Shown here one piece after another: positions 1 through 64,000 of a DNA stretch of 64,000 nucleotides. Location of the stretch: contig JACJOC010000098.1 in assembly GCA_014695345.1 (NCBI GenBank), positions 186,001-250,000 on the forward strand. The letters run 5' to 3'. Made by a program: the position numbers and the translations under genes. This DNA is from Cyanobacteria bacterium FACHB-471. Lineage in GTDB: Bacteria; Cyanobacteriota; Cyanobacteriia; Elainellales; Elainellaceae. Each line of letters begins with the position of its first letter. Position 1 is the first letter of the stretch. Below the pieces are notes generated by a model that worked only from the letters and a program-made list of their open reading frames with translations, was not told the origin of the DNA and did not search any database.

Positions 1-237
1 AGGCAGCTTTGTAGCTTTAAGATGTATTTCTTCTAACTGATTTCTCAGAGAGAAATTACATCCCTAGGGCGATGAATTCTATAGGCGAAGATCGATACAA
101 AGAATGAGGAAAGTAAAACCAACATTGTCCCACTAGCGGGAGCTAGTAAGTTTCTACGCTAGCAAGTTAAAGTTTTCGATTTAGATAACTGTGAACTTAC
201 TGGGAACTGCATTCATCCCATCTACGAGGAAGAAAAT

Positions 238-1584
238 ATGGTTTCGGGCAAGCAAAAGCGTGCTGTTGGGGTATTCCCCGATCGCCCTACAACGGCATCT
301 GCACTTCAAGCGCTCCGGGATTCTGGCTTTTCGATGCGTCAGGTGACGATTGTGGCGCGAAATGCTGCTAGACAAGAGGCGATCGCTGGGGTCGAAATCA
401 GAGATCAGAAGGGGAACCACGCGAATGAAGGGGCCGCAGCAGGTGCCTTGAGTGGTGGCATCTTGGGTGGTATCGCAGGCTTGCTGGTAGGTCTAGGTGC
501 TCTAGCCATTCCGGCACTTACTGGAGTCCTTTTAGTTGGAGAAGCCGCAACCGCACTGATTACAACATTGGTTGGGGGTGCAGCAGGAGCGGCAGCAGGA
601 GGGTTAGTCGGGGCCCTAATTGGGTTAGGTATCCCTGAGGATCGGGCGCGGACCTATAGCGATCGGGTGGCGCGGGGTGAATACTTAGTTCTGGTAAAAG
701 GTACAGAGCCAGAGGTTCGTCGTGCCGAAGATACGTTACGGCATCAGGGTATTCGTGACCTTGGAGTTTATGATGCGCCGGGACATCGTAGCAATGTGGT
801 AGAAAAAATAGGCGCATTGCAGGCAGTTCCAGGACGAACTGCTTATACTGAAACGCCTCTAGAAGCGCCACGAAATTTAGGGGTGGTTAAACCAGGCGAT
901 CGCAATCTTGGTCAGGTACAACCCATTCATCGAACTGAGACCCCTGCTGTGCCGTCACGAGTTAGGCAACCTGTAGACTACTCAAGCGATCGCCCAGTTG
1001 CTCGCCCGATTGGTGCAACAGCACCCGTAACTGAGACAGTAGCAGGTAACACCAAGCGGGCAATGGGCGTGTTCTATGATCAGCACGGGTTAGAACAGGC
1101 GCTAGAAGCTCTGAGAAACTCAAACTTCACTATGCACAGAATTTCGATTGTGTCGCGCGATGGCGGACAGGAAGAGGCAGTTCACCGCAGTCAACCTATA
1201 AATCCGCTTTCAAGAATTGACTCTGAAGGTCGGGTTAGACCCACCGCATCCAGTTCTTTAGGCGGGATCACAGGATTGTTAGCTGGACTGAACACAGTTA
1301 CGATTCCTGGATTGGGAGAAGTTTTAGTCGTCGGCGAAGCTGCCCCAACGATCAAGTCTTCTCTGGCAGAAAGCGGAAACTTTGCCTCGGCACTAACCCG
1401 CTTAGGTATTCCAGGAGAGCAAGCGAGAGTGTATGGCGATCGCCTCAGTGCAGGTGCCAGCTTGATCATGGTGAGCGGCACAGGCGAAGAAGCCCTCCAA
1501 GCTGCTTCTATTCTCAGCAAGCACGGTATTCAAGACTGGGGAATTTATGATGTCACCAGTGTTTCGGACTCATTTCCCCGATAG
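238..1584 (+). CDS. General stress protein-like, duplicated glycine-zipper domain protein
   Basis: A 448-residue protein built from two copies of one unit. Residues about 5-175 and 275-440 each begin with KRA(V/M)GVF and a short alpha/beta segment, resembling the heat-induced stress protein (YflT-like) domain. A Gly/Ala-rich hydrophobic glycine-zipper stretch follows (strong in copy 1, shortened in copy 2), then a closing segment with 'GIPxxxARxYxDR' and 'HGIxDxGIYD'. The linker carries runs of Arg, Pro and Thr. A GAGG ribosome site lies about 8 bases before the ATG. The glycine-zipper implies membrane association. The exact role is unknown; an osmotic or desiccation stress role is inferred only from the family name. 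The transglutaminase gene follows 22 bases downstream on the same strand, so the two may be cotranscribed. Confidence 0.75.
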   Translation: MVSGKQKRAVGVFPDRPTTASALQALRDSGFSMRQVTIVARNAARQEAIAGVEIRDQKGNHANEGAAAGALSGGILGGIAGLLVGLGALAIPALTGVLLVGEAATALITTLVGGAAGAAAGGLVGALIGLGIPEDRARTYSDRVARGEYLVLVKGTEPEVRRAEDTLRHQGIRDLGVYDAPGHRSNVVEKIGALQAVPGRTAYTETPLEAPRNLGVVKPGDRNLGQVQPIHRTETPAVPSRVRQPVDYSSDRPVARPIGATAPVTETVAGNTKRAMGVFYDQHGLEQALEALRNSNFTMHRISIVSRDGGQEEAVHRSQPINPLSRIDSEGRVRPTASSSLGGITGLLAGLNTVTIPGLGEVLVVGEAAPTIKSSLAESGNFASALTRLGIPGEQARVYGDRLSAGASLIMVSGTGEEALQAASILSKHGIQDWGIYDVTSVSDSFPR

Positions 1585-1606
1585 GCAGTGAAATTGCTCA
1601 ACCCGT

Positions 1607-2389
1607 ATGAAGTTTAACCTTGGCTGTCAGCTCAGCTACGCTATCAATGAATCCAGCACCCTAATTTTCAATATTGCTGTGCCTGATGGTCATCAGACCG
1701 TCATTGAAGAGGATCTAGTTATCACTCCTTCGACTCCCGTTGAGGAGTATCGCGATCCCGTTCTCAAGAATCGTTTTCTGCGGGTTAACGCTTCGGTAGG
1801 AGAGATCAAAATCTCCTACCAGGCAAGTGTCGAAAAGCCCGATGAAAAGCCTGATCCCAGCGATGTGAACGAGGTCAACATCGCTGATTTGCCACTCGAA
1901 GTAGTGCCCTATCTTTATCCCAGTCGCTACTGTCAGTCGGATCAGTTAACCCGCTTGGTAAACACCGAATTTGACCATTTGGTTCCTGGCTATTCACGAG
2001 TTACAGCAATCTGCAATTGGATTTACGACAACGTAACGTACCTTTCTGGCAGCAGTGATTCTCATACCTCTGCTTATGACACCGTGACTGAAAGAGCCGG
2101 AGTATGTCGGGATTTTGCCCATTTGGCGATCGCCTTCTGTCGAGCATTAGGAATCCCGGCTCGGTTTGTTACCTGCTATGCCTATAAGCTATATCCGCCC
2201 GACTTCCACGCCTGCTTAGAAGCTTACCTGGAAGGTGGTTGGTACTTGTTTGATCCCACTCGATTAGTCCCACTAGACGGGGTCGTTCGCATTGGAATCG
2301 GGCGTGATGCGGCTGATGTAGCGTTTGCAAATCTGTTTGGAGCTGTCGAGATGAAACAAATGAATGTGTTCATCGATCGTCACAAATAG
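1607..2389 (+). CDS. Transglutaminase-like cysteine protease family protein
   Basis: A 260-residue protein with the layout of bacterial transglutaminase-like proteins: an N-terminal beta-rich domain (about 1-110), then the papain-like core. The catalytic triad is visible as Cys167 (in AGVCRDFAH), His201 (in DFHACLEAY) and Asp216 (in LFDPTRL), so the enzyme is probably active. Family members are proteases, amidases or crosslinkers; the substrate is not predictable here. No signal peptide is visible, which argues for a cytoplasmic location. It lies 22 bases after the stress-domain gene and is followed by a long non-coding stretch, so it probably ends the transcript. Confidence 0.88.
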   Translation: MKFNLGCQLSYAINESSTLIFNIAVPDGHQTVIEEDLVITPSTPVEEYRDPVLKNRFLRVNASVGEIKISYQASVEKPDEKPDPSDVNEVNIADLPLEVVPYLYPSRYCQSDQLTRLVNTEFDHLVPGYSRVTAICNWIYDNVTYLSGSSDSHTSAYDTVTERAGVCRDFAHLAIAFCRALGIPARFVTCYAYKLYPPDFHACLEAYLEGGWYLFDPTRLVPLDGVVRIGIGRDAADVAFANLFGAVEMKQMNVFIDRHK

Positions 2390-3093
2390 AATGATTTGCA
2401 AAGCATAAACTCAACCAGCGAACATTAGAGATTGTGAATCCCAATAGTTTCAATCATTTAGGATTGCTATAGCAGTCGACCCTGAAACATCTTTTGATCC
2501 CTGAATTAGAATTTGTAGGGACTGTTTCTAGAAATGATGATGCCTTCTCTCGTGGCAATTTGATAACGATTTTTCGCTCAATACTCAAAAATAGTGAAAC
2601 TTTGTTATGAACTGTTAAAACTCGATAGGCGGGAGCGCTATGCAGTTTAGCTTTGAAAATACTTCGAAAAATTTTGCTGTGTTCAATAGCCCTGCCTTCT
2701 AAAGTTGAGCGGCAACAGTAGCGGACGATTGCATTCAGCCAGAGGACTGATTCCGATTTCTACTAAGTTGCGTTCCAGCTAAGCTTTTCAGACTCAAATT
2801 TCAGCTAGGTTGCACCAGGTCAAGCCTATAGCTGCAACATTTGACCAATCTGTTCAATTTTTAGTGGGCTAGCTCTAAACCCTGCTTTGCTACTGGATTT
2901 AATACGACTGCTTAATGCAGGGTGATCCCCATCAGTATTTTTAGATTTTGATCCTCATTTGAAGCTATGACGCTTGCAGAAGCAAAGTAGCCCTCGAACA
3001 CATATGGCTTTGGGGATCACTTGGTGAATAAAGCTTTCCGAATCTAAGCTTGCGTATTTCTACTTCAAATCAATTCAATTTGGACAAAGCTTC
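2390..3093. other. 704-bp intergenic region without a supported gene
   Basis: No open frame here shows protein-like composition; the longest ATG frames are about 20 codons. The stretch is AT-rich and contains a short palindrome, GATTGCTATAGCAGTC, near 2463-2478. Part of the sequence TATAGCAGTCCTAA recurs upstream of the response regulator near 17236. It presumably holds the promoter of the GH57 gene. I see no tRNA cloverleaf or obvious riboswitch. Confidence 0.5.
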
Positions 3094-5808
3094 ATGACTT
3101 CTGGCAATTTAGAATCTTTTGCGCGATCGCTAACTCTAGAGGATACCAAATTGGGAGTTGATCCCCGTTTGTCTTCCGGAGTTAACCAAACTCAAGCGCC
3201 CCCCACAGGCGATCCCCGCCCAGAACATGATCCTCTACGGACTGCGCTAGGGGTTTACGTCACGGTTCATGGACACTTTTACCAGCCACCTCGTGAGAAT
3301 CCTTACTTAAATGCGATCGAGCGTCAATCCAGCGCGGCACCGTTCCACGACTGGAATGAGCGAATTCATCACGAATGCTATCGTCCCAATGCGTTTGCGC
3401 GGATTTTGAATGATCGAGGTGAACTAGTCGGGATCGTCAATAACTACGAATACCTCAGCTTCAATATTGGCCCAACACTGATGAGTTGGTTGGAGCGTTA
3501 TGACATAGAAACTTACCGGCGCATCCTGGAAGCAGATCGCAAAAGCTGTGAGCGGTTGAATGGGCATGGAAATGCCATTGCTCAGGCATATAACCACATG
3601 ATCTTGCCGCTGGCTAACGAGCGCGACAAATACACCCAAATTCGCTGGGGCAAGGTGGACTTCCGTTCTCGATTTGGGCGTGATCCCGAGGGGATGTGGC
3701 TAGCCGAAACGGCCGTAGACTACGCCACGTTAGAAGCTCTGGTATCAGAAGGAATTCGTTTTATTGTCCTGGCTCCTTCCCAAGCGCAGCGTTGCCGTCC
3801 CTTACCCAACCGGGATCAGGCAGATTCTCCCTGGCGTGAGGTTGGCGGTGGTCAAATTGATCCGATTCAGCCTTACCGCTGCTTCTTACCTAATGGCGAT
3901 CGCAACCGCGACTACATCGACATTTTCTTTTATGACGGCCCGATCTCCCGCGATATGGGCTTTAACGATGTTTTGAGCAGTTCCCAACACTTTGCCGGCC
4001 GCATCGGGCAGGCCGTGCGTGGGGATCATCGCTCTGCCCAGTTGATTTCAGTCGCAACCGATGGTGAAACCTTTGGGCACCACAAGAGAGGTACTGAGAA
4101 AGCGTTAGCTTACGCGCTAACCGAAGAGTTTCCTCAACGCGGTTGGACAGTCACCAATTTTGCTCACTTCCTCAGCCTCAATCCGCCCACTTGGGAAGTT
4201 GAACTGAAGCCTGTTACAGCCTGGAGTTGCTCTCATGGAGTTGGTCGCTGGCAGGAAGACTGCGGCTGTGGGGGTGGTGGCTTGTGGAATCAACAGTGGC
4301 GACGACCGCTGCGTGATTCGCTCGATTGGCTGCGGGATCAGTTAGTCAGAGTATACGAAGAGGCAGGTGCAAAGCTGTTTCGAGCTCCCTGGCAGGCGCG
4401 GGATGAATACATTGACGTGGTACGCGATCGCAGCCCCAACAGCATCAACCGCTTTCTGGCTCAGCACCAATCGCACAAACTTACCGCTAGTGAGAAAGTG
4501 GATGCGCTGCGCCTCTTAGAGATGCAACGTCATACCCTGCTGATGTACACAAGCTGCGGCTGGTTCTTTGAAGAACTGTCTCGCCCAGAAGGGGTGCAGA
4601 TCTTGCGCTATGCGGCTCGGGCGATCGAGTTGGCAGGAGATGTTGCTGGAATTCAGCTAGAGAAGAACTTTGTCAAACGACTTACCGCTGCCCCTAGCAA
4701 CGTTGACGTATTTCAAAATGGCGCTGAGGTTTACAGACAACTTGTTGCCCCAGCTCAAATTACTCCGGCTCAAGTCGCTGCCCATTACGCTATTAGCTCT
4801 CTGTTTACACCCTACTCTCAGGATCAGCGAGTCTACTGCTACACCGTTCATCAAGCCGATTACCAGCTCCAGCGCATGGGAGCGCTGACGCTAGCGGTAG
4901 GGCAAATTCAGATGATCTCTGAGATCACGCGAGAGAGTACAAATCTTGTGTTTGCCGTTCTACATCTGGGCGGCTGGGATTTCCACTGCTGCATTCAACC
5001 CTTTACAGGACGGCGCAGCTACAGCCAGCTTAAGGAAAACTTATTTGAAGCGCTGAAGCAGGCCAGTGCTGCTCAGACCATTCTGACGATGAGTCGCTTG
5101 TTTGGGGATCAGTCCTTCAGTTTGCAAGATCTGTTTGCTGAAGAGCGCCATCGGATCATGCGGCTGCTGAGTCAGGAAACCCTAACCCGCCTGGATCAGC
5201 TTTACACTCAGGTTTACCGGGATAACTACGGTGTACTAATGGCATTTCACCGGGATCACCTGGAAGTGCCACAGGAGCTTCAGGTCGCAGCCGAAATTGC
5301 CATTGGACACCGAGCCGTCATCTCCCTGCAGGCGCTAGAGCGGGAAACGAGTGATCTGACCAGCAGTAATCTCCAGTTTTGCCTGAGTCATCTGTCAGAA
5401 CTGGAGGCTATCGCCACGGAAGCCAATCATCTGCACTGTCAGCTTAAGCTGCCTGAAATCAGCCAGATCTTGGAGCGACTCATCTTGCGATCACTCTGGC
5501 ATTTACTGCACAACTTCAACCCCAAAACCGTCGAAACGGACACGCAGCTATTGGAACGACTGATTGATTTAGGAAATCAACTGCATCTGAATCTGCCGCT
5601 TGACCGAGTGCAAGAGCTTTACCTGAAGAGTTTACACAACGAAATCTTGCCCCAGTTTTCTCTATGGCAGATTTATCAGCATGAAACTCAAAAGGGCGGT
5701 CAAACTTCCCAAGTTTCAGGAGCCTGGGATCAATCTCAGATTCGTCAATTGCTCTTGCTGGGACAAAAGCTATCCCTAGACGTTAGTCCCTGGTTAAGTC
5801 AGGTGTAG
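3094..5808 (+). CDS. Glycoside hydrolase family 57 / DUF3536 protein
   Basis: A 904-residue protein. After a 50-residue variable leader comes a GH57-type (beta/alpha)7 domain starting at YVTVHGHFYQPPRENPY, the classic histidine motif of the family. Further signatures are GMWLAETAVD (near the catalytic Glu), DGETFGHHKRG (the catalytic Asp region) and the cysteine-rich stretch WSCSHGVGRW...DCGCGGGG typical of the DUF3536 subgroup. The C-terminal half (about 450-904) is helical and matches the DUF3536 extension in length and style. GH57 enzymes act on alpha-glucans (amylase, amylopullulanase, branching enzyme), so glycogen turnover is the likely field; the exact reaction is unknown. The gene stands alone and is followed by a strong hairpin. 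Confidence 0.9.
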   Translation: MTSGNLESFARSLTLEDTKLGVDPRLSSGVNQTQAPPTGDPRPEHDPLRTALGVYVTVHGHFYQPPRENPYLNAIERQSSAAPFHDWNERIHHECYRPNAFARILNDRGELVGIVNNYEYLSFNIGPTLMSWLERYDIETYRRILEADRKSCERLNGHGNAIAQAYNHMILPLANERDKYTQIRWGKVDFRSRFGRDPEGMWLAETAVDYATLEALVSEGIRFIVLAPSQAQRCRPLPNRDQADSPWREVGGGQIDPIQPYRCFLPNGDRNRDYIDIFFYDGPISRDMGFNDVLSSSQHFAGRIGQAVRGDHRSAQLISVATDGETFGHHKRGTEKALAYALTEEFPQRGWTVTNFAHFLSLNPPTWEVELKPVTAWSCSHGVGRWQEDCGCGGGGLWNQQWRRPLRDSLDWLRDQLVRVYEEAGAKLFRAPWQARDEYIDVVRDRSPNSINRFLAQHQSHKLTASEKVDALRLLEMQRHTLLMYTSCGWFFEELSRPEGVQILRYAARAIELAGDVAGIQLEKNFVKRLTAAPSNVDVFQNGAEVYRQLVAPAQITPAQVAAHYAISSLFTPYSQDQRVYCYTVHQADYQLQRMGALTLAVGQIQMISEITRESTNLVFAVLHLGGWDFHCCIQPFTGRRSYSQLKENLFEALKQASAAQTILTMSRLFGDQSFSLQDLFAEERHRIMRLLSQETLTRLDQLYTQVYRDNYGVLMAFHRDHLEVPQELQVAAEIAIGHRAVISLQALERETSDLTSSNLQFCLSHLSELEAIATEANHLHCQLKLPEISQILERLILRSLWHLLHNFNPKTVETDTQLLERLIDLGNQLHLNLPLDRVQELYLKSLHNEILPQFSLWQIYQHETQKGGQTSQVSGAWDQSQIRQLLLLGQKLSLDVSPWLSQV

Positions 5809-5825
5809 CCTTGTGTTCGTTGTTT

Positions 5826-5867
5826 CTCTTTTGTAGAGATGCAATGAATCGCATCTCTACAAAAGAG
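5826..5867. terminator. Palindromic terminator after the GH57 gene
   Basis: Two 17-base arms (5826-5842 and 5851-5867) pair perfectly around the 8-base loop AATGAATC. The left arm starts CTCTTTTG and the right arm ends CAAAAGAG, giving T-rich flanks on either strand. It lies 17 bases after the GH57 stop. The core GTAGAGATGC...GCATCTCTAC looks like a dispersed cyanobacterial palindrome recruited as a terminator. Confidence 0.75.
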
Positions 5868-5888
5868 TCTCATTGTCCAAAAATTAGG

Positions 5889-5939
5889 GCTACAGGTGGA
5901 AGGGCACCCCGCTTCGTGGGGTGCCCTTCCACCTGTAGC
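5889..5939. repeat. 51-bp hairpin repeat, intact copy
   Basis: Perfect 22-base arms (5889-5910 and 5918-5939) surround the 7-base loop GCTTCGT. The arms begin GCTACAGGTGGAAGGG. A preceding AAAAATTAGG is shared with a decayed relative at 17966-18030, which marks both as members of one dispersed family rather than simple terminators. Here it lies between the convergent GH57 and hemW genes and could also stop transcription from both sides. Confidence 0.8.
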
Positions 5940-5945
5940 TTCTTC

Positions 5946-7244
5946 CTAGAGAAACGTTGTAAAGTCTTGCTCAAATAGGGCAGTGAGGACGGTGTTGGAA
6001 AACAAAAAACCTTCTGGCTTGTTGAGTCGGAGCAATAGGGTGGGTGAGAATTGATTCAGCCCAAAATCAGGTTCGACTAAGCGGCAGGTTTTTGTGTCAA
6101 ATAGTTCAACCCAGCCCTGACGAAAGTAAGGTTTCAAGGTGATCAAAATTTGATCTACTGCTGCTGCTCCAAACCGCTGAGCTAAATCAGCAAGGCGCAA
6201 CCCTTCGGCAAGGCGCAACCCCAGCATCAGCGTGTCTAGAAGCATCTCTGAGATTGGCGTTTGTGGGCAAGCGATCGCCCCTCCATTTCCTACCAACTCC
6301 TCGACCCACTGAAAATATTCCCGTCGTGTCCGGGGTCGGGTGAAGCGCTGTCCTTGCACATAGCTTGCTGCACCCATGCCAAAGCCGTAGTAAGCTCGAT
6401 TTTCCCAATAAACCCGATTGTGACGACACTGATGTCCCGGTTTAGCATGGTTGGAAATTTCGTAATGCTCATATCCGGCTGTGCTCAAGACCTGCTCTGC
6501 CAGCCGATACATTTGGGCAGTCATTTCATCAGAAGGTAAGGGTTTTGCTCCCGGTTTGTACTGTCGCCCAAATGCGGTGACGGGTTCAACAATCAGGTCA
6601 TAGACTGATAGGTGAGTTGGATGGAGCGCGATCGCCCGCTGCAACGATTCTTGCCATTGCTCCAGCGTTTGATGCGGCAACCCAGAGATCAAATCCAGGC
6701 TGAAGTTGAATACATTTGCTTGATGAATTAGCTCGACTGCGGTGTACACATCGTCGGCAGTGTGCGATCGCCCACACGCCTGCAATAGCTCTGGCTGAAA
6801 TGCCTGTACTCCTAAACTTACCCGATTGATCCCCGCTGCCTGGTAGCCCTTGAGCTGAGCTAGATCAAACGTGCCGGGATCAATTTCAATTGAAATTTCA
6901 GCCGATGAGGCAATGCCAAATTGCTGGTCTAAAACTTTGAGAATTTGCTCAAGTTGCCCAACTGACAATAACGATGGAGTGCCACCCCCAAAAAATACCG
7001 TTTGCAGCGGTTGCCCAAAGGATGGAGTGATAAGAATTTCCTGATTCAAGCCGTTGATGTATTGGGCGATCGCCCCCGAATTTTCAGCTTGAGTGCGATC
7101 GCCTACAACTGAGATGGGAAAGTCGCAGTAAAAGCATCTGCGACGGCAAAAAGGAATATGGACGTAAGCGGCTGTGGGATGTCCATATTCAAAAGCTGGT
7201 GTTTGTAAAGAATGATTTCGATCGAGATTAATCACCAAGTTCAA
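5946..7244 (-). CDS. hemW: Radical SAM heme chaperone HemW
   Basis: A 432-residue radical SAM protein. The iron-sulfur ligands are Cys33, Cys37 and Cys40 in PFCRRRCFYCDF (CX3CX2C). GGGTPS follows as the SAM-binding glycine motif. The HemW-specific HNRVYW motif (HNxxYW) separates it from the true oxygen-independent coproporphyrinogen oxidase HemN. HemW binds heme and delivers it to respiratory or photosynthetic cytochromes. The C-terminal winged-helix-like HemN_C region is present, ending around residue 415. It is transcribed alone and converges on the GH57 gene across two hairpins. Confidence 0.93.
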   Translation of the reverse strand: MNLVINLDRNHSLQTPAFEYGHPTAAYVHIPFCRRRCFYCDFPISVVGDRTQAENSGAIAQYINGLNQEILITPSFGQPLQTVFFGGGTPSLLSVGQLEQILKVLDQQFGIASSAEISIEIDPGTFDLAQLKGYQAAGINRVSLGVQAFQPELLQACGRSHTADDVYTAVELIHQANVFNFSLDLISGLPHQTLEQWQESLQRAIALHPTHLSVYDLIVEPVTAFGRQYKPGAKPLPSDEMTAQMYRLAEQVLSTAGYEHYEISNHAKPGHQCRHNRVYWENRAYYGFGMGAASYVQGQRFTRPRTRREYFQWVEELVGNGGAIACPQTPISEMLLDTLMLGLRLAEGLRLADLAQRFGAAAVDQILITLKPYFRQGWVELFDTKTCRLVEPDFGLNQFSPTLLLRLNKPEGFLFSNTVLTALFEQDFTTFL

Positions 7245-7612
7245 CGCTTATTCAAAGAATTGCTGAAGTGAATCCTTGCCTTTCATCTCTAATTTAATCC
7301 TTAACAAAATCAACCTTAAACGACAGAAATTGAGTCGCTTTGTTGCCTATAGTTCGGCTTAACCGCCCTAATTTAGCCAGTTTTCTGGGTAGAAGTGTCA
7401 AAAACTGCATTACCCGCTGAAGGATATAATGAAGGCTAGAAAAGTACTTACTAAGCTCAGTTCTAGCGCTGCTTGCGCCCTGCCAGAAAAAGTTTGATCA
7501 GCTTAGAACTTAGCTTGGTATCACTTGATGTAATCGGAATCTAATGATTCACCTGATGTCATCAGAGCTTGGTCAGACTGCAATCCATCCATTCATTCAA
7601 TTGGATTGAATT
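7245..7612. other. 368-bp divergent promoter region (hemW / PIN-TRAM gene)
   Basis: The two genes are divergent, so both promoters must lie here. The sequence is AT-rich with no credible open frame and no stable hairpin. I could not single out a confident -35/-10 pair or a known regulator site. Confidence 0.45.
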
Positions 7613-8692
7613 ATGCTCGACGCAATTATTATCTTTTCATTCATACTAGCAGGGGCGGGGATCGGCTTTTATGGCGTTGAACTGCTGCCAAACAACACAC
7701 TCGAACAGGTCACTAGCCTAGAAGGTTTGAGTTTAGTCACGGCAGGCTTTGGCGCTTTAATTGGCTTTGCAGTTGGGCTAACTGCTCAAACGGGCTACCG
7801 CCGTTTAGAGCGGCAAGTTCGGGAAATGCCTGTGGACGTGTTGCTCAGTCGTTCAGTCGGCTTGGTACTGGGTTTACTGGTTGCAAACCTGCTGCTGGCA
7901 CCAATCTTTTTGCTCCCCATTCCGATTGAGTTTGCCTTCATCAAACCTTTGGCGGCTATACTGGGCAGTGTCATGTTTGCCTTTTCAGGAATAAGTCTTG
8001 CCGATACTCATGGACGGGCACTGCTACGGCTGATTAATCCACACAGTGTAGAGACCATGCTGTTAGCAGAAGGAACCTTGAAGCCTTCTACTACCAAAGT
8101 GCTGGATACAAGCTGCATCATTGACGGGCGGATTGAAGATCTGCTGGGCACAGGTTTCCTGGAAGGTCAAATTCTGGTGCCGCAATTTGTTCTGCAAGAG
8201 CTTCAGCAGGTTGCGGATGCGTCTAACGACCAGAAGCGGGTACGCGGACGGCGCGGGTTAGACATTCTCAACCGGATGCAGGAAAACTTCCCAGAGCGGA
8301 TTTTGATTCATCCAGCAGACTACGAAGATGTACCTACCGTTGATGCAAAGCTGGTGCGACTGGCTCAAGAAATTAACGGAACGCTGTTGACCAACGACTA
8401 CAACTTGAACAAGGTTGCTAGCTTACAAAAAGTTGTTGTTTTAAACATCAACGATTTGGCGCAGGCAATTCGTCCGGCTTATCTACCTGGGGACACGATC
8501 GATATTAAGATTGTCAAATCGGGCAAGGAACCTACTCAAGGTGTAGGCTATCTCAACGACGGCACGATGGTTGTTGTAGAAGATGGCAATCCTTACATAG
8601 GAGATGAGCTTTGTGTGATTGTCACCGGAGCATTGCAAACTTCTGCTGGGCGAATGATTTTTGCCCGTCCTGAAGCAACTGTAGTTGCTTGA
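7613..8692 (+). CDS. Membrane-anchored PIN/TRAM domain protein
   Basis: A 359-residue protein. The N-terminal 125 residues contain about four hydrophobic segments (near 5-20, 38-58, 82-104 and 111-130). A PIN nuclease domain follows (about 160-285) with its acidic residues in place: Asp165 (VLDTS), Glu196 (LQELQ), Asp244 (TVDAKL) and Asp262 (TNDYN). A TRAM domain ends the protein (about 290-352). This architecture matches the YacL-type PIN/TRAM family found throughout cyanobacteria and Gram-positives. PIN domains are metal-dependent RNases and TRAM binds RNA, so membrane-tethered RNA processing is the best inference. The stop codon overlaps the start of the next small gene. Confidence 0.92.
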   Translation: MLDAIIIFSFILAGAGIGFYGVELLPNNTLEQVTSLEGLSLVTAGFGALIGFAVGLTAQTGYRRLERQVREMPVDVLLSRSVGLVLGLLVANLLLAPIFLLPIPIEFAFIKPLAAILGSVMFAFSGISLADTHGRALLRLINPHSVETMLLAEGTLKPSTTKVLDTSCIIDGRIEDLLGTGFLEGQILVPQFVLQELQQVADASNDQKRVRGRRGLDILNRMQENFPERILIHPADYEDVPTVDAKLVRLAQEINGTLLTNDYNLNKVASLQKVVVLNINDLAQAIRPAYLPGDTIDIKIVKSGKEPTQGVGYLNDGTMVVVEDGNPYIGDELCVIVTGALQTSAGRMIFARPEATVVA

Positions 8693-8871
8693 TGCGTCAA
8701 CGGATTAAGTCGTGCGATCGCTGCACTCAACCTGCACCAGTTCTCTACCGAGTGCAGATCGATGAGTCTGGAGACTGGCTTTTTGTTTGCGATCGCTGCT
8801 TCCCCACAGTCAGCCACAACAATCCCTATTACACCTACGGTGGCACCTGGAAAGCGAAGAAAAGGGACTAG
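8692..8871 (+). CDS. Small CxxC zinc-ribbon-like protein
   Basis: A 59-residue basic protein. The ATG shares its A with the TGA stop of the PIN/TRAM gene (TGATG), a typical translational-coupling junction, so the two are very likely cotranslated. Two knuckles, CDRC near residues 8-11 and again near 34-37, are about 26 residues apart and would bind one zinc ion. A second start codon, TTG, lies one codon upstream, but the overlap favours the ATG. The family function is unknown to me. Its last codons merge into a heptanucleotide repeat, so the natural C-terminus may have been altered by the repeat. Confidence 0.7.
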   Translation: MRQRIKSCDRCTQPAPVLYRVQIDESGDWLFVCDRCFPTVSHNNPYYTYGGTWKAKKRD

Positions 8872-8898
8872 GGGCTGGGGGTTGGGGGCTAGGGATTA
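8864..8898. repeat. Heptanucleotide tandem repeat (STRR type)
   Basis: Five 7-base units in a row: GGGACTA, GGGGCTG, GGGGTTG, GGGGCTA, GGGATTA. This fits the short tandemly repeated repetitive sequences of cyanobacteria. The first unit contains the TAG stop region of the preceding small gene. Two inverted-orientation units (CCCCTAG, TCCCTAG) lie at 9024-9037, so the arrays face each other across about 125 bp. Confidence 0.8.
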
Positions 8899-8990
8899 GA
8901 AATTTGACCTCATCTCTATGTTTGAGGAATACCCTCCATCTCCAGGTTCGATTTGGAGATACTTTTAGCGAAACTCTTCTTCTATATGAG

Positions 8991-9014
8991 GTACAAGAGG
9001 CAAAGCCTCGTACG
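8991..9014. repeat. Small imperfect palindrome GTAC...GTAC
   Basis: GTAC(AA)GAGGC, then AAA, then GCCTCGTAC: an imperfect hairpin with a 2-base bulge. It sits between the convergent small zinc-ribbon gene and the VWA gene, inside the two inverted heptamer arrays. It may act as a terminator or be a dispersed repeat; there is no T tract. Confidence 0.5.
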
Positions 9015-9046
9015 AGACTTCTACCCCTAGTCCCTAGCTCCTTCCA

Positions 9047-10285
9047 CTACTGCAATACCGTCTTAGAAACAATCCGAGTCTTCTTGCGATCGCTCTCTGA
9101 CAGCTCTTCTCCAGACTGCAATCGAGTTGCATTGTCTTGTAGAACAGTGGCGGCATTTTGGTCGCCCATTTGTAGGGCAGTTTTGGCAGCAGATTGGAGC
9201 ATTGTGGCGGCTCCAACGCGATCGCCCTGGAGCAGTTTTGATTCGGCAATTTGGGTTTGCCGATATTTCGCCAGAGCTAACACATGCTGCTGCACCTGAG
9301 GATTGAGGTCTGGCTGGAAGGCGCTGAGAACATTTGCCTCAACTGGGATCTTCTCAGACAATAGCCCTTCCTGTCCCTGTGCTGGATCGTCATAGCGAAT
9401 TTGCAGATAGGCGATCGGATGTCGCCCTTCGGGAAGCTGGCTGGCATAGAGGTTCGCCAGCACGACTCTAGGAGCATCCACCATGAGGTCGCCAAGACGC
9501 ACGATCGCCTGATTTGCTTCCTGGATGACCGATAGCTCGATTGTGTCGGGAACGACTTGGGCGAGTGGCTTTAGCTCTGCCAAACGAATGTTTGGCGTGA
9601 GTGACAGCATGAGGTGAGCGTTGGTCAAACCGACAGACTGAATTCGGTTAAATAAGCGGCTAAACTCATTGACTGCTTCTTCGGGTTGCTGAATGTAAGA
9701 TAGCGTTCCACCGCCTGCATCCGCGATCCGTTCCAAAACGTCCTGGTTCCAGTGATCCCCAAAGCCTAATGTGCTAAGGGTGAGGTTGTAGCCTGCTGCC
9801 AGTTGAGCTAGTTTCAAGCAGCGATCGTTGTCGCCGTGCTCGTTCTCGCCGTCAGTCAGTAAAAATGCTTGAGAGATAGTGTCTTTCTTGCCTTTTGCCA
9901 GTTCCTCGACGCCTAGCCTCATGCCTTCGTCGATCGCCGTTCCGCCACTGGCTTTGAGCTTGTTGATCTCCACCTTGATCCCGGCTGGGTTGTCGATTAC
10001 CTGATTGGGCACCAGCACTTTGGCTTTGTGGTCAAACACTACTACCGCAATGCGATCGCCGGGTGACAAACTATCAACAATTCGGTGAGCGGCTTGCTTC
10101 ACCGTTTCCAGGGGGCGACCGTGCATGGAACCGCTGTGGTCTAGAACCAAGCACAGATTTAGCGGGGCACTTCTACCTGCCGACTCAGCGATCGCCGAAA
10201 TCGAGATCGCCAGTTGCCGTTGGCTGCTGGACTGAGCAGCATCCAAATTGGCATCATTCAGCGCAGCTTGCAGACCAACTCTCAT
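9047..10285 (-). CDS. VWA domain-containing protein
   Basis: A 412-residue protein. A von Willebrand factor A domain occupies about residues 42-215. The MIDAS metal site is complete: DHSGS (Asp49, Ser51, Ser53), a Thr in SGGTAIDEG, and LLTDGENE. The second half (220-412) is a beta-rich then helical region typical of cyanobacterial and TerF-like VWA proteins; its end lacks a recognisable motif. There is no signal peptide, so it is probably cytoplasmic, mediating metal-dependent protein interactions. An AGGAG ribosome site sits 9 bases before the ATG. It stands alone between convergent and divergent neighbours, so its partner cannot be read from context. Confidence 0.88.
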   Translation of the reverse strand: MRVGLQAALNDANLDAAQSSSQRQLAISISAIAESAGRSAPLNLCLVLDHSGSMHGRPLETVKQAAHRIVDSLSPGDRIAVVVFDHKAKVLVPNQVIDNPAGIKVEINKLKASGGTAIDEGMRLGVEELAKGKKDTISQAFLLTDGENEHGDNDRCLKLAQLAAGYNLTLSTLGFGDHWNQDVLERIADAGGGTLSYIQQPEEAVNEFSRLFNRIQSVGLTNAHLMLSLTPNIRLAELKPLAQVVPDTIELSVIQEANQAIVRLGDLMVDAPRVVLANLYASQLPEGRHPIAYLQIRYDDPAQGQEGLLSEKIPVEANVLSAFQPDLNPQVQQHVLALAKYRQTQIAESKLLQGDRVGAATMLQSAAKTALQMGDQNAATVLQDNATRLQSGEELSESDRKKTRIVSKTVLQ

Positions 10286-10507
10286 GACACGAAGCTCCTA
10301 GGTACGGGCAAAACGAATAACTTCAACACAATCAAATAACTTCAATCCAATCGGCAGGTGTTTCGGAACAGCAAGGGTACATTATCCTAATTCATATTCA
10401 ATTTTCGGATATCCCTAATCCGACTGAACAGGTTGGCTACCCCTATTGCTTTCCAGGTCACGCTACTATGTTAGAAACAATGCCACCTTTTCAGGCGATC
10501 GCAGGCT

Positions 10508-11167
10508 ATGAACTTACCGATTCAGGCTGTCCAATCTCCTTACTACGGAGACGCTTTTTACCGGACACCCCCTCCAGATTTGCCATCCCTTCTGCTCAAG
10601 GAACGTATCGTTTACTTGGGGATGCCCTTGGTGCCAGCCGTAACTGAGCTGATTATCGCTGAACTGCTTTATTTGCAGTACGAAGATCCAGAGAAGCCGA
10701 TTAAGATTTATATCAACTCGACTGGCACTTCTCATTACAACGGCGAACCGGTCGGCTTTGAAACCGAAGCCTTTGCCATTTGCGACACGATGAGCTACAT
10801 CAAGCCTCCTGTTCACACCATCTGCCTCGGCTCAGCGATGGGAATGGCAGCCATGCTGCTGTCTGCGGGTACAAAAGGCTGCCGTGCCAGTCTTCCCAAT
10901 GCCACGATTGTTTTACATCAGCCCAAGAGCTACGCCAGAGGTCAGGCAACTGACATTCAAATTCGGGCTAAGGAAGTTTTGGCAAACAAATCAACAATGC
11001 TCGATATCCTGTCGCGCAATACGGGACAAACTGCCGAAAAAATTGGCAAAGACATGGATCGCCTCTTCTATCTGTCGCCCGAAGCCGCTAAAGAGTATGG
11101 CTTGATTGATCGCGTTTTAGAATCTTCTGCTGATTTGCCAAGACCTTTACCAGCAGGCGTGATCTAG
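10508..11167 (+). CDS. clpR: ClpR, catalytically inactive ClpP-family subunit
   Basis: A 219-residue ClpP-fold protein. Compared with the adjacent ClpP, the nucleophile serine is replaced by Gly112 (GSAMGMAAM), and the triad aspartate by Leu186 (MDRLFYLS), while the histidine (His137, in VLHQP) remains. An extra loop after INSTGTS (about residues 71-90) is also typical. These are the hallmarks of ClpR, which in Synechococcus forms mixed heptameric rings with ClpP3 in the essential Clp protease with ClpC. The active clpP gene follows 113 bases downstream in the same direction, consistent with the conserved clpR-clpP3 operon. Confidence 0.95.
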   Translation: MNLPIQAVQSPYYGDAFYRTPPPDLPSLLLKERIVYLGMPLVPAVTELIIAELLYLQYEDPEKPIKIYINSTGTSHYNGEPVGFETEAFAICDTMSYIKPPVHTICLGSAMGMAAMLLSAGTKGCRASLPNATIVLHQPKSYARGQATDIQIRAKEVLANKSTMLDILSRNTGQTAEKIGKDMDRLFYLSPEAAKEYGLIDRVLESSADLPRPLPAGVI

Positions 11168-11280
11168 GACGGCGCTTAAAGCAATAGCCGCATTCTCAGT
11201 GGAGCACAGGAGTATGAATTTAAGCCCCTGTAGCTTTATCAAAGTCCGCTTTTAACCCCCTTCTCATCACGGAGCCTTCT

Positions 11281-11877
11281 ATGCCAATTGGTGTTCCTAA
11301 AGTTCCTTACCGCTTACCGGGGGAGCAATATACTCAATGGATCGATATTTACAATCGTCTTTACCGTGAACGAATCATCTTTTTAGGTAAAGATGTTGAC
11401 GACGAAATCGCCAACCAAATTATCGCTGTCATGCTTTACCTGGACTCTGAAGACCCAGGTAAGGACATCGTTCTCTACATCAACTCTCCTGGTGGCATGG
11501 TCACAGCAGGGATGGCTATCTATGACACCATGCAGCACATCAAGTCAGATGTCGTGACGATTTGCGTGGGTCTGGCTGCTTCAATGGGTTCTTTCCTACT
11601 TGCCGCTGGAACTAAAGGTAAGCGCTTAGCATTGCCCCACTCTCGGATCATGATTCACCAGCCATCTGGTGGAACGCGAGGGCAAGCAACTGACATCGAA
11701 ATCGAAGCGCGAGAAATCATTCGCATTCGCAGACAGTTGAATGACATCTACGCTAGCAATACCGGACAGACTCTAGAGAAGATCGAAAAAGACATGGATC
11801 GAGACTTCTTTATGTCTGCCCACGAAGCAAAAGAATACGGGCTAATTGATCGGGTAATTGAAGATCGGGCACCTTAG
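11281..11877 (+). CDS. clpP: ATP-dependent Clp protease proteolytic subunit (ClpP3-type)
   Basis: A 198-residue ClpP with a complete catalytic triad: Ser101 (GLAASMGSF), His126 (RIMIHQPSG) and Asp175 (MDRDFFMS). Length is standard for ClpP without a long propeptide. It partners ClpR in the mixed ring of the ClpCP3/R protease, which degrades cytoplasmic proteins delivered by ClpC. A GGAG ribosome site lies 7 bases before the ATG. Location directly after clpR identifies it as the ClpP3-type paralogue; that assignment rests on gene order as well as sequence. Confidence 0.95.
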
Positions 11878-11974
11878 GCAAAAATCCTGCTATTCTATGC
11901 GTGATTTTGCATCTAAACCGTTAATTTACCTTTCTTAGTGGCAGAATTGACTGAAATTCTGCCATTTCTTATCA

Positions 11975-12613
11975 ATGAACCTTGCAGATTGCTACCGATT
12001 ATTAGGACTGCGAACTGGCGCATCTTGTGATGAAATTAAAGCGTCCTACCGACGTTTGGCGCGACAATACCATCCTGATGTGAATCCTGGTAATCAGCAG
12101 CAGGCAAAGGAAAAGTTCATTCAACTCACTGATGCTTATAAGTTTCTGATGAGTCAGGTTCCACCTGATAGAGAAACTGAGTCAAGTGAACCCCCTATAC
12201 CGGCCCCTGCTGCTGGTAAGGTAGGCGTGACTGAGGTACCACCAGTTGCTTCGCCCGTTGAGGTTAAGGTTACTCGCAAGGCACCCAGAATTCAACGCAA
12301 TCCAGCCTTGACTGAGGTAGAGCAATTGCTGAAGCAAAGTTCTTATGAGCAGTTGCAGCAGTTGTTGAAATATCATCGCTTTCCCCGAGCAATTGCCCTA
12401 GTCGAAGGTTTAGCCCAACGGATTCCCAAAGATCCTGAAGTGCGTCAGTGGCAGGCAATTACCTATCAGCGTTGGGGTCGTTACCTGATTGATCAGAAGG
12501 AATTAGACAAAGCCAGGATTTACTTAAAAAAAGCGCTGCGCACCGATCCTCACAATCGTTCTCTCTGGTCAGAAATAGAGCGAGACTTTCGCCGCATGGA
12601 GAAAATCTTTTAA
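11975..12613 (+). CDS. J-domain protein with C-terminal TPR-like helices
   Basis: A 212-residue protein. An N-terminal J domain (residues 3-65) contains the HPD tripeptide (33-35), needed to stimulate DnaK ATPase. A Pro/Val/Glu-rich linker (about 67-105) follows. The C-terminal part (about 110-205) is helical, with TPR-like spacing (WQAITYQRWGRYLIDQKELDKA, then LKKALRTDPHNRSLW). There is no Gly/Phe region, zinc finger or DnaJ C-terminal substrate domain, so it is a type III J protein. It follows clpP by about 100 bases on the same strand, suggesting a chaperone partner near the Clp protease. The function beyond DnaK recruitment is unknown. Confidence 0.88.
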   Translation: MNLADCYRLLGLRTGASCDEIKASYRRLARQYHPDVNPGNQQQAKEKFIQLTDAYKFLMSQVPPDRETESSEPPIPAPAAGKVGVTEVPPVASPVEVKVTRKAPRIQRNPALTEVEQLLKQSSYEQLQQLLKYHRFPRAIALVEGLAQRIPKDPEVRQWQAITYQRWGRYLIDQKELDKARIYLKKALRTDPHNRSLWSEIERDFRRMEKIF

Positions 12614-12670
12614 GCTTCTTCAACAAGATTTCTTTAAAGAGAACGGGTAAGGCAAAGTTTCCAGCAAATC

Positions 12671-12715
12671 AAATCTACGTTGGGGCTTGGCATTGCCAAG
12701 CCCCAACGTAGATTT
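12671..12715. terminator. Very stable 22-bp palindrome between convergent genes
   Basis: Arms of 22 bases (12671-12692 and 12694-12715) pair perfectly around a single T. The core TTGGGGCTTGGCA mirrors TGCCAAGCCCCAA, and the AAATCTACG end mirrors CGTAGATTT. It sits between the J-domain gene and the reverse Hlip gene and can terminate both. The near-zero loop resembles a mobile palindromic repeat. Confidence 0.75.
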
Positions 12716-12760
12716 GCAAACTATTTTGTTTTTATTTCGTTTTCAGGTTTGAGCTTAGGA

Positions 12761-12964
12761 CTACATCAACCCAAGCCAGCGAAGGAAGCTTTGACCAGTG
12801 GTCAACTCAACGAGCAACGCTGATAGAAAACCGATCATCGCCAATCGTCCGTTCCAGATTTCAGCGCTGGGGTTAGAACCGAACTGAAATTTTGTTGCAA
12901 ATTCGCCGTACTTCCGTTGAGCTTGTCCTTCGTAGTAGTTTTGAGTGCTTTGATTATCTTGCAT
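12761..12964 (-). CDS. High-light-inducible protein (Hlip/Scp, CAB family)
   Basis: A 67-residue one-helix protein of the chlorophyll a/b-binding superfamily. The signature ExxNGRxAMxGF is present as EIWNGRLAMIGF (residues 35-46), where Glu35, Asn38 and Arg40 are the chlorophyll ligands and helix-locking residues. One transmembrane helix runs to about residue 56. Hlips bind chlorophyll and carotenoid in thylakoids and protect photosystem II assembly intermediates under high light. The N-terminal 25 residues are polar. An HLR1-like sequence lies about 90 bases upstream, suggesting control by the response regulator RpaB. Confidence 0.95.
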   Translation of the reverse strand: MQDNQSTQNYYEGQAQRKYGEFATKFQFGSNPSAEIWNGRLAMIGFLSALLVELTTGQSFLRWLGLM

Positions 12965-13002
12965 TGCTAAATCTCCAAGTTTCTAACGCCGTCTTATTTA
13001 GA

Positions 13003-13068
13003 AATGTAACGAAGTTTTGCAAAACATGTAGTCTATCTTTAGAGAGGACAATAGAAACTGAATGTAAA
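13003..13068 (-). promoter_or_regulatory. HLR1-like region upstream of the Hlip gene
   Basis: On the reverse strand TTTACATT-CA-GTTTCTAT (13051-13068) fits the HLR1 pattern (G/T)TTACA(T/A)(T/A)-N2-(G/T)TTACA(T/A)(T/A), with an exact first half and two mismatches in the second. A separate exact half-site GTTACATT lies at 13003-13010. A TAAAGAT-like -10 sequence sits about 12 bases after the HLR1-like site. HLR1 is bound by RpaB at high-light genes; assignment here is by pattern only. Confidence 0.5.
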
Positions 13069-13404
13069 CAAAATTTGTATCTTTGGGTAAGTTGCACATT
13101 CTCTTTTTCTGAAGCAGTCTATTGACGCTGAAAGATTTAAGCAGAAGGGAGCGGGAAAGGTTTTCATACCGTTGCTCTATCAAGCTGCACCTTTTGGAGC
13201 CTTAAAGAGAATTGGTATTACAACGGTTTGAGCCGGACGGTAAGTCAATATTATTGGTATAAAAAGATAGATTCTTTAATCAGGCAAACGGTCTACTTAG
13301 GACTGCATTGCGCTTAGGCGACGAGTGAGATCTCCTTATCAGGGTGCTTCAGGAGACTGCAATACCTATCCTGCATGGCACAATCTCGGAGATACAGACG
13401 GATC

Positions 13405-13950
13405 ATGAAGAAAGTCCTATTTATTCTGGGTGAGTTGAGTGATGACGATATTGATTGGTTAGTAGGAACAGGCAACAGAGAAGAAATTTCTGCTGGCACT
13501 GTACTCATCCGTGAAGGACAGGCTGTTAATGCGTTATATGTGCTGTTGGATGGCACTTTGGCCGTTTCAACAGAAGCACTGGGCGGAAAAGAAATCGCTA
13601 AGCTATCAAGTGGGGATGTGGTGGGTGAAATGTCTTTCATCGACGACAACCCACCTTCTGCAACGGTTCAGGCAGTTGATGAAGCGTTGGTTTTATCGAT
13701 TCCGCGGGCGGAGCTAGCGCAAAAGCTATATCAGGATGTAGGGTTTGGTTCCCGGTTTTATCGCGCACTGGCGATTTTGCTCTCCAATCGGCTGCGCGGG
13801 ACGGTTCAGCAGTTGGGTTACAACCGAGATAAGTCACAGGTAGAAGGTGGTGCAAATGGTCTGGAACCGAAGGTTTCAGATAATGTGGCGATCGCCGAAG
13901 CCCGATTTGACTGGCTCTTGCGACGGCTCAGAAGCGGTGAAATTTTCTAA
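13405..13950 (+). CDS. Cyclic nucleotide-binding domain protein (no DNA-binding domain)
   Basis: A 181-residue protein from the preferred ATG at 13405; an in-frame ATG 30 bases upstream is possible. A single cNMP-binding beta-roll (about residues 5-125) is visible: EISAGTVLIREGQ, LYVLLDGTLAVS, and GDVVGEMSFIDDNPPSATVQA, which is the phosphate-binding cassette region. It has GEMSF(I) but the usual Arg of the RxA motif is replaced (PPSATV), so cAMP binding is uncertain. No helix-turn-helix follows; the last 50 residues are helical and polar. It may be a stand-alone sensor or regulatory subunit. It converges on the pentapeptide-repeat gene with a 2-base gap. Confidence 0.85.
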   Translation: MKKVLFILGELSDDDIDWLVGTGNREEISAGTVLIREGQAVNALYVLLDGTLAVSTEALGGKEIAKLSSGDVVGEMSFIDDNPPSATVQAVDEALVLSIPRAELAQKLYQDVGFGSRFYRALAILLSNRLRGTVQQLGYNRDKSQVEGGANGLEPKVSDNVAIAEARFDWLLRRLRSGEIF

Positions 13951-13952
13951 GC

Positions 13953-14420
13953 CTACAGGGTTTCTATTTCTGTGCAGTCTCGGTTTTCAATCTGACCATC
14001 GGGCATCACCGTTTTGCAGAGGCAAACTGTAGACAAATCTACCCCTTCCAGGTTCGCTCCCCGTAAAAAAGCGCCAGTCAGATTTGCATTTTGCAAATTA
14101 GCGCCCTTCAGATTGGTGTGACAAAGGTGAGCTTTGCTTAAATCAGCGTGGCTCAGGTTTGCGTTCCTTAAATCAGCGAATCTGAGATTGGCGTTGCAGA
14201 GAGAAGCGTTGTTTAGGTTTGCCTGAGTCAGGCGAGTCTCCATCAGGGATGTGTTTGTCAGTTCTGCGGCACTCAAGTTAGCTGCATTGAGGTTTGCACC
14301 GCTCAGGTCAGCGCCCTTGAAGTTAGCATTGCTCAGGTTAGCTCCACTTAAGCTGGCGCAAATGAGATCAGCGCCCTTCAGATCTAGATGCCGGGTTTGA
14401 GAGGACGATTTGGCAAACAT
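13953..14420 (-). CDS. Pentapeptide repeat protein
   Basis: A 155-residue protein consisting almost entirely of A(D/N)Lxx pentapeptides (about residues 12-140), for example GADLSGANLNAANLS and NANLRFADLRNANLS. Such sequences fold as a right-handed quadrilateral beta-helix. The C-terminus carries two Cys near VCLCKT. There is no signal peptide, so it is probably cytoplasmic. Pentapeptide proteins are abundant in cyanobacteria and most have no known role; a few mimic DNA against gyrase. The function here is unknown. It ends two bases from the stop of the cNMP-binding gene. Confidence 0.9.
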   Translation of the reverse strand: MFAKSSSQTRHLDLKGADLICASLSGANLSNANFKGADLSGANLNAANLSAAELTNTSLMETRLTQANLNNASLCNANLRFADLRNANLSHADLSKAHLCHTNLKGANLQNANLTGAFLRGANLEGVDLSTVCLCKTVMPDGQIENRDCTEIETL

Positions 14421-14593
14421 AGCGTTCTACTCAAGGTATTAAGGAGAGGTCAAAAGCGTTAATGGGTTGACTGACGCATCAACGCTTTTGGCTACTAGAT
14501 ATATTGCCCTACCTAGGCAGGGAACAGGTCTTCTGGGGAGATGTTGTCAACTCGCTGTTATCAGTTTTGGACTCTACTGTTTTGCAGTTTGCT

Positions 14594-14923
14594 TTAGTCC
14601 CACACAAAAACGACTTCACCGTTTTCGCGGGTGACGGAGTAGGCTTCAAAGGAGTCGTCATCGTAGCGTCCCGTAACAGTGAGCTGTTCTCCGACGGTGA
14701 AATTAGCTCGCCGGACTGCGCGATCGTCAGCATCTACCAGGACTTGACCTTCAGTGGTATTGAGCAAGAAATCGCCATCGTCAATGGCAACAATTTCACC
14801 TGCAATGTCGGTACTGCTGACTCGGCGCGTAGGTTCAGGTTGGGTTTGCGCCAAAACCAAGGCAGGAACAGCAGATGCGGCGATCGCCGCAAAACCAATG
14901 CCTAAAAGAGTAGTAACTTTCAT
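14594..14923 (-). CDS. Secreted OB-fold-like protein downstream of rppB
   Basis: A 109-residue protein with a clear Sec signal peptide (MKVTTLLGIGFAAIAASAV...ALVLAQ, cleavage near residue 26). The mature part reads DIAGEIVAIDDGDFLLNTTEGQVLVDAD followed by VGEQLTVTGRYDDDSFEAYSVTRENGE, a five-strand pattern resembling the periplasmic OB-fold (BOF, YgiW/YdeI-like) stress proteins. That family match is by pattern and not certain. It lies 108 bases downstream of rppB on the same strand and may be part of that transcript or a target of it. Confidence 0.7.
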   Translation of the reverse strand: MKVTTLLGIGFAAIAASAVPALVLAQTQPEPTRRVSSTDIAGEIVAIDDGDFLLNTTEGQVLVDADDRAVRRANFTVGEQLTVTGRYDDDSFEAYSVTRENGEVVFVWD

Positions 14924-15031
14924 GACTTGACCCCATTGTTAACGTTTGCTTCTGTAGCAGCCCTGAGTCAGTTGTGAAACCCTTCAGACTTGCTATCTTT
15001 CAGTGTGCGACGCAAAGTTTACAGGAGGTTT

Positions 15032-16396
15032 TCAAGAGGTCTGATTTAGGGGTAATTCGATTTGGAAGGTGGTTCCTTCGCCAATTTTGCTGGTAGCGGT
15101 AATTTTTCCTTGATGGGCGTGAATGATTTGTTGCACGATCGCCAGCCCTAACCCAAAGCCACCTGTATGGCGCGATCGCACCTGATCTACCCGATAAAAG
15201 CGTTCAAAAACTTGGGGCAAATCTTCGGCTGAGATGCCCACGCCAGTATCTTGGACTCGAATCACAATTTGCTGAGTTTGTTGAATGGCGCTGAGCGTTA
15301 CGGTTCCCCCAGCGGGCGTGTATTGCAACGCATTGGTGAGCAGATTGGTGATGGCTTGCCGCAGTAAGGCTAACTCTGCTCTCAACATCAGCAGTTGTTC
15401 TGGCAGTTCACAAATCAGCTGCAATTCTTTTGCTGCTGCCTGGGGAGTGTATTCTGCAGTAAGCGATCGCAGTAAGCGGGTTAAGTCTACCGTTCTTAAA
15501 GAATCGGGTTTCAGTTGTGCTTCATTTCGAGCTAAGAACAGCAGTTGGCTTACCAGCGCTGCCATTGATTCTGCTCGACTAATGATTTTTTCTAACCGCA
15601 ACTGTTGCTCTTGAGGGTCGGTCAGGTCCATCAGCCCAGCTTGAGCGTTATTGATGATTGCGGCTAACGGCGCACGCAATTCGTGGGAAGCGTCGGCGGT
15701 AAAGCGCTGAAGCTGATCATAAGATTGCCGGATCGGTTGCATTGCCAACCCGCCTAAAACCCATCCTGTTTGGGCGATCGCCCCTAGCGCAATCGGCACG
15801 CCAAATACCAATAACCACCGAAGTCGCCCCAGTGACTCATCAACCGGTGTAAGAGGCACAGCAACCTGGAGATAACCGATTAATACACCGTCCTGATAGA
15901 CCGGAAGGGTGAGCTGCCGCAGTCGAACTGTTCCAGCGTTAGCCAAAGTTTCAGCAGAACGGCTCTCTGAAAGGAAACCGTCGAATTGAAGCGGTTCCTC
16001 TGGAGGTGTGGCTGTGCTTGAAGCAGTAGAACTGCTTTCAACGATAGTTTGAAATCCTGATTCACTTTGGAGTTGGCTCGGTGGGATATCTCCAAAGAAC
16101 TGAATCAATTCTCTTTCAGGGCTGTACCAGCGAACAAAAACCAGGTTTGTATTTAGCGGTAAAACATCTCCTCCTAAGACTGGCACATCCTCCAGGTCGA
16201 TGCGTCTTCGGTTTTGAAAGTTGCCATCCTCAACTGCCGCTGCCATGTACTGGCAAATGTCGTATAGGTTCTGGTCAAACGATCGCATCTGTTCTTTTGC
16301 TTCCAGGAAATAGAGGATTCCAGCAAAGAGAACCAGAATGCTTCCCATTGAAAGGGTGAACCAACGAGCTAGATCTTGACGGCTACGGTTAAACAT
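15032..16396 (-). CDS. rppB: Two-component sensor histidine kinase, RppB type
   Basis: A 454-residue membrane kinase. The first transmembrane helix is about residues 12-31, an extracytoplasmic sensor region spans about 35-190, and the second helix is about 193-218. HisKA follows with phospho-acceptor His238 in ADASHELRAPL. The HATPase domain has the N box (NLLTNALQYTP, Asn355), DTGVG (383-387) and GGFGLGLAI (412-420). The gene lies downstream of the matching response regulator, as in the RppA/RppB (NrsR/NrsS) systems that sense redox or nickel in Synechocystis. The true signal here is not known; the sensor region shows no metal-binding cluster that I can see. Confidence 0.88.
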   Translation of the reverse strand: MFNRSRQDLARWFTLSMGSILVLFAGILYFLEAKEQMRSFDQNLYDICQYMAAAVEDGNFQNRRRIDLEDVPVLGGDVLPLNTNLVFVRWYSPERELIQFFGDIPPSQLQSESGFQTIVESSSTASSTATPPEEPLQFDGFLSESRSAETLANAGTVRLRQLTLPVYQDGVLIGYLQVAVPLTPVDESLGRLRWLLVFGVPIALGAIAQTGWVLGGLAMQPIRQSYDQLQRFTADASHELRAPLAAIINNAQAGLMDLTDPQEQQLRLEKIISRAESMAALVSQLLFLARNEAQLKPDSLRTVDLTRLLRSLTAEYTPQAAAKELQLICELPEQLLMLRAELALLRQAITNLLTNALQYTPAGGTVTLSAIQQTQQIVIRVQDTGVGISAEDLPQVFERFYRVDQVRSRHTGGFGLGLAIVQQIIHAHQGKITATSKIGEGTTFQIELPLNQTS

Positions 16397-16520
16397 CAGC
16401 GCGTTGAGTTATAAAAGCACCCTTTGCATCAGCGATCGGGACGCGCGATCGCCCCACGAGAATTGCAATCCTAAGTTCTGACTGAACTTCTAAATCAATC
16501 TCTAACTTGAAGGACAAAGG

Positions 16521-16536
16521 TTACACAGAGTTTACA
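16521..16536 (+). promoter_or_regulatory. TTACA direct repeat between rppA and rppB
   Basis: TTACA at 16521-16525 and again at 16532-16536 are spaced by 11 bases (TTACACAGAGTTTACA). Half-sites repeated at 11 bases on one helix face are typical of OmpR/PhoB-family regulators, and RppA is one. Position in the 166-bp gap before rppB makes autoregulation possible. This is a pattern-only proposal. Confidence 0.35.
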
Positions 16537-16562
16537 GAATGGGGTGAGCGCTCCTTAAAGCG

Positions 16563-17237
16563 TCACTCTGGTGGAGCAAGGCGATAGCCCATGCCATAGA
16601 CTGTTTGCAACCAATCCTCTGCGCCTACTGCCTGGAGACGCTGCCGCACCCGATGCACCAAAGTAGCGACGGCTTTGCTTTCGGGCAAGGCATCCCATTC
16701 CCACAGCGATTGCTCGATCTGATCTCGACTCAGCACTTGCTTGGGATGGCGCATCAAATATTCCATCAGATGAAACTCACGTCCAGAGAGAGAAACCTTG
16801 GTGTCTTGTCGCTCTAGGATTAGCGTGGTGAGATGCAAACAGAGATCTTGTAGCGTCAGGGTGTCTCCCTGCAACAGGGGCGATCGCCGTCCTAATGCTC
16901 GAACCCTTGCTAGCAGTTCCATTGCATTTACGGGTTTAACCAGATAGTCATCTGCTCCTACATCCAGACCCGTCACTTTATCAGCAACTGCGTCCTTTGC
17001 GGTGAGGATCAAAACGGGTGCCATTTTGCCAGCCTGCCGATATTCCTGACAAAGGCTCACCCCGCTGACGTTCGGTAGCAGCCAATCTAAAATCAGCAGG
17101 TCATACTCCTTGTCCTGAATGAGTTGCTGAGCCACAGCGCCATCTTCCACGCCATCGACGATATGACCTGATTTGGCAAGGATGGTGCGGAGGGGTTCTA
17201 GCTGTTCGACATCATCCTCGACGAGTAGAATTCTCAT
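16563..17237 (-). CDS. rppA: Response regulator, RppA (OmpR/PhoB family)
   Basis: A 224-residue OmpR-family regulator. The receiver domain (1-118) has the acidic pair Glu7-Asp8-Asp9, phospho-acceptor Asp51 (LILDWLLP) and Lys101 (YLVKPVN). A winged-helix DNA-binding domain follows (about 128-222), ending GYRLAPPE, with the recognition helix in ESKAVATLVHRVRQRLQ. Wording such as VSGVSLCQEYR and the pairing with an RppB-type kinase point to the RppA family, which tunes photosystem gene expression to plastoquinone redox state in Synechocystis. It is the first gene of a reverse-strand pair with rppB; a divergent membrane protein gene begins 129 bases away. Confidence 0.9.
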   Translation of the reverse strand: MRILLVEDDVEQLEPLRTILAKSGHIVDGVEDGAVAQQLIQDKEYDLLILDWLLPNVSGVSLCQEYRQAGKMAPVLILTAKDAVADKVTGLDVGADDYLVKPVNAMELLARVRALGRRSPLLQGDTLTLQDLCLHLTTLILERQDTKVSLSGREFHLMEYLMRHPKQVLSRDQIEQSLWEWDALPESKAVATLVHRVRQRLQAVGAEDWLQTVYGMGYRLAPPE

Positions 17238-17365
17238 ATAGCAGTCCTAAATCAGTTGTCAGGGTGGGTCGTGAGAAGCGTACCCAATTGAGATTGCTGT
17301 ATTGTCGGTTAGTTCTCCGACTTTTGCACCCTACCGAGCTTGCTGTAAATACTTTTGAGCCTGCC

Positions 17366-17758
17366 ATGTCTAAATTTCGCTGGCGAAAACTTTGGGGTAG
17401 AGCAAAGATCTGGCTCTGGCTGCCTTTTATCTTGGTCGGGTTGCTATTTTGGGTGGGTACTGATTGGGTAACAACCCGTGTCACCTCTGGTGCTTATGAA
17501 ACGGCAGCTCAGCTTCAAACGGATGAACAGCCTGAAGTGCAGCTTTCCTTTTCCGTGAAGATTGTGGCGATCGATGCAGAAATTGATCGGCGAGCGGACG
17601 TGACGGAAGTAACGGTTAGAACCACTGACTCGATTCTGAGAGAATTGGAGCTTGATCTCCCAGCTGTCGAATTTGCTCAAGTAGAAGATTTGCTCATCGA
17701 AGAATTGCATCTGCCTCGTGATGCGATTAAGCAATTGATTCGTTATCGAATCTATTGA
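17366..17758 (+). CDS. Single-pass membrane protein divergent from rppA
   Basis: A 130-residue protein from the ATG at 17366 (MSKFRWRKLWG). The frame is open for another 34 codons upstream, but that part looks non-coding. A basic N-terminus is followed by one strong hydrophobic segment (about 16-35, LWLPFILVGLLFWVGTDWV). The remainder, about 95 residues, is acidic and would sit outside the membrane, with a pattern of charged beta strands and a conserved-looking end DAIKQLIRYRI. Function unknown. Its divergent position next to the RppA regulator suggests it may share regulation. Confidence 0.75.
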   Translation: MSKFRWRKLWGRAKIWLWLPFILVGLLFWVGTDWVTTRVTSGAYETAAQLQTDEQPEVQLSFSVKIVAIDAEIDRRADVTEVTVRTTDSILRELELDLPAVEFAQVEDLLIEELHLPRDAIKQLIRYRIY

Positions 17759-17789
17759 CAGCACGTTGTGCCGATTTTATGTGAAACCA

Positions 17790-17815
17790 GTCTGTTGAAG
17801 CACGCTTCAACAGAC
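17790..17815. terminator. Hairpin after the membrane protein gene
   Basis: GTCTGTTGAAGC (17790-17801) and GCTTCAACAGAC (17804-17815) pair perfectly around AC. It lies 31 bases after the stop. There is no T tract, so it may be a dispersed palindrome serving as terminator. Confidence 0.55.
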
Positions 17816-17848
17816 CCGCTTTAAAGAGAACCGATACTACTAGCGCGT

Positions 17849-17963
17849 CAAGCTTGAAGTGTTGGGTTCCGCTGCGCTCACCCAACCTACGGTTCTGCTA
17901 GCTGTAGGTTGGGTGGAGCAGAGCGAAACCCAACGCTTTAGATTTGCTGCCCTACTACACCAA
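17849..17963. repeat. Dispersed ~112-bp inverted-repeat element, copy 1
   Basis: The element contains GTTGGGTTCCGCTGCGCTC...ACCCAACCTACGG and its reverse counterpart GTAGGTTGGGTGGAGCAGAG...ACCCAACGC, giving a long imperfect hairpin. The whole segment from CAAGCTTGA to CTGCCCTACTA recurs at 20168-20280 with few differences. This GTTGGGT palindrome family is widespread in cyanobacterial intergenic DNA. Confidence 0.8.
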
Positions 17964-17965
17964 TT

Positions 17966-18030
17966 TCAAAAATTAGGGCTACGAGTGGAAGGGGACCCCG
18001 CGCCGTAAGGTGTCCTTCTATCCGTAGTAG
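17966..18030. repeat. Decayed copy of the 5889-5939 hairpin repeat
   Basis: TCAAAAATTAGGGCTAC, then AGTGGAAGGGGACCCCG, and a mismatched return arm ending TCCGTAGTAG. The layout equals the intact hairpin at 5876-5939, including the AAAAATTAGGGCTAC leader, but the two arms have diverged. Confidence 0.7.
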
Positions 18031-18096
18031 TTCGACAAATAGAAAAAATCGTGTTGCCTACAGTGCAGACAACAGATTTTGCAGGACGTTAGCGAT

Positions 18097-18315
18097 TTAG
18101 AGGAATTCTCGACGCTCTAAATAGTAGTTTTGCTGAAGTTCTAGAATCTGCTCGTTGAGGTAGGTTGAGTTCGACTCTAGATCTTGCTTGAGTTCCTGAT
18201 TCGTAGGTTCAGGAGTTTGTGTAGCAGTACGAGAACTAGATGGCTCTGATCGTGTGATCTCTAAGACAGCCTCCGCTTGACCATAGGTCAATCCGTAGGC
18301 AAAAAGGGACAACAT
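18097..18315 (-). CDS. Small protein of unknown function
   Basis: A 72-residue product. Support is a GGAG ribosome site about 8 bases before the ATG and an isolated position with no competing gene. The N-terminus (MLSLFAYGLTYGQAEAVLEI) is mildly hydrophobic, the middle is Ser/Thr/Glu/Pro-rich, and the last 30 residues look helical (LNEQILELQQNYYLERREFL). I do not recognise a family, and the gene could be spurious. Confidence 0.4.
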   Translation of the reverse strand: MLSLFAYGLTYGQAEAVLEITRSEPSSSRTATQTPEPTNQELKQDLESNSTYLNEQILELQQNYYLERREFL

Positions 18316-18635
18316 ATAACGCTCCGTAAATGTGTGGTGCTATCAGAATAAGTAGATTGAGGAACGATCGCCGTCCTCCAAGTGATTCATCCAACCGGAT
18401 GAACAGTTAGGAAAAGTATTGTTTACTTCCTGCAAAAGTGGTGCTTGATTTCTATTTGAAATGCAGTAAACAAGCAAGCTTTCCTGATATTAGCCATGCA
18501 GATTAAGTCCGTTTTTATAAGCTTAACGGACTCAAAAGTTAGGTTGGTTGAGTCAATTTTCTTGAAGAGAATAGCGTAACAAGCTATTTCCTTTCTCTAT
18601 CCCTATTCAATAGCTCTAATCAACGTAAATAAGGT
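18316..18635. other. 320-bp spacer with inverted repeats
   Basis: No gene seen. It contains two structures: TTGTTTACT at 18419-18427 with its exact complement AGTAAACAA at 18465-18473 (37-base spacer), and an 8-base stem AGTCCGTT/AACGGACT at 18506-18532 with an 11-base loop. The first lies about 100-160 bases upstream of the small gene at 18097-18315 and could be an operator; the second follows the stop of the 18636-18920 gene and could terminate it. Neither is proven. Confidence 0.4.
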
Positions 18636-18920
18636 TTACAAGGAATAGCGTCGCTCCAGCCAGATTCTTACTTCGGTTTCTGAAGATAGGCTATTGTAGT
18701 AGCCTGTAGCTGGATCGTAAACCTTCCAGTAAGCTTTACCAGAGCGATCGCGAACCCGCTGAATCTGCACTTCAGAATTGCCAGATAGCGCATTGAGCAG
18801 ATGCTTCCAAATATGCTCTAAAGCTGACTGAGCTTTGGATTTAATCAGCGCACTTTTAGAAATCAAATTGCTTGTTGACTGGCTTATTTCTCTACTGTTA
18901 AAATTTGCGTAATTTCTCAT
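18636..18920 (-). CDS. Conserved-looking small basic protein
   Basis: A 94-residue protein with pI on the basic side. The N-terminal 45 residues are Ser-rich and helical. The C-terminal half, from SEVQIQRVRDRSGKAYWKVYDP to ETEVRIWLERRYSL, reads like a compact beta-sheet domain with many aromatic residues, a pattern I associate with short cyanobacterial hypothetical proteins. The ribosome site is purine-rich (GGGAAGAAAGA). No function can be assigned. It is flanked by spacers of 220-320 bp and is probably a single transcription unit. Confidence 0.65.
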   Translation of the reverse strand: MRNYANFNSREISQSTSNLISKSALIKSKAQSALEHIWKHLLNALSGNSEVQIQRVRDRSGKAYWKVYDPATGYYNSLSSETEVRIWLERRYSL

Positions 18921-19164
18921 ATTCTTTCTTCCCAGTTACAGAGCTTTGATGAGTGATTCTGTGGTGTTTGTCTAGATTCTGTTCTTACGATCTAATCTAG
19001 GAGTTTTCTTAGGAAGAAACAAAAGACGCACTGCATGACATCCATGAATAAAATTCATACAAAAGTTTGAGCGTTAAAGTGGCTGTCTTGTAGAGCGTTG
19101 GCTTAACCCACGCTTCACAACCGCGTCAGGTAGTATTGCTACATTGCGTCCAGGATGGTTTCTG

Positions 19165-20082
19165 ATGAGAGATGTCAGTCGTGATGGAATTAAGCTGTCT
19201 CAGTTACGCGCCTTGATTGCAGTCGCCGATCACGGAAATTTTAGTGGGGCAGCCCTGTACTTAGATGTCTCTCAGTCTGCCGTGAGTCATGCGATCGCCA
19301 CCTTAGAGTCAGAGCTAGGCGTGGTGCTGCTATCGCGCGGTCGTCATGGCGCAAACCTGACTCCTGTGGGTCAGCAAATCATTCAATATGCCCGCCAGGT
19401 GATGCAAACGCTAGAGCAGATTAGCAAAGAGGCAAATCTGTCTAAGGGGTTGCGGGGTGGGCAGGTTCGCATTGCTTCGTTTCGCAGCGTAGCGACGCAC
19501 ATTCTGCCGGGAATGATTGCTCAGTTTCATCAAGACTATCCGGCGATCGCCATCTCAATCACCGAGCATCAAGACTTTTCGGGAGTCGATCAAGCAATAC
19601 GTGAAGGGGTTGCTGACCTTGGCTTTACGTATATGCCCACTTCTAAAGAATTTGAAACGTGGGAGATGTTGCGCGACGAATATATCGTGTTGGTGTCGCC
19701 TAAGTTAGACCTACCTGACGGGTCGTTAACCTGGGAAAAGCTAACCTCTTACCCGCTGATTTTGCATCCCGAAACGGAAAGCTGTGGGGGTATGATTTAC
19801 CGACATTGCGCTAAGCTTGGGCGATCGCTGAAGCCTGCTTATGTGGTTTCTGAAGATTCAACGATTGTCAGCATGGTGATGCAAGGTTTGGGGGTGACTA
19901 TATTGCCACGCCTTGCAGCTGAACCACTGCCATCGGGGATTAAAACCTATAGCCTGCCCGTTCCTCTGGAGCGGATTATTGGTGTTGCAACCTTAGCAGA
20001 GGCGCTGCATCCACCGGGCGTGTTTGCCTTTCTGGATACACTGAAGCGCTGCGCCCCCTGTGTGCTTCCTCAAACGGCTTAG
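19165..20082 (+). CDS. LysR-family transcriptional regulator
   Basis: A 305-residue protein from the ATG at 19165. The N-terminal winged helix-turn-helix (about 9-68) is clear: LSQLRALIAVADHGNFSGAALYLDVSQSAVSHAIATLESELGVVLLSR is the LysR signature. A linker helix and a periplasmic-binding-type effector domain (about 92-290) follow, with GVADLGFTY and GLGVTILPRLA. The effector and targets are unknown. No divergent target gene is adjacent (the upstream gene points away but is a small unknown), so its regulon cannot be read from context. A repeat cluster separates it from the downstream GDPD gene. Confidence 0.93.
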   Translation: MRDVSRDGIKLSQLRALIAVADHGNFSGAALYLDVSQSAVSHAIATLESELGVVLLSRGRHGANLTPVGQQIIQYARQVMQTLEQISKEANLSKGLRGGQVRIASFRSVATHILPGMIAQFHQDYPAIAISITEHQDFSGVDQAIREGVADLGFTYMPTSKEFETWEMLRDEYIVLVSPKLDLPDGSLTWEKLTSYPLILHPETESCGGMIYRHCAKLGRSLKPAYVVSEDSTIVSMVMQGLGVTILPRLAAEPLPSGIKTYSLPVPLERIIGVATLAEALHPPGVFAFLDTLKRCAPCVLPQTA

Positions 20083-20127
20083 AGAGCCTGAAGAAGTAGC
20101 AGAAATCCCTTGTAGGGAAGTTTAAGG

Positions 20128-20280
20128 TGTTGGGTTCCGCTGCACTTCACCCAACCCACTGGCATACCAAGCTTGAGATGTTGGGTTCTGCTGCGCTTCA
20201 CCCAACCTACGGTTCTGCTATCTGTAGGTTGGGTGGAGCAGCGCGGAACCCAACGCTTTAGACCTGCTGCACTACCACGA
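20128..20280. repeat. GTTGGGT palindrome cluster with copy 2 of the 112-bp element
   Basis: The segment 20168-20280 matches 17849-17963 closely, including the central GGTTCTGCTA and the GTAGGTTGGGTGGAGCAG arm. A further partial arm (GTGTTGGGTTCCGCTGCAC...ACCCAACCC, 20128-20157) precedes it, so one and a half to two insertions appear stacked. It separates the convergent LysR and GDPD genes. Confidence 0.8.
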
Positions 20281-20309
20281 GGAGCTAAGCAACCGCTGCG
20301 CCCAGCACT

Positions 20310-21530
20310 TTAAGCTTTAGATTGAGCATTACGGCGGTGGAGTAGACCCGCTAGCGGCACAAGTCCCAAGGCAAGCAGCATCCCTGGCTCAGGTACAGAC
20401 TGATTGGGGTTGCCAGCAATCCGGTTGCGGACAGCAAAGGCGGTGTCTGGGTTGTCACTAAACAAACCATCGATTCCCAGCTTAAAGAACTGCTCATATT
20501 CCAACTCTGGGTTGCCGCCGTAGTCCTCTGCTAAAAACACATCTTCATCACGGAAGGTGTAAGGATGCACTAACAACCCAGCATCGTGAGCATCACTCAC
20601 TAAAGAAGTGGGAGTCAGAAGCTGGTTAAACTCATTCGTTGGAATAATCAGCCGCTTGAATGGGCCAATGCCATCAGCATAGTTGGCGATCGCGTTTAGA
20701 CCAGATGGGGTTGTCAGATCGCCATAAGTGCGCGTATCTCCATTGATGATAAAGTCATAGGGCTTATCGTCTGCGTCGCTAAATAGCTGTACCAGCGGCA
20801 CGTCCGTCAGCGTATTCAGGAGTTGCAGATTGCCAACCTCAAAAGATTGGACAAAAACGGGCGCATCTTCACCGACATATCCGTTTGCATTCAAGGTTTC
20901 GACCAGCGGCTCTTCCAGTGATAGCCCGATTGAGTCAAAGTAAGTCGGATGCTTTGTCTCTGGATAAATGCCAATGGTGCGACCTGTCTCTTCACTTTTA
21001 CGCTTTGCCAGATCGATCACTTCTTGCAGGGTTGGCACCTCAAATCGGTCGTTAAACGCAACGTTTTGAGGGCGAATTTGCGGAATCCGTTCTCTGGCTT
21101 TCAGAGTTTTTAGTTCTTCCAGCGTAAAGTCTTCGGTAAACCATCCGGTGATGGAGACTCCGTCGACTACTTTGGTGGTTCTGCGGTCGCTAAACTGAGG
21201 CAGTTCAGCAACGTTAGTCGTTGCTTCGGTAACGGCACCTGTGGTTGGGTCTACGATGGCGATCGCATTCTCATGCCGTGCAATTAGCACACCATCTTTG
21301 GTTGATACCAGGTCAGGCTCAATGTAGTCAGCCCCCATATCAATCGCCAACTCATAAGCCGCCAGCGTATGTTCTGGGCGGTAGCCACTTGCGCCCCGAT
21401 GCCCGATGACGATAGGGAGTTCACCATTCAGGGTTGGTGTTCTGCTCAACGTGATTGCCTCAGCTTTAGCCGCAGGCAAAATTGCTAGAGCCGCAGCAGC
21501 TAGGAATGCCAGCTTGAATAGACGGGACAT
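20310..21530 (-). CDS. Secreted glycerophosphodiester phosphodiesterase with PEP-CTERM tail
   Basis: A 406-residue exported enzyme. A signal peptide covers about residues 1-24. The GDPD TIM barrel starts at VIGHRGASGYRPEHT; catalytic and metal residues are His44-Arg45, Glu71 and Asp73 (YIEPDLV) and His86 (ARHENA). The family hydrolyses glycerophosphodiesters to glycerol-3-phosphate and an alcohol, recovering phosphate and carbon from lipids. The C-terminus has the PEP-CTERM sorting signal: VPEPG, a hydrophobic run and a short basic end (HRRNAQSKA), predicting processing by an exosortase and surface retention. A GGAG ribosome site precedes the ATG. Confidence 0.92.
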   Translation of the reverse strand: MSRLFKLAFLAAAALAILPAAKAEAITLSRTPTLNGELPIVIGHRGASGYRPEHTLAAYELAIDMGADYIEPDLVSTKDGVLIARHENAIAIVDPTTGAVTEATTNVAELPQFSDRRTTKVVDGVSITGWFTEDFTLEELKTLKARERIPQIRPQNVAFNDRFEVPTLQEVIDLAKRKSEETGRTIGIYPETKHPTYFDSIGLSLEEPLVETLNANGYVGEDAPVFVQSFEVGNLQLLNTLTDVPLVQLFSDADDKPYDFIINGDTRTYGDLTTPSGLNAIANYADGIGPFKRLIIPTNEFNQLLTPTSLVSDAHDAGLLVHPYTFRDEDVFLAEDYGGNPELEYEQFFKLGIDGLFSDNPDTAFAVRNRIAGNPNQSVPEPGMLLALGLVPLAGLLHRRNAQSKA

Positions 21531-21924
21531 AGTAGATCTCCACGAAAAACTGTTGAATAGAATTGCGCTTACCCTTGTCCTTAACTGCTTTGACAGCAGC
21601 TATGGGAAGAGGATGAGAATCTCAGCAATTTTTCACAGAGTGGGAATGCTCACCCCATAAATTGCTTGATGACTTCAGCAAAAATACGAGGTTGAGATTA
21701 AGCCTGATAGCGGTTTGCGTTAATCGCAGATTAGCGGTTCATTAAGGCCACAAACACTTCACAATTCCGGGCAACACTGTGAAGATGAGCGTCCCCCCAC
21801 CCGAATCTGTCATTCTACAAATTTGTCGTCCAACAAACGTAGGGGCGCAGCATTCGGCAAATAAACTTTGGCATAAACCAGAAGTACTTGCCCGAATGCT
21901 ACGCCCTACAGGGGATTATGCTGT
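21531..21924. other. 394-bp spacer upstream of the GDPD gene
   Basis: No gene is visible. The right part holds the 71-bp MITE-like element at 21839-21909, which ends 15 bases before the cobH stop. The left part is presumably the GDPD promoter; it contains the loose inverted pair CACAGAGTGGG...CCCC near 21635 but no recognisable regulator box. Confidence 0.45.
21839..21909. mobile_element. 71-bp MITE-like element, copy 1
   Basis: Terminal inverted repeats GTAGGGGCGCAGCATTCGG and CCGAATGCTACGCCCTAC bound an internal AT-rich segment. A second element of the same 71-base length and matching ends is at 30897-30967 (GTAGGGACGAAGCATTCGG...CCGAATGCTTTGACCCTAT). Both interiors share AAACTTTG but otherwise differ. 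Too small to encode anything, it is either a non-autonomous transposable element or a mobile palindrome. Confidence 0.7.
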
Positions 21925-22542
21925 CTACTCAGTTTCCCAAGCCAAAACAAGCAGCGCATTGAGAATCGCGGCAGCAACCGCAGACCCACCCTTGCGCCCT
22001 TCCACCCGAATTTGAGGAACTGTGGTTTGGGCAAGAGCCGCTTTAGATTCCACAACCGAAATAAAGCCAACGGGTGCGCCAATCACCAAAGCAGGGTCTG
22101 AATTCGTTCCAGAGGACCGGAGCAATTCACACAGCGCTAACAATGCAGTAGGAGCATTGCCAATCACATAAATCGCTTGGGGAAATTGCTCCCAGCAGCG
22201 CAGCAGCCCTGTTTCAGTCCGGGTTTTTCCAGGAAGCGCCTGTTCCGCCTGCTCAACCGCTGAAATCAGAGGGTTGCCGAAGGTTTTGGCAACCAGCGTT
22301 GTGATTCCCTGTTTGACCATGCTGACATCGGTAACGATGGGAACTTGCTGCTGCAAAGCCGCGATCGCCCCCTCAATAGCCCCCGGACTGAATCGAATTA
22401 GGTGCTTAAACTCAAAGTCTGCTGTGCTGTGAATAACCCGCCGGGCGATCGCATATTCTTGAGGACTGAAGGTGTGGTCGCCAAACTCTCGATCGATTGC
22501 AGCAAAGCTCTCGATCAGAATGGGATGGTATAGCGAAGACAT
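21925..22542 (-). CDS. cobH: Precorrin-8X methylmutase
   Basis: A 205-residue CobH/CbiC-family enzyme. It moves the C-11 methyl group to C-12, turning precorrin-8 into hydrogenobyrinate in cobalamin synthesis. The catalytic His lies in RRVIHSTADF (His38); PIVTDVSMVKQGI and GAPVGFISVVESK are further family signatures, and the length is typical. The GGAG ribosome site lies inside the last codons of the upstream DUF1868 gene, with a 2-base gap, so translation is probably coupled. No other cobalamin gene is nearby and no B12 riboswitch is visible upstream of the pair. Confidence 0.94.
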   Translation of the reverse strand: MSSLYHPILIESFAAIDREFGDHTFSPQEYAIARRVIHSTADFEFKHLIRFSPGAIEGAIAALQQQVPIVTDVSMVKQGITTLVAKTFGNPLISAVEQAEQALPGKTRTETGLLRCWEQFPQAIYVIGNAPTALLALCELLRSSGTNSDPALVIGAPVGFISVVESKAALAQTTVPQIRVEGRKGGSAVAAAILNALLVLAWETE

Positions 22543-22544
22543 CG

Positions 22545-23330
22545 CTAAAACTCCAGGGCTGGCCAGTCCGCCTCGCGGTAATAGCGCGTCATATCGTCAA
22601 ATTTTCGCAGTTCTGCCCGATGCACCCAGAGTTTTTGAGTGCCTGACTCTAGCTGCTGCTGATTCAGATCGTTTAGCACTTGACCGAGGCGATCGCGATC
22701 AGACTGAATTGAGCCAGTGCCAAAATAGCCCAGCGTAATGTGCGCTGTAAAATGATATTGCTGCTCGATCCCCAGCCCCATCAGGTTAGAGTTCTGGTAA
22801 ATCGATCGCCGCATATTCAGCACTCGCTGGTACGAGCTTTCATCAGCGGGCACCAGACAAACTCCGATTGCCCGGGTCATCACAATTATCCCCAAAGCCT
22901 GCCACAGCACTTGACCTTCGCCCTGAACCAGCGGCTGACTTTGCTGCAGGCTTTGACCAATCTGTTCCCTCAGCTTGGTTTCAAAGTCCGGATTCTCCTT
23001 CGCATGGTGATAAGCGTTGTCCCAAATCAGGTCAGCCAGCGTTAAATGAAAACTGTCGGCTGGCAAAGGCACGATTACACCAGGCTCTACCTGTTGCACA
23101 AGCTGCTGCTGATAGGACTGCAGCCAGCGATAAAATTCTTCATTTTTTGCATCGTCCACCCAGGGTGGTGTAATCACCGAGTAGCCTGGAAATGGCACAG
23201 GCTTTGCATCCCCACCTGGATATTGCTGAAATTTAGGGGATGCCTGAATATGCTGTACCTGAGAGCGATAAGACTCAGGTAAGGTCATCCGTGCCACTCG
23301 ATTTACATAAACTTGATAGGTGTCGTCCAA
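22545..23330 (-). CDS. DUF1868 protein, 2H phosphoesterase-like
   Basis: A 261-residue protein of the DUF1868 type. Two histidine motifs, SFHLTLADL (about residue 98) and FTAHITLGYF (about 195), have the HxT pattern of the 2H phosphoesterase (LigT/2',5'-RNA ligase-like) fold, which cleaves cyclic phosphodiesters on RNA or nucleotides. The N-terminal segment (YPGGDAKPVPFPGYSVITPP) is typical of the family. It is the first gene of a pair with cobH, two bases apart. No functional link between cobalamin synthesis and RNA phosphoesterase activity is known to me. Confidence 0.82.
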   Translation of the reverse strand: MDDTYQVYVNRVARMTLPESYRSQVQHIQASPKFQQYPGGDAKPVPFPGYSVITPPWVDDAKNEEFYRWLQSYQQQLVQQVEPGVIVPLPADSFHLTLADLIWDNAYHHAKENPDFETKLREQIGQSLQQSQPLVQGEGQVLWQALGIIVMTRAIGVCLVPADESSYQRVLNMRRSIYQNSNLMGLGIEQQYHFTAHITLGYFGTGSIQSDRDRLGQVLNDLNQQQLESGTQKLWVHRAELRKFDDMTRYYREADWPALEF

Positions 23331-23505
23331 TCTTGCTCGCCTCGCATCCTAAATTTAAGCAATACCAATCAAGGAATATAACTTACGGAAAGCCTTTCCA
23401 ACTAATCTAGCGATAATCCGAGTTTATAACAGTGACCAAAGCGTCTGATCCCCGATTAAAAAATACAATCAATTTTCAGTTTAGGGAGTGATCCCCGGAG
23501 GTTCT

Positions 23506-24489
23506 ATGCCGATTTTCTTGTACTGGGGAGAAGATGACTTTACGTTAAATCGGGCGGTGATGGCACTGCGCGATCGCACCCTTGATCCTGACTGGGTCAG
23601 TTTCAACTACGACAAAATTTCCCCAGAGCAGCCCGATGCTATTACCCAGGCACTCAACCAGGCAATGACCCCGCCATTTGGCTCTGGTAGTCGTCTGGTT
23701 TGGCTAGTGGAAACAACTCTGTGCCAGCGCTGCTCGGAGGAAACCCTGGCTGAATTAGAGCGCACCCTGCCCAACTTGCCCGACAACGTGGTGCTGTTGC
23801 TCACCAGTTCCACTAAGCCTGATGGTCGGTTGAAGTCTACTAAGCTGCTGCAACGTCTAGCAGAAATTCGTGAGTTTGCTGCCATTTCACCCTGGAAGAC
23901 CGATCAGTTGGTGCAACGAGCGCGACAGGCAGCCCAAGAGGTTGGCGTAAAGCTGACTCCTGGCGCAATTCAACTGCTGGCTGAGGCGATCGGCAACGAT
24001 ACCCGCCAGTTGTTTACTGAACTGGAAAAACTGTGTCTGTATGCAGGCTCTAGCAAGCAGCCTTTGACTGAAGAAACCGTGTCCATGCTGGTGACAACTT
24101 CGACGCAAAGCAGTTTGCAGCTTGCCGCCGCAATTCGTCAGGGAGAAACGGCTAAAGCGCTCTCGCTGGTTGCCGATTTGCTCAACCGCAATGAGCCTGC
24201 TTTGCGAATTGTCATGACGCTAGTTGGGCAGTTTCGCACTCGGCTGTGGGTAAAGCTGATGGTTCAAGCTGGAGAGCGAGATGAACGGGCGATCGCTCAG
24301 GCTGCAGAAGTCAACAATCCCAAACAAATCTATTTTTTGCAGAAAGAGATTAGCACCATTCCCCTGGCTCGCCTTCAGCAAGCGCTACCGATTCTCTTGG
24401 AATTGGAAGCTGGCTTAAAGCGAAGCGCCGAAGAAACCGCCATTCTGCAAACCAAAACGATTGAACTTTGCCAGCTTTTTCAGAAGTAG
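23506..24489 (+). CDS. holA: DNA polymerase III subunit delta
   Basis: A 327-residue clamp-loader delta subunit from the ATG at 23506, preceded by a GGAGG ribosome site 4 bases away; a frame start 18 bases upstream is less likely. The N-terminus MPIFLYWGEDDF is the usual beta-clamp-opening entry. Domains I-II (about 1-205) form the AAA-like fold without functional Walker motifs, as expected for delta. Domain III (about 206-327) contains LAAAIRQGETAKALSLVADLLNRNEPALRI. Delta opens the sliding clamp for loading onto DNA. A palindrome follows the stop. Confidence 0.93.
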   Translation: MPIFLYWGEDDFTLNRAVMALRDRTLDPDWVSFNYDKISPEQPDAITQALNQAMTPPFGSGSRLVWLVETTLCQRCSEETLAELERTLPNLPDNVVLLLTSSTKPDGRLKSTKLLQRLAEIREFAAISPWKTDQLVQRARQAAQEVGVKLTPGAIQLLAEAIGNDTRQLFTELEKLCLYAGSSKQPLTEETVSMLVTTSTQSSLQLAAAIRQGETAKALSLVADLLNRNEPALRIVMTLVGQFRTRLWVKLMVQAGERDERAIAQAAEVNNPKQIYFLQKEISTIPLARLQQALPILLELEAGLKRSAEETAILQTKTIELCQLFQK

Positions 24490-24513
24490 CAGCGCATAGT
24501 CATTAGACCTCTC

Positions 24514-24540
24514 GCGTGAACGGTAGCGTACCATTCACGC
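24514..24540. terminator. Palindrome downstream of holA
   Basis: GCGTGAACGGTA (24514-24525) and TACCATTCACGC (24529-24540) pair with one C-A mismatch around GCG. It lies 24 bases after holA. There is no T tract; it may be a dispersed palindrome acting as a weak terminator. Confidence 0.5.
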
Positions 24541-24704
24541 TTCAAGAAGTGATTTATATAGGGGGTTATTAATGCGATCAGGTGATGACAAAGCAGAAAA
24601 TACTTACGTAAGCAAGTGCCTTGCTGGAACTTCCCTCGCTTAAAATAGTTCAAAACAATAGACCCTTACGTAGTATTCTCATTCTCGATTTGTTACATAA
24701 AATT

Positions 24705-25208
24705 ATGAACAAACCCTTTCACCTGATTCGACGACTTAAACCTCGCCTTGTACGTCCGCTGGTCATCGGTATTCTTTCCACTGTAAGCCTGGTTTCTGGG
24801 CTAGTTCCCGGTTTTCAGGCTAACTCACTCGATCGTACGGCCACGGTCGCGATCAGTAATTCTGCTTATGCCCAAGCCAATGCAATTTCCGATCAGGAAG
24901 TGGAGGACTATGCCCGCTCTGTGTTGGCGATCGAGCCAATTCGGCAGGAAACCTATAATCAAATCAAGCAAATCATTGGAAATCGCGATGTTCCGGCGAT
25001 CGCCTGCCATCAATCAAACAGCCTCAACAATCTGAATCGAAATATTCGGGAAATCGCCGTCAATTACTGCAACCAGTCAATTGCAATCGTTGAGCAAAAC
25101 AACTTGGACATCGGTCGCTTTAACCTGATCACAACCAGTCAGCAATCTGATGCACAGTTGCGGGAGCGCATCCAGCGAGCACTGATTCAACTTCAGAGCC
25201 GCCGTTAG
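24705..25208 (+). CDS. DUF4168 domain-containing secreted protein
   Basis: A 167-residue protein from the ATG at 24705 (MNKPFHLIRR). The frame extends another 28 codons upstream without signal-peptide logic. A basic N-region, a hydrophobic core (about 21-38) and an Ala-rich cleavage zone near SAYAQA (about 53-58) make an export signal. The mature domain contains VEDYARSVLAIEPIRQETYNQI and a pair of Cys in IACHQSN and VNYCNQS, as in DUF4168 proteins, which are short helical periplasmic proteins of unknown role. It is probably monocistronic. Confidence 0.82.
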   Translation: MNKPFHLIRRLKPRLVRPLVIGILSTVSLVSGLVPGFQANSLDRTATVAISNSAYAQANAISDQEVEDYARSVLAIEPIRQETYNQIKQIIGNRDVPAIACHQSNSLNNLNRNIREIAVNYCNQSIAIVEQNNLDIGRFNLITTSQQSDAQLRERIQRALIQLQSRR

Positions 25209-25437
25209 TCACCCTTACCTTATGTCGAATAGCCTCACGCTCAGAATCAGTCGGCTCTTACAAGGGCAAGACTGGGTGACTCTTCTACAAACAAGCCAAG
25301 GTGATCTGCCACCCATTACATCAGGGTGATCTACCCGCTCAAGCAAATCCATTTGTCTGACCGCCCTGAGTAAGCGATATGATAGCTGCATCAACACTGC
25401 GCGCAACCTATTGCACTCAATTAGCTGAACCGAAACG

Positions 25438-25698
25438 ATGGCCCGACTCGATCCCTATACCCTACAGATGCAAATCACCCGCATGTTTGAGCAGGGTCAA
25501 TCGTTCTTTGCCACAACCAAGGTGCAAGACTGGCTGCGAGAGCGCAGCGAAGATCCAGCCGACTACGATATTTTGTTTCACCAACAGCCTGCCCCTCCTG
25601 GCTCAGGATTGGTGATGGTCGTGGAAATTGAACTGCGGCGGCGCGATGGGCAACCCGTTGATGCTTGGCTCCAGGAAGAAGTCAATCGTCACGGTTAA
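25438..25698 (+). CDS. Conserved small hypothetical protein
   Basis: An 86-residue protein starting MARLDPYTLQMQITRMFEQGQSFF. It looks like a compact alpha/beta domain: two helices (about 8-37), then DYDILFHQQP and GLVMVVEIELRRRDG as strands, and a terminal helix. There is no Cys cluster or signal peptide. I recognise it only as a type of small conserved cyanobacterial hypothetical. Its last four bases overlap the stop of the convergent SPFH-FHA gene, so the two messages are complementary at their ends. Confidence 0.7.
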   Translation: MARLDPYTLQMQITRMFEQGQSFFATTKVQDWLRERSEDPADYDILFHQQPAPPGSGLVMVVEIELRRRDGQPVDAWLQEEVNRHG

Positions 25699-26801
25699 GC
25701 CTCAAAGTTCCATTCCTGACTACCGATTTTAATTACATTGCCGGACATCAACCAGCGTGGCTGATGGGCAGTAAGCCGCTGTCCGTCGATAAAGGTGCCG
25801 TTAGAGCTGCCCAAGTCAATTAGTTGGTAGAGAATACCTCCTTCACTGTTCTGACGCACGATCTGAGCGTGATTGCGCGAACACAGCGGATCATCTAGAA
25901 CTAAGCTGTTCGCAGGTTCTCGCCCGATTGTGAAGGTAGCCGTTGGAAGCGGAATGCTCTGACCCGATGTGACGTGAACCAGACGGGCAAGCGCCCCATC
26001 ATCCGGGGCTAACATCGTTGCAGGTAGTGGCACCTTTTTAGCCGGAGGCAGATTAGTCGATGGGGTCGTCTGCCCCTGAAGCAAGACTGCCGTTTGCTCA
26101 AGCGCCACATCCGGCAACGGAATTGCTGCCTCGCCAGTTTGTCCTACGCGACCGGAAACGATATTTACCTGCTGAATTGGTGCTGCGGGGTGGGTCAAGC
26201 CAGCAATCTGTGCCTTTAGGGCTGCCTCGTGTTCGGCTTCCTGGCGAGCGCTCATGCCCTCGACCTGACGAATAATGCCGCGAGACTGCGGGAAGTTAAT
26301 GTCACTCACCCGCACGTCGTCCAGATTGAAGCCTAACAGGTAAAACGTGTCGATGTTCTCTAGCAAATATTGCCGAATCAAGACTCTGCCCTGATTGGTT
26401 AATTGATCAACCCGCAGTTGCCCCACCACGACCCCCAAGCAGTCTTTGACTGCGCTAGTCAGGGTCGCAAGCGGGTCGGATAGTTCCAGAGCAACCCGTT
26501 TGGGGTCGATCACCTGATACATCACGTTGAGTGAAATATTCACCAAAAACTGGTCTTGTGACAGAAAGTCCCCCTGCGATCGCACCTCCAGGTTACGGAC
26601 TTTGCTGTCTACCAAGATTAACTGACACTGCTCGATCCAGGGCAGCGCAAAGCTAAAATGTCTCCCTGGCTCTAGCTTTCGCACCAATTGCCCATTTTTG
26701 ACCAGCAGTCCTGCATAGCCTGCATTAATAAAGTCCATACTCCAGCCCGCCCAGCGTTCTGGGGTCAACGTTTTAATCAGCGGTGAAGAGGAATTGGACA
26801 T
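25695..26801 (-). CDS. SPFH/band-7 - FHA fusion protein
   Basis: A 368-residue fusion. Residues about 20-195 form an SPFH (band 7) domain: a short hydrophobic entry (YAGLLVKNGQLVRKLEPGRHFSFALPWIEQ), DSKVRNLEVRSQGDFLSQDQFLVNISLNVMYQV, and a helical arm with QEAEHEAALKAQI. A Pro/Thr/Gln-rich linker (about 200-265) follows. The C-terminus (about 275-368) is an FHA phosphothreonine-binding domain with the conserved FTIGRE, SRNHAQI and SSNGTFIDG residues. SPFH proteins scaffold membrane microdomains; FHA recruits kinase targets. The fusion suggests a scaffold for Ser/Thr phospho-signalling, but no kinase gene is nearby. Confidence 0.85.
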   Translation of the reverse strand: MSNSSSPLIKTLTPERWAGWSMDFINAGYAGLLVKNGQLVRKLEPGRHFSFALPWIEQCQLILVDSKVRNLEVRSQGDFLSQDQFLVNISLNVMYQVIDPKRVALELSDPLATLTSAVKDCLGVVVGQLRVDQLTNQGRVLIRQYLLENIDTFYLLGFNLDDVRVSDINFPQSRGIIRQVEGMSARQEAEHEAALKAQIAGLTHPAAPIQQVNIVSGRVGQTGEAAIPLPDVALEQTAVLLQGQTTPSTNLPPAKKVPLPATMLAPDDGALARLVHVTSGQSIPLPTATFTIGREPANSLVLDDPLCSRNHAQIVRQNSEGGILYQLIDLGSSNGTFIDGQRLTAHQPRWLMSGNVIKIGSQEWNFEA

Positions 26802-26988
26802 GGAACAGTAGCCACAAAGGAATGCAAGAAAGGGTAAGCAGGTTGGAATGATTCCACTATAAGGGCGATCTTAAAAATGGCAATTATGGAGCGATCGCCC
26901 TTCCTACTCTTTACTTCAAGCCTAACAGAGCTTTTTTCAGGCTTTGTTACTTGCTTCTGTGAAGAATTTTTTGCGAAGAATCTTATTA

Positions 26989-28377
26989 CTACATCGGTGC
27001 GAGATCGAGCGAGATGATGTCATTGGCAATCTCCTCCATTCGTTCTGCATCCTGCTTGGTAGTTGACGGGTAGCTTGCTACTTGCTCAAGCTGAGGGTTT
27101 GAAGAGGCAGTGGCGATCGGCTGTAGTACTTCTTCCCTGGCTGCTGATGGAGTTGCAGCAACTTGTTGATGCATTTCAATTGCTTTGGCGATCGCCTGCA
27201 TCCGTCGAGCCTGGTCACTGGTTACTCCATGAGTCGTATTGCCTAAACCGGGGGCATTCCAGCGATTTGTATCTGGATCTAAGAAAGAACGAGTCCGCGC
27301 CCACAGCACTGCATCCGAGCCGCGCAAGCCTACATCATGTGCCTCTTTCAGCCGATCTATGTAGCCACCTCGACTGAGTGCGGCACGGGGAGACTGATTT
27401 GCTAGATCAATCCCATTCAGTTCCTCTTCCAGCGTTAGGGTAATTCCTCGTTCCAGTGCTGCTCGTCTGAGGGTCTGAGCCTGCCCTCTGAGCCGCTCAA
27501 GCTGCTTTCGGTCAGCTTCATCAGGAGAATTTGCTCCATGCTGATACGAGAAAGTACCCAAGTTCCAAACTCCGTTGCCCGGATCGACATGTCCCTGGAA
27601 AGCCCAGGTTCTGCCACCGTCGGGGGTTCGTGTGCCCTCGGCGCTGCCAACCGCTTTTGCCACAATTGAGTTGGAGCCGTTCTGGAAGAGTGCGTCTAGG
27701 GAGGAGGTTGGGGGTTGGGGGTTGGGGGTTGGGGTTGCTTGACCGCCTTGCCCAGAGGGTGAAGCTTGTACTTGTGTAGGTGATGGCGTGGGGCTAGACG
27801 CTGTGGAGTTCAGCTCGAAGCTAAGTGCGGTTGGCTCGGCAGCGGCTCGAGTGGAAGGTTTGGGCTGGCGAATGGGAGCCTGGGCGAAAGATTGGGCAGG
27901 TTTGGGAGTAGGGGGTGCAGCAGTCAGAGTGGGTGCTGTTTCAAATTGAATAGGTTCGGGTTCAACTGATTCGGGCTGAATTTCGGTGGGTTGAACTTTG
28001 GGCTCGACAGGTTCAGGTTGAACTTCCGGTTGAGTGGGTTGGGGCGATCGCTCCGTCACATACACCTCTGGTGGCGGTGGCGGTAATTCTGCTATTGCCT
28101 TGGAAGTGTCTGCGACTCCAACAGGAACATGAGTTGCTTGCGTCGGAATCTGGAGTGGTTTGACTTGAGGTGTTGCTTGAGAAGTTGGAGTCGGCTTTGG
28201 AGGCTGAGCCAGCGGAGCAGAGGCAGGGGAGCTGGGGGCAACTGGAGCAAGGTCAAAGCTGATTTCAACCAATTCAGAGCTAGCAGCACTGGCATCGGGC
28301 GAAACTCCCAGGACAGCGGCGATCGCTAGCAGTGCTAACGCCATCAGGCGCACTACATACAGGTGAAAGTTGTTCAT
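26989..28377 (-). CDS. Secreted proline-rich protein with lysozyme-like C-terminal domain
   Basis: A 462-residue exported protein. A signal peptide covers about 1-31 (cleavage after ASA). Residues 45-225 are a low-complexity Pro/Gln/Thr/Glu linker, part of which is encoded by four GGTTGGG heptamers. The conserved part starts near residue 230: IVAKAVGSAEGTRTPDGG...AFQGHVDPGNG...NLGTFSYQHG, with Glu247 placed like the catalytic glutamate of lysozyme-fold enzymes, then a helical region to about 400. The lysozyme link is inferred from the EGTR context only. It is the last gene of a tight three-gene operon; 12 bases separate it from the lipoprotein gene. Confidence 0.72.
   Translation of the reverse strand: MNNFHLYVVRLMALALLAIAAVLGVSPDASAASSELVEISFDLAPVAPSSPASAPLAQPPKPTPTSQATPQVKPLQIPTQATHVPVGVADTSKAIAELPPPPPEVYVTERSPQPTQPEVQPEPVEPKVQPTEIQPESVEPEPIQFETAPTLTAAPPTPKPAQSFAQAPIRQPKPSTRAAAEPTALSFELNSTASSPTPSPTQVQASPSGQGGQATPTPNPQPPTSSLDALFQNGSNSIVAKAVGSAEGTRTPDGGRTWAFQGHVDPGNGVWNLGTFSYQHGANSPDEADRKQLERLRGQAQTLRRAALERGITLTLEEELNGIDLANQSPRAALSRGGYIDRLKEAHDVGLRGSDAVLWARTRSFLDPDTNRWNAPGLGNTTHGVTSDQARRMQAIAKAIEMHQQVAATPSAAREEVLQPIATASSNPQLEQVASYPSTTKQDAERMEEIANDIISLDLAPM
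27706..27733. repeat. Four GGTTGGG heptamers inside a coding region
   Basis: Four perfect copies of GGTTGGG followed by GTTG. On the coding (reverse) strand the repeat reads CCCAACC units and encodes Pro/Thr/Asn/Gln in the linker of the secreted 462-residue protein (about residues 214-224). It is a cyanobacterial STRR-type repeat that keeps the frame only because the linker tolerates any sequence; length changes would shift the frame. Confidence 0.85.
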
Positions 28378-28389
28378 TGGGGCTTCTCA

Positions 28390-28845
28390 CTATTTCAAAG
28401 TGCGTTCAAGAACATCAGTAGACGGTTCGACCATTGCCCATTTGCCATCGGGCTGTCGGCGCAGAGCTGCAAACTGGAGAAATTTAGCCGAAGCGATCGC
28501 CTCTCCCTGCTCTACCTGACCCAACTTAGGACGGCGCACTCCGCACAGCCTGAGCAGATAAGCCGGAACCTCTGGGCTAGAAAACACCACACAATCATCT
28601 CGGTGGGGTTCAACCTTGCCAGCGAATGGGGCATACACCTTACTGCCATCCAGCGCAATTGACACGTCTCCCAACCCACCTAAGATGCGGTGTCCAGCGA
28701 TTTCACTACCGGGTTGAAGCTGCCAATTCTGCTGGATCTGAAGCACACGCGGCGCAACGTTACTAGGTTTAGTACAACCCGCACCAACTAGCAGCAGCAC
28801 CGAAAGCAACACCCTACTGCTGAAACACAAACGAGTAGCCCGCAT
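28390..28845 (-). CDS. Lipoprotein with degenerate LytM/M23-like region
   Basis: A 151-residue protein from the ATG at 28845 (MRATRLCF), chosen because a GGGGGAGG ribosome site directly precedes it; an in-frame ATG 27 bases upstream exists. Residues 1-23 are a lipoprotein signal with lipobox VGAGC, lipidated at Cys24. The region IALDGSKVYAPFAGKVEPHRDDCVVFSS resembles the beta-hairpin core of M23 (LytM) endopeptidases, but the zinc-binding HxxxD and HxH motifs are not present, so it is probably non-catalytic. It overlaps the upstream gene by 32 bases and precedes the secreted protein gene by 12. Confidence 0.7.
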   Translation of the reverse strand: MRATRLCFSSRVLLSVLLLVGAGCTKPSNVAPRVLQIQQNWQLQPGSEIAGHRILGGLGDVSIALDGSKVYAPFAGKVEPHRDDCVVFSSPEVPAYLLRLCGVRRPKLGQVEQGEAIASAKFLQFAALRRQPDGKWAMVEPSTDVLERTLK

Positions 28846-29212
28846 ACTCCTCCCCCTCATACAGAACGACAAACCAGGTCTGCGGATCGAATGCCAGAGG
28901 ATAAGCTTCTCGCTTGGCCGTTACACCCTCGCGAATTTCTACGTCAGGCAATGTGCAATAGGGTTCGCTGACAATTTCGTGCACCGTTGATTTACTGTCT
29001 CGCTCCGACACGTTCAGCAGGCGAGCTAACTCATCTCTTGACAACACCGCCTGAGACTGCACAACTTCCTGACAGACATCTGGATCAGGTGGCGGCTGAA
29101 ACACAGTCCGTAAATCCACTAGTACACCGACGATCGCCAGCATTGAGCCTCCCGCCAAGAGGTACTTCACTGGACGGCGGGGTCTGCGCTTGCGGGGGGG
29201 ACGCTGATTCAT
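28814..29212 (-). CDS. Small single-pass membrane protein, first gene of the envelope operon
   Basis: A 132-residue protein from the ATG at 29212 (MNQRPPRKRRPRRP), supported by AAGGAG 10 bases upstream. A longer frame to 29353 starts inside a perfect palindrome and is unlikely. The very basic N-terminus (RKRRPRRP) precedes one membrane helix (about 17-35), leaving about 95 residues outside. That domain carries Cys near VCQEVV and PYCTLPD and looks helix-then-beta, with a possible short helix-turn-helix-like LSRDELARLLNVSE. No family recognised. It overlaps the lipoprotein start by 32 bases, so the three genes 26989-29212 form one operon. Confidence 0.68.
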   Translation of the reverse strand: MNQRPPRKRRPRRPVKYLLAGGSMLAIVGVLVDLRTVFQPPPDPDVCQEVVQSQAVLSRDELARLLNVSERDSKSTVHEIVSEPYCTLPDVEIREGVTAKREAYPLAFDPQTWFVVLYEGEEYAGYSFVFQQ

Positions 29213-29309
29213 CGTTCTGACTCCTTGGGGAGTGGGAGGGAATGAAGGAGAGGAGTAGGGACGACGCGATCGGGTTGACATGCTCTGCGGCTCCTGAGCG
29301 AAGGTGTAA

Positions 29310-29353
29310 TTGAGGGACATGCAGGGTAAAGCTTTACCCTGCATGTCCCTCAA
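29310..29353. repeat. 44-bp perfect palindrome with no loop
   Basis: The sequence 29310-29353 equals its own reverse complement over all 44 bases; the arms start TTGAGGGACATGCAGGG and meet at AAAG/CTTT. It lies about 100 bases upstream of the envelope operon start and about 300 bases before the divergent ABC permease gene. Such a zero-loop palindrome could be extruded as a cruciform, act as an operator, or be a recent palindromic insertion. Confidence 0.85.
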
Positions 29354-29655
29354 TCTGCAAGCCAGAATTGATTGACTGACCGTCGCGCTAAAAATCTAAG
29401 GACCGCTAAAATGCTTGAAGTTGCAAATCTGTCAGCCTTAAAACTTTTAGATGAAGCGGTTGAGCAGCGGACTATAGGGTACTGGTAGATAGGTTTTGTA
29501 GTGTACTAGTAGTACAACAGTAATATTTATTTAGTACAAGTGTACTATAAAACTAAAGTCAGATGACAGTCTCTCTTGACGAAAAATTTGTAAAACCCTG
29601 TTCGGAAATCCGATCGCCTGAAATAATGCTTTGAGAACTTACGCAAGCAGCCGAA
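29354..29655. other. 302-bp divergent promoter region
   Basis: Spacer between the palindrome upstream of the envelope operon and the ABC permease gene. No gene is present. The notable content is the pair of GTAC palindromes at 29502-29546 with a TATAAA box overlapping the second. Confidence 0.5.
29502..29546 (+). promoter_or_regulatory. Two LexA-like palindromes upstream of the ABC permease gene
   Basis: TGTACT-AGT-AGTACA (29502-29516) and AGTACA-AG-TGTACT (29533-29546) are inverted versions of one half-site; their centres are about 30 bases apart, close to three helical turns. The second matches the cyanobacterial LexA box RGTACNNNDGTWCB reported for Anabaena at every position. A TATAAA sequence (29546-29551) overlaps it by one base, so a bound protein would block the promoter of the gene at 29656. 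GntR-type repressors also use GTAC-centred palindromes. Confidence 0.55.
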
Positions 29656-30570
29656 ATGCAGGATCAAGCACAAATCAATCGAGGCTGGAATTGGGCGACG
29701 ATTCAACAGCGGCTCAGTCCGTATCTATTTTTGTTGCCTGCTCTCATCGTTCTGGCGCTGACCGTCTTTTATCCTGCTCTGCAAGCGTTTTATCTCAGCT
29801 TTACGCTCTATGGATATGACGTAACCCAGCCACCTCAGTGGATTGGATTAGAAAACTTTCAGCGGTTGCTGGGCGATCGCCTCTTCTGGCAAACCCTTGG
29901 CAATACTGTTCTCTATCTGGTTGGCGTGGTGCCAATTTTGGTGATTGTGCCATTGCTCTTAGCAATTTTGGTCAACCAGTCGCTACCGGGTATTCGCTGG
30001 TTTCGGGCAGCTTACTATACGCCTGTCGTAATCTCAATGGTCGTCGCTGGCATTGCCTGGAGATGGCTTTATGCAGAAACTGGCTTGATCAATCAGCTGC
30101 TGCGATCGCTCCACCTAACCACTGACGGTATCCCCTGGCTCACCAGTCCTAACTTTGCCCTATTTAGCGTCATGGCAGTCACCATCTGGAAAGGCTTGGG
30201 CTATTACATGGTGATTTATCTGGCAGGACTGCAGGCAATTCCGGCAGATTTATACGAAGCAGGGGCGATCGACGGTTCTGACGGTTGGCTCAAACACTGG
30301 GACATCACCGTACCGCTGATGAAACCCTATTTGTTTCTGGTTGCCATCATTTCCGCTATTTCTGCCACCAAAGTATTTGAAGAAATCTACATCATGACTC
30401 AAGGCGGACCTAGAAATAGCTCTAAAACGATCGTCTACTACGTCTACGATCTTGCCTTCCAGGACTTAGAGAGAAGCTACGCCTGCACCATTGGTCTAGT
30501 TCTATTTCTAATCATCCTGAGTCTCTCGTTTTTGAGACTACTGCTCACCCGTCAAACTTCCATTAATTGA
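29656..30570 (+). CDS. Sugar ABC transporter permease (MalF-like)
   Basis: A 304-residue permease of the carbohydrate uptake (CUT1) family. Six transmembrane helices are visible: about 24-45, 87-110, 121-140, 172-195, 221-240 and 272-295. The EAA cytoplasmic loop that contacts the ATPase is YEAGAIDGSDGWLKHWDITVPLMKP (about 196-220). No binding protein, second permease (MalG) or ATPase lies nearby, so this is an orphan subunit whose partners must be encoded elsewhere. It is preceded by two palindromic operator-like sites, so its expression may be separately controlled. The substrate is not predictable. Confidence 0.93.
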   Translation: MQDQAQINRGWNWATIQQRLSPYLFLLPALIVLALTVFYPALQAFYLSFTLYGYDVTQPPQWIGLENFQRLLGDRLFWQTLGNTVLYLVGVVPILVIVPLLLAILVNQSLPGIRWFRAAYYTPVVISMVVAGIAWRWLYAETGLINQLLRSLHLTTDGIPWLTSPNFALFSVMAVTIWKGLGYYMVIYLAGLQAIPADLYEAGAIDGSDGWLKHWDITVPLMKPYLFLVAIISAISATKVFEEIYIMTQGGPRNSSKTIVYYVYDLAFQDLERSYACTIGLVLFLIILSLSFLRLLLTRQTSIN

Positions 30571-31248
30571 ATAACTTGATTGGCTGATAGGTCTGCTCAT
30601 GTATTCGCATTTTCGTCAGCCTGCTGACTTAGATACCAAAACTGAGGCTGTTTAACAGCAGGGATTTCGCTTTGCGGTACCTGTTCTCCGGGTTTCCTGG
30701 TTTCACTTTGGGGATCATCTGCTGAATGCTATGCCCTTACAGACGACAGTTGCTACTTTTCAAATCTCTTAAAGGTTTGGCTACTTCAAACATTGGAGTA
30801 GTATGAAACCGAAACGTTATCATTCCTGAAACTTTTTGCTTTCAAGAGATATACTGCTGTTTTAACAGAATGTCTGAGAAGTAGCTAATGTCTTGTGTAG
30901 GGACGAAGCATTCGGTAGGCGATCGCCTGAAATTAGAGGAAACTTTGCCCGAATGCTTTGACCCTATGAGTATCTCGGACAAATTGAGACTTTTCAGACA
31001 TCTTTTAATATATATTTCTAATCTCTTTGAATGTTTATCTCTTTAACTAGAAAAATAGTTAATCAACAATTAAGCAATTATTTTTGTCATTAAGCAATAG
31101 ACTGATTAAACTTAACACCATGCCTAACGACGGCTTCTGGCTCTATTTGTAAGATATTGCACGTGATAGACCGCTGTGTGTAGCAGCAAGTCTATCGTCT
31201 AACCCGCCGGAATGTGGCAGTAGAAGATCCATCAAGTTACTCTGGTTG
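30571..31248. other. ~680-bp spacer with the second 71-bp element
   Basis: No open frame here looks protein-like. Contents: a 13-base palindrome GCTGTTTAACAGC (30647-30659), the 71-bp MITE-like element at 30897-30967, and an AT-rich stretch from 31010 to 31110, probably the promoter region of the AMIN protein gene. No RNA gene is recognisable. Confidence 0.5.
30897..30967. mobile_element. 71-bp MITE-like element, copy 2
   Basis: Ends GTAGGGACGAAGCATTCGG and CCGAATGCTTTGACCCTAT match those of the element at 21839-21909, as does the 71-base length. The interior contains a HIP1 octamer. The paired ends are 19 bases with a few mismatches. Identity of size and ends at two loci 9 kb apart supports a mobile element rather than chance. 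Confidence 0.7.
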
Positions 31249-31260
31249 ATGCGCGGAACA

Positions 31261-33582
31261 ATGCGAAAAGCAAAATTTGTGCGAGTTGGATTTAGCTTAG
31301 GTTTGGCAACATTAACTGCCATTAGCAATCCATTGTTGAGGTTGAGCCTGATAGGAATTGGGGCAATCGCTCCTTTCTCTGCCATTGCTCCCGCAGAAGC
31401 AGCCACATTAACCAACTGGCAGTTTGACCCTAACACCCGTGAGCTTCGAGTTACAGTGCCAGAGGGCACCACTCCCCGCTACTTTTTGTTGGCAGAGCCC
31501 CCCCGGATTGTCCTAGATTTGCCCAATACTCAGATTGGGGCTGTACCAGAGCAGCAAGTGTTTAATGGGGCAGTGCGTCAAATTCGAGTGGGTCAGTTTC
31601 AACCTGGGCTAACGCGAATTGTGATTGAACTGGTTGCAGATGTCGAGTTTGCTCCAGGACAGGTGGAACTGCGTCAAGAAGGCGATCGCTGGATACTACG
31701 TCCTTTATTGACCGATGGATCTGCTGCACCAGATGTTGCAACTGCCCCTGTCCAACCTGCTCCCGTTCAGCCGCCACACCCAGAGGTGCAAGCATCCGAC
31801 GCTGGGACAACAGAAGTCATTCCTGAGACACCTGCACCAGAAACGACAGCGATCGCCCCTTCTCCAGCACCTCAACCTGAGACGACAGCAGCAGAATTAG
31901 GGAACGACTTGCCTCAGCTTAATCCTGCTCCTGTCGTTCCTGACACGTCACCTAATATTTTCGATGCCAATTCTGATGTCCCAGAGGTGATTCCAGAAAC
32001 TGATTCAGCGGTAACTCCCGAATCTGAGACAACGGCGGATGTAGTTCCAGAGTTACCATCAGCAGAGTTACCATCAGCAGAGTTACCGCCTTTGGAACCG
32101 GGGGCACTGGAAATTCCAGTCGAGCCTGCTTCAGAAGTACCCGAAAACCTGGAATTGGTGCCTCCCACCAGTGAAACAGAACCCGATGGCGAATCTGTTG
32201 CCGAACGGGTCGAGCCTGAGGAGAGTGAACAGGATTTGCCCGCTGAGCTGCCAGAAAACTTAGCAAATTCTGATGACGTGGCAACTGAACCTACTTCTCA
32301 AGACGCTCAGGAGGGTGAAGTTAGTTCTGAGGAAGATGAGGCGATCGCGCTAGAAGCTGAAGAACCCATCAACGAAGCAGTCTCACCGACACCAGAACTT
32401 CCGTCAGCAGCAAGCTCACCTCAAATTGAAATTGATCAACCTGAAGCTCAACCCTCACCAGCCCAGAGCGCTGAAGCTGAGCAAAATTTTGCAGTGCCAG
32501 TGCAAGAGGAACCCGAAGCACGGGAAGAGATTATGACGCTTGAGCCAGGAGCGCAGACGGAGCCGGAGGCGATCGCCCCAGAGCCCGAAATGCAGGAAGA
32601 ATCAGAGCCGATCGCTCTAGAGTCGGACGGGCAAGCACCAGAGGCGATCGCACCAGCCCCACAAATTCCTAGAGCATTACCTCCAGCAACTTTTTCGACT
32701 AGCCCGTCGGTTACAGTTGCGGTGCCGCCCCTCAGCCAAGCGCCAAGCAATCCAACCGTTGTGGAACCTCCCGGAAATACGCCTGTCGCTCCGTCTCAAT
32801 CGCCGCCACCAGCCGCCCTCCCCCCAGCGACCTTCTCGCCCAATCCAACGAGTCAAGTTAGTGTTCCACCCGTATCCACAATTCCCAGCCCAACTGCGGC
32901 TGCGTCAGCATCCCCTGCCCCGTCAGAAGATGAAATTGAATTTGGGCGACCCATATCTAGGCAACCTGACAGTCCGCCACCTTCTTCAGCTTCAACCGCA
33001 ACTGCACCCCAGGACGATTTGTCAGAAAATGAGCTACCAGAGAATGATTTACCTGACCAAAACGTCTTCTCTGACCAAAACGTGGCAGTTGCTCCCACTT
33101 CGCCTAACATCTTGCTGCCTTCAGGGACGACACTGAGTTTGCGCTATCCGGGAGAAACCAGCTTACCTTTGGAGTCAGGTGTGCCACGCCAAGAGGTGCT
33201 GTTGCTCGATCAGCCTGTTCTCGATCGCAACGGCAACCTGATTGCAGAAGCGGGGACTCAGGTAATCGGACGGTTTGAAACGGGCAGTCAGGGCAGCCAA
33301 TTTATTGCGCAAGCAATTGCCTTACAGGGGCAGAACGTTTTGCTAGAGGCAGAATCAGCAACGTTAGCGGGCGATCGCGAAGTTTCTGAAGATATTTTGC
33401 TGCAAAACTCTGCCTTGGGTGCCTTAGCGCTAACCGTGTTAGGTGGCTTCACTGGAATCGGGCTACTGGGCGGACTTGCGGCGGGTGCGACTGCGACCTA
33501 TTTAACTGCTCCTCAGCCAGCCATCATTCAGCCCAACCAGATCGTAGAAGTGCGTCTGACCGAAGATCTGCCCCGACCATAG
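31261..33582 (+). CDS. AMIN domain protein with TrbI/VirB10-like C-terminus
   Basis: A 773-residue exported protein from the ATG at 31261 (MRKAKFVRVG); two in-frame starts lie just upstream. The signal sequence reaches about residue 45. An AMIN domain (about 48-140) follows with LTNWQFDPNTRELRVTVPEGTTPRYFLLAEPPRIVLDLPNT; AMIN domains bind peptidoglycan. Residues about 150-610 are a Pro/Glu/Ala/Ser low-complexity linker. The C-terminus (about 615-770) has SGTTLSLRYPGE...PVLDRNGNLIAEAGTQVIGRF, resembling the beta-barrel of TrbI/VirB10 proteins, and a Gly/Ala hydrophobic segment. It likely anchors to the cell wall and spans the periplasm. Confidence 0.85.
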   Translation: MRKAKFVRVGFSLGLATLTAISNPLLRLSLIGIGAIAPFSAIAPAEAATLTNWQFDPNTRELRVTVPEGTTPRYFLLAEPPRIVLDLPNTQIGAVPEQQVFNGAVRQIRVGQFQPGLTRIVIELVADVEFAPGQVELRQEGDRWILRPLLTDGSAAPDVATAPVQPAPVQPPHPEVQASDAGTTEVIPETPAPETTAIAPSPAPQPETTAAELGNDLPQLNPAPVVPDTSPNIFDANSDVPEVIPETDSAVTPESETTADVVPELPSAELPSAELPPLEPGALEIPVEPASEVPENLELVPPTSETEPDGESVAERVEPEESEQDLPAELPENLANSDDVATEPTSQDAQEGEVSSEEDEAIALEAEEPINEAVSPTPELPSAASSPQIEIDQPEAQPSPAQSAEAEQNFAVPVQEEPEAREEIMTLEPGAQTEPEAIAPEPEMQEESEPIALESDGQAPEAIAPAPQIPRALPPATFSTSPSVTVAVPPLSQAPSNPTVVEPPGNTPVAPSQSPPPAALPPATFSPNPTSQVSVPPVSTIPSPTAAASASPAPSEDEIEFGRPISRQPDSPPPSSASTATAPQDDLSENELPENDLPDQNVFSDQNVAVAPTSPNILLPSGTTLSLRYPGETSLPLESGVPRQEVLLLDQPVLDRNGNLIAEAGTQVIGRFETGSQGSQFIAQAIALQGQNVLLEAESATLAGDREVSEDILLQNSALGALALTVLGGFTGIGLLGGLAAGATATYLTAPQPAIIQPNQIVEVRLTEDLPRP

Positions 33583-33605
33583 ACTTGACGTACAGTACAG
33601 CTTAG

Positions 33606-33644
33606 AAAAAAGAGAGGTAGGACTTAGTCCTACCTCTCTTTTTT
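33606..33644. terminator. Bidirectional intrinsic terminator
   Basis: AAAAAAGAGAGGTAGGAC, TTA, then GTCCTACCTCTCTTTTTT: an 18-base stem with A/T tracts at both ends, ideal for termination in either direction. It lies between the AMIN gene stop (33582) and the reverse DUF3172 gene stop (33671). Confidence 0.9.
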
Positions 33645-33670
33645 AGACAATCAGGTAACTGACACTATCG

Positions 33671-34246
33671 CTAGAACCGTTGGGATTCTGGTGGAGCGCT
33701 TCCACCCCCGGGTTGGTCAAGGAACAGGTTCTTGGCGCTGTCATTTTGGTAGATGCAGTCAATCTTGGGTTCTCTACCATTCCCCTCAATGCTGCCCGTG
33801 AAACCGAAGGTGTTCATCCGGTTCTTACACTCGCGTACCTGCTGAGGTGAAATCAGATTGTTTCGCTCTAAAACTGCCCAGTTGTTATTCCGAAGCACAC
33901 AACCTGGCTGCATCGACGGCTGAGAGATATAGACATTAAACGGGCTAAGCGTCACAAACGCCCTCATATCCATCGTCACCGCACTCGCGCCATATTGAAC
34001 GCAGATCTCAGCGTTGGGCGCACTTCTATCAATAAATTCGCGAGAGGCGACGTTTTCTGGGGTGAAGTTTGCGGTCGAGCTAATCGCGACACCGATCCCA
34101 ACTCCCAGGATAAAGATTCCTGCCAGAATTGCCATTGTTGTAGCGTTCAAAGCTGCCATGATGGGCGATCGCCCTGAAGATTCCTGATATCGATCCTGCG
34201 GTTGGCGTGCTGGTGGTCTGGGGGGTGATTTTGTCTTACGTCTCAT
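33671..34246 (-). CDS. DUF3172 domain-containing protein
   Basis: A 191-residue cyanobacterial protein. A basic Pro-rich N-terminus precedes one transmembrane helix (about 35-57, MAILAGIFILGVGIGVAISS). The rest, ENVASREFIDRSAPNAEICVQYGASAVTMDMRAFVTLSPFNVYISQPSMQPGCVLRNNNW, matches DUF3172 in style, including the Cys pair. Four Cys outside the membrane (near residues 81, 116, 140 and 163) could form disulfides. The role is unknown. It ends next to the bidirectional terminator and is transcribed alone. Confidence 0.87.
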   Translation of the reverse strand: MRRKTKSPPRPPARQPQDRYQESSGRSPIMAALNATTMAILAGIFILGVGIGVAISSTANFTPENVASREFIDRSAPNAEICVQYGASAVTMDMRAFVTLSPFNVYISQPSMQPGCVLRNNNWAVLERNNLISPQQVRECKNRMNTFGFTGSIEGNGREPKIDCIYQNDSAKNLFLDQPGGGSAPPESQRF

Positions 34247-34526
34247 AGCAACTTGGGTTCACAACGGTGTAGGGAGTAGTTCGTAACGCAATTGCAGACT
34301 TAGCAACCGACCATTAAATCAGGGGATTATATATCGAGTTTGTTTACTTAAAAACTAAAGTTACACAAATTTCTATCTCTACTAGTCTAGCTTAAGCCCT
34401 GGTCCACTCGTTCTGCCAATACTCCTACTAACTAATCCCCAATTCCAAAAAAATGTCGGTTGGTCAGGCAAGAGATGTAAAAATAGGGAAAAACTTACTT
34501 ATCGTTATCATTGGGTCGCAATAATA

Positions 34527-35351
34527 GTGGCTTCTCAACCCCCGCTCCAGTTGGGTAAAACCTACAAAGTTTCTTTACTTCGCAGCATTTTCACAGATAG
34601 CCTTACCGTTTTTTGGGGAGACTGGCTCGACTTGCGAGTTCGCATCCTTCAGGTTGCGGCTTCGGGGTTAATTTCTCCTTTGATCTATATCTTGGCGTTT
34701 GGGCTGGGGTTAGGCAGTGCTTTAGATTCAGCTATGGAACCGCCGGTCGGTGACAACTATCTCCAGTTTATTTTGCCGGGAATGGTAGCACTGTCGTCCA
34801 TGACCATTAGTTTTGGTGGCACAACCTTCTCCATCTGCGGCGAACGTCTCTACACCAAAACGTTTGAAGAAATTCTGCTGCTGCCTGTTCATCCGCTAGC
34901 GCTTTTCTTGGGAAAAATGCTTGCAGGCGTAGTACGCGGCTTAATGACTTCTGCCTCTGTAATTCTGATTGCTATCCTGTTTACGGGGCAGTTCAGTTTT
35001 CTCAATCCGCTGTTTTTGCTGCTGCTAGTCCTAAACTGCTCTGTGTTTGCAGGACTCGGTGTCATTGTTGGGCTAAACGTCAAGTCGTTAGAAGGCGTTG
35101 GTTTACTCAATAATTTCTTGATTGTGCCAATGTCCTTTTTGGGTGCTACATTTTTTGATCCGACCACCCTGCCACTGATACTCAAAGCAGTTGTCTACTG
35201 TCTGCCGCTGACTTACACCAGCATTGGACTACGAGCGGCGGCTTATCTGCCCATTTCGCAGTTTCCCTGGTACAGTATTCCGGTGCTGCTGCTGATTGCG
35301 ATCGCCCTTTCAGCGATTGGTGCCTATCAGTTTGCCCATCAGCAAGATTAA
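34527..35351 (+). CDS. ABC-2 type transporter permease
   Basis: A 274-residue permease starting at GTG 34527, since no ATG near it fits the alignment. Six transmembrane segments: about 36-59, 70-90, 115-140, 146-165, 177-195 and 240-262. FILPGMVALSSMTISFGG and RLYTKTFEEILLLPVHPLALFLGKMLAG are typical of ABC-2 exporters of the NodJ/DrrB type (drug, polysaccharide or lipid export). The ATPase partner is not adjacent. lysS begins 51 bases downstream, after heptamer repeats, so cotranscription is possible. Confidence 0.9.
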   Translation: MASQPPLQLGKTYKVSLLRSIFTDSLTVFWGDWLDLRVRILQVAASGLISPLIYILAFGLGLGSALDSAMEPPVGDNYLQFILPGMVALSSMTISFGGTTFSICGERLYTKTFEEILLLPVHPLALFLGKMLAGVVRGLMTSASVILIAILFTGQFSFLNPLFLLLLVLNCSVFAGLGVIVGLNVKSLEGVGLLNNFLIVPMSFLGATFFDPTTLPLILKAVVYCLPLTYTSIGLRAAAYLPISQFPWYSIPVLLLIAIALSAIGAYQFAHQQD

Positions 35352-35369
35352 GGGGCTAGCCCCTCTCCA

Positions 35370-35397
35370 CCCCAATTCCCAACTCCTAATCCCCAAT
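35370..35397. repeat. Degenerate CCCCAAT heptamer repeat before lysS
   Basis: Units CCCCAAT, TCCCAACT, CCTAAT and CCCCAAT in succession are the complement-strand form of the heptamer repeats at 8864 and 27706. They fill the gap before lysS and replace any recognisable ribosome-binding site for it. Confidence 0.65.
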
Positions 35398-35402
35398 TTC
35401 AA

Positions 35403-36920
35403 ATGTCTTCCGACGAAATTCGCGCTGCCCGACTCGAAAAAGTTGCCCAACTGCGGCAATTAGGCTTTGATCCCTACGCTTATCAATGGGAATCAACTCA
35501 CCATGCGGCTGACCTTCAGGAAAAATACGCTGACCTAGCCAGTGGTGAAGAGGTCGATGTAGAAGTGGCGATCGCCGGACGCATTCTGGCGCGGCGCGTC
35601 TTTGGTAAACTTGCCTTCTTTACCCTGCAAGATGAGACAGGCGCGATTCAGCTTTATCTGGATAAAACCAGAATCCAAGAAAGCATGGCGGAGCGTGACC
35701 CCGATGCGTTCAATCATGTCAAGCAGCTTACGGATGTAGGCGATATTCTTGGCGTTCGCGGCACGATCAAGCGCACCGAGAAGGGAGAACTGTCTGTTTA
35801 CGTCAAGCAGTACGCCATTCTGACCAAATCCCTGTTGCCCTTGCCCGACAAGTGGCATGGACTCACCGACGTGGCTAAGCGCTATCGCCAACGCTACGTT
35901 GACCTGATCGTTAACCCAGAAGTACGGACAACTTTTCGTCGTCGCGCCTTGATTACAGCCGCGATTCGGCGCTATTTAGACCAACACGACTTCATTGAAA
36001 TTGAAACTCCTGTTCTCCAAGCAGAAGCAGGGGGGGCAGAAGCTCGTCCCTTCATCACGTATCACAACACGCTGGAGATGGATCTGTATCTGCGAATCGC
36101 AACAGAACTTCATCTGAAGCGGCTGATCGTGGGCGGATTTGAGCGCGTGTTTGAACTGGGACGAATTTTTCGCAATGAGGGCGTTTCGACCCGCCACAAC
36201 CCTGAGTTTACGACGCTGGAAGTATATCAGGCTTACGCTGACTACCGCGACATCATGGCACTGGTTGAAGGGCTGATTACGACTGCCGCTCAAGATGTTC
36301 TGGGAACGCTGCAAATTACTTATCAAGGGCAGGCGATCGATCTAACCCCACCTTGGCGAAGAGCTACAATGCATGACCTTGTGCAAGAGCAAACGGGACT
36401 TGATTTCAACCAATTCAAAACGCTTGACGAAGCAAAAGCAGCGGCTAAAGCAGCAGGTTTGGTTGATTCAGACAAATGTGCCAGCGTTGGACATGTTTTG
36501 AACGAAGCGTTTGAGCAAAAGGTGGAAGGGCAACTGACTCAACCCACCTTTGTGCTGGAATATCCGGTGGAAATTTCGCCTTTGGCAAAACCCCATCGGG
36601 ACAAACCTGGTTTGGTAGAGAGGTTTGAACTGTTTGTAGTCGGACGTGAAACGGCAAATGGCTTCTCTGAGTTGACGGATCCAATTGACCAGCGAGAACG
36701 GTTTGAAGCCCAAGCTGCCCGTAAAGCTGCCGGAGATCTGGAAGCTCCTGGCGTAGATGAGGATTTTCTCACGGCTCTGGAATATGGAATGCCACCTACA
36801 GGGGGCGTGGGTATTGGTATCGATCGCCTGGTAATGCTGCTGTGTGATTGTGCCAGCATTCGCGATGCGATCGCCTTCCCCTTGCTCAAACCCGAAAAGC
36901 CCGACGAGGAGGAAACGTAG
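35403..36920 (+). CDS. lysS: Lysine--tRNA ligase, class II
   Basis: A 505-residue LysRS-II. An N-terminal OB-fold anticodon-binding domain (about 45-165) contains [30 protein letters not shown]. The class II catalytic core (about 170-495) shows motif 2, [20 protein letters not shown], and motif 3, [13 protein letters not shown]. The enzyme charges tRNA-Lys. Length is standard. No Shine-Dalgarno is visible at the ATG; the upstream gap is heptamer repeat. A hairpin follows about 100 bases downstream. Confidence 0.97.
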
Positions 36921-37022
36921 TGCAGTTTTAGGAGTGGTTCATCAAGAACCGCTATGAGGGCTATTAGGACATTCAACGCTTTTCTAATTTTCTTTGTCTA
37001 GAGGGCTGTGTACTATGAGTAT

Positions 37023-37052
37023 GAATTGACGAGTGCGATCGCTCGTCAATTC
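37023..37052. terminator. Hairpin between lysS and the transketolase-family gene
   Basis: GAATTGACGAG (37023-37033) and CTCGTCAATTC (37042-37052) pair around TGCGATCG, so a HIP1-like core forms the loop. It lies about 100 bases after lysS and 25 bases before the next start. There is no T tract. Confidence 0.55.
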
Positions 37053-37077
37053 TGTAGTCGCAGTAGGTATCTGAAGC

Positions 37078-39288
37078 ATGACCGCAGTCACTCCACTCTC
37101 CTCAACCACTCCTGCTTTTTGCGAAGGGATTCAATATTTTGCTGATAGTTTGCCCCAGTTTGAGACGTATGGCAAAACGCCAGCGATCGCCGCTAACCAA
37201 AGTGCGATCAGCGATCCAACTGATCCCGCTGCTGTCTATCAAACGCTGCTGGCTGCCGATGCACTGCGCTACATGATTTTGCAAGTGACGGCTAGCAAAG
37301 CCTCTGGACATCCTGGTGGATTTGCCAGTCAGGTTGAAGCCTATGCTGCATTGGTCATGCTTGGCTACAAAAACATCCTTACAGAAGTCGGACATCACGC
37401 CCCCGGTTTCTACAGCGCCATGTTTATCGATCGCTCCCTTGAAGACATGGGGATCAGCACTGTGCAGCAATTGCGCGATCGCTTCCGAGAACAGCACGGT
37501 TTGCTAGGGCACTTGTCTGGCTTCATTCCTGGCATTCTTGCGCCTGCTGGGCCACTAGGACAGGGACAACACTTTGCCATGTCGGCCGCCTTGCTGCACC
37601 GTGACAAGCTTTTCCCCTTCACTGTAGGCGATGGTGGTTTGGGCGAACCCTACGTCATGAGTTCGATGGCGCATTTCCACACCGCCTACCCTGACGTAAC
37701 CAACTTTTTGCCCGTCCTCGTGTGGAATGGCTATTCTCAGGAACACCACAGCATGGTGTCTACTCAGTCCAACGAACGCATGACAGCCTACTGGCACGGC
37801 AACGGCTTCGAGGAAATCGTGCTAGTTGACGCAAAAGACTTTGACGACCAGAATCAGCCCGGAGACTATGTAGACAGCACCGCATTCTCCTTTGAGCGCC
37901 GCTTGGCATTTACCCAAGCCGTACTGCAAGCTGCGGACAAAGCGGCTTGTGCAGCACTGGGCGGCAAACTAACCGTATTCATCATCAAGCAGCTTAAGGG
38001 TGCGGGCGTTCATGCTCGTGGCTCCAAGTCTCACAACCTCTATGCCCATCACACCTTAGAAAATGCGGAGGTAATCGCCGCGCTCAAAGCCCGCGCCCTA
38101 ACTCCCGCCGCCTGGGAACTGGTACGCACTAACGCTGAAAGGGCAGGTGGTGGCCCCGCTGCGAAAACGTCCGTTACGGAATCCGTGTTACCGATCCCTG
38201 ATCTGGGCGAACTGCCGCTAGAAGAATTCCCGGTTGGTGGCGACAAGCAAGTTTCTACTACCGCAATGGGTCGCTTGGTAGGAACGGTGGGAGAACGCGA
38301 TCGCCAATTTGTCGTCACCAACGCAGACGGCAATGAAGCTTCTGGCATCGGCAATATTAACCAGGCGCTAAAGGTAATTCACCCCACAACTGACCCGCTC
38401 TACAACCAGAGCCCCAACGGGCAGGTGTATGAACCGCTGAGCGAAGATGCCTGTGCAGGTTTGGCAGCAGGACTGGCGCTAATGGGTGGGCGATCGCTGT
38501 GGTGTTCCTACGAATCTTTTGCGATCAACGGCTTACCGATCTGGCAGACCGTCACTCAGGCAATGGCAGAATTGCGTCGCTCCACGCCTTCTACCGTCAC
38601 CCTATTCACCGCTGGCGCACTGGAACAAGGACGTAACGGTTGGACCCATCAGCGCCCCGAAATCGAAGCTTATTTTGCTGGAATGATGCGAAACGGCAAC
38701 GTTTTTCCGCTGTTTCCTCCGGACGCCAACAGCATCCAAGTTTGCTACGACTGGGCACTGTCCACCCAAAACAAGGGAATTGTGATTACTGCCAGCAAGT
38801 CTCCGCTGCCAATTCGCACAACCTTTAAGCAGACTCAGCAGGCGTTGAGAGACGGAGCGATCGCCCTCCAGGAAACCAGCGGCAGCAAAACTGTTGTGCT
38901 TGCCACAATTGGCGACATGACTCTGATCCCCGCTCTTGAAGCTGCTGACCAACTTCAAAGTCAGGGCATTGGTGTTCGCGTCGTCTCAATCGTTAGTCCC
39001 CGTCGTCTCTACCGTCCCAGCGACGTTGCCTGGGATATTTGCTCCGAGCCAGACGGCGATTTCCTGGACGATGCTAAATTTGAGTCCCTGTTTGGCGGCG
39101 ATGCACTGATCGGCATCACAGGTGGAGCCAGCGGCATGTTAGAGCCAATTATGCTCCGCAGCACTGCCAAGCGCGACACCTTTGCCTGGAAGCGCGGCGA
39201 AACCACTGCCACTGCCACCCAGCTGATGGAATTCAACGGCATCACTGCTGCTGCCCTAACCCAACGTGCTTTGGAATTGGTGCAGTAA
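37078..39288 (+). CDS. Thiamine-diphosphate transketolase/phosphoketolase-family enzyme
   Basis: A 736-residue ThDP enzyme. The N-terminal third has ASKASGHPGGF (the transketolase SGHPGG motif) and the ThDP motif starting GDGG with a closing WN about 27 residues on (VGDGGLGEPYVMSS...VLVWNG). AGPLGQGQHFA is the transketolase GPLGQG motif. The pyrimidine-binding and C-terminal domains follow from about residue 400. Overall it resembles the Synechocystis Sll0529 type, often annotated as a second phosphoketolase. If so it cleaves a ketose phosphate to acetyl-phosphate; a transketolase activity is equally possible. It is about 65-90 residues longer than ordinary transketolase and shorter than classical phosphoketolase. 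Confidence 0.82.
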   Translation: MTAVTPLSSTTPAFCEGIQYFADSLPQFETYGKTPAIAANQSAISDPTDPAAVYQTLLAADALRYMILQVTASKASGHPGGFASQVEAYAALVMLGYKNILTEVGHHAPGFYSAMFIDRSLEDMGISTVQQLRDRFREQHGLLGHLSGFIPGILAPAGPLGQGQHFAMSAALLHRDKLFPFTVGDGGLGEPYVMSSMAHFHTAYPDVTNFLPVLVWNGYSQEHHSMVSTQSNERMTAYWHGNGFEEIVLVDAKDFDDQNQPGDYVDSTAFSFERRLAFTQAVLQAADKAACAALGGKLTVFIIKQLKGAGVHARGSKSHNLYAHHTLENAEVIAALKARALTPAAWELVRTNAERAGGGPAAKTSVTESVLPIPDLGELPLEEFPVGGDKQVSTTAMGRLVGTVGERDRQFVVTNADGNEASGIGNINQALKVIHPTTDPLYNQSPNGQVYEPLSEDACAGLAAGLALMGGRSLWCSYESFAINGLPIWQTVTQAMAELRRSTPSTVTLFTAGALEQGRNGWTHQRPEIEAYFAGMMRNGNVFPLFPPDANSIQVCYDWALSTQNKGIVITASKSPLPIRTTFKQTQQALRDGAIALQETSGSKTVVLATIGDMTLIPALEAADQLQSQGIGVRVVSIVSPRRLYRPSDVAWDICSEPDGDFLDDAKFESLFGGDALIGITGGASGMLEPIMLRSTAKRDTFAWKRGETTATATQLMEFNGITAAALTQRALELVQ

Positions 39289-39370
39289 AGACACAGGTAA
39301 TCCTTTTGTTGGGGCGATCGCAATTCCAGCGATGAACTAGCTAAATTGGCAATCGGGCTCAGGAAAAAAA

Positions 39371-39423
39371 CAGCGGACAGTTCAATTTCATAGAATTTCT
39401 CTATGAAATTGAACTGTCCGCTG
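39371..39423. terminator. 24-bp stem hairpin overlapping the end of a reverse gene
   Basis: Perfect 24-base arms (39371-39394 and 39400-39423) surround ATTTC; the left arm begins CAGCGGACAGTTC. A-rich on the left side, it can stop transcription from both the transketolase-family gene and the reverse gene at 39401-39607. The right arm encodes that gene's last seven codons and stop, so stem and coding constraint coincide. Confidence 0.8.
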
Positions 39424-39607
39424 ACTCTGCTTTTACTTCCAGGTCAATTTCTGCGTAAACGCTAGAAAACTCTCTGGGATCGGAGGCAACATTGCGATCG
39501 CCCTGTTCTAGCCGGATTGCCAATATTTTTCCCTGTCCTTGGGAGATGATGTACTCTTCGATCGCCCGCTTAATGTCTTTCTCTTGCAGAATAATCTTAG
39601 TTTCCAT
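39401..39607 (-). CDS. Small conserved-type hypothetical protein
   Basis: A 68-residue acidic protein from the ATG at 39607 (METKIILQEKDIKRAIEEYI). The open frame continues 52 codons further upstream to an ATG at 39763, but that part is irregular and looks non-coding; the short start is preferred although its ribosome site is weak. The core reads EKDIKRAIEEYIISQGQGKILAIRLEQGDRN...VYAEIDLEVKAE, one helix then strands. The last seven residues are dictated by the terminator arm. No function can be assigned. Confidence 0.6.
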   Translation of the reverse strand: METKIILQEKDIKRAIEEYIISQGQGKILAIRLEQGDRNVASDPREFSSVYAEIDLEVKAESADSSIS

Positions 39608-39807
39608 CCTGTTTAACCCCGTTAAACTTGGCAGCTTTGCTGCATCTGGAGATAAGTTGGTGTCTGGTGATTGGTCTGTTACAGACTCATTCGTTCCTGA
39701 AATCAGCAACGCCAGCTTGACTATATGATGTAGTTGATTCTTTGGCAGAAGGGTATTCCTCAAAAGGCTGAGTTCTGCATAAATTCATTATCTGCTTTGA
39801 GATTGCT

Positions 39808-40644
39808 GTGAAACTCACTCAAACTGCTGTGGGGCGATCGCTCCTTTTAGGATTGGTTACGCTGGTCGTGATTTTAGGGTTAAGCGGAGGGGCGATCGCC
39901 AGAATTGTTCCGTGGAATTCGATTGATTCTCCAACCCTGATCAGTCAGGCAAACCAGAACAGCAGCACCTCAGCCGAATCGGGTAATTCGCCCGTGATGT
40001 TGCGAGGGATGCCGCTGCCAGAGCCACCCTTTCCAGAGCCAATTTTGCCGGGAACAACGGCTTCGCCATCGGGCTATGTTCCTCGTCAGGAGAGCGCTCC
40101 AGCGCATCCCACTAACTATGGCGAACGGTTTGCTCAAGATTCAGACGGCAGGCTCGTCTCCAATGACCTGATCGTCGTCATTCACGAAACCGTTGGGTCT
40201 GCCTCCAGCGCTATCAACACCTTTCAGACACCGCATCCCAGAGACGAAGACCAGGTTAGCTATCACTCCCTCATCAAGCGAGACGGCACCGTCGTTTACA
40301 TCGTGCCACCGGAGTTGAGAGCTTTTGGGGCAGGCAGTTCCGTATTTGAAGGTCCTAATGGCCCAGAGACGGTGAGAACTAACCCTGCCTTTGCCTCTTC
40401 GGTCAACAACTTCGCCTATCACACCTCACTAGAATCGCCTAACGACGGACGCGGCAACAGCAGCAGACACAGCGGCTACACCGAAGCGCAGTATCAGTCG
40501 CTTGCCTGGGTGGTCGCCCAAACCCACGTTCCCGATAATAGAATTACTACCCATCGAGCCGTCGATCGCTCAGGCACTCGCCGCGATCCCCGCAGCTTCA
40601 ACTCGCAGAGATTTATAGAGTTGCTGCATACGTATTCGAGGTAG
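39808..40644 (+). CDS. Exported N-acetylmuramoyl-L-alanine amidase (Amidase_2 type)
   Basis: A 278-residue protein from GTG at 39808. A signal peptide covers about 1-33. The linker (about 40-110) is Pro-rich, followed by an Amidase_2/PGRP-like zinc amidase domain (about 115-275): VVIHETVG carries the first zinc His, [17 protein letters not shown] the typical core, FAYHTSLES, and [14 protein letters not shown] the third ligand with the nearby Lys/Arg replaced. It would cleave the lactyl-peptide bond of peptidoglycan. trmFO follows by 52 bases on the same strand. Confidence 0.87.
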
Positions 40645-40696
40645 GAGTTGGGGGTTAGGGTTGGAGGAGATGGGAAGTGGATGGGATGATGGAACG

Positions 40697-42079
40697 ATGA
40701 CAGAAATGAAACCGATTCAGGTAATTGGCGGCGGGCTGGCTGGAACTGAAGCAGCCTGGCAAATTGCTCAGGCAGGAGTACCATTGGTTTTGCATGAAAT
40801 GCGACCGCTGCGGCTCAGTCCAGCTCACCACAGCGAGCATTTAGCAGAACTGGTGTGCAGCAATTCGTTTGGGGCACAGGCAAGCGATCGCGCCTCTGGT
40901 CTTTTGCACGAAGAGTTGCGTCGCCTTGGCTCTATCGTAATTGGCAAAGCAGACGAACACGCTGTGCCTGCGGGTGGCGCGTTAGCAGTCGATCGGGCTG
41001 TGTTTAGCAGTAATCTGACCGAAGTGCTGGCTCAACATCCGCTGATTGAACTGCGGCGATCGGAAGTGAGCCAGATTCCCACCGATGGGATCGTCGTACT
41101 CACGACCGGGCCGCTCACCAGTCCGGCTCTGACGGATGACCTGCATCGTTTTACTGGTCTGGAATACATGAGCTTCTTTGATGCAGCCAGTCCTATTGTC
41201 GTAGGCGAATCGATCAACATGGAGGTTGCCTTCCTCGCCTCCCGCTATGACCGGGGCGAAGCAGCTTACTTGAATTGCCCCATGAATCGGGAGCAGTATC
41301 TTCACTTCTGGCAAGAACTCTGCGCGGCAGAACAGGCAGAATTGAAAGATTTTGAACGCGAGACGGCAAAGTTTTTTGAGGCTTGTTTGCCTATCGAGGA
41401 AATGGCGCGGCGAGGTGAAGACACCATGCGCTACGGTCCGCTTAAGCCTGTGGGTTTATTTGATGCGCGCAAAGGCGATTTTCGTGATCCTGAGCGGAAG
41501 GGCGATCGCCCCTATGCTGTCGTTCAGTTGCGTCAGGAAGACAAAGCCGGACAGCTTTGGAATATGGTTGGCTTCCAGACCAACTTGCGCTGGGGAGAAC
41601 AAAAGCGAGTGTTTCGGCTAATTCCTGGACTTGAGGAAGCCGAGTTTGTCCGCATGGGCGTGATGCACCGCAATACTTTCATCAATGCACCGGAACTGCT
41701 GCACCCATCGCTTCAATTCAAAACTCGCTCAACGTTGCTTGCCGCTGGACAACTAGTTGGAACTGAAGGCTACACCGCAGCCACAGCAGGCGGTTGGCTA
41801 GCTGGAACCAACGCAGCCCGCATTGCCCTTGGTCAAGATCCGTTGGTATTACCCGAAACAACCATGATGGGTGCGCTGTTTGACTTCATCAGTTCTGCCT
41901 CACCCAAACACTTCCAGCCAATGCCGCCCAACTTCGGCATCTTACCAGAACTGCCCCAGCGAATTCGCAACAAGCGCGAACGGTATGGTGTATATCGCGA
42001 TCGCGCCTTCTCAGACCTCTCAACCTGGAGTCGCCAGCATTCCATTTCCCTCTATGCCGCAGATTTGCAAAGAGCTTGA
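40697..42079 (+). CDS. trmFO: tRNA (uracil-54) C5-methyltransferase, folate/FAD-dependent
   Basis: A 460-residue TrmFO from the ATG at 40697 ([13 protein letters not shown]). The FAD-binding Rossmann motif is [41 protein letters not shown] and FFDAASPIV are family signatures, and [10 protein letters not shown] holds the catalytic Cys. TrmFO makes ribothymidine at position 54 of the T-loop using methylenetetrahydrofolate and FADH2. Length is standard. A frame extension of 12 codons upstream is not supported. Confidence 0.96.
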
Positions 42080-42157
42080 GAACAAATGGCAATGATCGAA
42101 GCCTGAGATCGAAGGTTATTAAGTCAATATCATTACCATTTGCACAAAGAAAGCTTT

Positions 42158-42343
42158 TTAATTGTTGGGCAATTGCTCAATTACTTGAACATAGGCTGAA
42201 TATTGACCAGGTACATTTTGAACTTCGGTGATCGTCAGTAAACCTTGCCAATTCCGTCCTTGCTCATCTTCAAAATTCCAAAGGCTCCATTCCAAAAGCT
42301 CTCCTTCACCGCTATCAATCTGCGTCCAATTAGTTTGTTGAAA
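42158..42343 (-). pseudogene. Detached C-terminus of the exported protein, after an in-frame amber codon
   Basis: Directly after the TAG at 42344-42346, the same frame stays open for 61 codons to a TAA at 42158-42160. The translation (FQQTNWTQIDSGEGELLEWSLW...) continues the fold: the preceding repeat unit in the intact part reads FSSYQQQLLDANWQYLDS, and this tail supplies the matching HYNR-x-FQQTNWTQIDS copy and its strands. So the gene was 42158-43054 and has lost 61 residues to one nonsense change (CAG to TAG is the simplest), or is read through. Confidence 0.75.
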
Positions 42344-43054
42344 CTAGCGATTGTAATGATCAATTAGTGCTTTAGCATCTAAATCACTTTCAATTTCAAC
42401 GTCCGAGCGAAAACCATCATTACTACCAGAGCCAATAAAAGCATCAGCAGGCGGCGGCAGATTTGGCAACGGTGAATCTATGCCGCTTTGAGAACATATA
42501 GAAACAGGTGAATCTTGAAGTCCAGAATTGAAGCTTTCTAAGAGTTCTACTTCTACTAGCGTCTGAGAATTACCTTGAGGCTGAGTTGAAGTAAGTGAAA
42601 TAAGCAACAAAGAAGACTCAGAGGGAGAACAATAGCTGGCATACTTGAACATCTGATTGCCAGTATCTTCACTAGGTTCTACAGCAAGAAAACCTTGATT
42701 TGTAGAGTTAGAATCTAGATACTGCCAATTTGCATCAAGCAATTGCTGTTGATAAGAAGAAAAAACCTCTTCTAGCGATTGAGCTACTTTGAGTAGGATT
42801 CGTGCAGAGCTATCGCTATTTCTTAGAATAGAGCCAACAGTTTCTGCTCCTCTTGGTAAAGGAAGATCTTCTGGCAATGAATTGGGAAGTTGACCCGGAA
42901 GAATTTGAGTGTCTTGGTTAGACCCAGTTAAAAATCTAACCATTTCCTGAAGCAAAGAGACTTCGCTTTCGGGAATCGGTTGGGCTGAGACTGTCCCCCA
43001 GGATAAAGCGAAGCTAGCTGCAACTAGCGCGGGTAAAAGCCGGAAGTAAACCAT
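42344..43054 (-). CDS. Exported repeat protein of unknown function, truncated by an amber codon
   Basis: A 236-residue product with a signal peptide (about 1-24, cleavage near VSAQP). The mature part has LPNSLPEDLPLPRGAETVGSILR and a domain unit of one helix plus strands (VFSSYQQQLLDANWQYLDSNSTNQGF...LISLTSTQPQGNSQTLVEVEL); a second unit starts with DLDAKALIDHYNR and is cut off by TAG at 42344. In-frame sequence beyond completes the second unit. The truncated form may be unstable. No known family recognised. Upstream of it lies the promoter region shared with no other gene. Confidence 0.75.
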   Translation of the reverse strand: MVYFRLLPALVAASFALSWGTVSAQPIPESEVSLLQEMVRFLTGSNQDTQILPGQLPNSLPEDLPLPRGAETVGSILRNSDSSARILLKVAQSLEEVFSSYQQQLLDANWQYLDSNSTNQGFLAVEPSEDTGNQMFKYASYCSPSESSLLLISLTSTQPQGNSQTLVEVELLESFNSGLQDSPVSICSQSGIDSPLPNLPPPADAFIGSGSNDGFRSDVEIESDLDAKALIDHYNR

Positions 43055-43190
43055 AGATACCTCTCAAATCTTGAATCGCCGACTGACGATCGCCCGTACT
43101 AGCTCTAACAATTGCACTTCAGCCTACAACCTCCCTCACCCAGTTGTGTGAACTCATGGGAAGAAAGTCCTACCTATGCACAGTCATTCC

Positions 43191-44765
43191 CTAGCTCCTA
43201 CATCCCCCAATCACAAACGGCTCAACCTCACTGTTTTGCCACTCCTGTTCAGAGTATTCGCAGATAAACGGACGCACCGTAAACTTAGGGGGATCGCCAC
43301 TCACGTCAATTCGCAGAAATGAGTAAGGTCGCCTCTTCTTTGAGCCGCGCCCTGTGCGACCAATGAATAGGTGCGATCGCGCCACAGAACGGCTCTTACC
43401 TTCTAGATCGCTCTCCGACAACCCAGCCCCTTCTTCCCGCTGCCGCCGCAAACTGTAGCCGCTGCCGCCGCAAACAATCCAGTCCATGTGAGAGTCGGCA
43501 TGTCCAGTTTCTCCAGTGCGAAGATATTCCAGACAATGGGCATGACCGTTTAGCACCAGATCAATCAGTGGACGACCTTGTGTAAAATCTCCCACCTCAG
43601 CCGCAACTGCATCAAGCACCCAGCGTAAGTTATTGCGAATAGCCAGCGTTTGCGCCTGCTGCCACTTGGTCGCCTCTGTCACATAGGGCGGGTGATGAAA
43701 ATAAACCACTCTTCCCCGAACCGATGAATCTTGCCACGATGTAATTAGCCGTTCGCGCAACCACTCAAGCTGCTCATAATCTGTGACCGATAGCTTATCT
43801 GCGGTCAACTGCTTCTCAATGTCTAGCTTGACTTCGTCGATTTGCTCTAGTTTGGTGCGTAAGTCGTCGAGCCGTTCTGCTTGCTCAGGCACATTGGGGT
43901 CTAGCGTTTCACAAGTTTTGAGAATATCTTGCTTCTGTTGCTCCAGTTCTGTACGTCGGTTTTCTAGCAGCAACCGATAGGCTCTTCCTTCACGAGTGTC
44001 AGGCAATGGGGGCGGATCATTGAAGGTGTTAGAGTCCAACGCAAAGAAGTCGATCCCACCGCAGCGAAAAGTGTAATAGCGATTGGGCAACCGGGTAAAT
44101 TGACCCGGTTGGTAGAGCAGACAAAGACCTGTCTCGGTTTTTGCAGTGTAATGGCGATCGAGGTGTGCCTCCATTGCCTTTGGATTAAGTGCCTTGAGGT
44201 AGTCTAAAAATGCAGCGGCATAGGTGTCACCTTGATCCGAGCCAAACCAGCCCATATCAAAATCGGTTTTGAGCTGGAGCTGACGGCGAAAAGATTGAGT
44301 AACTCCTGTCATCAGCCCATACATTAATGGCAAATCGTAGTAGTCGTGATTTCCTGGAACGGGCAGCATGGGTGATTGAAATACCATTTTGTTGTATTCA
44401 ATCTGGCGAGGCTTTTCACCGCCTACCAAAAATTTGCGGTAAGGCTTAATAAAGTTGTCGTGGTAGTACTCTCTGGAACCCACCAGGTAAACGACATCCC
44501 CCGTGTGGATTGTGAAACGACAATCCGCTAGATGGGCTGTCATTTGTTCGGCAATCTGACGCTGGGGATTGTGCTTTCGATGGGCACTGGAGCCACTGTC
44601 GCCAATGACGAGAAAGGAAAAGTCTGGCTCATTTGCCCAGTCTTCTGAGAAGACCATTCGCGTTTGGTCGATGCCTCGCTGCATGATTTGGGGCGATTGC
44701 CACCTGACCCGCTGCTTCATCTTGCGAATCTTCGTGGAGATGGGCGGATCAGTCACAAATCTCAT
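43191..44765 (-). CDS. Metallophosphoesterase with helical insertion
   Basis: A 524-residue calcineurin-like phosphoesterase. The metal motifs are in order: VIGDSGS (about 52), HTGDVVYL (about 92), PGNHDYYD (about 137), and later YFHHPP and LNGHAHCLEYL. Between GNHD and the last motifs, about residues 262-345 form a highly charged, coiled-coil-like helical insert rich in Glu, Gln and Leu (NRRTELEQQKQDILKT). This insertion is not part of the core fold. There is no signal peptide. Substrate unknown; the core could act on phosphoesters of proteins, nucleotides or sugars. It stands alone. Confidence 0.88.
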   Translation of the reverse strand: MRFVTDPPISTKIRKMKQRVRWQSPQIMQRGIDQTRMVFSEDWANEPDFSFLVIGDSGSSAHRKHNPQRQIAEQMTAHLADCRFTIHTGDVVYLVGSREYYHDNFIKPYRKFLVGGEKPRQIEYNKMVFQSPMLPVPGNHDYYDLPLMYGLMTGVTQSFRRQLQLKTDFDMGWFGSDQGDTYAAAFLDYLKALNPKAMEAHLDRHYTAKTETGLCLLYQPGQFTRLPNRYYTFRCGGIDFFALDSNTFNDPPPLPDTREGRAYRLLLENRRTELEQQKQDILKTCETLDPNVPEQAERLDDLRTKLEQIDEVKLDIEKQLTADKLSVTDYEQLEWLRERLITSWQDSSVRGRVVYFHHPPYVTEATKWQQAQTLAIRNNLRWVLDAVAAEVGDFTQGRPLIDLVLNGHAHCLEYLRTGETGHADSHMDWIVCGGSGYSLRRQREEGAGLSESDLEGKSRSVARSHLFIGRTGRGSKKRRPYSFLRIDVSGDPPKFTVRPFICEYSEQEWQNSEVEPFVIGGCRS

Positions 44766-44883
44766 GATGTTCCTATGGGTTGCTGCCCCTAAAATTTTGC
44801 TTAAACACGCCTAAACTAACTCGTTTAAGCAAAGCAAACATCACATTCTAGAGAGATTCCACAGAGCACTAACCATTGGCACT

Positions 44884-46836
44884 TTAAGGCTGATACTTTG
44901 CTATCCAGGCATCATATTTGCCTTTGTTGCTGTCTGCCCCCGCTAAATCTCCAAAAGTTTGTCCAGAAATATAGACATTATCAGATGAATCAACTGTGAT
45001 GCCAAACGCTTCATCATCTTGGGCTGTGCCAATCTGCTGCTGCAAGAGCAATCGGCCAGTGCTGTCATACTTTGCCACAAGTGCCTGAGAATCTGACCCA
45101 CCGGATGTTCTAAATGTCTCACCTGCTAGATAAACGTCGCCCAGGCTATCGACTGCGACTCCCTGAGATTGGTCATTCCCAGTAGTGCCAAACTGCTTTG
45201 TCCATTGGAATGCGCCGTTACTGTTGTATTTTGCGACAAAGGCATCTGCACCACCCGCACTGGTGTTGGTAGGCAAACTGCCGGATGGAAGGACGCCAGC
45301 CGTTTCGCCCGTAATATAGACGTTGCCTGTGCGATCGATCGCAATTCCCCGTGAATAATCGTCGCTGTTAGTTCTTAAGGTGTTAAACCAGAGCCTTCTG
45401 CCCGTGCTGTCGTATTTGGCAACGAAAGCATCTTCTCCGGTAAGAACCGTATCCAGGTTATTAAAATTCAGATTGTTGGGATCTAGATTGGACGTGTCGA
45501 TAGAAGCATTGGTAATTCCAGTGACGTAGATGTTGCCCGTTTGATCAACCGTGATACCCGAAACTACGCCGCTGTTGGTAATAGTGTTAATGTCAGCTGA
45601 AGGTGCCCAGGGCTGTGAGTTACCGTTCGCGTCGTATTTGACGACAAAAGCACCAAGGTTTGCAGAGAAACCGCCAATGTTGACAAAGCCACCTGCTAAG
45701 TAGGAATTATCAGCCCTATCTAGAGCAATTCCAGAGGCTGCAGTAATGTTTCCTCGCGCCAACTCGCGTTGCCAGGCTTGGCTGCCGTCGGTGTTGTACC
45801 TGGCAATGTAAGCTTTACCTGAACCGAGAAATAGTCTAGATAATGATGGCGCTTCAAGATCAACGGCACCCGCTACATAAGCACTGCCAGTCCGACCGAT
45901 CGCCACTCCTGATAAAACGTCTGACTCGTCCGTGCCAATTTGTCGAGTCCACTGTAAAGTCCCGCTGCTGTCATATCGGCTAACATAGCCATCTTGTTTG
46001 CCTGCATTGTTGCTACCCGATTGCAGTGAACCCTCTGTGCTGCCGACCTGGTAAACGCTATTGCCATTCGCCGCTACATCGTAAGAATAGTCATTCGAGT
46101 TGACGTTTGCAGCGCCTAATTGCTTGAGCCACTGTTGAGATAGCCGGGTTGAGGAAGGTCTTGGGATTGCTGACGTTCTCAGAGTGTATTGAGAATTGAC
46201 AACCTTTGTGTCCGCGACAACACGAATTTGATACGTTCCTGGGTTAAGGATCTCGCGGATGGATTCTGCGGTGGTACCTCGTTGTCTGGATGTTTTAAGC
46301 GGTGTGCCAGTGCGATCGCGTAGTTGCAGAGTTGCATTACCCGTCAGACCTGTTAGCGTCAAACTCACTTCCTTGCGCTGATTCAACCTAAAGCTGTAGA
46401 AGTCATTGTCAGCACCATTCACATAGTCACGATAGCGGGTGGCAGCCCTGCCCAGGGTAATGTTGCGAGCCCGAGCAGGCGTGTCTCCAGCCGTATCGAG
46501 ATTTGCGGACATGTCTAGCGCGTATCGGGTGTTGCCACTTTGCTGGTAAACCCGAACAAAATAAGTTCCTGCTGCCACATTAAAGCTGACAGCCTCGTTG
46601 TTGGTACCTCTCAACCGGGATGCTTTGAGAATTCTGCCTGCTGAATTGCGTAGCTCTAGGTTGGCATTAGCCGTTAAGCCAGACAGCTTTAGGTCAAGGC
46701 TACTTTTACCAGACAGCTTGACCCGGTAGAAGTCATTCGGGTCTGATCTGCCGACAAGGTCTGACAAGCGAACTCTGCTAGGGGTTAGCTTGACGTTTCT
46801 TGCTTGCTGTTGTGTATTTGCACCCAGATCCCTCAC
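44884..46836 (-). CDS. PPC-domain and SBBP-repeat protein
   Basis: A 650-residue protein from a GTG at 46836, chosen because GGAGG lies 9 bases upstream; a TTG further up is less likely. Residues about 15-80 and 110-205 are two bacterial pre-peptidase C-terminal (PPC) beta-sandwich domains (DFYRVKLSGKSSLDLKLSG; DFYSFRLNQRKEVSLTLTG). From about 230 to the end, SBBP-type beta-propeller repeats recur with the pattern GxVYxxGxT.. and xAxVAKYxxxG. There is no classical signal peptide, although both domain types are normally extracellular. Probably an adhesive or surface protein; export route unknown. Confidence 0.85.
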   Translation of the reverse strand: MRDLGANTQQQARNVKLTPSRVRLSDLVGRSDPNDFYRVKLSGKSSLDLKLSGLTANANLELRNSAGRILKASRLRGTNNEAVSFNVAAGTYFVRVYQQSGNTRYALDMSANLDTAGDTPARARNITLGRAATRYRDYVNGADNDFYSFRLNQRKEVSLTLTGLTGNATLQLRDRTGTPLKTSRQRGTTAESIREILNPGTYQIRVVADTKVVNSQYTLRTSAIPRPSSTRLSQQWLKQLGAANVNSNDYSYDVAANGNSVYQVGSTEGSLQSGSNNAGKQDGYVSRYDSSGTLQWTRQIGTDESDVLSGVAIGRTGSAYVAGAVDLEAPSLSRLFLGSGKAYIARYNTDGSQAWQRELARGNITAASGIALDRADNSYLAGGFVNIGGFSANLGAFVVKYDANGNSQPWAPSADINTITNSGVVSGITVDQTGNIYVTGITNASIDTSNLDPNNLNFNNLDTVLTGEDAFVAKYDSTGRRLWFNTLRTNSDDYSRGIAIDRTGNVYITGETAGVLPSGSLPTNTSAGGADAFVAKYNSNGAFQWTKQFGTTGNDQSQGVAVDSLGDVYLAGETFRTSGGSDSQALVAKYDSTGRLLLQQQIGTAQDDEAFGITVDSSDNVYISGQTFGDLAGADSNKGKYDAWIAKYQP

Positions 46837-46994
46837 AACTTTTTCCCTCCACCCGGTCAATTTCACTACAGATTGACCGATATGCTGGGGCGATCGCAAG
46901 CTCCACTCAGTAGCTTCACGTAAAGTTTATAGGAATAAGAAACCTCGGAGAAGGAAAAAGCGTCAGTTGGCTCTCGCAGTCTTTCAACCAGGGT

Positions 46995-47753
46995 TTAGCT
47001 ATGCGCCATTGGGGTAGTACGAAAAGTTACATTCACTCCTTCATTAGACTGCTCAAGTACCAGTAGAGGAGTAGGCTTTGCTTTTTGATCCCAATGCATA
47101 TAAGCAATGCGTCCTTGAATCGTCGGTTGCCAGGTATCGCGATCGGCATTTGGACTCATGTAAGTCTGCATACACTCAATAATTTGATTGATCGTGACTG
47201 ATGTCGGCTGAGTCGGCAACTTCATCAGTTTTACCTGTACCCGAAACAGAACCCGCTTGCCGCCTCTAGGTGAGTCGGTAAGGTCATACTCAATATCAAA
47301 AATTTCATCGATCTGCCGTCCTGTGCTGGCAATTCCCAAAAGTCCCTGACTGGCTTGAGTTGGACGAAGCGCAATACTGATTTTCTCTTTTACCTTAATT
47401 TTGATTTGATTCAAAATAGCAAAGTGAAATTTCTCCTCCTCCATTCGCATTCGCAAGTAATCCAGGTTAAATTCTCGTGAATGGATGAGATCGGGGTTTT
47501 TCTCCATTTTGCTAATTGTTTGAAGCGCAAGCTTGAGTTTCTTATGTAACTCCTGGTTCTTGTATTCCTCAAATCGTTTTTGCTTGGAGAGGCGATGAAT
47601 TTTGACCTTAGTAAATATAGCTAGACCCGCTAGTATCAAAAAGAGTGTGCCGGATGCGGACATCCACACTTGATCGGCACGAAATCCTCCAGCCTGCGTA
47701 GCCGCCGAAGCTTGAGCCAATCTGGGTTCTACTAAAACCAGGTGAGTTGACAT
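46995..47753 (-). CDS. Membrane-anchored coiled-coil protein of unknown function
   Basis: A 252-residue protein. One transmembrane helix (about 31-50, SASGTLFLILAGLAIFTKV) follows a short N-terminus, then a charged helix (about 52-85, KIHRLSKQKRFEEYKNQELHKKLKL). The C-terminal part (about 110-250) is an alpha/beta domain with ISIALRPTQASQGLLGIASTG and IAYMHWDQKAKPTPLLVLEQS. I recognise no catalytic motif. It is divergent from the alpha/beta hydrolase gene across a 327-bp spacer, and both are unusually AT-rich relative to their neighbours. Confidence 0.7.
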   Translation of the reverse strand: MSTHLVLVEPRLAQASAATQAGGFRADQVWMSASGTLFLILAGLAIFTKVKIHRLSKQKRFEEYKNQELHKKLKLALQTISKMEKNPDLIHSREFNLDYLRMRMEEEKFHFAILNQIKIKVKEKISIALRPTQASQGLLGIASTGRQIDEIFDIEYDLTDSPRGGKRVLFRVQVKLMKLPTQPTSVTINQIIECMQTYMSPNADRDTWQPTIQGRIAYMHWDQKAKPTPLLVLEQSNEGVNVTFRTTPMAHS

Positions 47754-48080
47754 AGCTGTTTTCTAGGATAAAAAGAAGTGGGTGATTTTTTATTAGGATG
47801 CCCCCCATACAGTAAATTTCATCACTTGTTGAGCTAATGCAACAACGGATGAAAAGTAATACGTCAAACTGATTTACGGTTTGGCAAATGGCTTTGGCTC
47901 GAAGCCATGAAGCATTCTTCAAGCAATTCACTCTCACTCCGGACAAGAGAATTGAAGATTCTAAACTCTGTAGCAACTCCGGCAAGGATAGCGTTCAACG
48001 TAAGGGCGATCGCCCAGGTATATCTGGTTGTCAATAAGTTTTGAGGGGAAAGCTAACCTCTAGAATGAGGAGATAGTGGA
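47754..48080. other. 327-bp divergent promoter region
   Basis: Separates the reverse coiled-coil gene from the forward hydrolase gene, so both promoters lie here. AT-rich, with no gene. I see no clear hairpin or known operator. Confidence 0.45.
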
Positions 48081-49274
48081 ATGCTTGTATTTTTTATTCA
48101 TGGCGTTGCGACACGAGATGTTAAATATGCAGATCCACTAAAGCGGTCAATCCAAGAAAGTTGTGCTCAATTGGGCAAGGCTCTACCTCACTTTTATTCT
48201 TGCTTTTGGGGAAATGCCTTAAACGACGTTAGTAGGATGTGGAACCTGATTCATCAGGATTTGCAGAACTATAAGAAAAAACATCCTCAGTCTGACATTC
48301 AAGAGATATTTCGCTATCAGACATTTAGAGAAGGATTTCTTTCCGAATTTGTAGGTGATATGTTTACCTACTTAAACCCAAAGCGTGGTGTAGAAATTAG
48401 AAAGGCGATCGCCCAACAGCTATTGGCATTTATCAAAGACCACCCTGAAGAAACCGAATTGCATATTGTCTCGCATTCTTTAGGAACAGTAATCTTGTGG
48501 GATATTCTCTTTTCTGAGAAATTTCACCCCAAAGATCCAGCTTTTTACATTCGGTCGGTTATTAATGGTTTGGAGGGCGATCGCTCAGCTAGAAAACTTC
48601 AATTAAAGAGCATTACAACGATGGGATCTCCCATCCTTTTCTTTAATACTATGCTCGGTATCAGTCCAGAGAGAGTAAAAGAATTCACTTTAACGTATAA
48701 AAATGACTCTTTAAGGTGGCTCAATGTTATCCATTCTTCTGACGTGATTGCCTATCCTCTAGGGGCAGGATTGGCGATCGACGAAACCTATCATCTAAGC
48801 CATGAAGATGTTTATGTTTCTACCGATGCTAATTTTGCAGAGAAAGCTGCTCGTTCAATTGGACAGATGGAAGCAGCAATGGCATTAGGAGCAGGGGAAG
48901 CCCATGTCAGCTATTGGAACTGTGGTAAAACATCTAGCTCGACTGTATGCAACATCTTGGATATAAAAGAAGCTAACCTACCCGGTGATACCTCGATACA
49001 AAGCGTGATTGCTCTATTAGAAAACGTATCTGGCATGACATGCGATCAAATGAGATTGCACGTTAACGACAACCCAGCAAATTCGTTGAGCTTTAAAGAT
49101 GGTAGTGGCAGACTACATCATGTGATCAATGTAGCCAGAATCCATCATGTTTATATCTTTGATCACAACAACCTATGCCAGTTTTCAGGCTACGTAGGTT
49201 GGGTTCATACCGATAGTTTTCTGCAAGCTCTACTGCTTCTAGAAAAAAATTTCTGCTGCTCTTCAGCTTCCTAA
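48081..49274 (+). CDS. Alpha/beta hydrolase-like protein (lipase motif)
   Basis: A 397-residue protein. MLVFFIHGVAT carries the oxyanion-type HG motif, and HIVSHSLGTVILWD (about 128-140) has the nucleophile elbow with Ser133 in SHSLG. Candidate acid and His residues follow (HSSDVIAYP; YHLSHEDVY). The N-terminal two thirds are thus an alpha/beta hydrolase; the C-terminal part from about 300 (EANLPGDTSIQSVIALLENV) is a separate unknown domain. It may act on lipids or esters. No signal peptide. Isolated transcription unit; the base composition is more AT-rich than the surrounding genes. Confidence 0.75.
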   Translation: MLVFFIHGVATRDVKYADPLKRSIQESCAQLGKALPHFYSCFWGNALNDVSRMWNLIHQDLQNYKKKHPQSDIQEIFRYQTFREGFLSEFVGDMFTYLNPKRGVEIRKAIAQQLLAFIKDHPEETELHIVSHSLGTVILWDILFSEKFHPKDPAFYIRSVINGLEGDRSARKLQLKSITTMGSPILFFNTMLGISPERVKEFTLTYKNDSLRWLNVIHSSDVIAYPLGAGLAIDETYHLSHEDVYVSTDANFAEKAARSIGQMEAAMALGAGEAHVSYWNCGKTSSSTVCNILDIKEANLPGDTSIQSVIALLENVSGMTCDQMRLHVNDNPANSLSFKDGSGRLHHVINVARIHHVYIFDHNNLCQFSGYVGWVHTDSFLQALLLLEKNFCCSSAS

Positions 49275-49322
49275 TGTCTGCCCTATTTTGCCAGTTCACC
49301 GACTATCTCTCAATTGGAGGTT

Positions 49323-51686
49323 CTATTCTAACCACTCGTCGGTTGCCTCATTTTTAGTATTAGTGTTTCGCTCTGGGGTTTCCCGTTTAAATTCCATGTG
49401 AATTGAGCGGCTTTGCTCTCCGTCAACGGCAATAGCAATGATGGGATAGTTGATCATGCCGTCCTGGAAGGACATTTGAAAGCGGAAGGTGCCGTCTGGG
49501 TTGAGTTGAATTGGCTGTCCGTCAATCGTAACCGTTGCATCGGGTTCGGTAGCTCCGTAGACAATCAGTTCGGCATCGGCGACGAGCCAAAACTTACGCG
49601 AACGGATTGGCGGAATCGAGGCAGGAAAGCCAGCACCCGACATTCCAATGCCCGACATACCAATACCCGATGGAGTTGGCATGGACCAAAGTGCTGCACC
49701 TGACGGGAAGACGTAGGAACTGATTGCTTGCTGAGGCACTTGTTGCATAGAGCCAAACAGGGAACCTGCAACTCGCATTGATTCTGCTGATTGTGCCAGT
49801 CCAAAGAGGGTGTTGTAAGGGGTAGATTTGCCTGTGGCTTCTTCTTGTTTGGTAGGAGGAGTAAGCGTCAGGAAGGTTTTATCGCGCAGATCTTCATCCC
49901 AGGAAATGGTAAGAAATTGGTCTTCAAACCAGTCGGAAGGATAAACAGGAGGAATGCGGGTTGGGGCAGAACGGGCTAGCATGAGCCAACCGCTGTTGTT
50001 TGTAATGTAGCCGATTTCAACAATGTAGTCGCGATCGCTCACTGGAATTGGCAAATACCAATCTCGCGCCATTTCTTCACAGCTAAATTGCTGGAGGCTG
50101 TGCGGGTTTTGATGATTTAGGTCAAGATCTGTCACGTCATATAGCCGCAGTGCCAGGTAAGAGCCACCTTGCTGACGCAACTCTTCTTTATGTCCAATGG
50201 GAATGTCCCAGTAAGCATAAGCCCACTGCGGGTCACGCGGCATCAAAACGATCCGGCTTTCGCCGTAACCTTCGGGCAAATCGTCCAGGTCTTCATCGAC
50301 GGCTGCTAGGAATTCAACTTCATCCGTTTGACCCACGTCAAATTTGGCAGCTTCTATATCGGACTGTATTTTGTCAGCCTGAATTCTGTCGTTAGGCATG
50401 GCAGACCAGGCGGCTGTACCTGCTGCTAAAACTGCGCCGCCAATTTGAGTTCTAATCTCGGAAATGTCTTCAGCGGGAATATCCTCAGCAGGAGCATTTT
50501 CAGCAGGAGCATTTTCAGCGGGAACATCCGCAATTGAGTCTTCTGGTGTGGTGCTGGCTGCGGGACTTTCTACGAGGGGAGGCATTTCAGCTAGATTGCT
50601 TGAATCTGCCTCTGCGAGTGAAGGCACGCTTTCCAAGGAAGAATTAGTCTGGGCTGGGCTGGACAGTGCAGCAGTGTTAAGGCTGGTGATTAGGGCGTTG
50701 CGGCTAGCTTGTGCTTCTGCATAGGTCGGTTCGATTTCGAGGGCTTGGCTAAAACTGACGATCGCCTCTTCTGCTCGTCCCAAGTTTGCCAGCGCATTGC
50801 CTTTGCCTGCCCAGGTCGCAGCTAAGGCAGTCCCAATAGCAGAATTGGTTGAGGCTGCGCTGAGTTCGATTGCTCGATCAAAGCTAGCGATCGCTTCCTC
50901 TGGTCGATCGACACTGAGCAACGCATCGCCTTTGCTAGACCAGGCTGCAAAGAAATCAGGTTTAACTGCTATGGCTCGGTCAAAGCTGGTGATCGCCTCT
51001 TCGTAAAGACCCGATTCAGCCAGCACCATGCCTCGATTGTAAAGGGCCTGATATTCAGGAATTGCGTTGGGGCGATCGCTTGACAACGAGGAGCGGGCGG
51101 CAGCAGCGGCACCACCCACCAAGGTAGATCTGACGGGGGCAGCGTTGGTAGCTGGACTCGGCGTTGTAGCACCTGCCCTAGATGCAGAATGTGTAGATTC
51201 CGTGGAGGGGGTGGAGGCTGCTACGCCACTGGTTACGGCACGAGAAGCTCGTGGAGCAGCAGATACGGGTGGAACTGAAGCAGCTTGGCTTGACTCAACT
51301 CTGTTAGATTCAGCCCGTTTTCTGAGGAGCCACCACAGTAAGCCTAACAGCGCCAGCGGCAGCAGCCACCACAGCCAACCTGGAATACCCGCGTCTGCGT
51401 TGTTTGCGGCATCTGCACTGTTTGCACTTGCGATCGCCGTCTCTTGTGCAACCAGGTTTTCTCCCAGGACTGAGACTAGTTGAAAATCGTCTGTCGTGTT
51501 ATCAGTCACAGTTGTCCTGACGAGAACCGAAGATCGCAGCGAGGCAGAACTGTCAGCCCTAGAATCCTGAGCCATTGACCCACCTGGCATAGACAAAAAA
51601 GGTGAGGCTGCCAGCGCGCTAGAAATAGGAGCAATGGCAACCAGAAGCGCCAGGGTAGCTACCGAAGTATCTTTTGTTTTAAGCAT
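49323..51686 (-). CDS. DUF4912 protein with TPR repeats
   Basis: A 787-residue protein from the ATG at 51686 (MLKTKDTSVATLALLVA); a TTG 42 bases upstream is possible. A signal-like N-terminus is followed by a Trp-rich membrane segment (IPGWLWWLLPLALLGLLWWLL, about 115-135). TPR repeats run at about 215-335 (YNRGMVLAESGLYEEAITSFDRAI and two more). A Pro/Ala/Glu-rich linker precedes the DUF4912 domain (about 465-640, GYGESRIVLMPRDPQWAYAYWDI...). DUF4912 is found in cyanobacterial and Chloroflexi proteins of unknown role. The C-terminus has repeated GIGMSGIGMSGAG. Confidence 0.86.
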   Translation of the reverse strand: MLKTKDTSVATLALLVAIAPISSALAASPFLSMPGGSMAQDSRADSSASLRSSVLVRTTVTDNTTDDFQLVSVLGENLVAQETAIASANSADAANNADAGIPGWLWWLLPLALLGLLWWLLRKRAESNRVESSQAASVPPVSAAPRASRAVTSGVAASTPSTESTHSASRAGATTPSPATNAAPVRSTLVGGAAAAARSSLSSDRPNAIPEYQALYNRGMVLAESGLYEEAITSFDRAIAVKPDFFAAWSSKGDALLSVDRPEEAIASFDRAIELSAASTNSAIGTALAATWAGKGNALANLGRAEEAIVSFSQALEIEPTYAEAQASRNALITSLNTAALSSPAQTNSSLESVPSLAEADSSNLAEMPPLVESPAASTTPEDSIADVPAENAPAENAPAEDIPAEDISEIRTQIGGAVLAAGTAAWSAMPNDRIQADKIQSDIEAAKFDVGQTDEVEFLAAVDEDLDDLPEGYGESRIVLMPRDPQWAYAYWDIPIGHKEELRQQGGSYLALRLYDVTDLDLNHQNPHSLQQFSCEEMARDWYLPIPVSDRDYIVEIGYITNNSGWLMLARSAPTRIPPVYPSDWFEDQFLTISWDEDLRDKTFLTLTPPTKQEEATGKSTPYNTLFGLAQSAESMRVAGSLFGSMQQVPQQAISSYVFPSGAALWSMPTPSGIGMSGIGMSGAGFPASIPPIRSRKFWLVADAELIVYGATEPDATVTIDGQPIQLNPDGTFRFQMSFQDGMINYPIIAIAVDGEQSRSIHMEFKRETPERNTNTKNEATDEWLE

Positions 51687-51934
51687 AGTGAGAATGGCGA
51701 GGGAGAATAGCAGGCTGACCAGCCTCAACGAAATAAATTTTTGTAAAAGATGGGCTGATTATACCGCTTTGGCTTGAAGGGGAAACGTTTTTTAATCTAC
51801 CTGTGACACAGCGATCGCCTACTTTACAGCAACAGCCTCAGCAATAAATCGAAAAAACATTCAATTTGGCTAATTTTGTCAGATCAACCCGGTTCTTGCA
51901 GACTACGGAGAAAAAATTAGACCATGCAGGATGC

Positions 51935-53260
51935 TTAATTTACTCGACTGAGCCGCTGATAAATAGCGGTGAGGGCATGGCGATCGCCCACGTTTCCAGG
52001 AAACAGTACCACAGGCAGGTTGGGAAATTGGGGATGGTCATTTGGAGTACGCACAATCGAGCATCCTGGCAAAATTTGCCCTAGCAGCCGCGCCGAAGTC
52101 AGCGCTAACCCGCTACTCAAGACATCATTAGAAGTAATGCCGCCTTTACTAATGAGGAAACCAATATTAGACGGCAATCCGCGCACCATGTCCATCAGCA
52201 ATGCTGAAACAATCACCCCAAAATTGAGCCGCGTCTGCACGTCCTCAAACGGCAGCTCTTGACGGCTCGTATAGATTGCAGGCGTTTTGCCCTCTTGATG
52301 AATGGCATGAACCTGCTGAAGCACCTGTTCTAGCAAGGCATTGCGCTGGGCGGCAGATTCTTCTAGCAATTGCTCAACTTTGACCTCAACGCCAACTACA
52401 CCGGGAGCCTGAAGCAAATCTTCTAGCTGCTCAGTTGTTTTCTTAACGTGAGAGCCGACTAACACCACACCAGGTTTGCCGTTGCGCGTATAGGTTGCCA
52501 TGTCTTCGGGCGCAACGGGTTGCGGGGGCAGATCCGCTAAAGCGGTCAGCAAGCTAGCCGCGCTGCGAAACAAAAAACGCTTGCCGTGGGAAGCCGCAGC
52601 CAGCACATCCGCAGCAAAGCGATCGAGGTCTGCCTGGGTTTCGGCGTCAACCACTGCACACTGGTTATTGCTCAAGTGCAGCAGGCGATCGAGACTTCCG
52701 GCTCGAATATCTGCTAGCAAAAATCGCTCAACCGATGTGGACGCAATTCGCCCTTTGGTTTTTTCTTCAACGTAATCAGGTAGGTAGCTGTAGCTGTAGC
52801 TAAAGACTGAATCACGGGCAAATTCCGTTTCATGTACCGGAGTTGGAACCCCGTCAATTATTAGATAGTGAATGCTGTCGCGGGTGATGCGTCCACCTTC
52901 AAAAAAAGCGGGGGTGAGGAAATGAGCATCAAACGGGCCAAGCTCCTGGACGATCGCATCGGTTTCTACGGGATAATGTCCTCGCAACGTCGAGTCAGAC
53001 CGACTGACGATCAGAAACTCCTGGATATTTTCAGCGGCGATCGCCTGCTTGAGATTCTGGCAAACCTCTCGCGTCACAGCATTCGCCCGTGCCGGAGTCA
53101 TTGCCCTTGTGTTGGTTAGCACAAAAAAGATCGGCGACTCATCGGCTAAACCTAACCGCAGCGTATCAACGTCCCACCGAGTTAACAGCAGACAGCTATG
53201 CACCGTCTGGGAGCCCGTTGGGTCATCATCAAGCACGATAATCTTTGGTTTGGTAGACAT
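51935..53260 (-). CDS. Four-carbon acid sugar kinase family protein (DUF1537)
   Basis: A 441-residue kinase of the DUF1537/OtnK type. The N-terminal domain begins with IIVLDDDPTGSQTVH (the DDDPTG substrate motif) and has RSDSTLRGH. The C-terminal nucleotide-binding domain has GVVLVGSHVKKTTEQ and ISKGGITSNDVLSSGL. Characterised relatives phosphorylate threonate, erythronate or related four-carbon acids; the usual dehydrogenase or PdxA2 partners are absent here, so the substrate is not known. A membrane protein gene ends 42 bases upstream on the same strand. Confidence 0.92.
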   Translation of the reverse strand: MSTKPKIIVLDDDPTGSQTVHSCLLLTRWDVDTLRLGLADESPIFFVLTNTRAMTPARANAVTREVCQNLKQAIAAENIQEFLIVSRSDSTLRGHYPVETDAIVQELGPFDAHFLTPAFFEGGRITRDSIHYLIIDGVPTPVHETEFARDSVFSYSYSYLPDYVEEKTKGRIASTSVERFLLADIRAGSLDRLLHLSNNQCAVVDAETQADLDRFAADVLAAASHGKRFLFRSAASLLTALADLPPQPVAPEDMATYTRNGKPGVVLVGSHVKKTTEQLEDLLQAPGVVGVEVKVEQLLEESAAQRNALLEQVLQQVHAIHQEGKTPAIYTSRQELPFEDVQTRLNFGVIVSALLMDMVRGLPSNIGFLISKGGITSNDVLSSGLALTSARLLGQILPGCSIVRTPNDHPQFPNLPVVLFPGNVGDRHALTAIYQRLSRVN

Positions 53261-53302
53261 AAGCTCGATTGCATCGCGTCGTTCATTAATGCCGACCCTG
53301 GT

Positions 53303-53986
53303 TTAGTGCCGACTCTGTAATTTTCTCATCTCGTCTTGCACACTTAACCCTATCTGCAAAGCTTCGTCCAAAAGTCGTCCATGCTCACTTGCCTGATCAC
53401 TCACCTGAAGCGCCCGCAACGCCATCAGATTGTCAGCAAAAAGTTCTGGATTGCGATCGATAAACCGTTTGTTTTCCCGCAAGATGCGCTCTGTCTTGAG
53501 GGCACGAACCAGGTTGGCTCTAGTTAGCTTGAGTGCCTCAACTACCCGATGGCGGTTGCTCAAGCGCACTCGCAGATTTCCGGCAGCTTCAATCTGATCA
53601 TTAATGTCAATTGCCCGAATCATCGCATTGTGGCGATCGACCTCATCCAGCAAGCCCACTAGCGGCGAGGTTGTACTTCTTTTAACTCGAATGAACTGAA
53701 TGATAGCTGCGACTACAAGTGCGATTGTCGCCGCTGAGCCGAAAATTATGTATTCATACCGCAAGGGCTGAAGCTGCGGTGAAAACTGGTTAAAGGCAAG
53801 GGCAAAGGGAATGAACCCCAGCAGTGTCATCAGCGAGATTTCTAAAGTTTGGCGAATCAGAAAGTGCGATCGCTTGTGAGAATCCCGCATCACCGACCGT
53901 CGAAATACCTGACTGGTATCCACACCGCTCAGCTTTCGTAGCTCTCCCCTGGTAATTTCTAAACCCTGCAAATCCGGTCGCATCAT
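53303..53986 (-). CDS. Two-helix membrane protein of unknown function
   Basis: A 227-residue protein. The N-terminal 45 residues are basic (RDSHKRSHFLIRQ). Two transmembrane helices span about 50-66 and 78-97. The C-terminal 120 residues are charged and strongly helical (LDEVDRHNAMIRAIDINDQIEAAG; LKTERILRENKRFIDRNPELF), probably a cytoplasmic coiled coil. It reads like a conserved cyanobacterial membrane protein but no function is assigned. It lies 42 bases before the sugar kinase gene, so both may share a transcript. Confidence 0.7.
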   Translation of the reverse strand: MMRPDLQGLEITRGELRKLSGVDTSQVFRRSVMRDSHKRSHFLIRQTLEISLMTLLGFIPFALAFNQFSPQLQPLRYEYIIFGSAATIALVVAAIIQFIRVKRSTTSPLVGLLDEVDRHNAMIRAIDINDQIEAAGNLRVRLSNRHRVVEALKLTRANLVRALKTERILRENKRFIDRNPELFADNLMALRALQVSDQASEHGRLLDEALQIGLSVQDEMRKLQSRH

Positions 53987-54125
53987 GATGAATCCGTCAG
54001 GTCAGACTGGGCAAGTCAGGTGATGAAGGTCTTGATTGTACTAGGTTAATCGCAAACTGACTGAAGTGGAGTGCGATCTCCCCTCAATTTAACTTTTCTG
54101 CTGATTAGAAAGTCTGGTTTGATAG

Positions 54126-55088
54126 TCAGGAGCCAACGATTGCTTCTGCTTTTTGCACAATTCTCAACAGCATTTCTTCATAGAATGAATTGGAAGGTGC
54201 TTCAAGCTTTCCAAAAGCCCGATTGTAGGCATCAATGCAAAGATTCATTCGTGCTCTAAATTCATCAACCGTCATCGCGTCGATATATCTGAAAAGTGAA
54301 TCCGAGCTGCCAAAGTCGCAGTAGTCTAAAAAACTCTTCTGCGGAAAATCTTCATAGATCTTGTTACCTTCTCCATAGTAAATAGGAAGGCATCCGTGCT
54401 TAATACTATCCCAAATTTTTTCAGTGCAGTAATAAGCTGTATTTGTGTTTTCAAAACATAAATTGAAGTGATAGTTTTGCAAAATATTTGCCTTTCTTGA
54501 TTCCCAACCTTCTCCCCTAGAATCTTCTAATGAAACACCTCTTGGCCAACCTCTACCATAAACATCAACTTTCCCTGACTTGTATCCTTGTAGAGCGATA
54601 CGGGTTCTGAGATAGCACAAATCTAACTCCTCTCCGTTTCGCTTCAGGCTCCATCGGCGGCGATTGTTGCGGTAAAACATCAGAGCCACAACCTTTTTAT
54701 GCTCAAAGTTAGGAAAACTACTTTCGTCGAGCGGCTTTAGTAGGCGATCGATTGTTTGAATGCCGTTGCTGTTGACGGTGTAGTAGTTGTTGAGATAAAT
54801 GTCTCCGGTATAAACATTCATAATATGAATGTCTGGTAGGCTAAACCACTTTGCCGTGTCTGTAAAATGAGTATTCCACCGAGGTTCATGCGACCAAACT
54901 AAATATTTTTTCTTTGCTCCATATTTTAATTGAAAAGGAATTAGATTTTTACATCTTTGGGCAACGAATAAGTCACAATCAGTCTCATTTTCGGTAATAA
55001 CAATGCCCTTTTCTGCTAAAAAATTGAATCCTTTTGATTTAATGAAGGGGGTATAGAGCAGTGCATCTGCTTTAAAGATTTTGATCAT
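54126..55088 (-). CDS. Glycosyltransferase family 10 (fucosyltransferase-like)
   Basis: A 320-residue enzyme from the ATG at 55088 (MIKIFKADALLYTPF); another 27 codons upstream are open but irregular. The C-terminal donor-binding region shows the GT10 signature: YHFNLCFENTNTAYYCTEKIWDSIKHGCLPIYYG. Upstream, VWSHEPRWN and DVYGRGWPRG are typical. GT10 enzymes transfer fucose from GDP-fucose (alpha-1,3), in surface polysaccharides or LPS; in cyanobacteria they are uncommon. The gene is AT-rich compared with flanking genes and isolated, which suggests acquisition by transfer. Confidence 0.85.
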   Translation of the reverse strand: MIKIFKADALLYTPFIKSKGFNFLAEKGIVITENETDCDLFVAQRCKNLIPFQLKYGAKKKYLVWSHEPRWNTHFTDTAKWFSLPDIHIMNVYTGDIYLNNYYTVNSNGIQTIDRLLKPLDESSFPNFEHKKVVALMFYRNNRRRWSLKRNGEELDLCYLRTRIALQGYKSGKVDVYGRGWPRGVSLEDSRGEGWESRKANILQNYHFNLCFENTNTAYYCTEKIWDSIKHGCLPIYYGEGNKIYEDFPQKSFLDYCDFGSSDSLFRYIDAMTVDEFRARMNLCIDAYNRAFGKLEAPSNSFYEEMLLRIVQKAEAIVGS

Positions 55089-55347
55089 GATTCCAATTTC
55101 CCACTCCACTGCATCAGCTCTATTCAACGGCAGAGATTGAGCAGAAGACAGACACTTTTGCAGAAACAAACTGAATAGGCGTTTCCCCTAGAACGAAGGG
55201 CTTAAGCCCCTTGCCAGTGCGATTCTCTTAGTTTTGCGGCTGCACAGTGAGTGAATCTTCTCTCTGCTTGTCTCTTAATTCAACACAGGTGAAACGAGTT
55301 GCTCCGACAAACCGGAAGCAGTTAAGTCGAAAATTGAATCTACCAGG

Positions 55348-55611
55348 TTACATGAATCTACAGATTCCGTCAGCCATCTGAGTGCTCGCGCTGTCAGCCG
55401 TGATGATTTCGATCTGCTCGGCACTGGTAGCTCCTAACCCTAGATTGGCAGCGCGACGAATTTGTTCCAAGTCCCAGATGGAGCTGTTCGAGACGGAGTT
55501 GGTGGTGCCAAGCGATCGCAAAATGGCAATGCCGACTGCATTCACAGCGAATTATCGGTTCCCGCTAATGCCGATGAAATTAACCTGAGGTTTGGGAAGA
55601 GTTAGTTCGTT
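55348..55611 (-). pseudogene. Remnant of a DUF362-family gene
   Basis: The reverse-strand frame encodes LPKPQVNFIGISGNR, a stop at 55552-55554, then FAVNAVGIAILRSLGTT and IWDLEQIRRAANLGLGATSAEQIEI. The second part matches the C-terminal end of DUF362 iron-sulfur-type proteins, whose usual sequence is like AVDAVGVAIL(R)xLGTT and (F)ELEQIxRAxELGLG. The N-terminal two thirds are gone and one in-frame TAA interrupts the rest. A start ATG after the stop gives a 65-codon frame that is unlikely to be functional. It follows directly on the gene at 55611. Confidence 0.72.
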
Positions 55612-56330
55612 CAAGGAGAGGGTCGGAAATATTCGTCCCAGTCGTCATTTCGCGAATCGTCTTCCTCTTCCTCACTGAAATCTTTTGGATTGTCCTGGTC
55701 AAGAAAGTCCATTAACTCATCCCAGTCAGACTCGTCTTCAACTGATGCAGGTTTGACACCATATTCGCCAACAGCGACTTCAACAGGAGCAGCAGGTTCA
55801 ACATTGGCTTCGGAAGTCCGTGGCAGTCGAAGGGGAATCCGTGGCGGTTCTTGGGATGATTCGGTTGGGGGCTTTGTAAATTGTTCAGTTGTGCGATCGC
55901 TAGACGGTTCAAACCGCGATCGCAGCAGCAGCTTCTCAATCGGGTCTATCCCAGTTGGCTTCTCACTTGGAGCGATTGGAGTCACATCTGGGGCGATCGA
56001 AGGAGTGTCTATGGGTGCCGTATCTATCGGTGCAACAGGTGGCAAAACGGTAGGCTGAATCGGCAGGGAATTCTGTGCTTCTGTTCTGGCAGTCCGCTCG
56101 GCTAAGGCAACGCTCTGACGAAACAGGCGAACCATTTGCAGCAGATTAGCTAGATGTTCAGGCGGAATTTGCTCAATTTCTTGAATGAAGGGGCGGAGTA
56201 CAGCGGAGTTGCGATCGCCCCCGATTTCTCTAGCACCTCGTCCTGATGCATCGAGAAGATCATCTTCAAAATCGTCGTCTTCAAAATCGTCGAAGTCATC
56301 GCTGAAGTTGTTGAAGTTGCGATCGCTCAT
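55611..56330 (-). CDS. Acidic, disordered protein of unknown function
   Basis: A 239-residue, very acidic protein. Repeated Asp/Glu blocks (DDFDDFEDDDFEDDLLD at 10-26; DQDNPKDFSEEEEDDSRNDDWDEYF near the end) flank a helical segment (FIQEIEQIPPEHLANLLQMVRLFRQSVALAERTA, about 48-81) and a Pro-rich middle. An AGAGGA ribosome site precedes the ATG. No family recognised; similar acidic proteins occur next to pyruvate dehydrogenase genes in some cyanobacteria but I cannot confirm that. It is divergent from pdhB. Confidence 0.72.
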   Translation of the reverse strand: MSDRNFNNFSDDFDDFEDDDFEDDLLDASGRGAREIGGDRNSAVLRPFIQEIEQIPPEHLANLLQMVRLFRQSVALAERTARTEAQNSLPIQPTVLPPVAPIDTAPIDTPSIAPDVTPIAPSEKPTGIDPIEKLLLRSRFEPSSDRTTEQFTKPPTESSQEPPRIPLRLPRTSEANVEPAAPVEVAVGEYGVKPASVEDESDWDELMDFLDQDNPKDFSEEEEDDSRNDDWDEYFRPSP

Positions 56331-56478
56331 ACATTCCTCTCGTCAGCTTCATTCCTATTACCCGCCATCCCCAGTCTAGATCAGAGACGAAGAGCCATCC
56401 GAAATCAATTTTTGACCAATCATGGCCACTAACAGTTAAGATTTTAGATTGAACGATCAAATCTATTCGAACCTCCAG

Positions 56479-57462
56479 ATGGCAGAAACCCTCCTATTCA
56501 ACGCCTTACGTGAAGCGATCGACGAAGAGATGGCAAGAGATTCCTCCGTCTTTGTTTTGGGCGAAGACGTTGGGCACTATGGCGGTTCTTATAAAGTCAC
56601 CAGAGACCTTCACAAGAAATATGGCGATCTGCGCGTCCTCGATACGCCGATCGCTGAAAACAGCTTCACGGGCATGGCAGTTGGAGCCGCAATGACAGGT
56701 TTGCGCCCGATCATCGAAGGCATGAACATGGGCTTCTTGCTGCTGGCGTTCAACCAAATTGCTAACAATGCTGGAATGCTGCGCTACACCTCCGGCGGCA
56801 ATTTCAAAACCCCGATGGTAATTCGCGGACCAGGTGGCGTAGGACGACAGCTTGGAGCAGAACATTCCCAGCGGCTAGAAGCCTATTTTCAAGGCGTTCC
56901 TGGCTTAAAGTTGGTGGCTTGCTCCACCCCCTACAACGCAAAAGGCTTACTCAAATCCGCCATTCGGAATGACAATCCTGTGCTGTTTTTTGAGCATGTG
57001 CTGCTCTACAACCTGAAGGAAGACCTGCCTGAAGAGGAATATCTGCTGCCGTTGGACAAAGCCGAAGTGGTGCGGCAAGGCGAAGATGTAACCATTCTCA
57101 CCTATTCCCGGATGCGACATCACGTCATGAATGCGGTGAAAACGCTGACCAAAGAAGGATTTGATCCTGAAGTCATCGACCTGATTTCGTTAAAGCCGCT
57201 TGACTTTGAGACTATTGGAGCCTCGATCCGCAAAACCCATCGCGTGATCATTGTGGAAGAGTGCATGAGGTCAGGCGGAATTGGGGCTGAACTGACGGCT
57301 TCAATCAACGATCGCCTCTTCGATGAATTGGATGCTCCAGTGATTCGTTTAGCTTCGCAGGACATTCCCACGCCCTATAACGGAACGCTGGAAAACCTGA
57401 CCATTGTGCAGCCTCATCAAATTGTTGAGGCAGTGCAAAAGATTGTTGCCCTCAAGGTCTAG
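56479..57462 (+). CDS. pdhB: Pyruvate dehydrogenase E1 component, beta subunit
   Basis: A 327-residue protein from the ATG at 56479 ([18 protein letters not shown]); an upstream TTG is unlikely. The transketolase-like pyrimidine domain (about 1-180) has [18 protein letters not shown] and [20 protein letters not shown]; the C-terminal domain (about 195-325) includes [14 protein letters not shown] and [20 protein letters not shown]. It forms the E1 heterotetramer with PdhA, decarboxylating pyruvate to acetyl-CoA. The alpha subunit gene is not nearby, as usual in cyanobacteria. Confidence 0.95.
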
Positions 57463-57503
57463 TTCCTTACCCTAATTCGGTGTTATTCAATGTGGCTTGC
57501 ACT

Positions 57504-57531
57504 GTAAGGGCGTTTCGCGAAACGCCCCTAC
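57504..57531. repeat. Dispersed palindrome GTAAGGGCGTTTCGCG...
   Basis: GTAAGGGCGTTTCG (57504-57517) is matched by CGAAACGCCCCTAC (57518-57531), with one mismatch. This is a well-known cyanobacterial palindrome family (GGGGCGTTTCGCGAAACGCCCC core). It lies 42 bases after pdhB and may terminate it. Confidence 0.75.
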
Positions 57532-57731
57532 AAGATCCATTTCTCATGTCAGTAAGACTCAAACTTCAGTACAAACTGGAGGAGGGCGATCGCCTCTCTT
57601 CTCCCAAAGTGTCTTCAACTGTTCAAGCAGGTAGAAATTTTCTTCAGCAATTCCTCAACGCCAGATAGAGGTACTAAAGTCCAAGAACTTTTAAGTTGGA
57701 CATGTACTGTTCAGCAGATTGGTGTTTGGGA

Positions 57732-58703
57732 ATGCTTCGTCCAGCCAGTTCTTTAGAAATCGTCTCCTCAGAAGAATTCGCAGCTTTGGGAGATTCTCAA
57801 ATCACACCAAAGTTAGGGTTGGTTTGCATCACATCTTCCAATCAGGTTCGCTATCGGACTCTAACGCGCAAACGTCTGTTGCTACTTTCAGAAGCCGAGC
57901 AGGAGAAGGCTTTGCGCGACCTGTATGCCGAAAATCTGCGGCGCTTAGGAGCTGCGTTAGAGTTTTGTGCGGCTGAGGAAATTTTTCTGTACCGTATTGC
58001 CTCCGGGCTATTTCCCTTTGCCGATGAGTCGTTAGGGGCAGCAGTATTAACAGAGTTTAGTGACTCATTGCGGCAGGTGGGCGATCGCGCCCTTCAGCTT
58101 GGCATCCGTATCGTTATGCACCCCGAACAGTTTGTTGTACTCAATTCCGACAAACCAGAAGTAATTGCTAACAGCATCAAAATTCTCACTGCCTATGCCA
58201 GAACCTTTGACCTGATGGGCTTGCCGCGATCGTCTTGGTCATTGATGAATGTTCACGGGGGGAAGGGCGATCGAGCGGAGCGGTTGATTAGCGTCATTCG
58301 AGATTTGCCCGAAGCGATTCGCAATCGTTTGACTCTGGAAAACGACGAACACACGTATGGCTCTGAGGACATTCTGGCTATCTGTCAGACTGCTGGAGTG
58401 CCCATGGTGTTTGACGCTCACCATCACATCATTCACGATCACCTGGACAGCTATGAACATCCCAGTGTCGCTGCCATGCTAGTAGCCGCCCGTAGCACCT
58501 GGGATAGACCCGACTGGCAGCTTGTTCACATCTCAAACGGACTTGCATCGTTCAACGATCCGCGCCACAGCGACCTGATTACTGTGATGCCCAGTTCTTA
58601 TCGCAATGCTCCCTGGATTGAGGTTGAGGCAAAACACAAAGAAGTGGCGATCGCAAAACTCCGTCAGGATTGGCTACTTCAAGCCACAAATCATCCTAGT
58701 TAG
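57732..58703 (+). CDS. uvsE: UV damage endonuclease
   Basis: A 323-residue UvsE/UvdE from the ATG at 57732 (MLRPASSLEI); an ATG 30 bases upstream is an alternative. The TIM barrel shows LGLVCITSSNQVRYRTLTRKRLL at the start and the metal-binding sequence in order: MHPEQFV, NVHGGKGDR, LENDEHTY, VFDAHHHI and LVHISNG. UvsE nicks DNA 5' of UV photoproducts and abasic sites, starting an excision route independent of UvrABC. It appears monocistronic; the DUF6883-DUF4926 pair starts 141 bases downstream. Confidence 0.94.
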   Translation: MLRPASSLEIVSSEEFAALGDSQITPKLGLVCITSSNQVRYRTLTRKRLLLLSEAEQEKALRDLYAENLRRLGAALEFCAAEEIFLYRIASGLFPFADESLGAAVLTEFSDSLRQVGDRALQLGIRIVMHPEQFVVLNSDKPEVIANSIKILTAYARTFDLMGLPRSSWSLMNVHGGKGDRAERLISVIRDLPEAIRNRLTLENDEHTYGSEDILAICQTAGVPMVFDAHHHIIHDHLDSYEHPSVAAMLVAARSTWDRPDWQLVHISNGLASFNDPRHSDLITVMPSSYRNAPWIEVEAKHKEVAIAKLRQDWLLQATNHPS

Positions 58704-58844
58704 TCGAACCCCAAGAACAAGAACAATTGCTCTGCAAAAGCTTGAAATTAAAATCACATTTTTTGGCTTGTTGCGACCAAAAATAGATTCTACACGTTGC
58801 AGTATGCTCTAGATTTTGGCTCCAGTGGAACGTGCAAGACTCGA

Positions 58845-59177
58845 ATGCTAATTCCCAATGCAGAAAATGCAGTTGTTGATATTCGTAAGTTGCGCGATTA
58901 CTGCCTCAACTTGGAACACGACGATGGTAAGCATAAAGCTCGACTTTTTTCATCAATTCTTGGAATGACGGCTGATAATGCTGAAGAATTGCGTCAAATC
59001 CTGTTTGAGGTTGTCAAAGTTCAAGCAGCTCCGTTGGGAAGGCGAGATGAATTTGGGCAACGCTACACTCTGGATTTCACAGTCGAATGGCAGAATAAAA
59101 GTGCAACCCTTCGGAGTGGCTGGCTCATCGAGCATGGTTCGGAGATTCCAAAGTTGACGACCTGCTACCCTCTGTAA
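58845..59177 (+). CDS. DUF6883 protein, first gene of a pair
   Basis: A 110-residue protein from the ATG at 58845 (MLIPNAENAVVDIRKLRDYCLN); 16 upstream codons are open but irregular. The sequence matches DUF6883 in style: a start MLIPNAxxAxVxxxKLxxYxL, then DDGKHKARLFSSILGMTADNAEELR, and a closing strand region with RYTLDFTVEWQNKSATLRSGWLIEHGSEIPKL. DUF6883 domains also occur at the ends of phage and polymorphic toxin proteins. The next gene, DUF4926, starts 17 bases after its stop. Such two-gene pairs are common in cyanobacteria; a toxin-antitoxin or immunity role is suspected but not shown. Confidence 0.82.
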   Translation: MLIPNAENAVVDIRKLRDYCLNLEHDDGKHKARLFSSILGMTADNAEELRQILFEVVKVQAAPLGRRDEFGQRYTLDFTVEWQNKSATLRSGWLIEHGSEIPKLTTCYPL

Positions 59178-59193
59178 CGTGGAGGTACAAAGC

Positions 59194-59442
59194 ATGACAA
59201 ACAATACAGTCAAGCTGTTAGATGTTGTTGCTCTGACTGTTGACCTTCCTCAGTACAATCTATGGCGTGGACAGGTAGGAACAGTTGTTGAGCTACTAGC
59301 AGAGGGTGCTGCATTTGAGGTTGAATTTAGCGATCGCAACGGACGCACATACGAGTCATTGGGGTTGCGCCCAGAGCAAATCATGATTTTGCATTTTGAG
59401 CCAATATTACCTGATGCAAAAGCTGAAATGGTCAAAGCATAA
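59194..59442 (+). CDS. DUF4926 protein, second gene of the pair
   Basis: An 82-residue protein from the ATG at 59194 (MTNNTVKLLDVVALTVD), with GGAGG 8 bases upstream. It is a small beta-rich protein: LLDVVALTVDLPQYNLWRGQVGTVVELLAEGAAFEVEFSDRNGRTYESLGLRPEQIM, the pattern of DUF4926, an SH3-like fold. It is tightly coupled to the DUF6883 gene, 17 bases apart, so they are almost certainly cotranscribed. Family members pair repeatedly with DUF6883 or similar small genes; the role is unknown. Confidence 0.85.
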   Translation: MTNNTVKLLDVVALTVDLPQYNLWRGQVGTVVELLAEGAAFEVEFSDRNGRTYESLGLRPEQIMILHFEPILPDAKAEMVKA

Positions 59443-59790
59443 GCAGTGCAGCACTTCCGCTGAGCTATCAGGAATGCCCTGGTTTAAGGATACTCGTTGG
59501 AATAGATTTGCGATTTCCATTCTTTTGTTCTCTATTTGCTGAGGTTGAAAAAGGTCGCGAAGAATTAAGAATCGTTGCAGGAAAAGGGAACTGGTTGGTA
59601 GAGACGATCGTCTCATCCCCTTTCCCTCAACATCTTCAGCGATCGCCCCCCACATTTCCATATCCTAAGAAATAAATAGCGATCGCTCATCCCTTGGATA
59701 TCTCTGAGACAATCGTAAGCAATTCTCAAACTCAGAAGTATTGTCCAAAACCTTTGGGCAAGCGACCCTCAGCGAAACGGAGATCAGTTT
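59443..59790. other. 348-bp spacer upstream of chlB
   Basis: No gene. It contains the palindrome GAGACGATCGTCTC (near 59602-59615) with flanking GGGAA...TTTCCC that could form a longer imperfect hairpin, and a HIP1 site next to ATAAATAGC (near 59676). The chlB promoter must be here. I cannot assign a regulator site with confidence. Confidence 0.45.
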
Positions 59791-61317
59791 ATGAAATTGG
59801 CTTACTGGATGTATGCCGGCCCTGCTCACATTGGTACTCTCCGCGTCTCCAGTTCCTTTAAGAATGTCCACGCCATCATGCACGCTCCGATTGGCGATGA
59901 CTATTTTAATGTGATGCGATCGATGTTAGAGCGCGATCGCAACTTTACGCCCGTCACCATCAGCTCCGTCGATCGCAATGTGTTGGCGCGAGGTTCTCAA
60001 GAAAAAGTGGTGAACAACATCACCCGCAAAGATGCAGAAGAAGCGCCCGACCTGATTGTGCTGACTCCGACCTGCACTTCCAGCATTCTGCAAGAGGATT
60101 TGCAAAACTTTGTCGATCGCGCCCAAATTGATGCAAAGGGCGACGTGATGCTGGCTGACGTGAATCACTATCGCGTGAATGAACTGCAAGCCGCCGATCG
60201 CACGCTTCAGCAAATTGTGCAGTTTTACATTGCCAAAGCGAAGAAACAGGGCAGCTTGCCCACAGGCAAAACCGAGAAACCTTCCGTTAATATCATCGGC
60301 ATTACCTCCCTTGGCTTCCACAACCAGCACGACTGCACTGAACTAAAGCGGCTGATGGCAGATTTGGGAATTGAGGTGAACCAGGTAATTCCTGAGGGTG
60401 CATCGGTTCAAAATCTGAAGGATTTGCCCAAAGCCTGGTTCAATTTGGTGCCTTACCGTGAAGTTGGCTTGATGGCGGCGCAATATCTCCAGGAAGACTT
60501 TGGGATGCCCTTTGTAGACATCACTCCGATGGGCGTGGTGGAAACAGCTCGCTGCATTCGCAAAATTCAGCAGGTGCTGAATGAGCAGGGCGCAGCGGTG
60601 GATTACGAAGATTTCATCAACGAGCAAACTCTGTATGTCTCACAAGCCGCCTGGTTTTCTCGCTCGATCGACTGCCAAAACCTAACGGGTAAGAAAGCAG
60701 TTGTATTTGGCGACAATACTCACGCTGCTGCACTCACTAAAGTCTTGTCCCGTGAGATGGGAATTCATGTGGTGTTGGCAGGGACTTACTGCAAGTATGA
60801 CGAAGCCTGGTTCCGGGAGCAGGTGAGTGAGTACTGCGATGAGGTGATGATCAGTGATGATAACGGGGCAATCGGCGATGCGATCGCCCGCCTAGAACCT
60901 TCTGCCATCTTCGGCACCCAAATGGAACGACATGTGGGCAAGCGACTGCACATTCCCTGTGGGGTGATTGCGGCTCCGATTCACATTCAAGATTTCCCTA
61001 TTGGCTATAAGCCTTTTGTGGGTTATGAAGGGACCAATCAGATTGCTGACTTGGTCTACAACTCCTTCACGTTGGGGATGGAAGATCACTTGCTCGAAAT
61101 CTTTGGCGGTCACGATACTAAGGAAGTGATCACTAAAGGTATCAGCGCTGATTCTGATCTGGGCTGGACAAAAGATGCACAGGCGGAGCTGAACAAAGTA
61201 CCTGGCTTTGTGCGCGGTAAGGTGAAACGCAATACGGAAAAGTTTGCGCGCGATCGCAACTTAACCGAAATCACCGTCGAAGTGATGTACGCCGCGAAAG
61301 AAGCGGTCGGTGCTTAA
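59791..61317 (+). CDS. chlB: Light-independent protochlorophyllide reductase subunit B
   Basis: A 508-residue Chl[24 protein letters not shown] is the canonical start, and Asp36 in HAPIGDDYF is the unusual aspartate ligand that ChlB contributes to the [4Fe-4S] cluster shared with Chl[14 protein letters not shown] and [13 protein letters not shown] are further signatures. With ChlN and ChlL it reduces ring D of protochlorophyllide in the dark, an oxygen-sensitive, nitrogenase-like reaction. A GGAG ribosome site precedes the ATG. ChlL and ChlN are not in the window. Two hairpins follow the stop. Confidence 0.97.
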
Positions 61318-61370
61318 GTAAATTGAGCAACGTGCATCCTATCCTTTAGGGGAAAGAAGTATGCAGATTG

Positions 61371-61396
61371 GGGTAGCCATTAGGCTGCCCTTTTTT
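61371..61396 (+). terminator. Intrinsic terminator after chlB
   Basis: GGGTAGCC, ATTA, GGCTGCCC then TTTTTT: an 8-base stem (one G-T pair) with a T tract, about 50 bases after the chlB stop. A textbook rho-independent terminator. Confidence 0.8.
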
Positions 61397-61415
61397 GTAT
61401 GGAGGCTAAATAGCT

Positions 61416-61450
61416 AAAACCCAATGCCTAACTAAATGGCATTGGGTTTT
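61416..61450. terminator. Second hairpin, between convergent chlB and holin-like gene
   Basis: AAAACCCAATGCC (61416-61428) pairs with GGCATTGGGTTTT (61438-61450) around TAACTAAAT. The A/T tracts at both ends make it bidirectional; it most likely ends the reverse gene at 61510-61896. Confidence 0.8.
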
Positions 61451-61509
61451 GCACTTGCTCTATTTAAATTGTGCTGCACCAAGAGCCCAGAAGTCGTGCT
61501 CGTTAGGTA

Positions 61510-61896
61510 CTATGCTTCCGTTTTGGCATTTGTGTTTAGGTTCAGTGCAGGTCTGCGCTCAGCAAAATATCTGAGGATGAAGGTATTCACAAAAGTTAGA
61601 ATGACTGGACCCAGAATGAAAGCTAGAATTCCTCGAACTGCGAATCCGGGGGTTAGTACTGACGCAAGCCAGAAACAAAGTCCATTAACTACAAGCGAGA
61701 ACAAACCAAAGCTCACGAAGTTGAGCGGCAGAGATAGTGTTGATAGAACTGGCTTTGCAGTGGAGTTAACCAGTCCAATCACTAGAGCAGCAATCAACGC
61801 TGCTGGGAAGTTTGCCAGATCAACACCAGGAACGGCTAGATCCACAACTAGCAAACTTAAAGCAGTAGCCAGAGCAGTAAAAAGGGCGCTAAGCAT
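61510..61896 (-). CDS. Four-helix membrane protein, phage-holin superfamily IV (YvlD-like)
   Basis: A 128-residue protein with four hydrophobic helices (about 4-22, 32-50, 60-80, 88-110) and the tell-tale LINSxAKP-type loop, here LVNSTAKPVLSTLSLPLNF, followed by NGLCFWLASVLTPGFAVRG. This matches the mycobacterial 4TM 'phage holin' family, common in free-living bacteria as YvlD. The holin name is historical; there is no prophage here. An AGGAAAATTTT region precedes the ATG. The basic tail carries repeated Asn. Confidence 0.88.
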   Translation of the reverse strand: MLSALFTALATALSLLVVDLAVPGVDLANFPAALIAALVIGLVNSTAKPVLSTLSLPLNFVSFGLFSLVVNGLCFWLASVLTPGFAVRGILAFILGPVILTFVNTFILRYFAERRPALNLNTNAKTEA

Positions 61897-62162
61897 AAAA
61901 TTTTCCTCAAACGAACTTCAACTTCAAGGGGAAGCAAAATACAAATTTGCTTAAACTACCTCAATGATCAGCCATATAACCTGACTGTCACCTCCCCATG
62001 CAGATAGATTCGAGGTCGTCCTAAAGACATTTTTGAAAAGGATTAGAACAAGTAAGCAACAATTAATTCTCACGGTGGAGGGCAGTTTGATTCTAAGTTG
62101 AAACAATGGAATAAAGGCTAGCGTAAAAAGTTTCTAGTGCAAAAGTTTTTGGGAGAAACCTT
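61897..62162. other. 266-bp spacer between the holin-like and YqaE genes
   Basis: Divergent spacer, so both promoters should lie here. AT-rich, no gene. No recognisable operator or hairpin was found. Confidence 0.4.
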
Positions 62163-62351
62163 ATGAATTTACTTCGATTAGTTCTGGCAATTTTGTTACC
62201 TCCTGTTGGAGTGTTTTTGACCTACGGAGTTAGTACAACTCTGCTGATTAACATTGTGTTGACGCTCTTGGGTTGGCTACCGGGCAGCATTCATGCTGTT
62301 TGGGCGCTTGCCAAGCATAGCGAAGTAGCTCGCCGTCAAGAAAACTTCTAA
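62163..62351 (+). CDS. YqaE/Pmp3 family membrane protein
   Basis: A 62-residue proteolipid with two transmembrane helices: about 3-23 (LLRLVLAILLPPVGVFLTYG) and 27-50 (LLINIVLTLLGWLPGSIHAVWAL). LPPVGVFL and LGWLPGxIHAxW are the signature of the Pmp3/YqaE (UPF0057) family, linked to salt and cold stress and membrane potential. GGGAG lies 8 bases before the ATG. Followed by two hairpins. Confidence 0.95.
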   Translation: MNLLRLVLAILLPPVGVFLTYGVSTTLLINIVLTLLGWLPGSIHAVWALAKHSEVARRQENF

Positions 62352-62372
62352 TTGATCTATTCCAGGACTGTT

Positions 62373-62402
62373 AATGTAGGGGGAGCAATGCTCCCCCTAC
62401 AT
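62373..62402. terminator. 30-bp palindromic terminator after the YqaE gene
   Basis: AATGTAGGGGGAGCA and TGCTCCCCCTACATT are perfect complements with no spacer, followed by TTATTTTTT. It lies about 20 bases after the stop. The palindrome is also of the dispersed type. Confidence 0.8.
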
Positions 62403-62429
62403 TTTATTTTTTAGACTTATTTTTTAGAC

Positions 62430-62463
62430 AAAAAGAAAGGTGAGCATTGCCCACCTTTCTTTT
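62430..62463. terminator. Terminator facing the 62496-63275 gene
   Basis: AAAAAGAAAGGTG pairs with CACCTTTCTTTTT around AGCATTGC. A/T tracts on both sides make it bidirectional; it lies about 30 bases past the stop of the reverse coiled-coil gene. Confidence 0.8.
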
Positions 62464-62495
62464 TAGATCTTTTTTCTTTTTATAGACTGGTGCAA

Positions 62496-63275
62496 TTAGC
62501 TTGCGTCACCGTTTCTAACGGAATGCCAAAGCTCTTTGAGCAATTGCTTCACTCGTTGCTCTCCTCGTGCTAGAGCGGCTCCGGCTTCACCCATTTTTTG
62601 CTCAAATTCTACTTGCTTTTGGTTTAACCGAGGTGTTTCTCCCACTTCAGCCTGAGCTTTAGTTTGGTCGTACCAAGTTTTAGCGCTGTCTAAATGCCGT
62701 TGAACCTCTTCATAACGGGCACCATAACGGGCAGCTAGATTGGCTTGCAAAACAGAGAGTTGGGTTTGCAGTTGGGCGTAACGCTTCCGCATCAAAGACA
62801 CTTCTTCGCTGTCTTTGACTGAACTCACAGCAGAATTAATGGCAGACTTGATCTCTGTTGATCTGCTGCTTCCCGTCTCCTCAATATCCATCAGAGCGCT
62901 GTCAATTTGTCCTTGAAGTGCTTTTTCTTCGCCATCAATTTGGGCTTGAAGCTGCTCAACTTCAGATTGAGTTTTGGCGATCGCCTGCCGCCTCACGCTG
63001 CTGATCCCTTCAATTGCGCCTTCAATTGAAGCGGTGATTTCTTCCTTCGTTTCCTGTCCCCGATCTTGCAAATTATCAATGACCGTGGAGACCGCTTCTC
63101 TAACGATCGAGCGAATTTCAACTGATCCTTCTTTGATTTCTGAAACTGCCTGCGATACAGCCAGTTTGACGATTTCTCGAATCCGTTCTGTTCTCAGTTG
63201 TCCTTCAGTTTTTGCTTTTTGAAGATCTTCCGAAATTTTGTTTTTAACAGAGTTTTCTTTGACCGAATTAGGCAT
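62496..63275 (-). CDS. Coiled-coil protein, DUF6781-like
   Basis: A 259-residue, highly charged helical protein. Repeated heptads with Glu, Gln, Lys and Ala run along most of its length (about 15-250), e.g. KTEGQLRTERIREIVKLAVSQAVSEIKEG. There is no membrane helix or Cys. Its pattern of short repeating helices (IREIVKLAVSQAVSEI, VREAVSTVIDNLQ, ITASIEGAIEGI) recalls the DUF6781-type and apolipoprotein-like stress proteins, but that assignment is tentative. A CCAGGAGCC ribosome site precedes the ATG. Alone, between terminators. Confidence 0.7.
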   Translation of the reverse strand: MPNSVKENSVKNKISEDLQKAKTEGQLRTERIREIVKLAVSQAVSEIKEGSVEIRSIVREAVSTVIDNLQDRGQETKEEITASIEGAIEGISSVRRQAIAKTQSEVEQLQAQIDGEEKALQGQIDSALMDIEETGSSRSTEIKSAINSAVSSVKDSEEVSLMRKRYAQLQTQLSVLQANLAARYGARYEEVQRHLDSAKTWYDQTKAQAEVGETPRLNQKQVEFEQKMGEAGAALARGEQRVKQLLKELWHSVRNGDAS

Positions 63276-63446
63276 AATTGGCTCCTGGCATCAAGCTGCC
63301 AATAAAACTGCTAATTCAAAAAGCCAAGCTAGGTCTGTTCGAGTAAAATTCATCGAGCTAGAAACGCTTAGCTTTTTTCCTCAACTCCTTTATGCTGTCG
63401 TAAAACTAAGGCAGCTTGACACTCCCGTAGGACGTAATAACCGATC

Positions 63447-64000
63447 CTATTCTGCACCACTACCCAAAAGGAATAAGCCGATCATCGTAACGCTATTCCA
63501 AAGGCTATGCAGCAGGATTGGAGATAGGAGACTACGCGATCGCGTATATACAAATCCCAACACGGCACCTAATAAAGTTAGCGGTAAAACTTCGGCAAGG
63601 CTGAGGTGAGCAGTTGCAAAAATTAAGCTGCTGAGGGCGATCGCCCATCCTACAGACATATAGCGAGTTAGAGATGGCAACAAAAAGCCGCGAAATAGGA
63701 TTTCCTCGAAAATGGGAGCGGCGATCGATGCCGTTGCAAAAAACATGCCCAGTGCTATGGGGTCACCTTCCTCTAGCACAATTTGCAGCAGTGGGTTACT
63801 GCCACCCTGCCCCTGCCAAACCTGTTGATTGACCCACGACACCACAATCATTAATGGCAACGCTACGAGATAGCCGCCTGCCCCCCACAAAAACCAGTTA
63901 CTTTTGCTCTTCAGGCGGAACCATTCCTGGGGAAGCGGCAGAAACTTACGGATCGAGAGGTAAAGCACCAACAGGGATATCCCTGCCATGGCGAGATAGT
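63447..64000 (-). CDS. CPBP-family intramembrane metalloprotease (partial)
   Basis: The 5' end lies outside the window; the frame is still open at 64000, so the visible 184 codons are the C-terminal part. At least four hydrophobic helices are seen. The CPBP (CaaX protease / bacteriocin-processing, Abi-type) motifs are in place: IFEEILFRGFLLP (EExxxR), FATAHLSLAE (second His motif) and LHSLWNSVTM (HxxxN). The family cleaves membrane-associated substrates and includes CaaX endoproteases and bacteriocin immunity proteins; the natural substrate is unknown. Confidence 0.9.
   Translation of the reverse strand, partial: YLAMAGISLLVLYLSIRKFLPLPQEWFRLKSKSNWFLWGAGGYLVALPLMIVVSWVNQQVWQGQGGSNPLLQIVLEEGDPIALGMFFATASIAAPIFEEILFRGFLLPSLTRYMSVGWAIALSSLIFATAHLSLAEVLPLTLLGAVLGFVYTRSRSLLSPILLHSLWNSVTMIGLFLLGSGAE

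Follow-up and report, generated by a model that had tools for sequence, protein, structure and literature searches.

The locus and its genes

The window, that is, the whole stretch of 64,000 nucleotides analysed here from Cyanobacteria bacterium FACHB-471, carries on its minus strand three closely packed open reading frames, referred to as G1, G2 and G3; all features described below within these genes lie on the same strand. G1 (28814–29212) encodes 132 aa and, from its open reading frame and translation, a basic single-pass membrane protein. G2 (28390–28860) encodes 156 aa, or 151 aa if the alternative start at 28845 is used, and is predicted to be a lipoprotein with a non-catalytic LytM/M23 domain. 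G3 (26989–28377), of 462 aa, combines a signal peptide, a Pro-rich linker, a predicted lysozyme-superfamily domain and a C-terminal tail. G2 overlaps G1 by 47 bases (start 28860) or 32 bases (start 28845), and G3 begins 12 bases past G2. The operon is flanked by a divergent ABC-transporter permease gene on one side and by an SPFH-FHA gene on the other.

When compared with the nearest relative (L091), dN/dS amounts to 0.085 for G1, 0.093 for G2 and 0.19 for G3, whose end domain alone gives 0.058. Since these ratios are low and homologues of each gene are found in 45–46 of 60 related genomes, it is confirmed that G1, G2 and G3 are real genes under purifying selection and not chance open reading frames. 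An earlier note, made from the sequence alone, had described a reverse-strand trio whose members overlap or lie within 12 bases of one another, and the positions, the dN/dS values and the homologues in relatives all uphold it. Its description as a three-gene operon is correct for the window copy and does not extend to relatives, where the unit usually consists of four genes. Single-protein searches of Pfam, PHROGs and NCBIfam gave nothing above cut-off for G1, G2 or G3, and a sequence search of the PDB gave no usable match for any of them.

G1 has a basic N-terminus followed by one membrane helix at about residues 17–37, as judged by eye, in agreement with the basic single-pass protein that had been proposed from the sequence. 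According to the positive-inside rule, the N-terminus is predicted to lie inside, with a small domain on the extracytoplasmic side. Two cysteines, C47 and C86, are invariant in 16 aligned relatives, and neither the PDB nor Pfam provides a match by sequence. A resemblance to BamE, suspected by eye, found no support in an indirect check: the Pfam BamE model matches nothing in 11 related genomes. The fourth gene, G0, is absent at the window copy and lies upstream of G1 in 55 of 80 named loci, which belong mostly to Leptolyngbya-type filamentous cyanobacteria. It encodes about 336 aa with two C-terminal membrane helices, again by eye, and has no convincing Pfam match.

Inheritance of the cassette

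Among 60 related genomes, G3 is present in 46, G2 in 45 and G1 in 45; all three occur together in 44, none in 13 and a partial set in 3. The co-occurrence that the earlier note had proposed to check is thus apparent from these counts, and in relatives the genes are mostly adjacent. The association between G2 and G3 reaches a Fisher p of 9e-13 with kinship ignored, a figure that overstates the linkage because relatives are not independent. The order G1-G2-G3 is kept in most of the 80 named loci. Counting against a tight unit, G2 is present but unlinked from G1 and G3 in a few genomes (G007, G025).

Across the phylum, only 21 of 292 genomes carry a G3-type domain, so the cassette is an accessory of part of the cyanobacteria and not a core protein set. 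Where present, the cassettes are conserved and cluster vertically within one large clade, and several genomes carry two of them, often as two diverged copies. The genome studied here is one with a second operon (L249), in which G0, G1, G2 and G3 follow, in that order, a gene pair for ECF sigma and zf-HC2 anti-sigma proteins; the position of the sigma/anti-sigma pair ahead of the genes suggests stress control of the cassette. A third G3-type domain lies elsewhere in the same genome (L250), adjoining a PG_binding_1 protein.

G2, a LytM-type lipoprotein without its zinc site

G2 carries a lipoprotein signal, which predicts an extracytoplasmic location. The lipidation residue, Cys29 (28774–28776), is kept in more than 90% of 32 relatives and is invariant in 14; two further cysteines are invariant besides it. 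In profile comparisons with hhalign, G2 matches M23 with a probability of 95.6% when 5 sequences are used and 93.4% with 13, while unrelated pairings used as controls gave 0.0–1.7%. Matches of the G2 profile to 'Cake' designed proteins were discarded, as they cover 34 residues of designed repeats and are absent from the fold search. The AlphaFold2 model (pLDDT 92) has among its best matches the non-catalytic LytM domains of EnvC (4bh5, Z 9.8, rmsd 1.9 over 90 residues), DipM (7qrl, Z 9.8), SpoIIQ (Z 8.8) and PrgK (Z 8.6), the last of which (8s0u) is also the top Foldseek match. In total, 46 chains match G2 at a Z of at least 8; those listed are LytM/M23 proteins, and the best structures are nearly all of this type.

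The HxGxD zinc motif is absent from all 59 scorable relatives of G2, which have [GS]-L-G-D-[IV] in its place, so that none of them retains either of the first two zinc ligands. The last ligand position is occupied by His in 25 of 60 relatives and by Gln in 23, and this retention of His in about half of the relatives is a point against the peptidoglycan-cutting unit proposed below. Taken from model and alignment, G2 is a LytM/M23-fold lipoprotein that has lost its zinc motif, as the degenerate M23-like lipoprotein of the earlier note already implied.

The end domain of G3

The end domain of G3 (residues 226–405; 27163–27702) is modelled by AlphaFold2 with a pLDDT of about 97 over model residues 10–192. 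In VIA-align, its best match is P22 lysozyme (Z 8.9, with 136 residues aligned at an rmsd of 3.9); GH24 muramidases come next, and then the muramidase domain of SpmX (6h9d, Z 7.8), a GH46 chitosanase and MltE/MltF. Both Foldseek and VIA-align rank lysozyme-superfamily enzymes first, with no Foldseek match to the PDB below an E-value of 0.001 and with VIA-align scores (Z 8–9) that are moderate. When a viral structure library was searched, the best match was a marine phage protein already known by sequence, with phage lysozymes next.

The alignment combines the window copy with 32 relatives of cyanobacterial or viral origin that are 25–69% identical. Four residues are invariant in all 33 sequences: E31, D49, N56 and G58 of the alignment, corresponding to Glu247, Asp265, Asn272 and Gly274 of G3. 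They follow the GH24 order Glu-Asp-Thr-x-Gly with Asn instead of Thr. Glu247 (27637–27639), located where the first core helix ends, is the candidate catalytic residue. As residue 1 of T4 lysozyme pairs with model residue 21, and a helix spans 22–31 in the model, E31 would fall on E11 of T4 lysozyme provided that the helix is ungapped. The lysozyme-like region first noticed in the translation of G3 is therefore seen in the model as a lysozyme-superfamily fold with an invariant candidate catalytic Glu.

Despite this likeness, the domain is difficult to accommodate within GH24. G3 shares with the phage lysozymes of P22, T4 and R21, and with SpmX, the fold and the order of Glu, Asp, polar residue and Gly in the active-site hairpin. 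In contrast, the comparison with a profile of 12 GH24 sequences from related genomes gave an hhalign probability of only 0.3%, so that descent from cyanobacterial GH24 lysozymes was not found at the sequence level, and none of the 33 members matches the Pfam Phage_lysozyme model (PF00959). Moreover, the Glu-Asp-Thr triad is incomplete, with Glu and Asp present and an invariant Asn at the Thr position, and Glu and Asp are 18 residues apart, versus 9 in T4. Because it has neither a profile link to GH24 nor a match to a Pfam model, the G3 domain is filed as a separate, undescribed family of the lysozyme superfamily; Pfam, NCBIfam, the PHROGs and the PDB hold no sequence family for it. Its enzyme class we infer from the fold, the invariant residues and the context in which the domain is found.

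The linker of G3 and its repeated peptides

Between the signal peptide and the end domain extends the long Pro-rich linker that the earlier note had reported, here delimited to residues 34–215 (27733–28278), with 22% Pro versus 3% in the end domain. A short motif of the type [LI][SDN]F[DE]L repeats along the linker and the tail. In the window copy there are three candidate docking peptides: ISFDLAP (residues 39–45; 28243–28263), LSFELNS (residues 185–191; 27805–27825) and ISLDLAP (residues 455–461; 26995–27015), of a kind enriched in the linkers and tails of loci with G2. The third lies at the C-terminus, after a predicted helix.

In 62 loci with an adjacent G2, 64 sites were counted versus 9.3 expected from shuffled linkers and tails, which represents an approximately sevenfold enrichment. 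The motif is found in 47 of these 62 loci but in only 2 of the 14 that lack an adjacent G2 (Fisher p 3e-5). The pattern was defined after the sequences had been seen, and these figures rest on the same sequences. On a tree of the G3 domain, the presence of G2 changes 8 times and that of the motif 11 times. The four supported independent pairs, of which an average of 2.9 show motif and G2 changing together and 0.1 show them in opposition, are too few for the link to be significant after phylogenetic control (median p 0.25). The distribution of the peptides nevertheless suggests that they are candidate docking sites for G2.

G3-type domains in phages, plasmids and M23 fusions

Members of the G3 family occur on cyanobacterial chromosomes as well as in phages and plasmids. 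Microcoleus phage My-WqHQDG has a stand-alone homologue of the domain located between an amidase gene and two M23 endopeptidase genes, one of which itself starts with the second half of a G3-type domain. In marine phages, the domain forms the C-terminal end of proteins of about 1000 aa, encoded in the reference genome near or adjoining the terminase gene. Wall-cutting domains can also be part of the large virion proteins of T7-like phages. A scan of viral sequences with the stand-alone phage protein as query found nothing. One viral contig (L217, 889–8769) holds an open frame of 2627 aa with a G3-type domain in its interior.

Fusions to peptidases are found as well. A Leptolyngbya plasmid protein joins an M23 peptidase whose HxGxD motif is intact to a G3-type domain, with M23 first, and the viral contig L214 encodes the reverse arrangement, with the domain first and HxGxD again intact. 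Contig L180 carries an M23 gene one gene upstream of that for the G3-type domain. Given these two fusions and the nearby M23 gene, the pairing of the two domains recurs, with a peptidase that is apparently intact in mobile elements and dead in the chromosomal operon.

A putative peptidoglycan-cutting unit

The interpretation that we favour, with a probability of roughly 0.6, is that G3, as a muramidase or lytic transglycosylase, G2, as a LytM-type regulator, and G1, as a membrane partner, constitute a self-contained peptidoglycan-cutting unit. The signal peptide would export G3, whose end domain would act in the periplasm as the cutter of glycan strands. Such an activity, whether of a muramidase or of a lytic transglycosylase, would fit the company that the domain keeps in a phage lysis cassette, in virion-type proteins and in M23 fusions. 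Glu247 would act as proton donor, with Asp265 and Asn272 where phage lysozymes have Asp and Thr. The lipid-anchored G2 might bind the hydrolase in its groove and recruit it or switch it, by analogy with EnvC and DipM, and G3 may reach G2 through the repeated peptides on its flexible linker and at its C-terminus. G1, together with G0 in most relatives, would hold the unit at the inner membrane. The predicted folds and the co-occurrence support the cell-wall machine that the earlier note had sketched, with putative roles for its anchor, activator and muralytic enzyme; G0, the second operon, the phage and plasmid relatives and the repeated peptides are additions to that sketch. Within this scheme, we infer catalysis by G3, the binding of G2 to G3, the direction of regulation and the role of G1. 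The mismatch with the GH24 profile, the replacement of Thr by Asn and the moderate Z scores all count against a wall-cutting unit.

A more specific version, which can only be tentative and falls clearly short of even odds, holds that an undescribed glycan-cleaving family works with an M23 partner turned into a zinc-less lipoprotein switch, which grips the FDL-type peptides of the muramidase. If so, the chromosomal operon would have made a regulated two-part enzyme out of an association that recurs with active M23 peptidases.

A LytM-regulated wall hydrolase is already known, and the new element is the undescribed family of the lysozyme superfamily. EnvC and NlpD, like G2, have a LytM fold that is non-catalytic and predicted or known to face the periplasm. 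Amidases are the targets known for these two, EnvC being a coiled-coil protein worked by FtsEX, and to our knowledge neither of them is encoded with a lysozyme-type enzyme. Control of wall hydrolases by dead LytM domains has been described mainly for amidases, with DipM as a case involving a lytic transglycosylase and PrgK as one with an intramolecular muramidase. Caulobacter DipM, whose partners are SdpA/SdpB and AmiC, uses the groove of its LytM domain to bind SdpA and AmiC, and it stimulates the two enzymes (PMC10336132). DipM and G2 share a catalytically inactive LytM domain, which in DipM is the part that recognises and activates SdpA, a soluble lytic transglycosylase (PMC10336132). The enzymes that DipM works with, lytic transglycosylases and an amidase, belong to families other than that of G3, which carries the repeated linker motifs; unlike DipM, G2 is a short lipoprotein with no additional domains and is co-inherited with its presumed enzyme in one operon. 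In PrgK, from the pCF10 conjugation system, a degenerate LytM domain is coupled to a muramidase, and LytM and CHAP domains lower its activity (PMC11323569). The pairing of a degenerate, metal-free LytM domain with a muramidase would be common to PrgK and to G2/G3, but PrgK unites the two with CHAP in a single protein of a Gram-positive T4SS, its muramidase is of another sequence family, and separate chromosomal genes are involved here.

The PrgK case raises the alternative that G2, alone or together with G1, acts as a brake and restrains the G3 muramidase for as long as its activity is not required. In support of it, the PrgK LytM domain (8s0u), which together with CHAP lowers the muramidase activity of its own protein (PMC11323569), is the best Foldseek match of G2, and encoding a hydrolase with a membrane-anchored partner would be a common guard against self-damage. 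DipM, equally close in fold (Z 9.8), activates instead, and a brake makes those G3 copies that lack an adjacent G2 harder to explain, even if several of the genomes concerned have G2 elsewhere. We regard this as unlikely, though the best of the alternatives.

It could also be argued that G3, in the manner of SpmX with its co-opted muramidase domain, is a non-enzymatic scaffold that binds peptidoglycan, and that G1, G2 and G3 form a structural envelope complex. SpmX is indeed among the best fold matches of G3 (6h9d, Z 7.8), the GH24 Thr is replaced by Asn, and a long disordered linker with repeated peptides would suit a scaffold. Nevertheless, Glu and Asp are invariant from the cyanobacterial operons to phage lysis-cassette and virion proteins, and the phage members keep Asn just as strictly, which marks this residue as a trait of the family and not as a sign of decay; together with the dN/dS of 0.058 in the domain, these observations render a scaffold improbable. 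Least plausible of all is that mobile elements gave rise to the cassette as an antagonism or lysis module, in which G3 would be a wall-cutting effector and G2 and G1 would protect the producer: the domain is common to phages and plasmids and the cassette is accessory (21 of 292 phylum genomes), but the cassettes are conserved, vertically clustered in one large clade, of low dN/dS and often present as two diverged copies, G3 has an ordinary signal peptide with no delivery module nearby, and the fold of G2 is that of hydrolase regulators and not of a known lysozyme inhibitor.

If the preferred reading of a peptidoglycan-cutting unit is right, a regulator and its presumed muramidase travel as one cassette across filamentous cyanobacteria, organisms whose septal wall biology is unlike that of model Gram-negatives. 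A literature search, which reached few subscription journals, found no paper on the G1-G2-G3 cassette. As the domain is present in phage lysis and virion-type proteins, naming its family would annotate many unknown lysins.

Other features around the cassettes

Several genes were considered as partners from their position and set aside as neighbours of limited spread: ExbB/ExbD (4 loci), Fur (17), MlaE (16) and dnaN/dnaA (10–11 loci). In the four loci concerned (L123, L145, L169 and L170), the ExbB and ExbD genes lie directly downstream of G3. The second operon of the genome studied here (L249, 7249–8751) follows directly behind the ECF sigma factor and zf-HC2 anti-sigma genes. In genome G025 (contig 6, at about 4.01 Mb; L251, 3300–6150), a second copy of the G1–G3 region is scrambled into about 12 shards of 68–284 bases in both orientations, most of which share 92–100% identity with each other and with the intact copy (L252).

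Within the window itself, a perfect palindrome of 46 bases (29309–29354), with 23-base arms and no loop, is located about 100 bases upstream of G1 and is unique in the genome. Further on, between G1 and the divergent ABC permease gene, two operator-like palindromes of TAGTACA/TGTACTA (29502–29547) are possibly the site of a sugar-responsive repressor. The SPFH-FHA gene (25695–26801) encodes an unusual pairing of an N-terminal SPFH/Band 7 domain with a C-terminal FHA domain. Finally, a protein of 778 aa (31246–33582) contains an AMIN domain and a very long acidic Pro-rich linker, and its C-terminal part resembles, by eye, a VirB10/TrbI domain.
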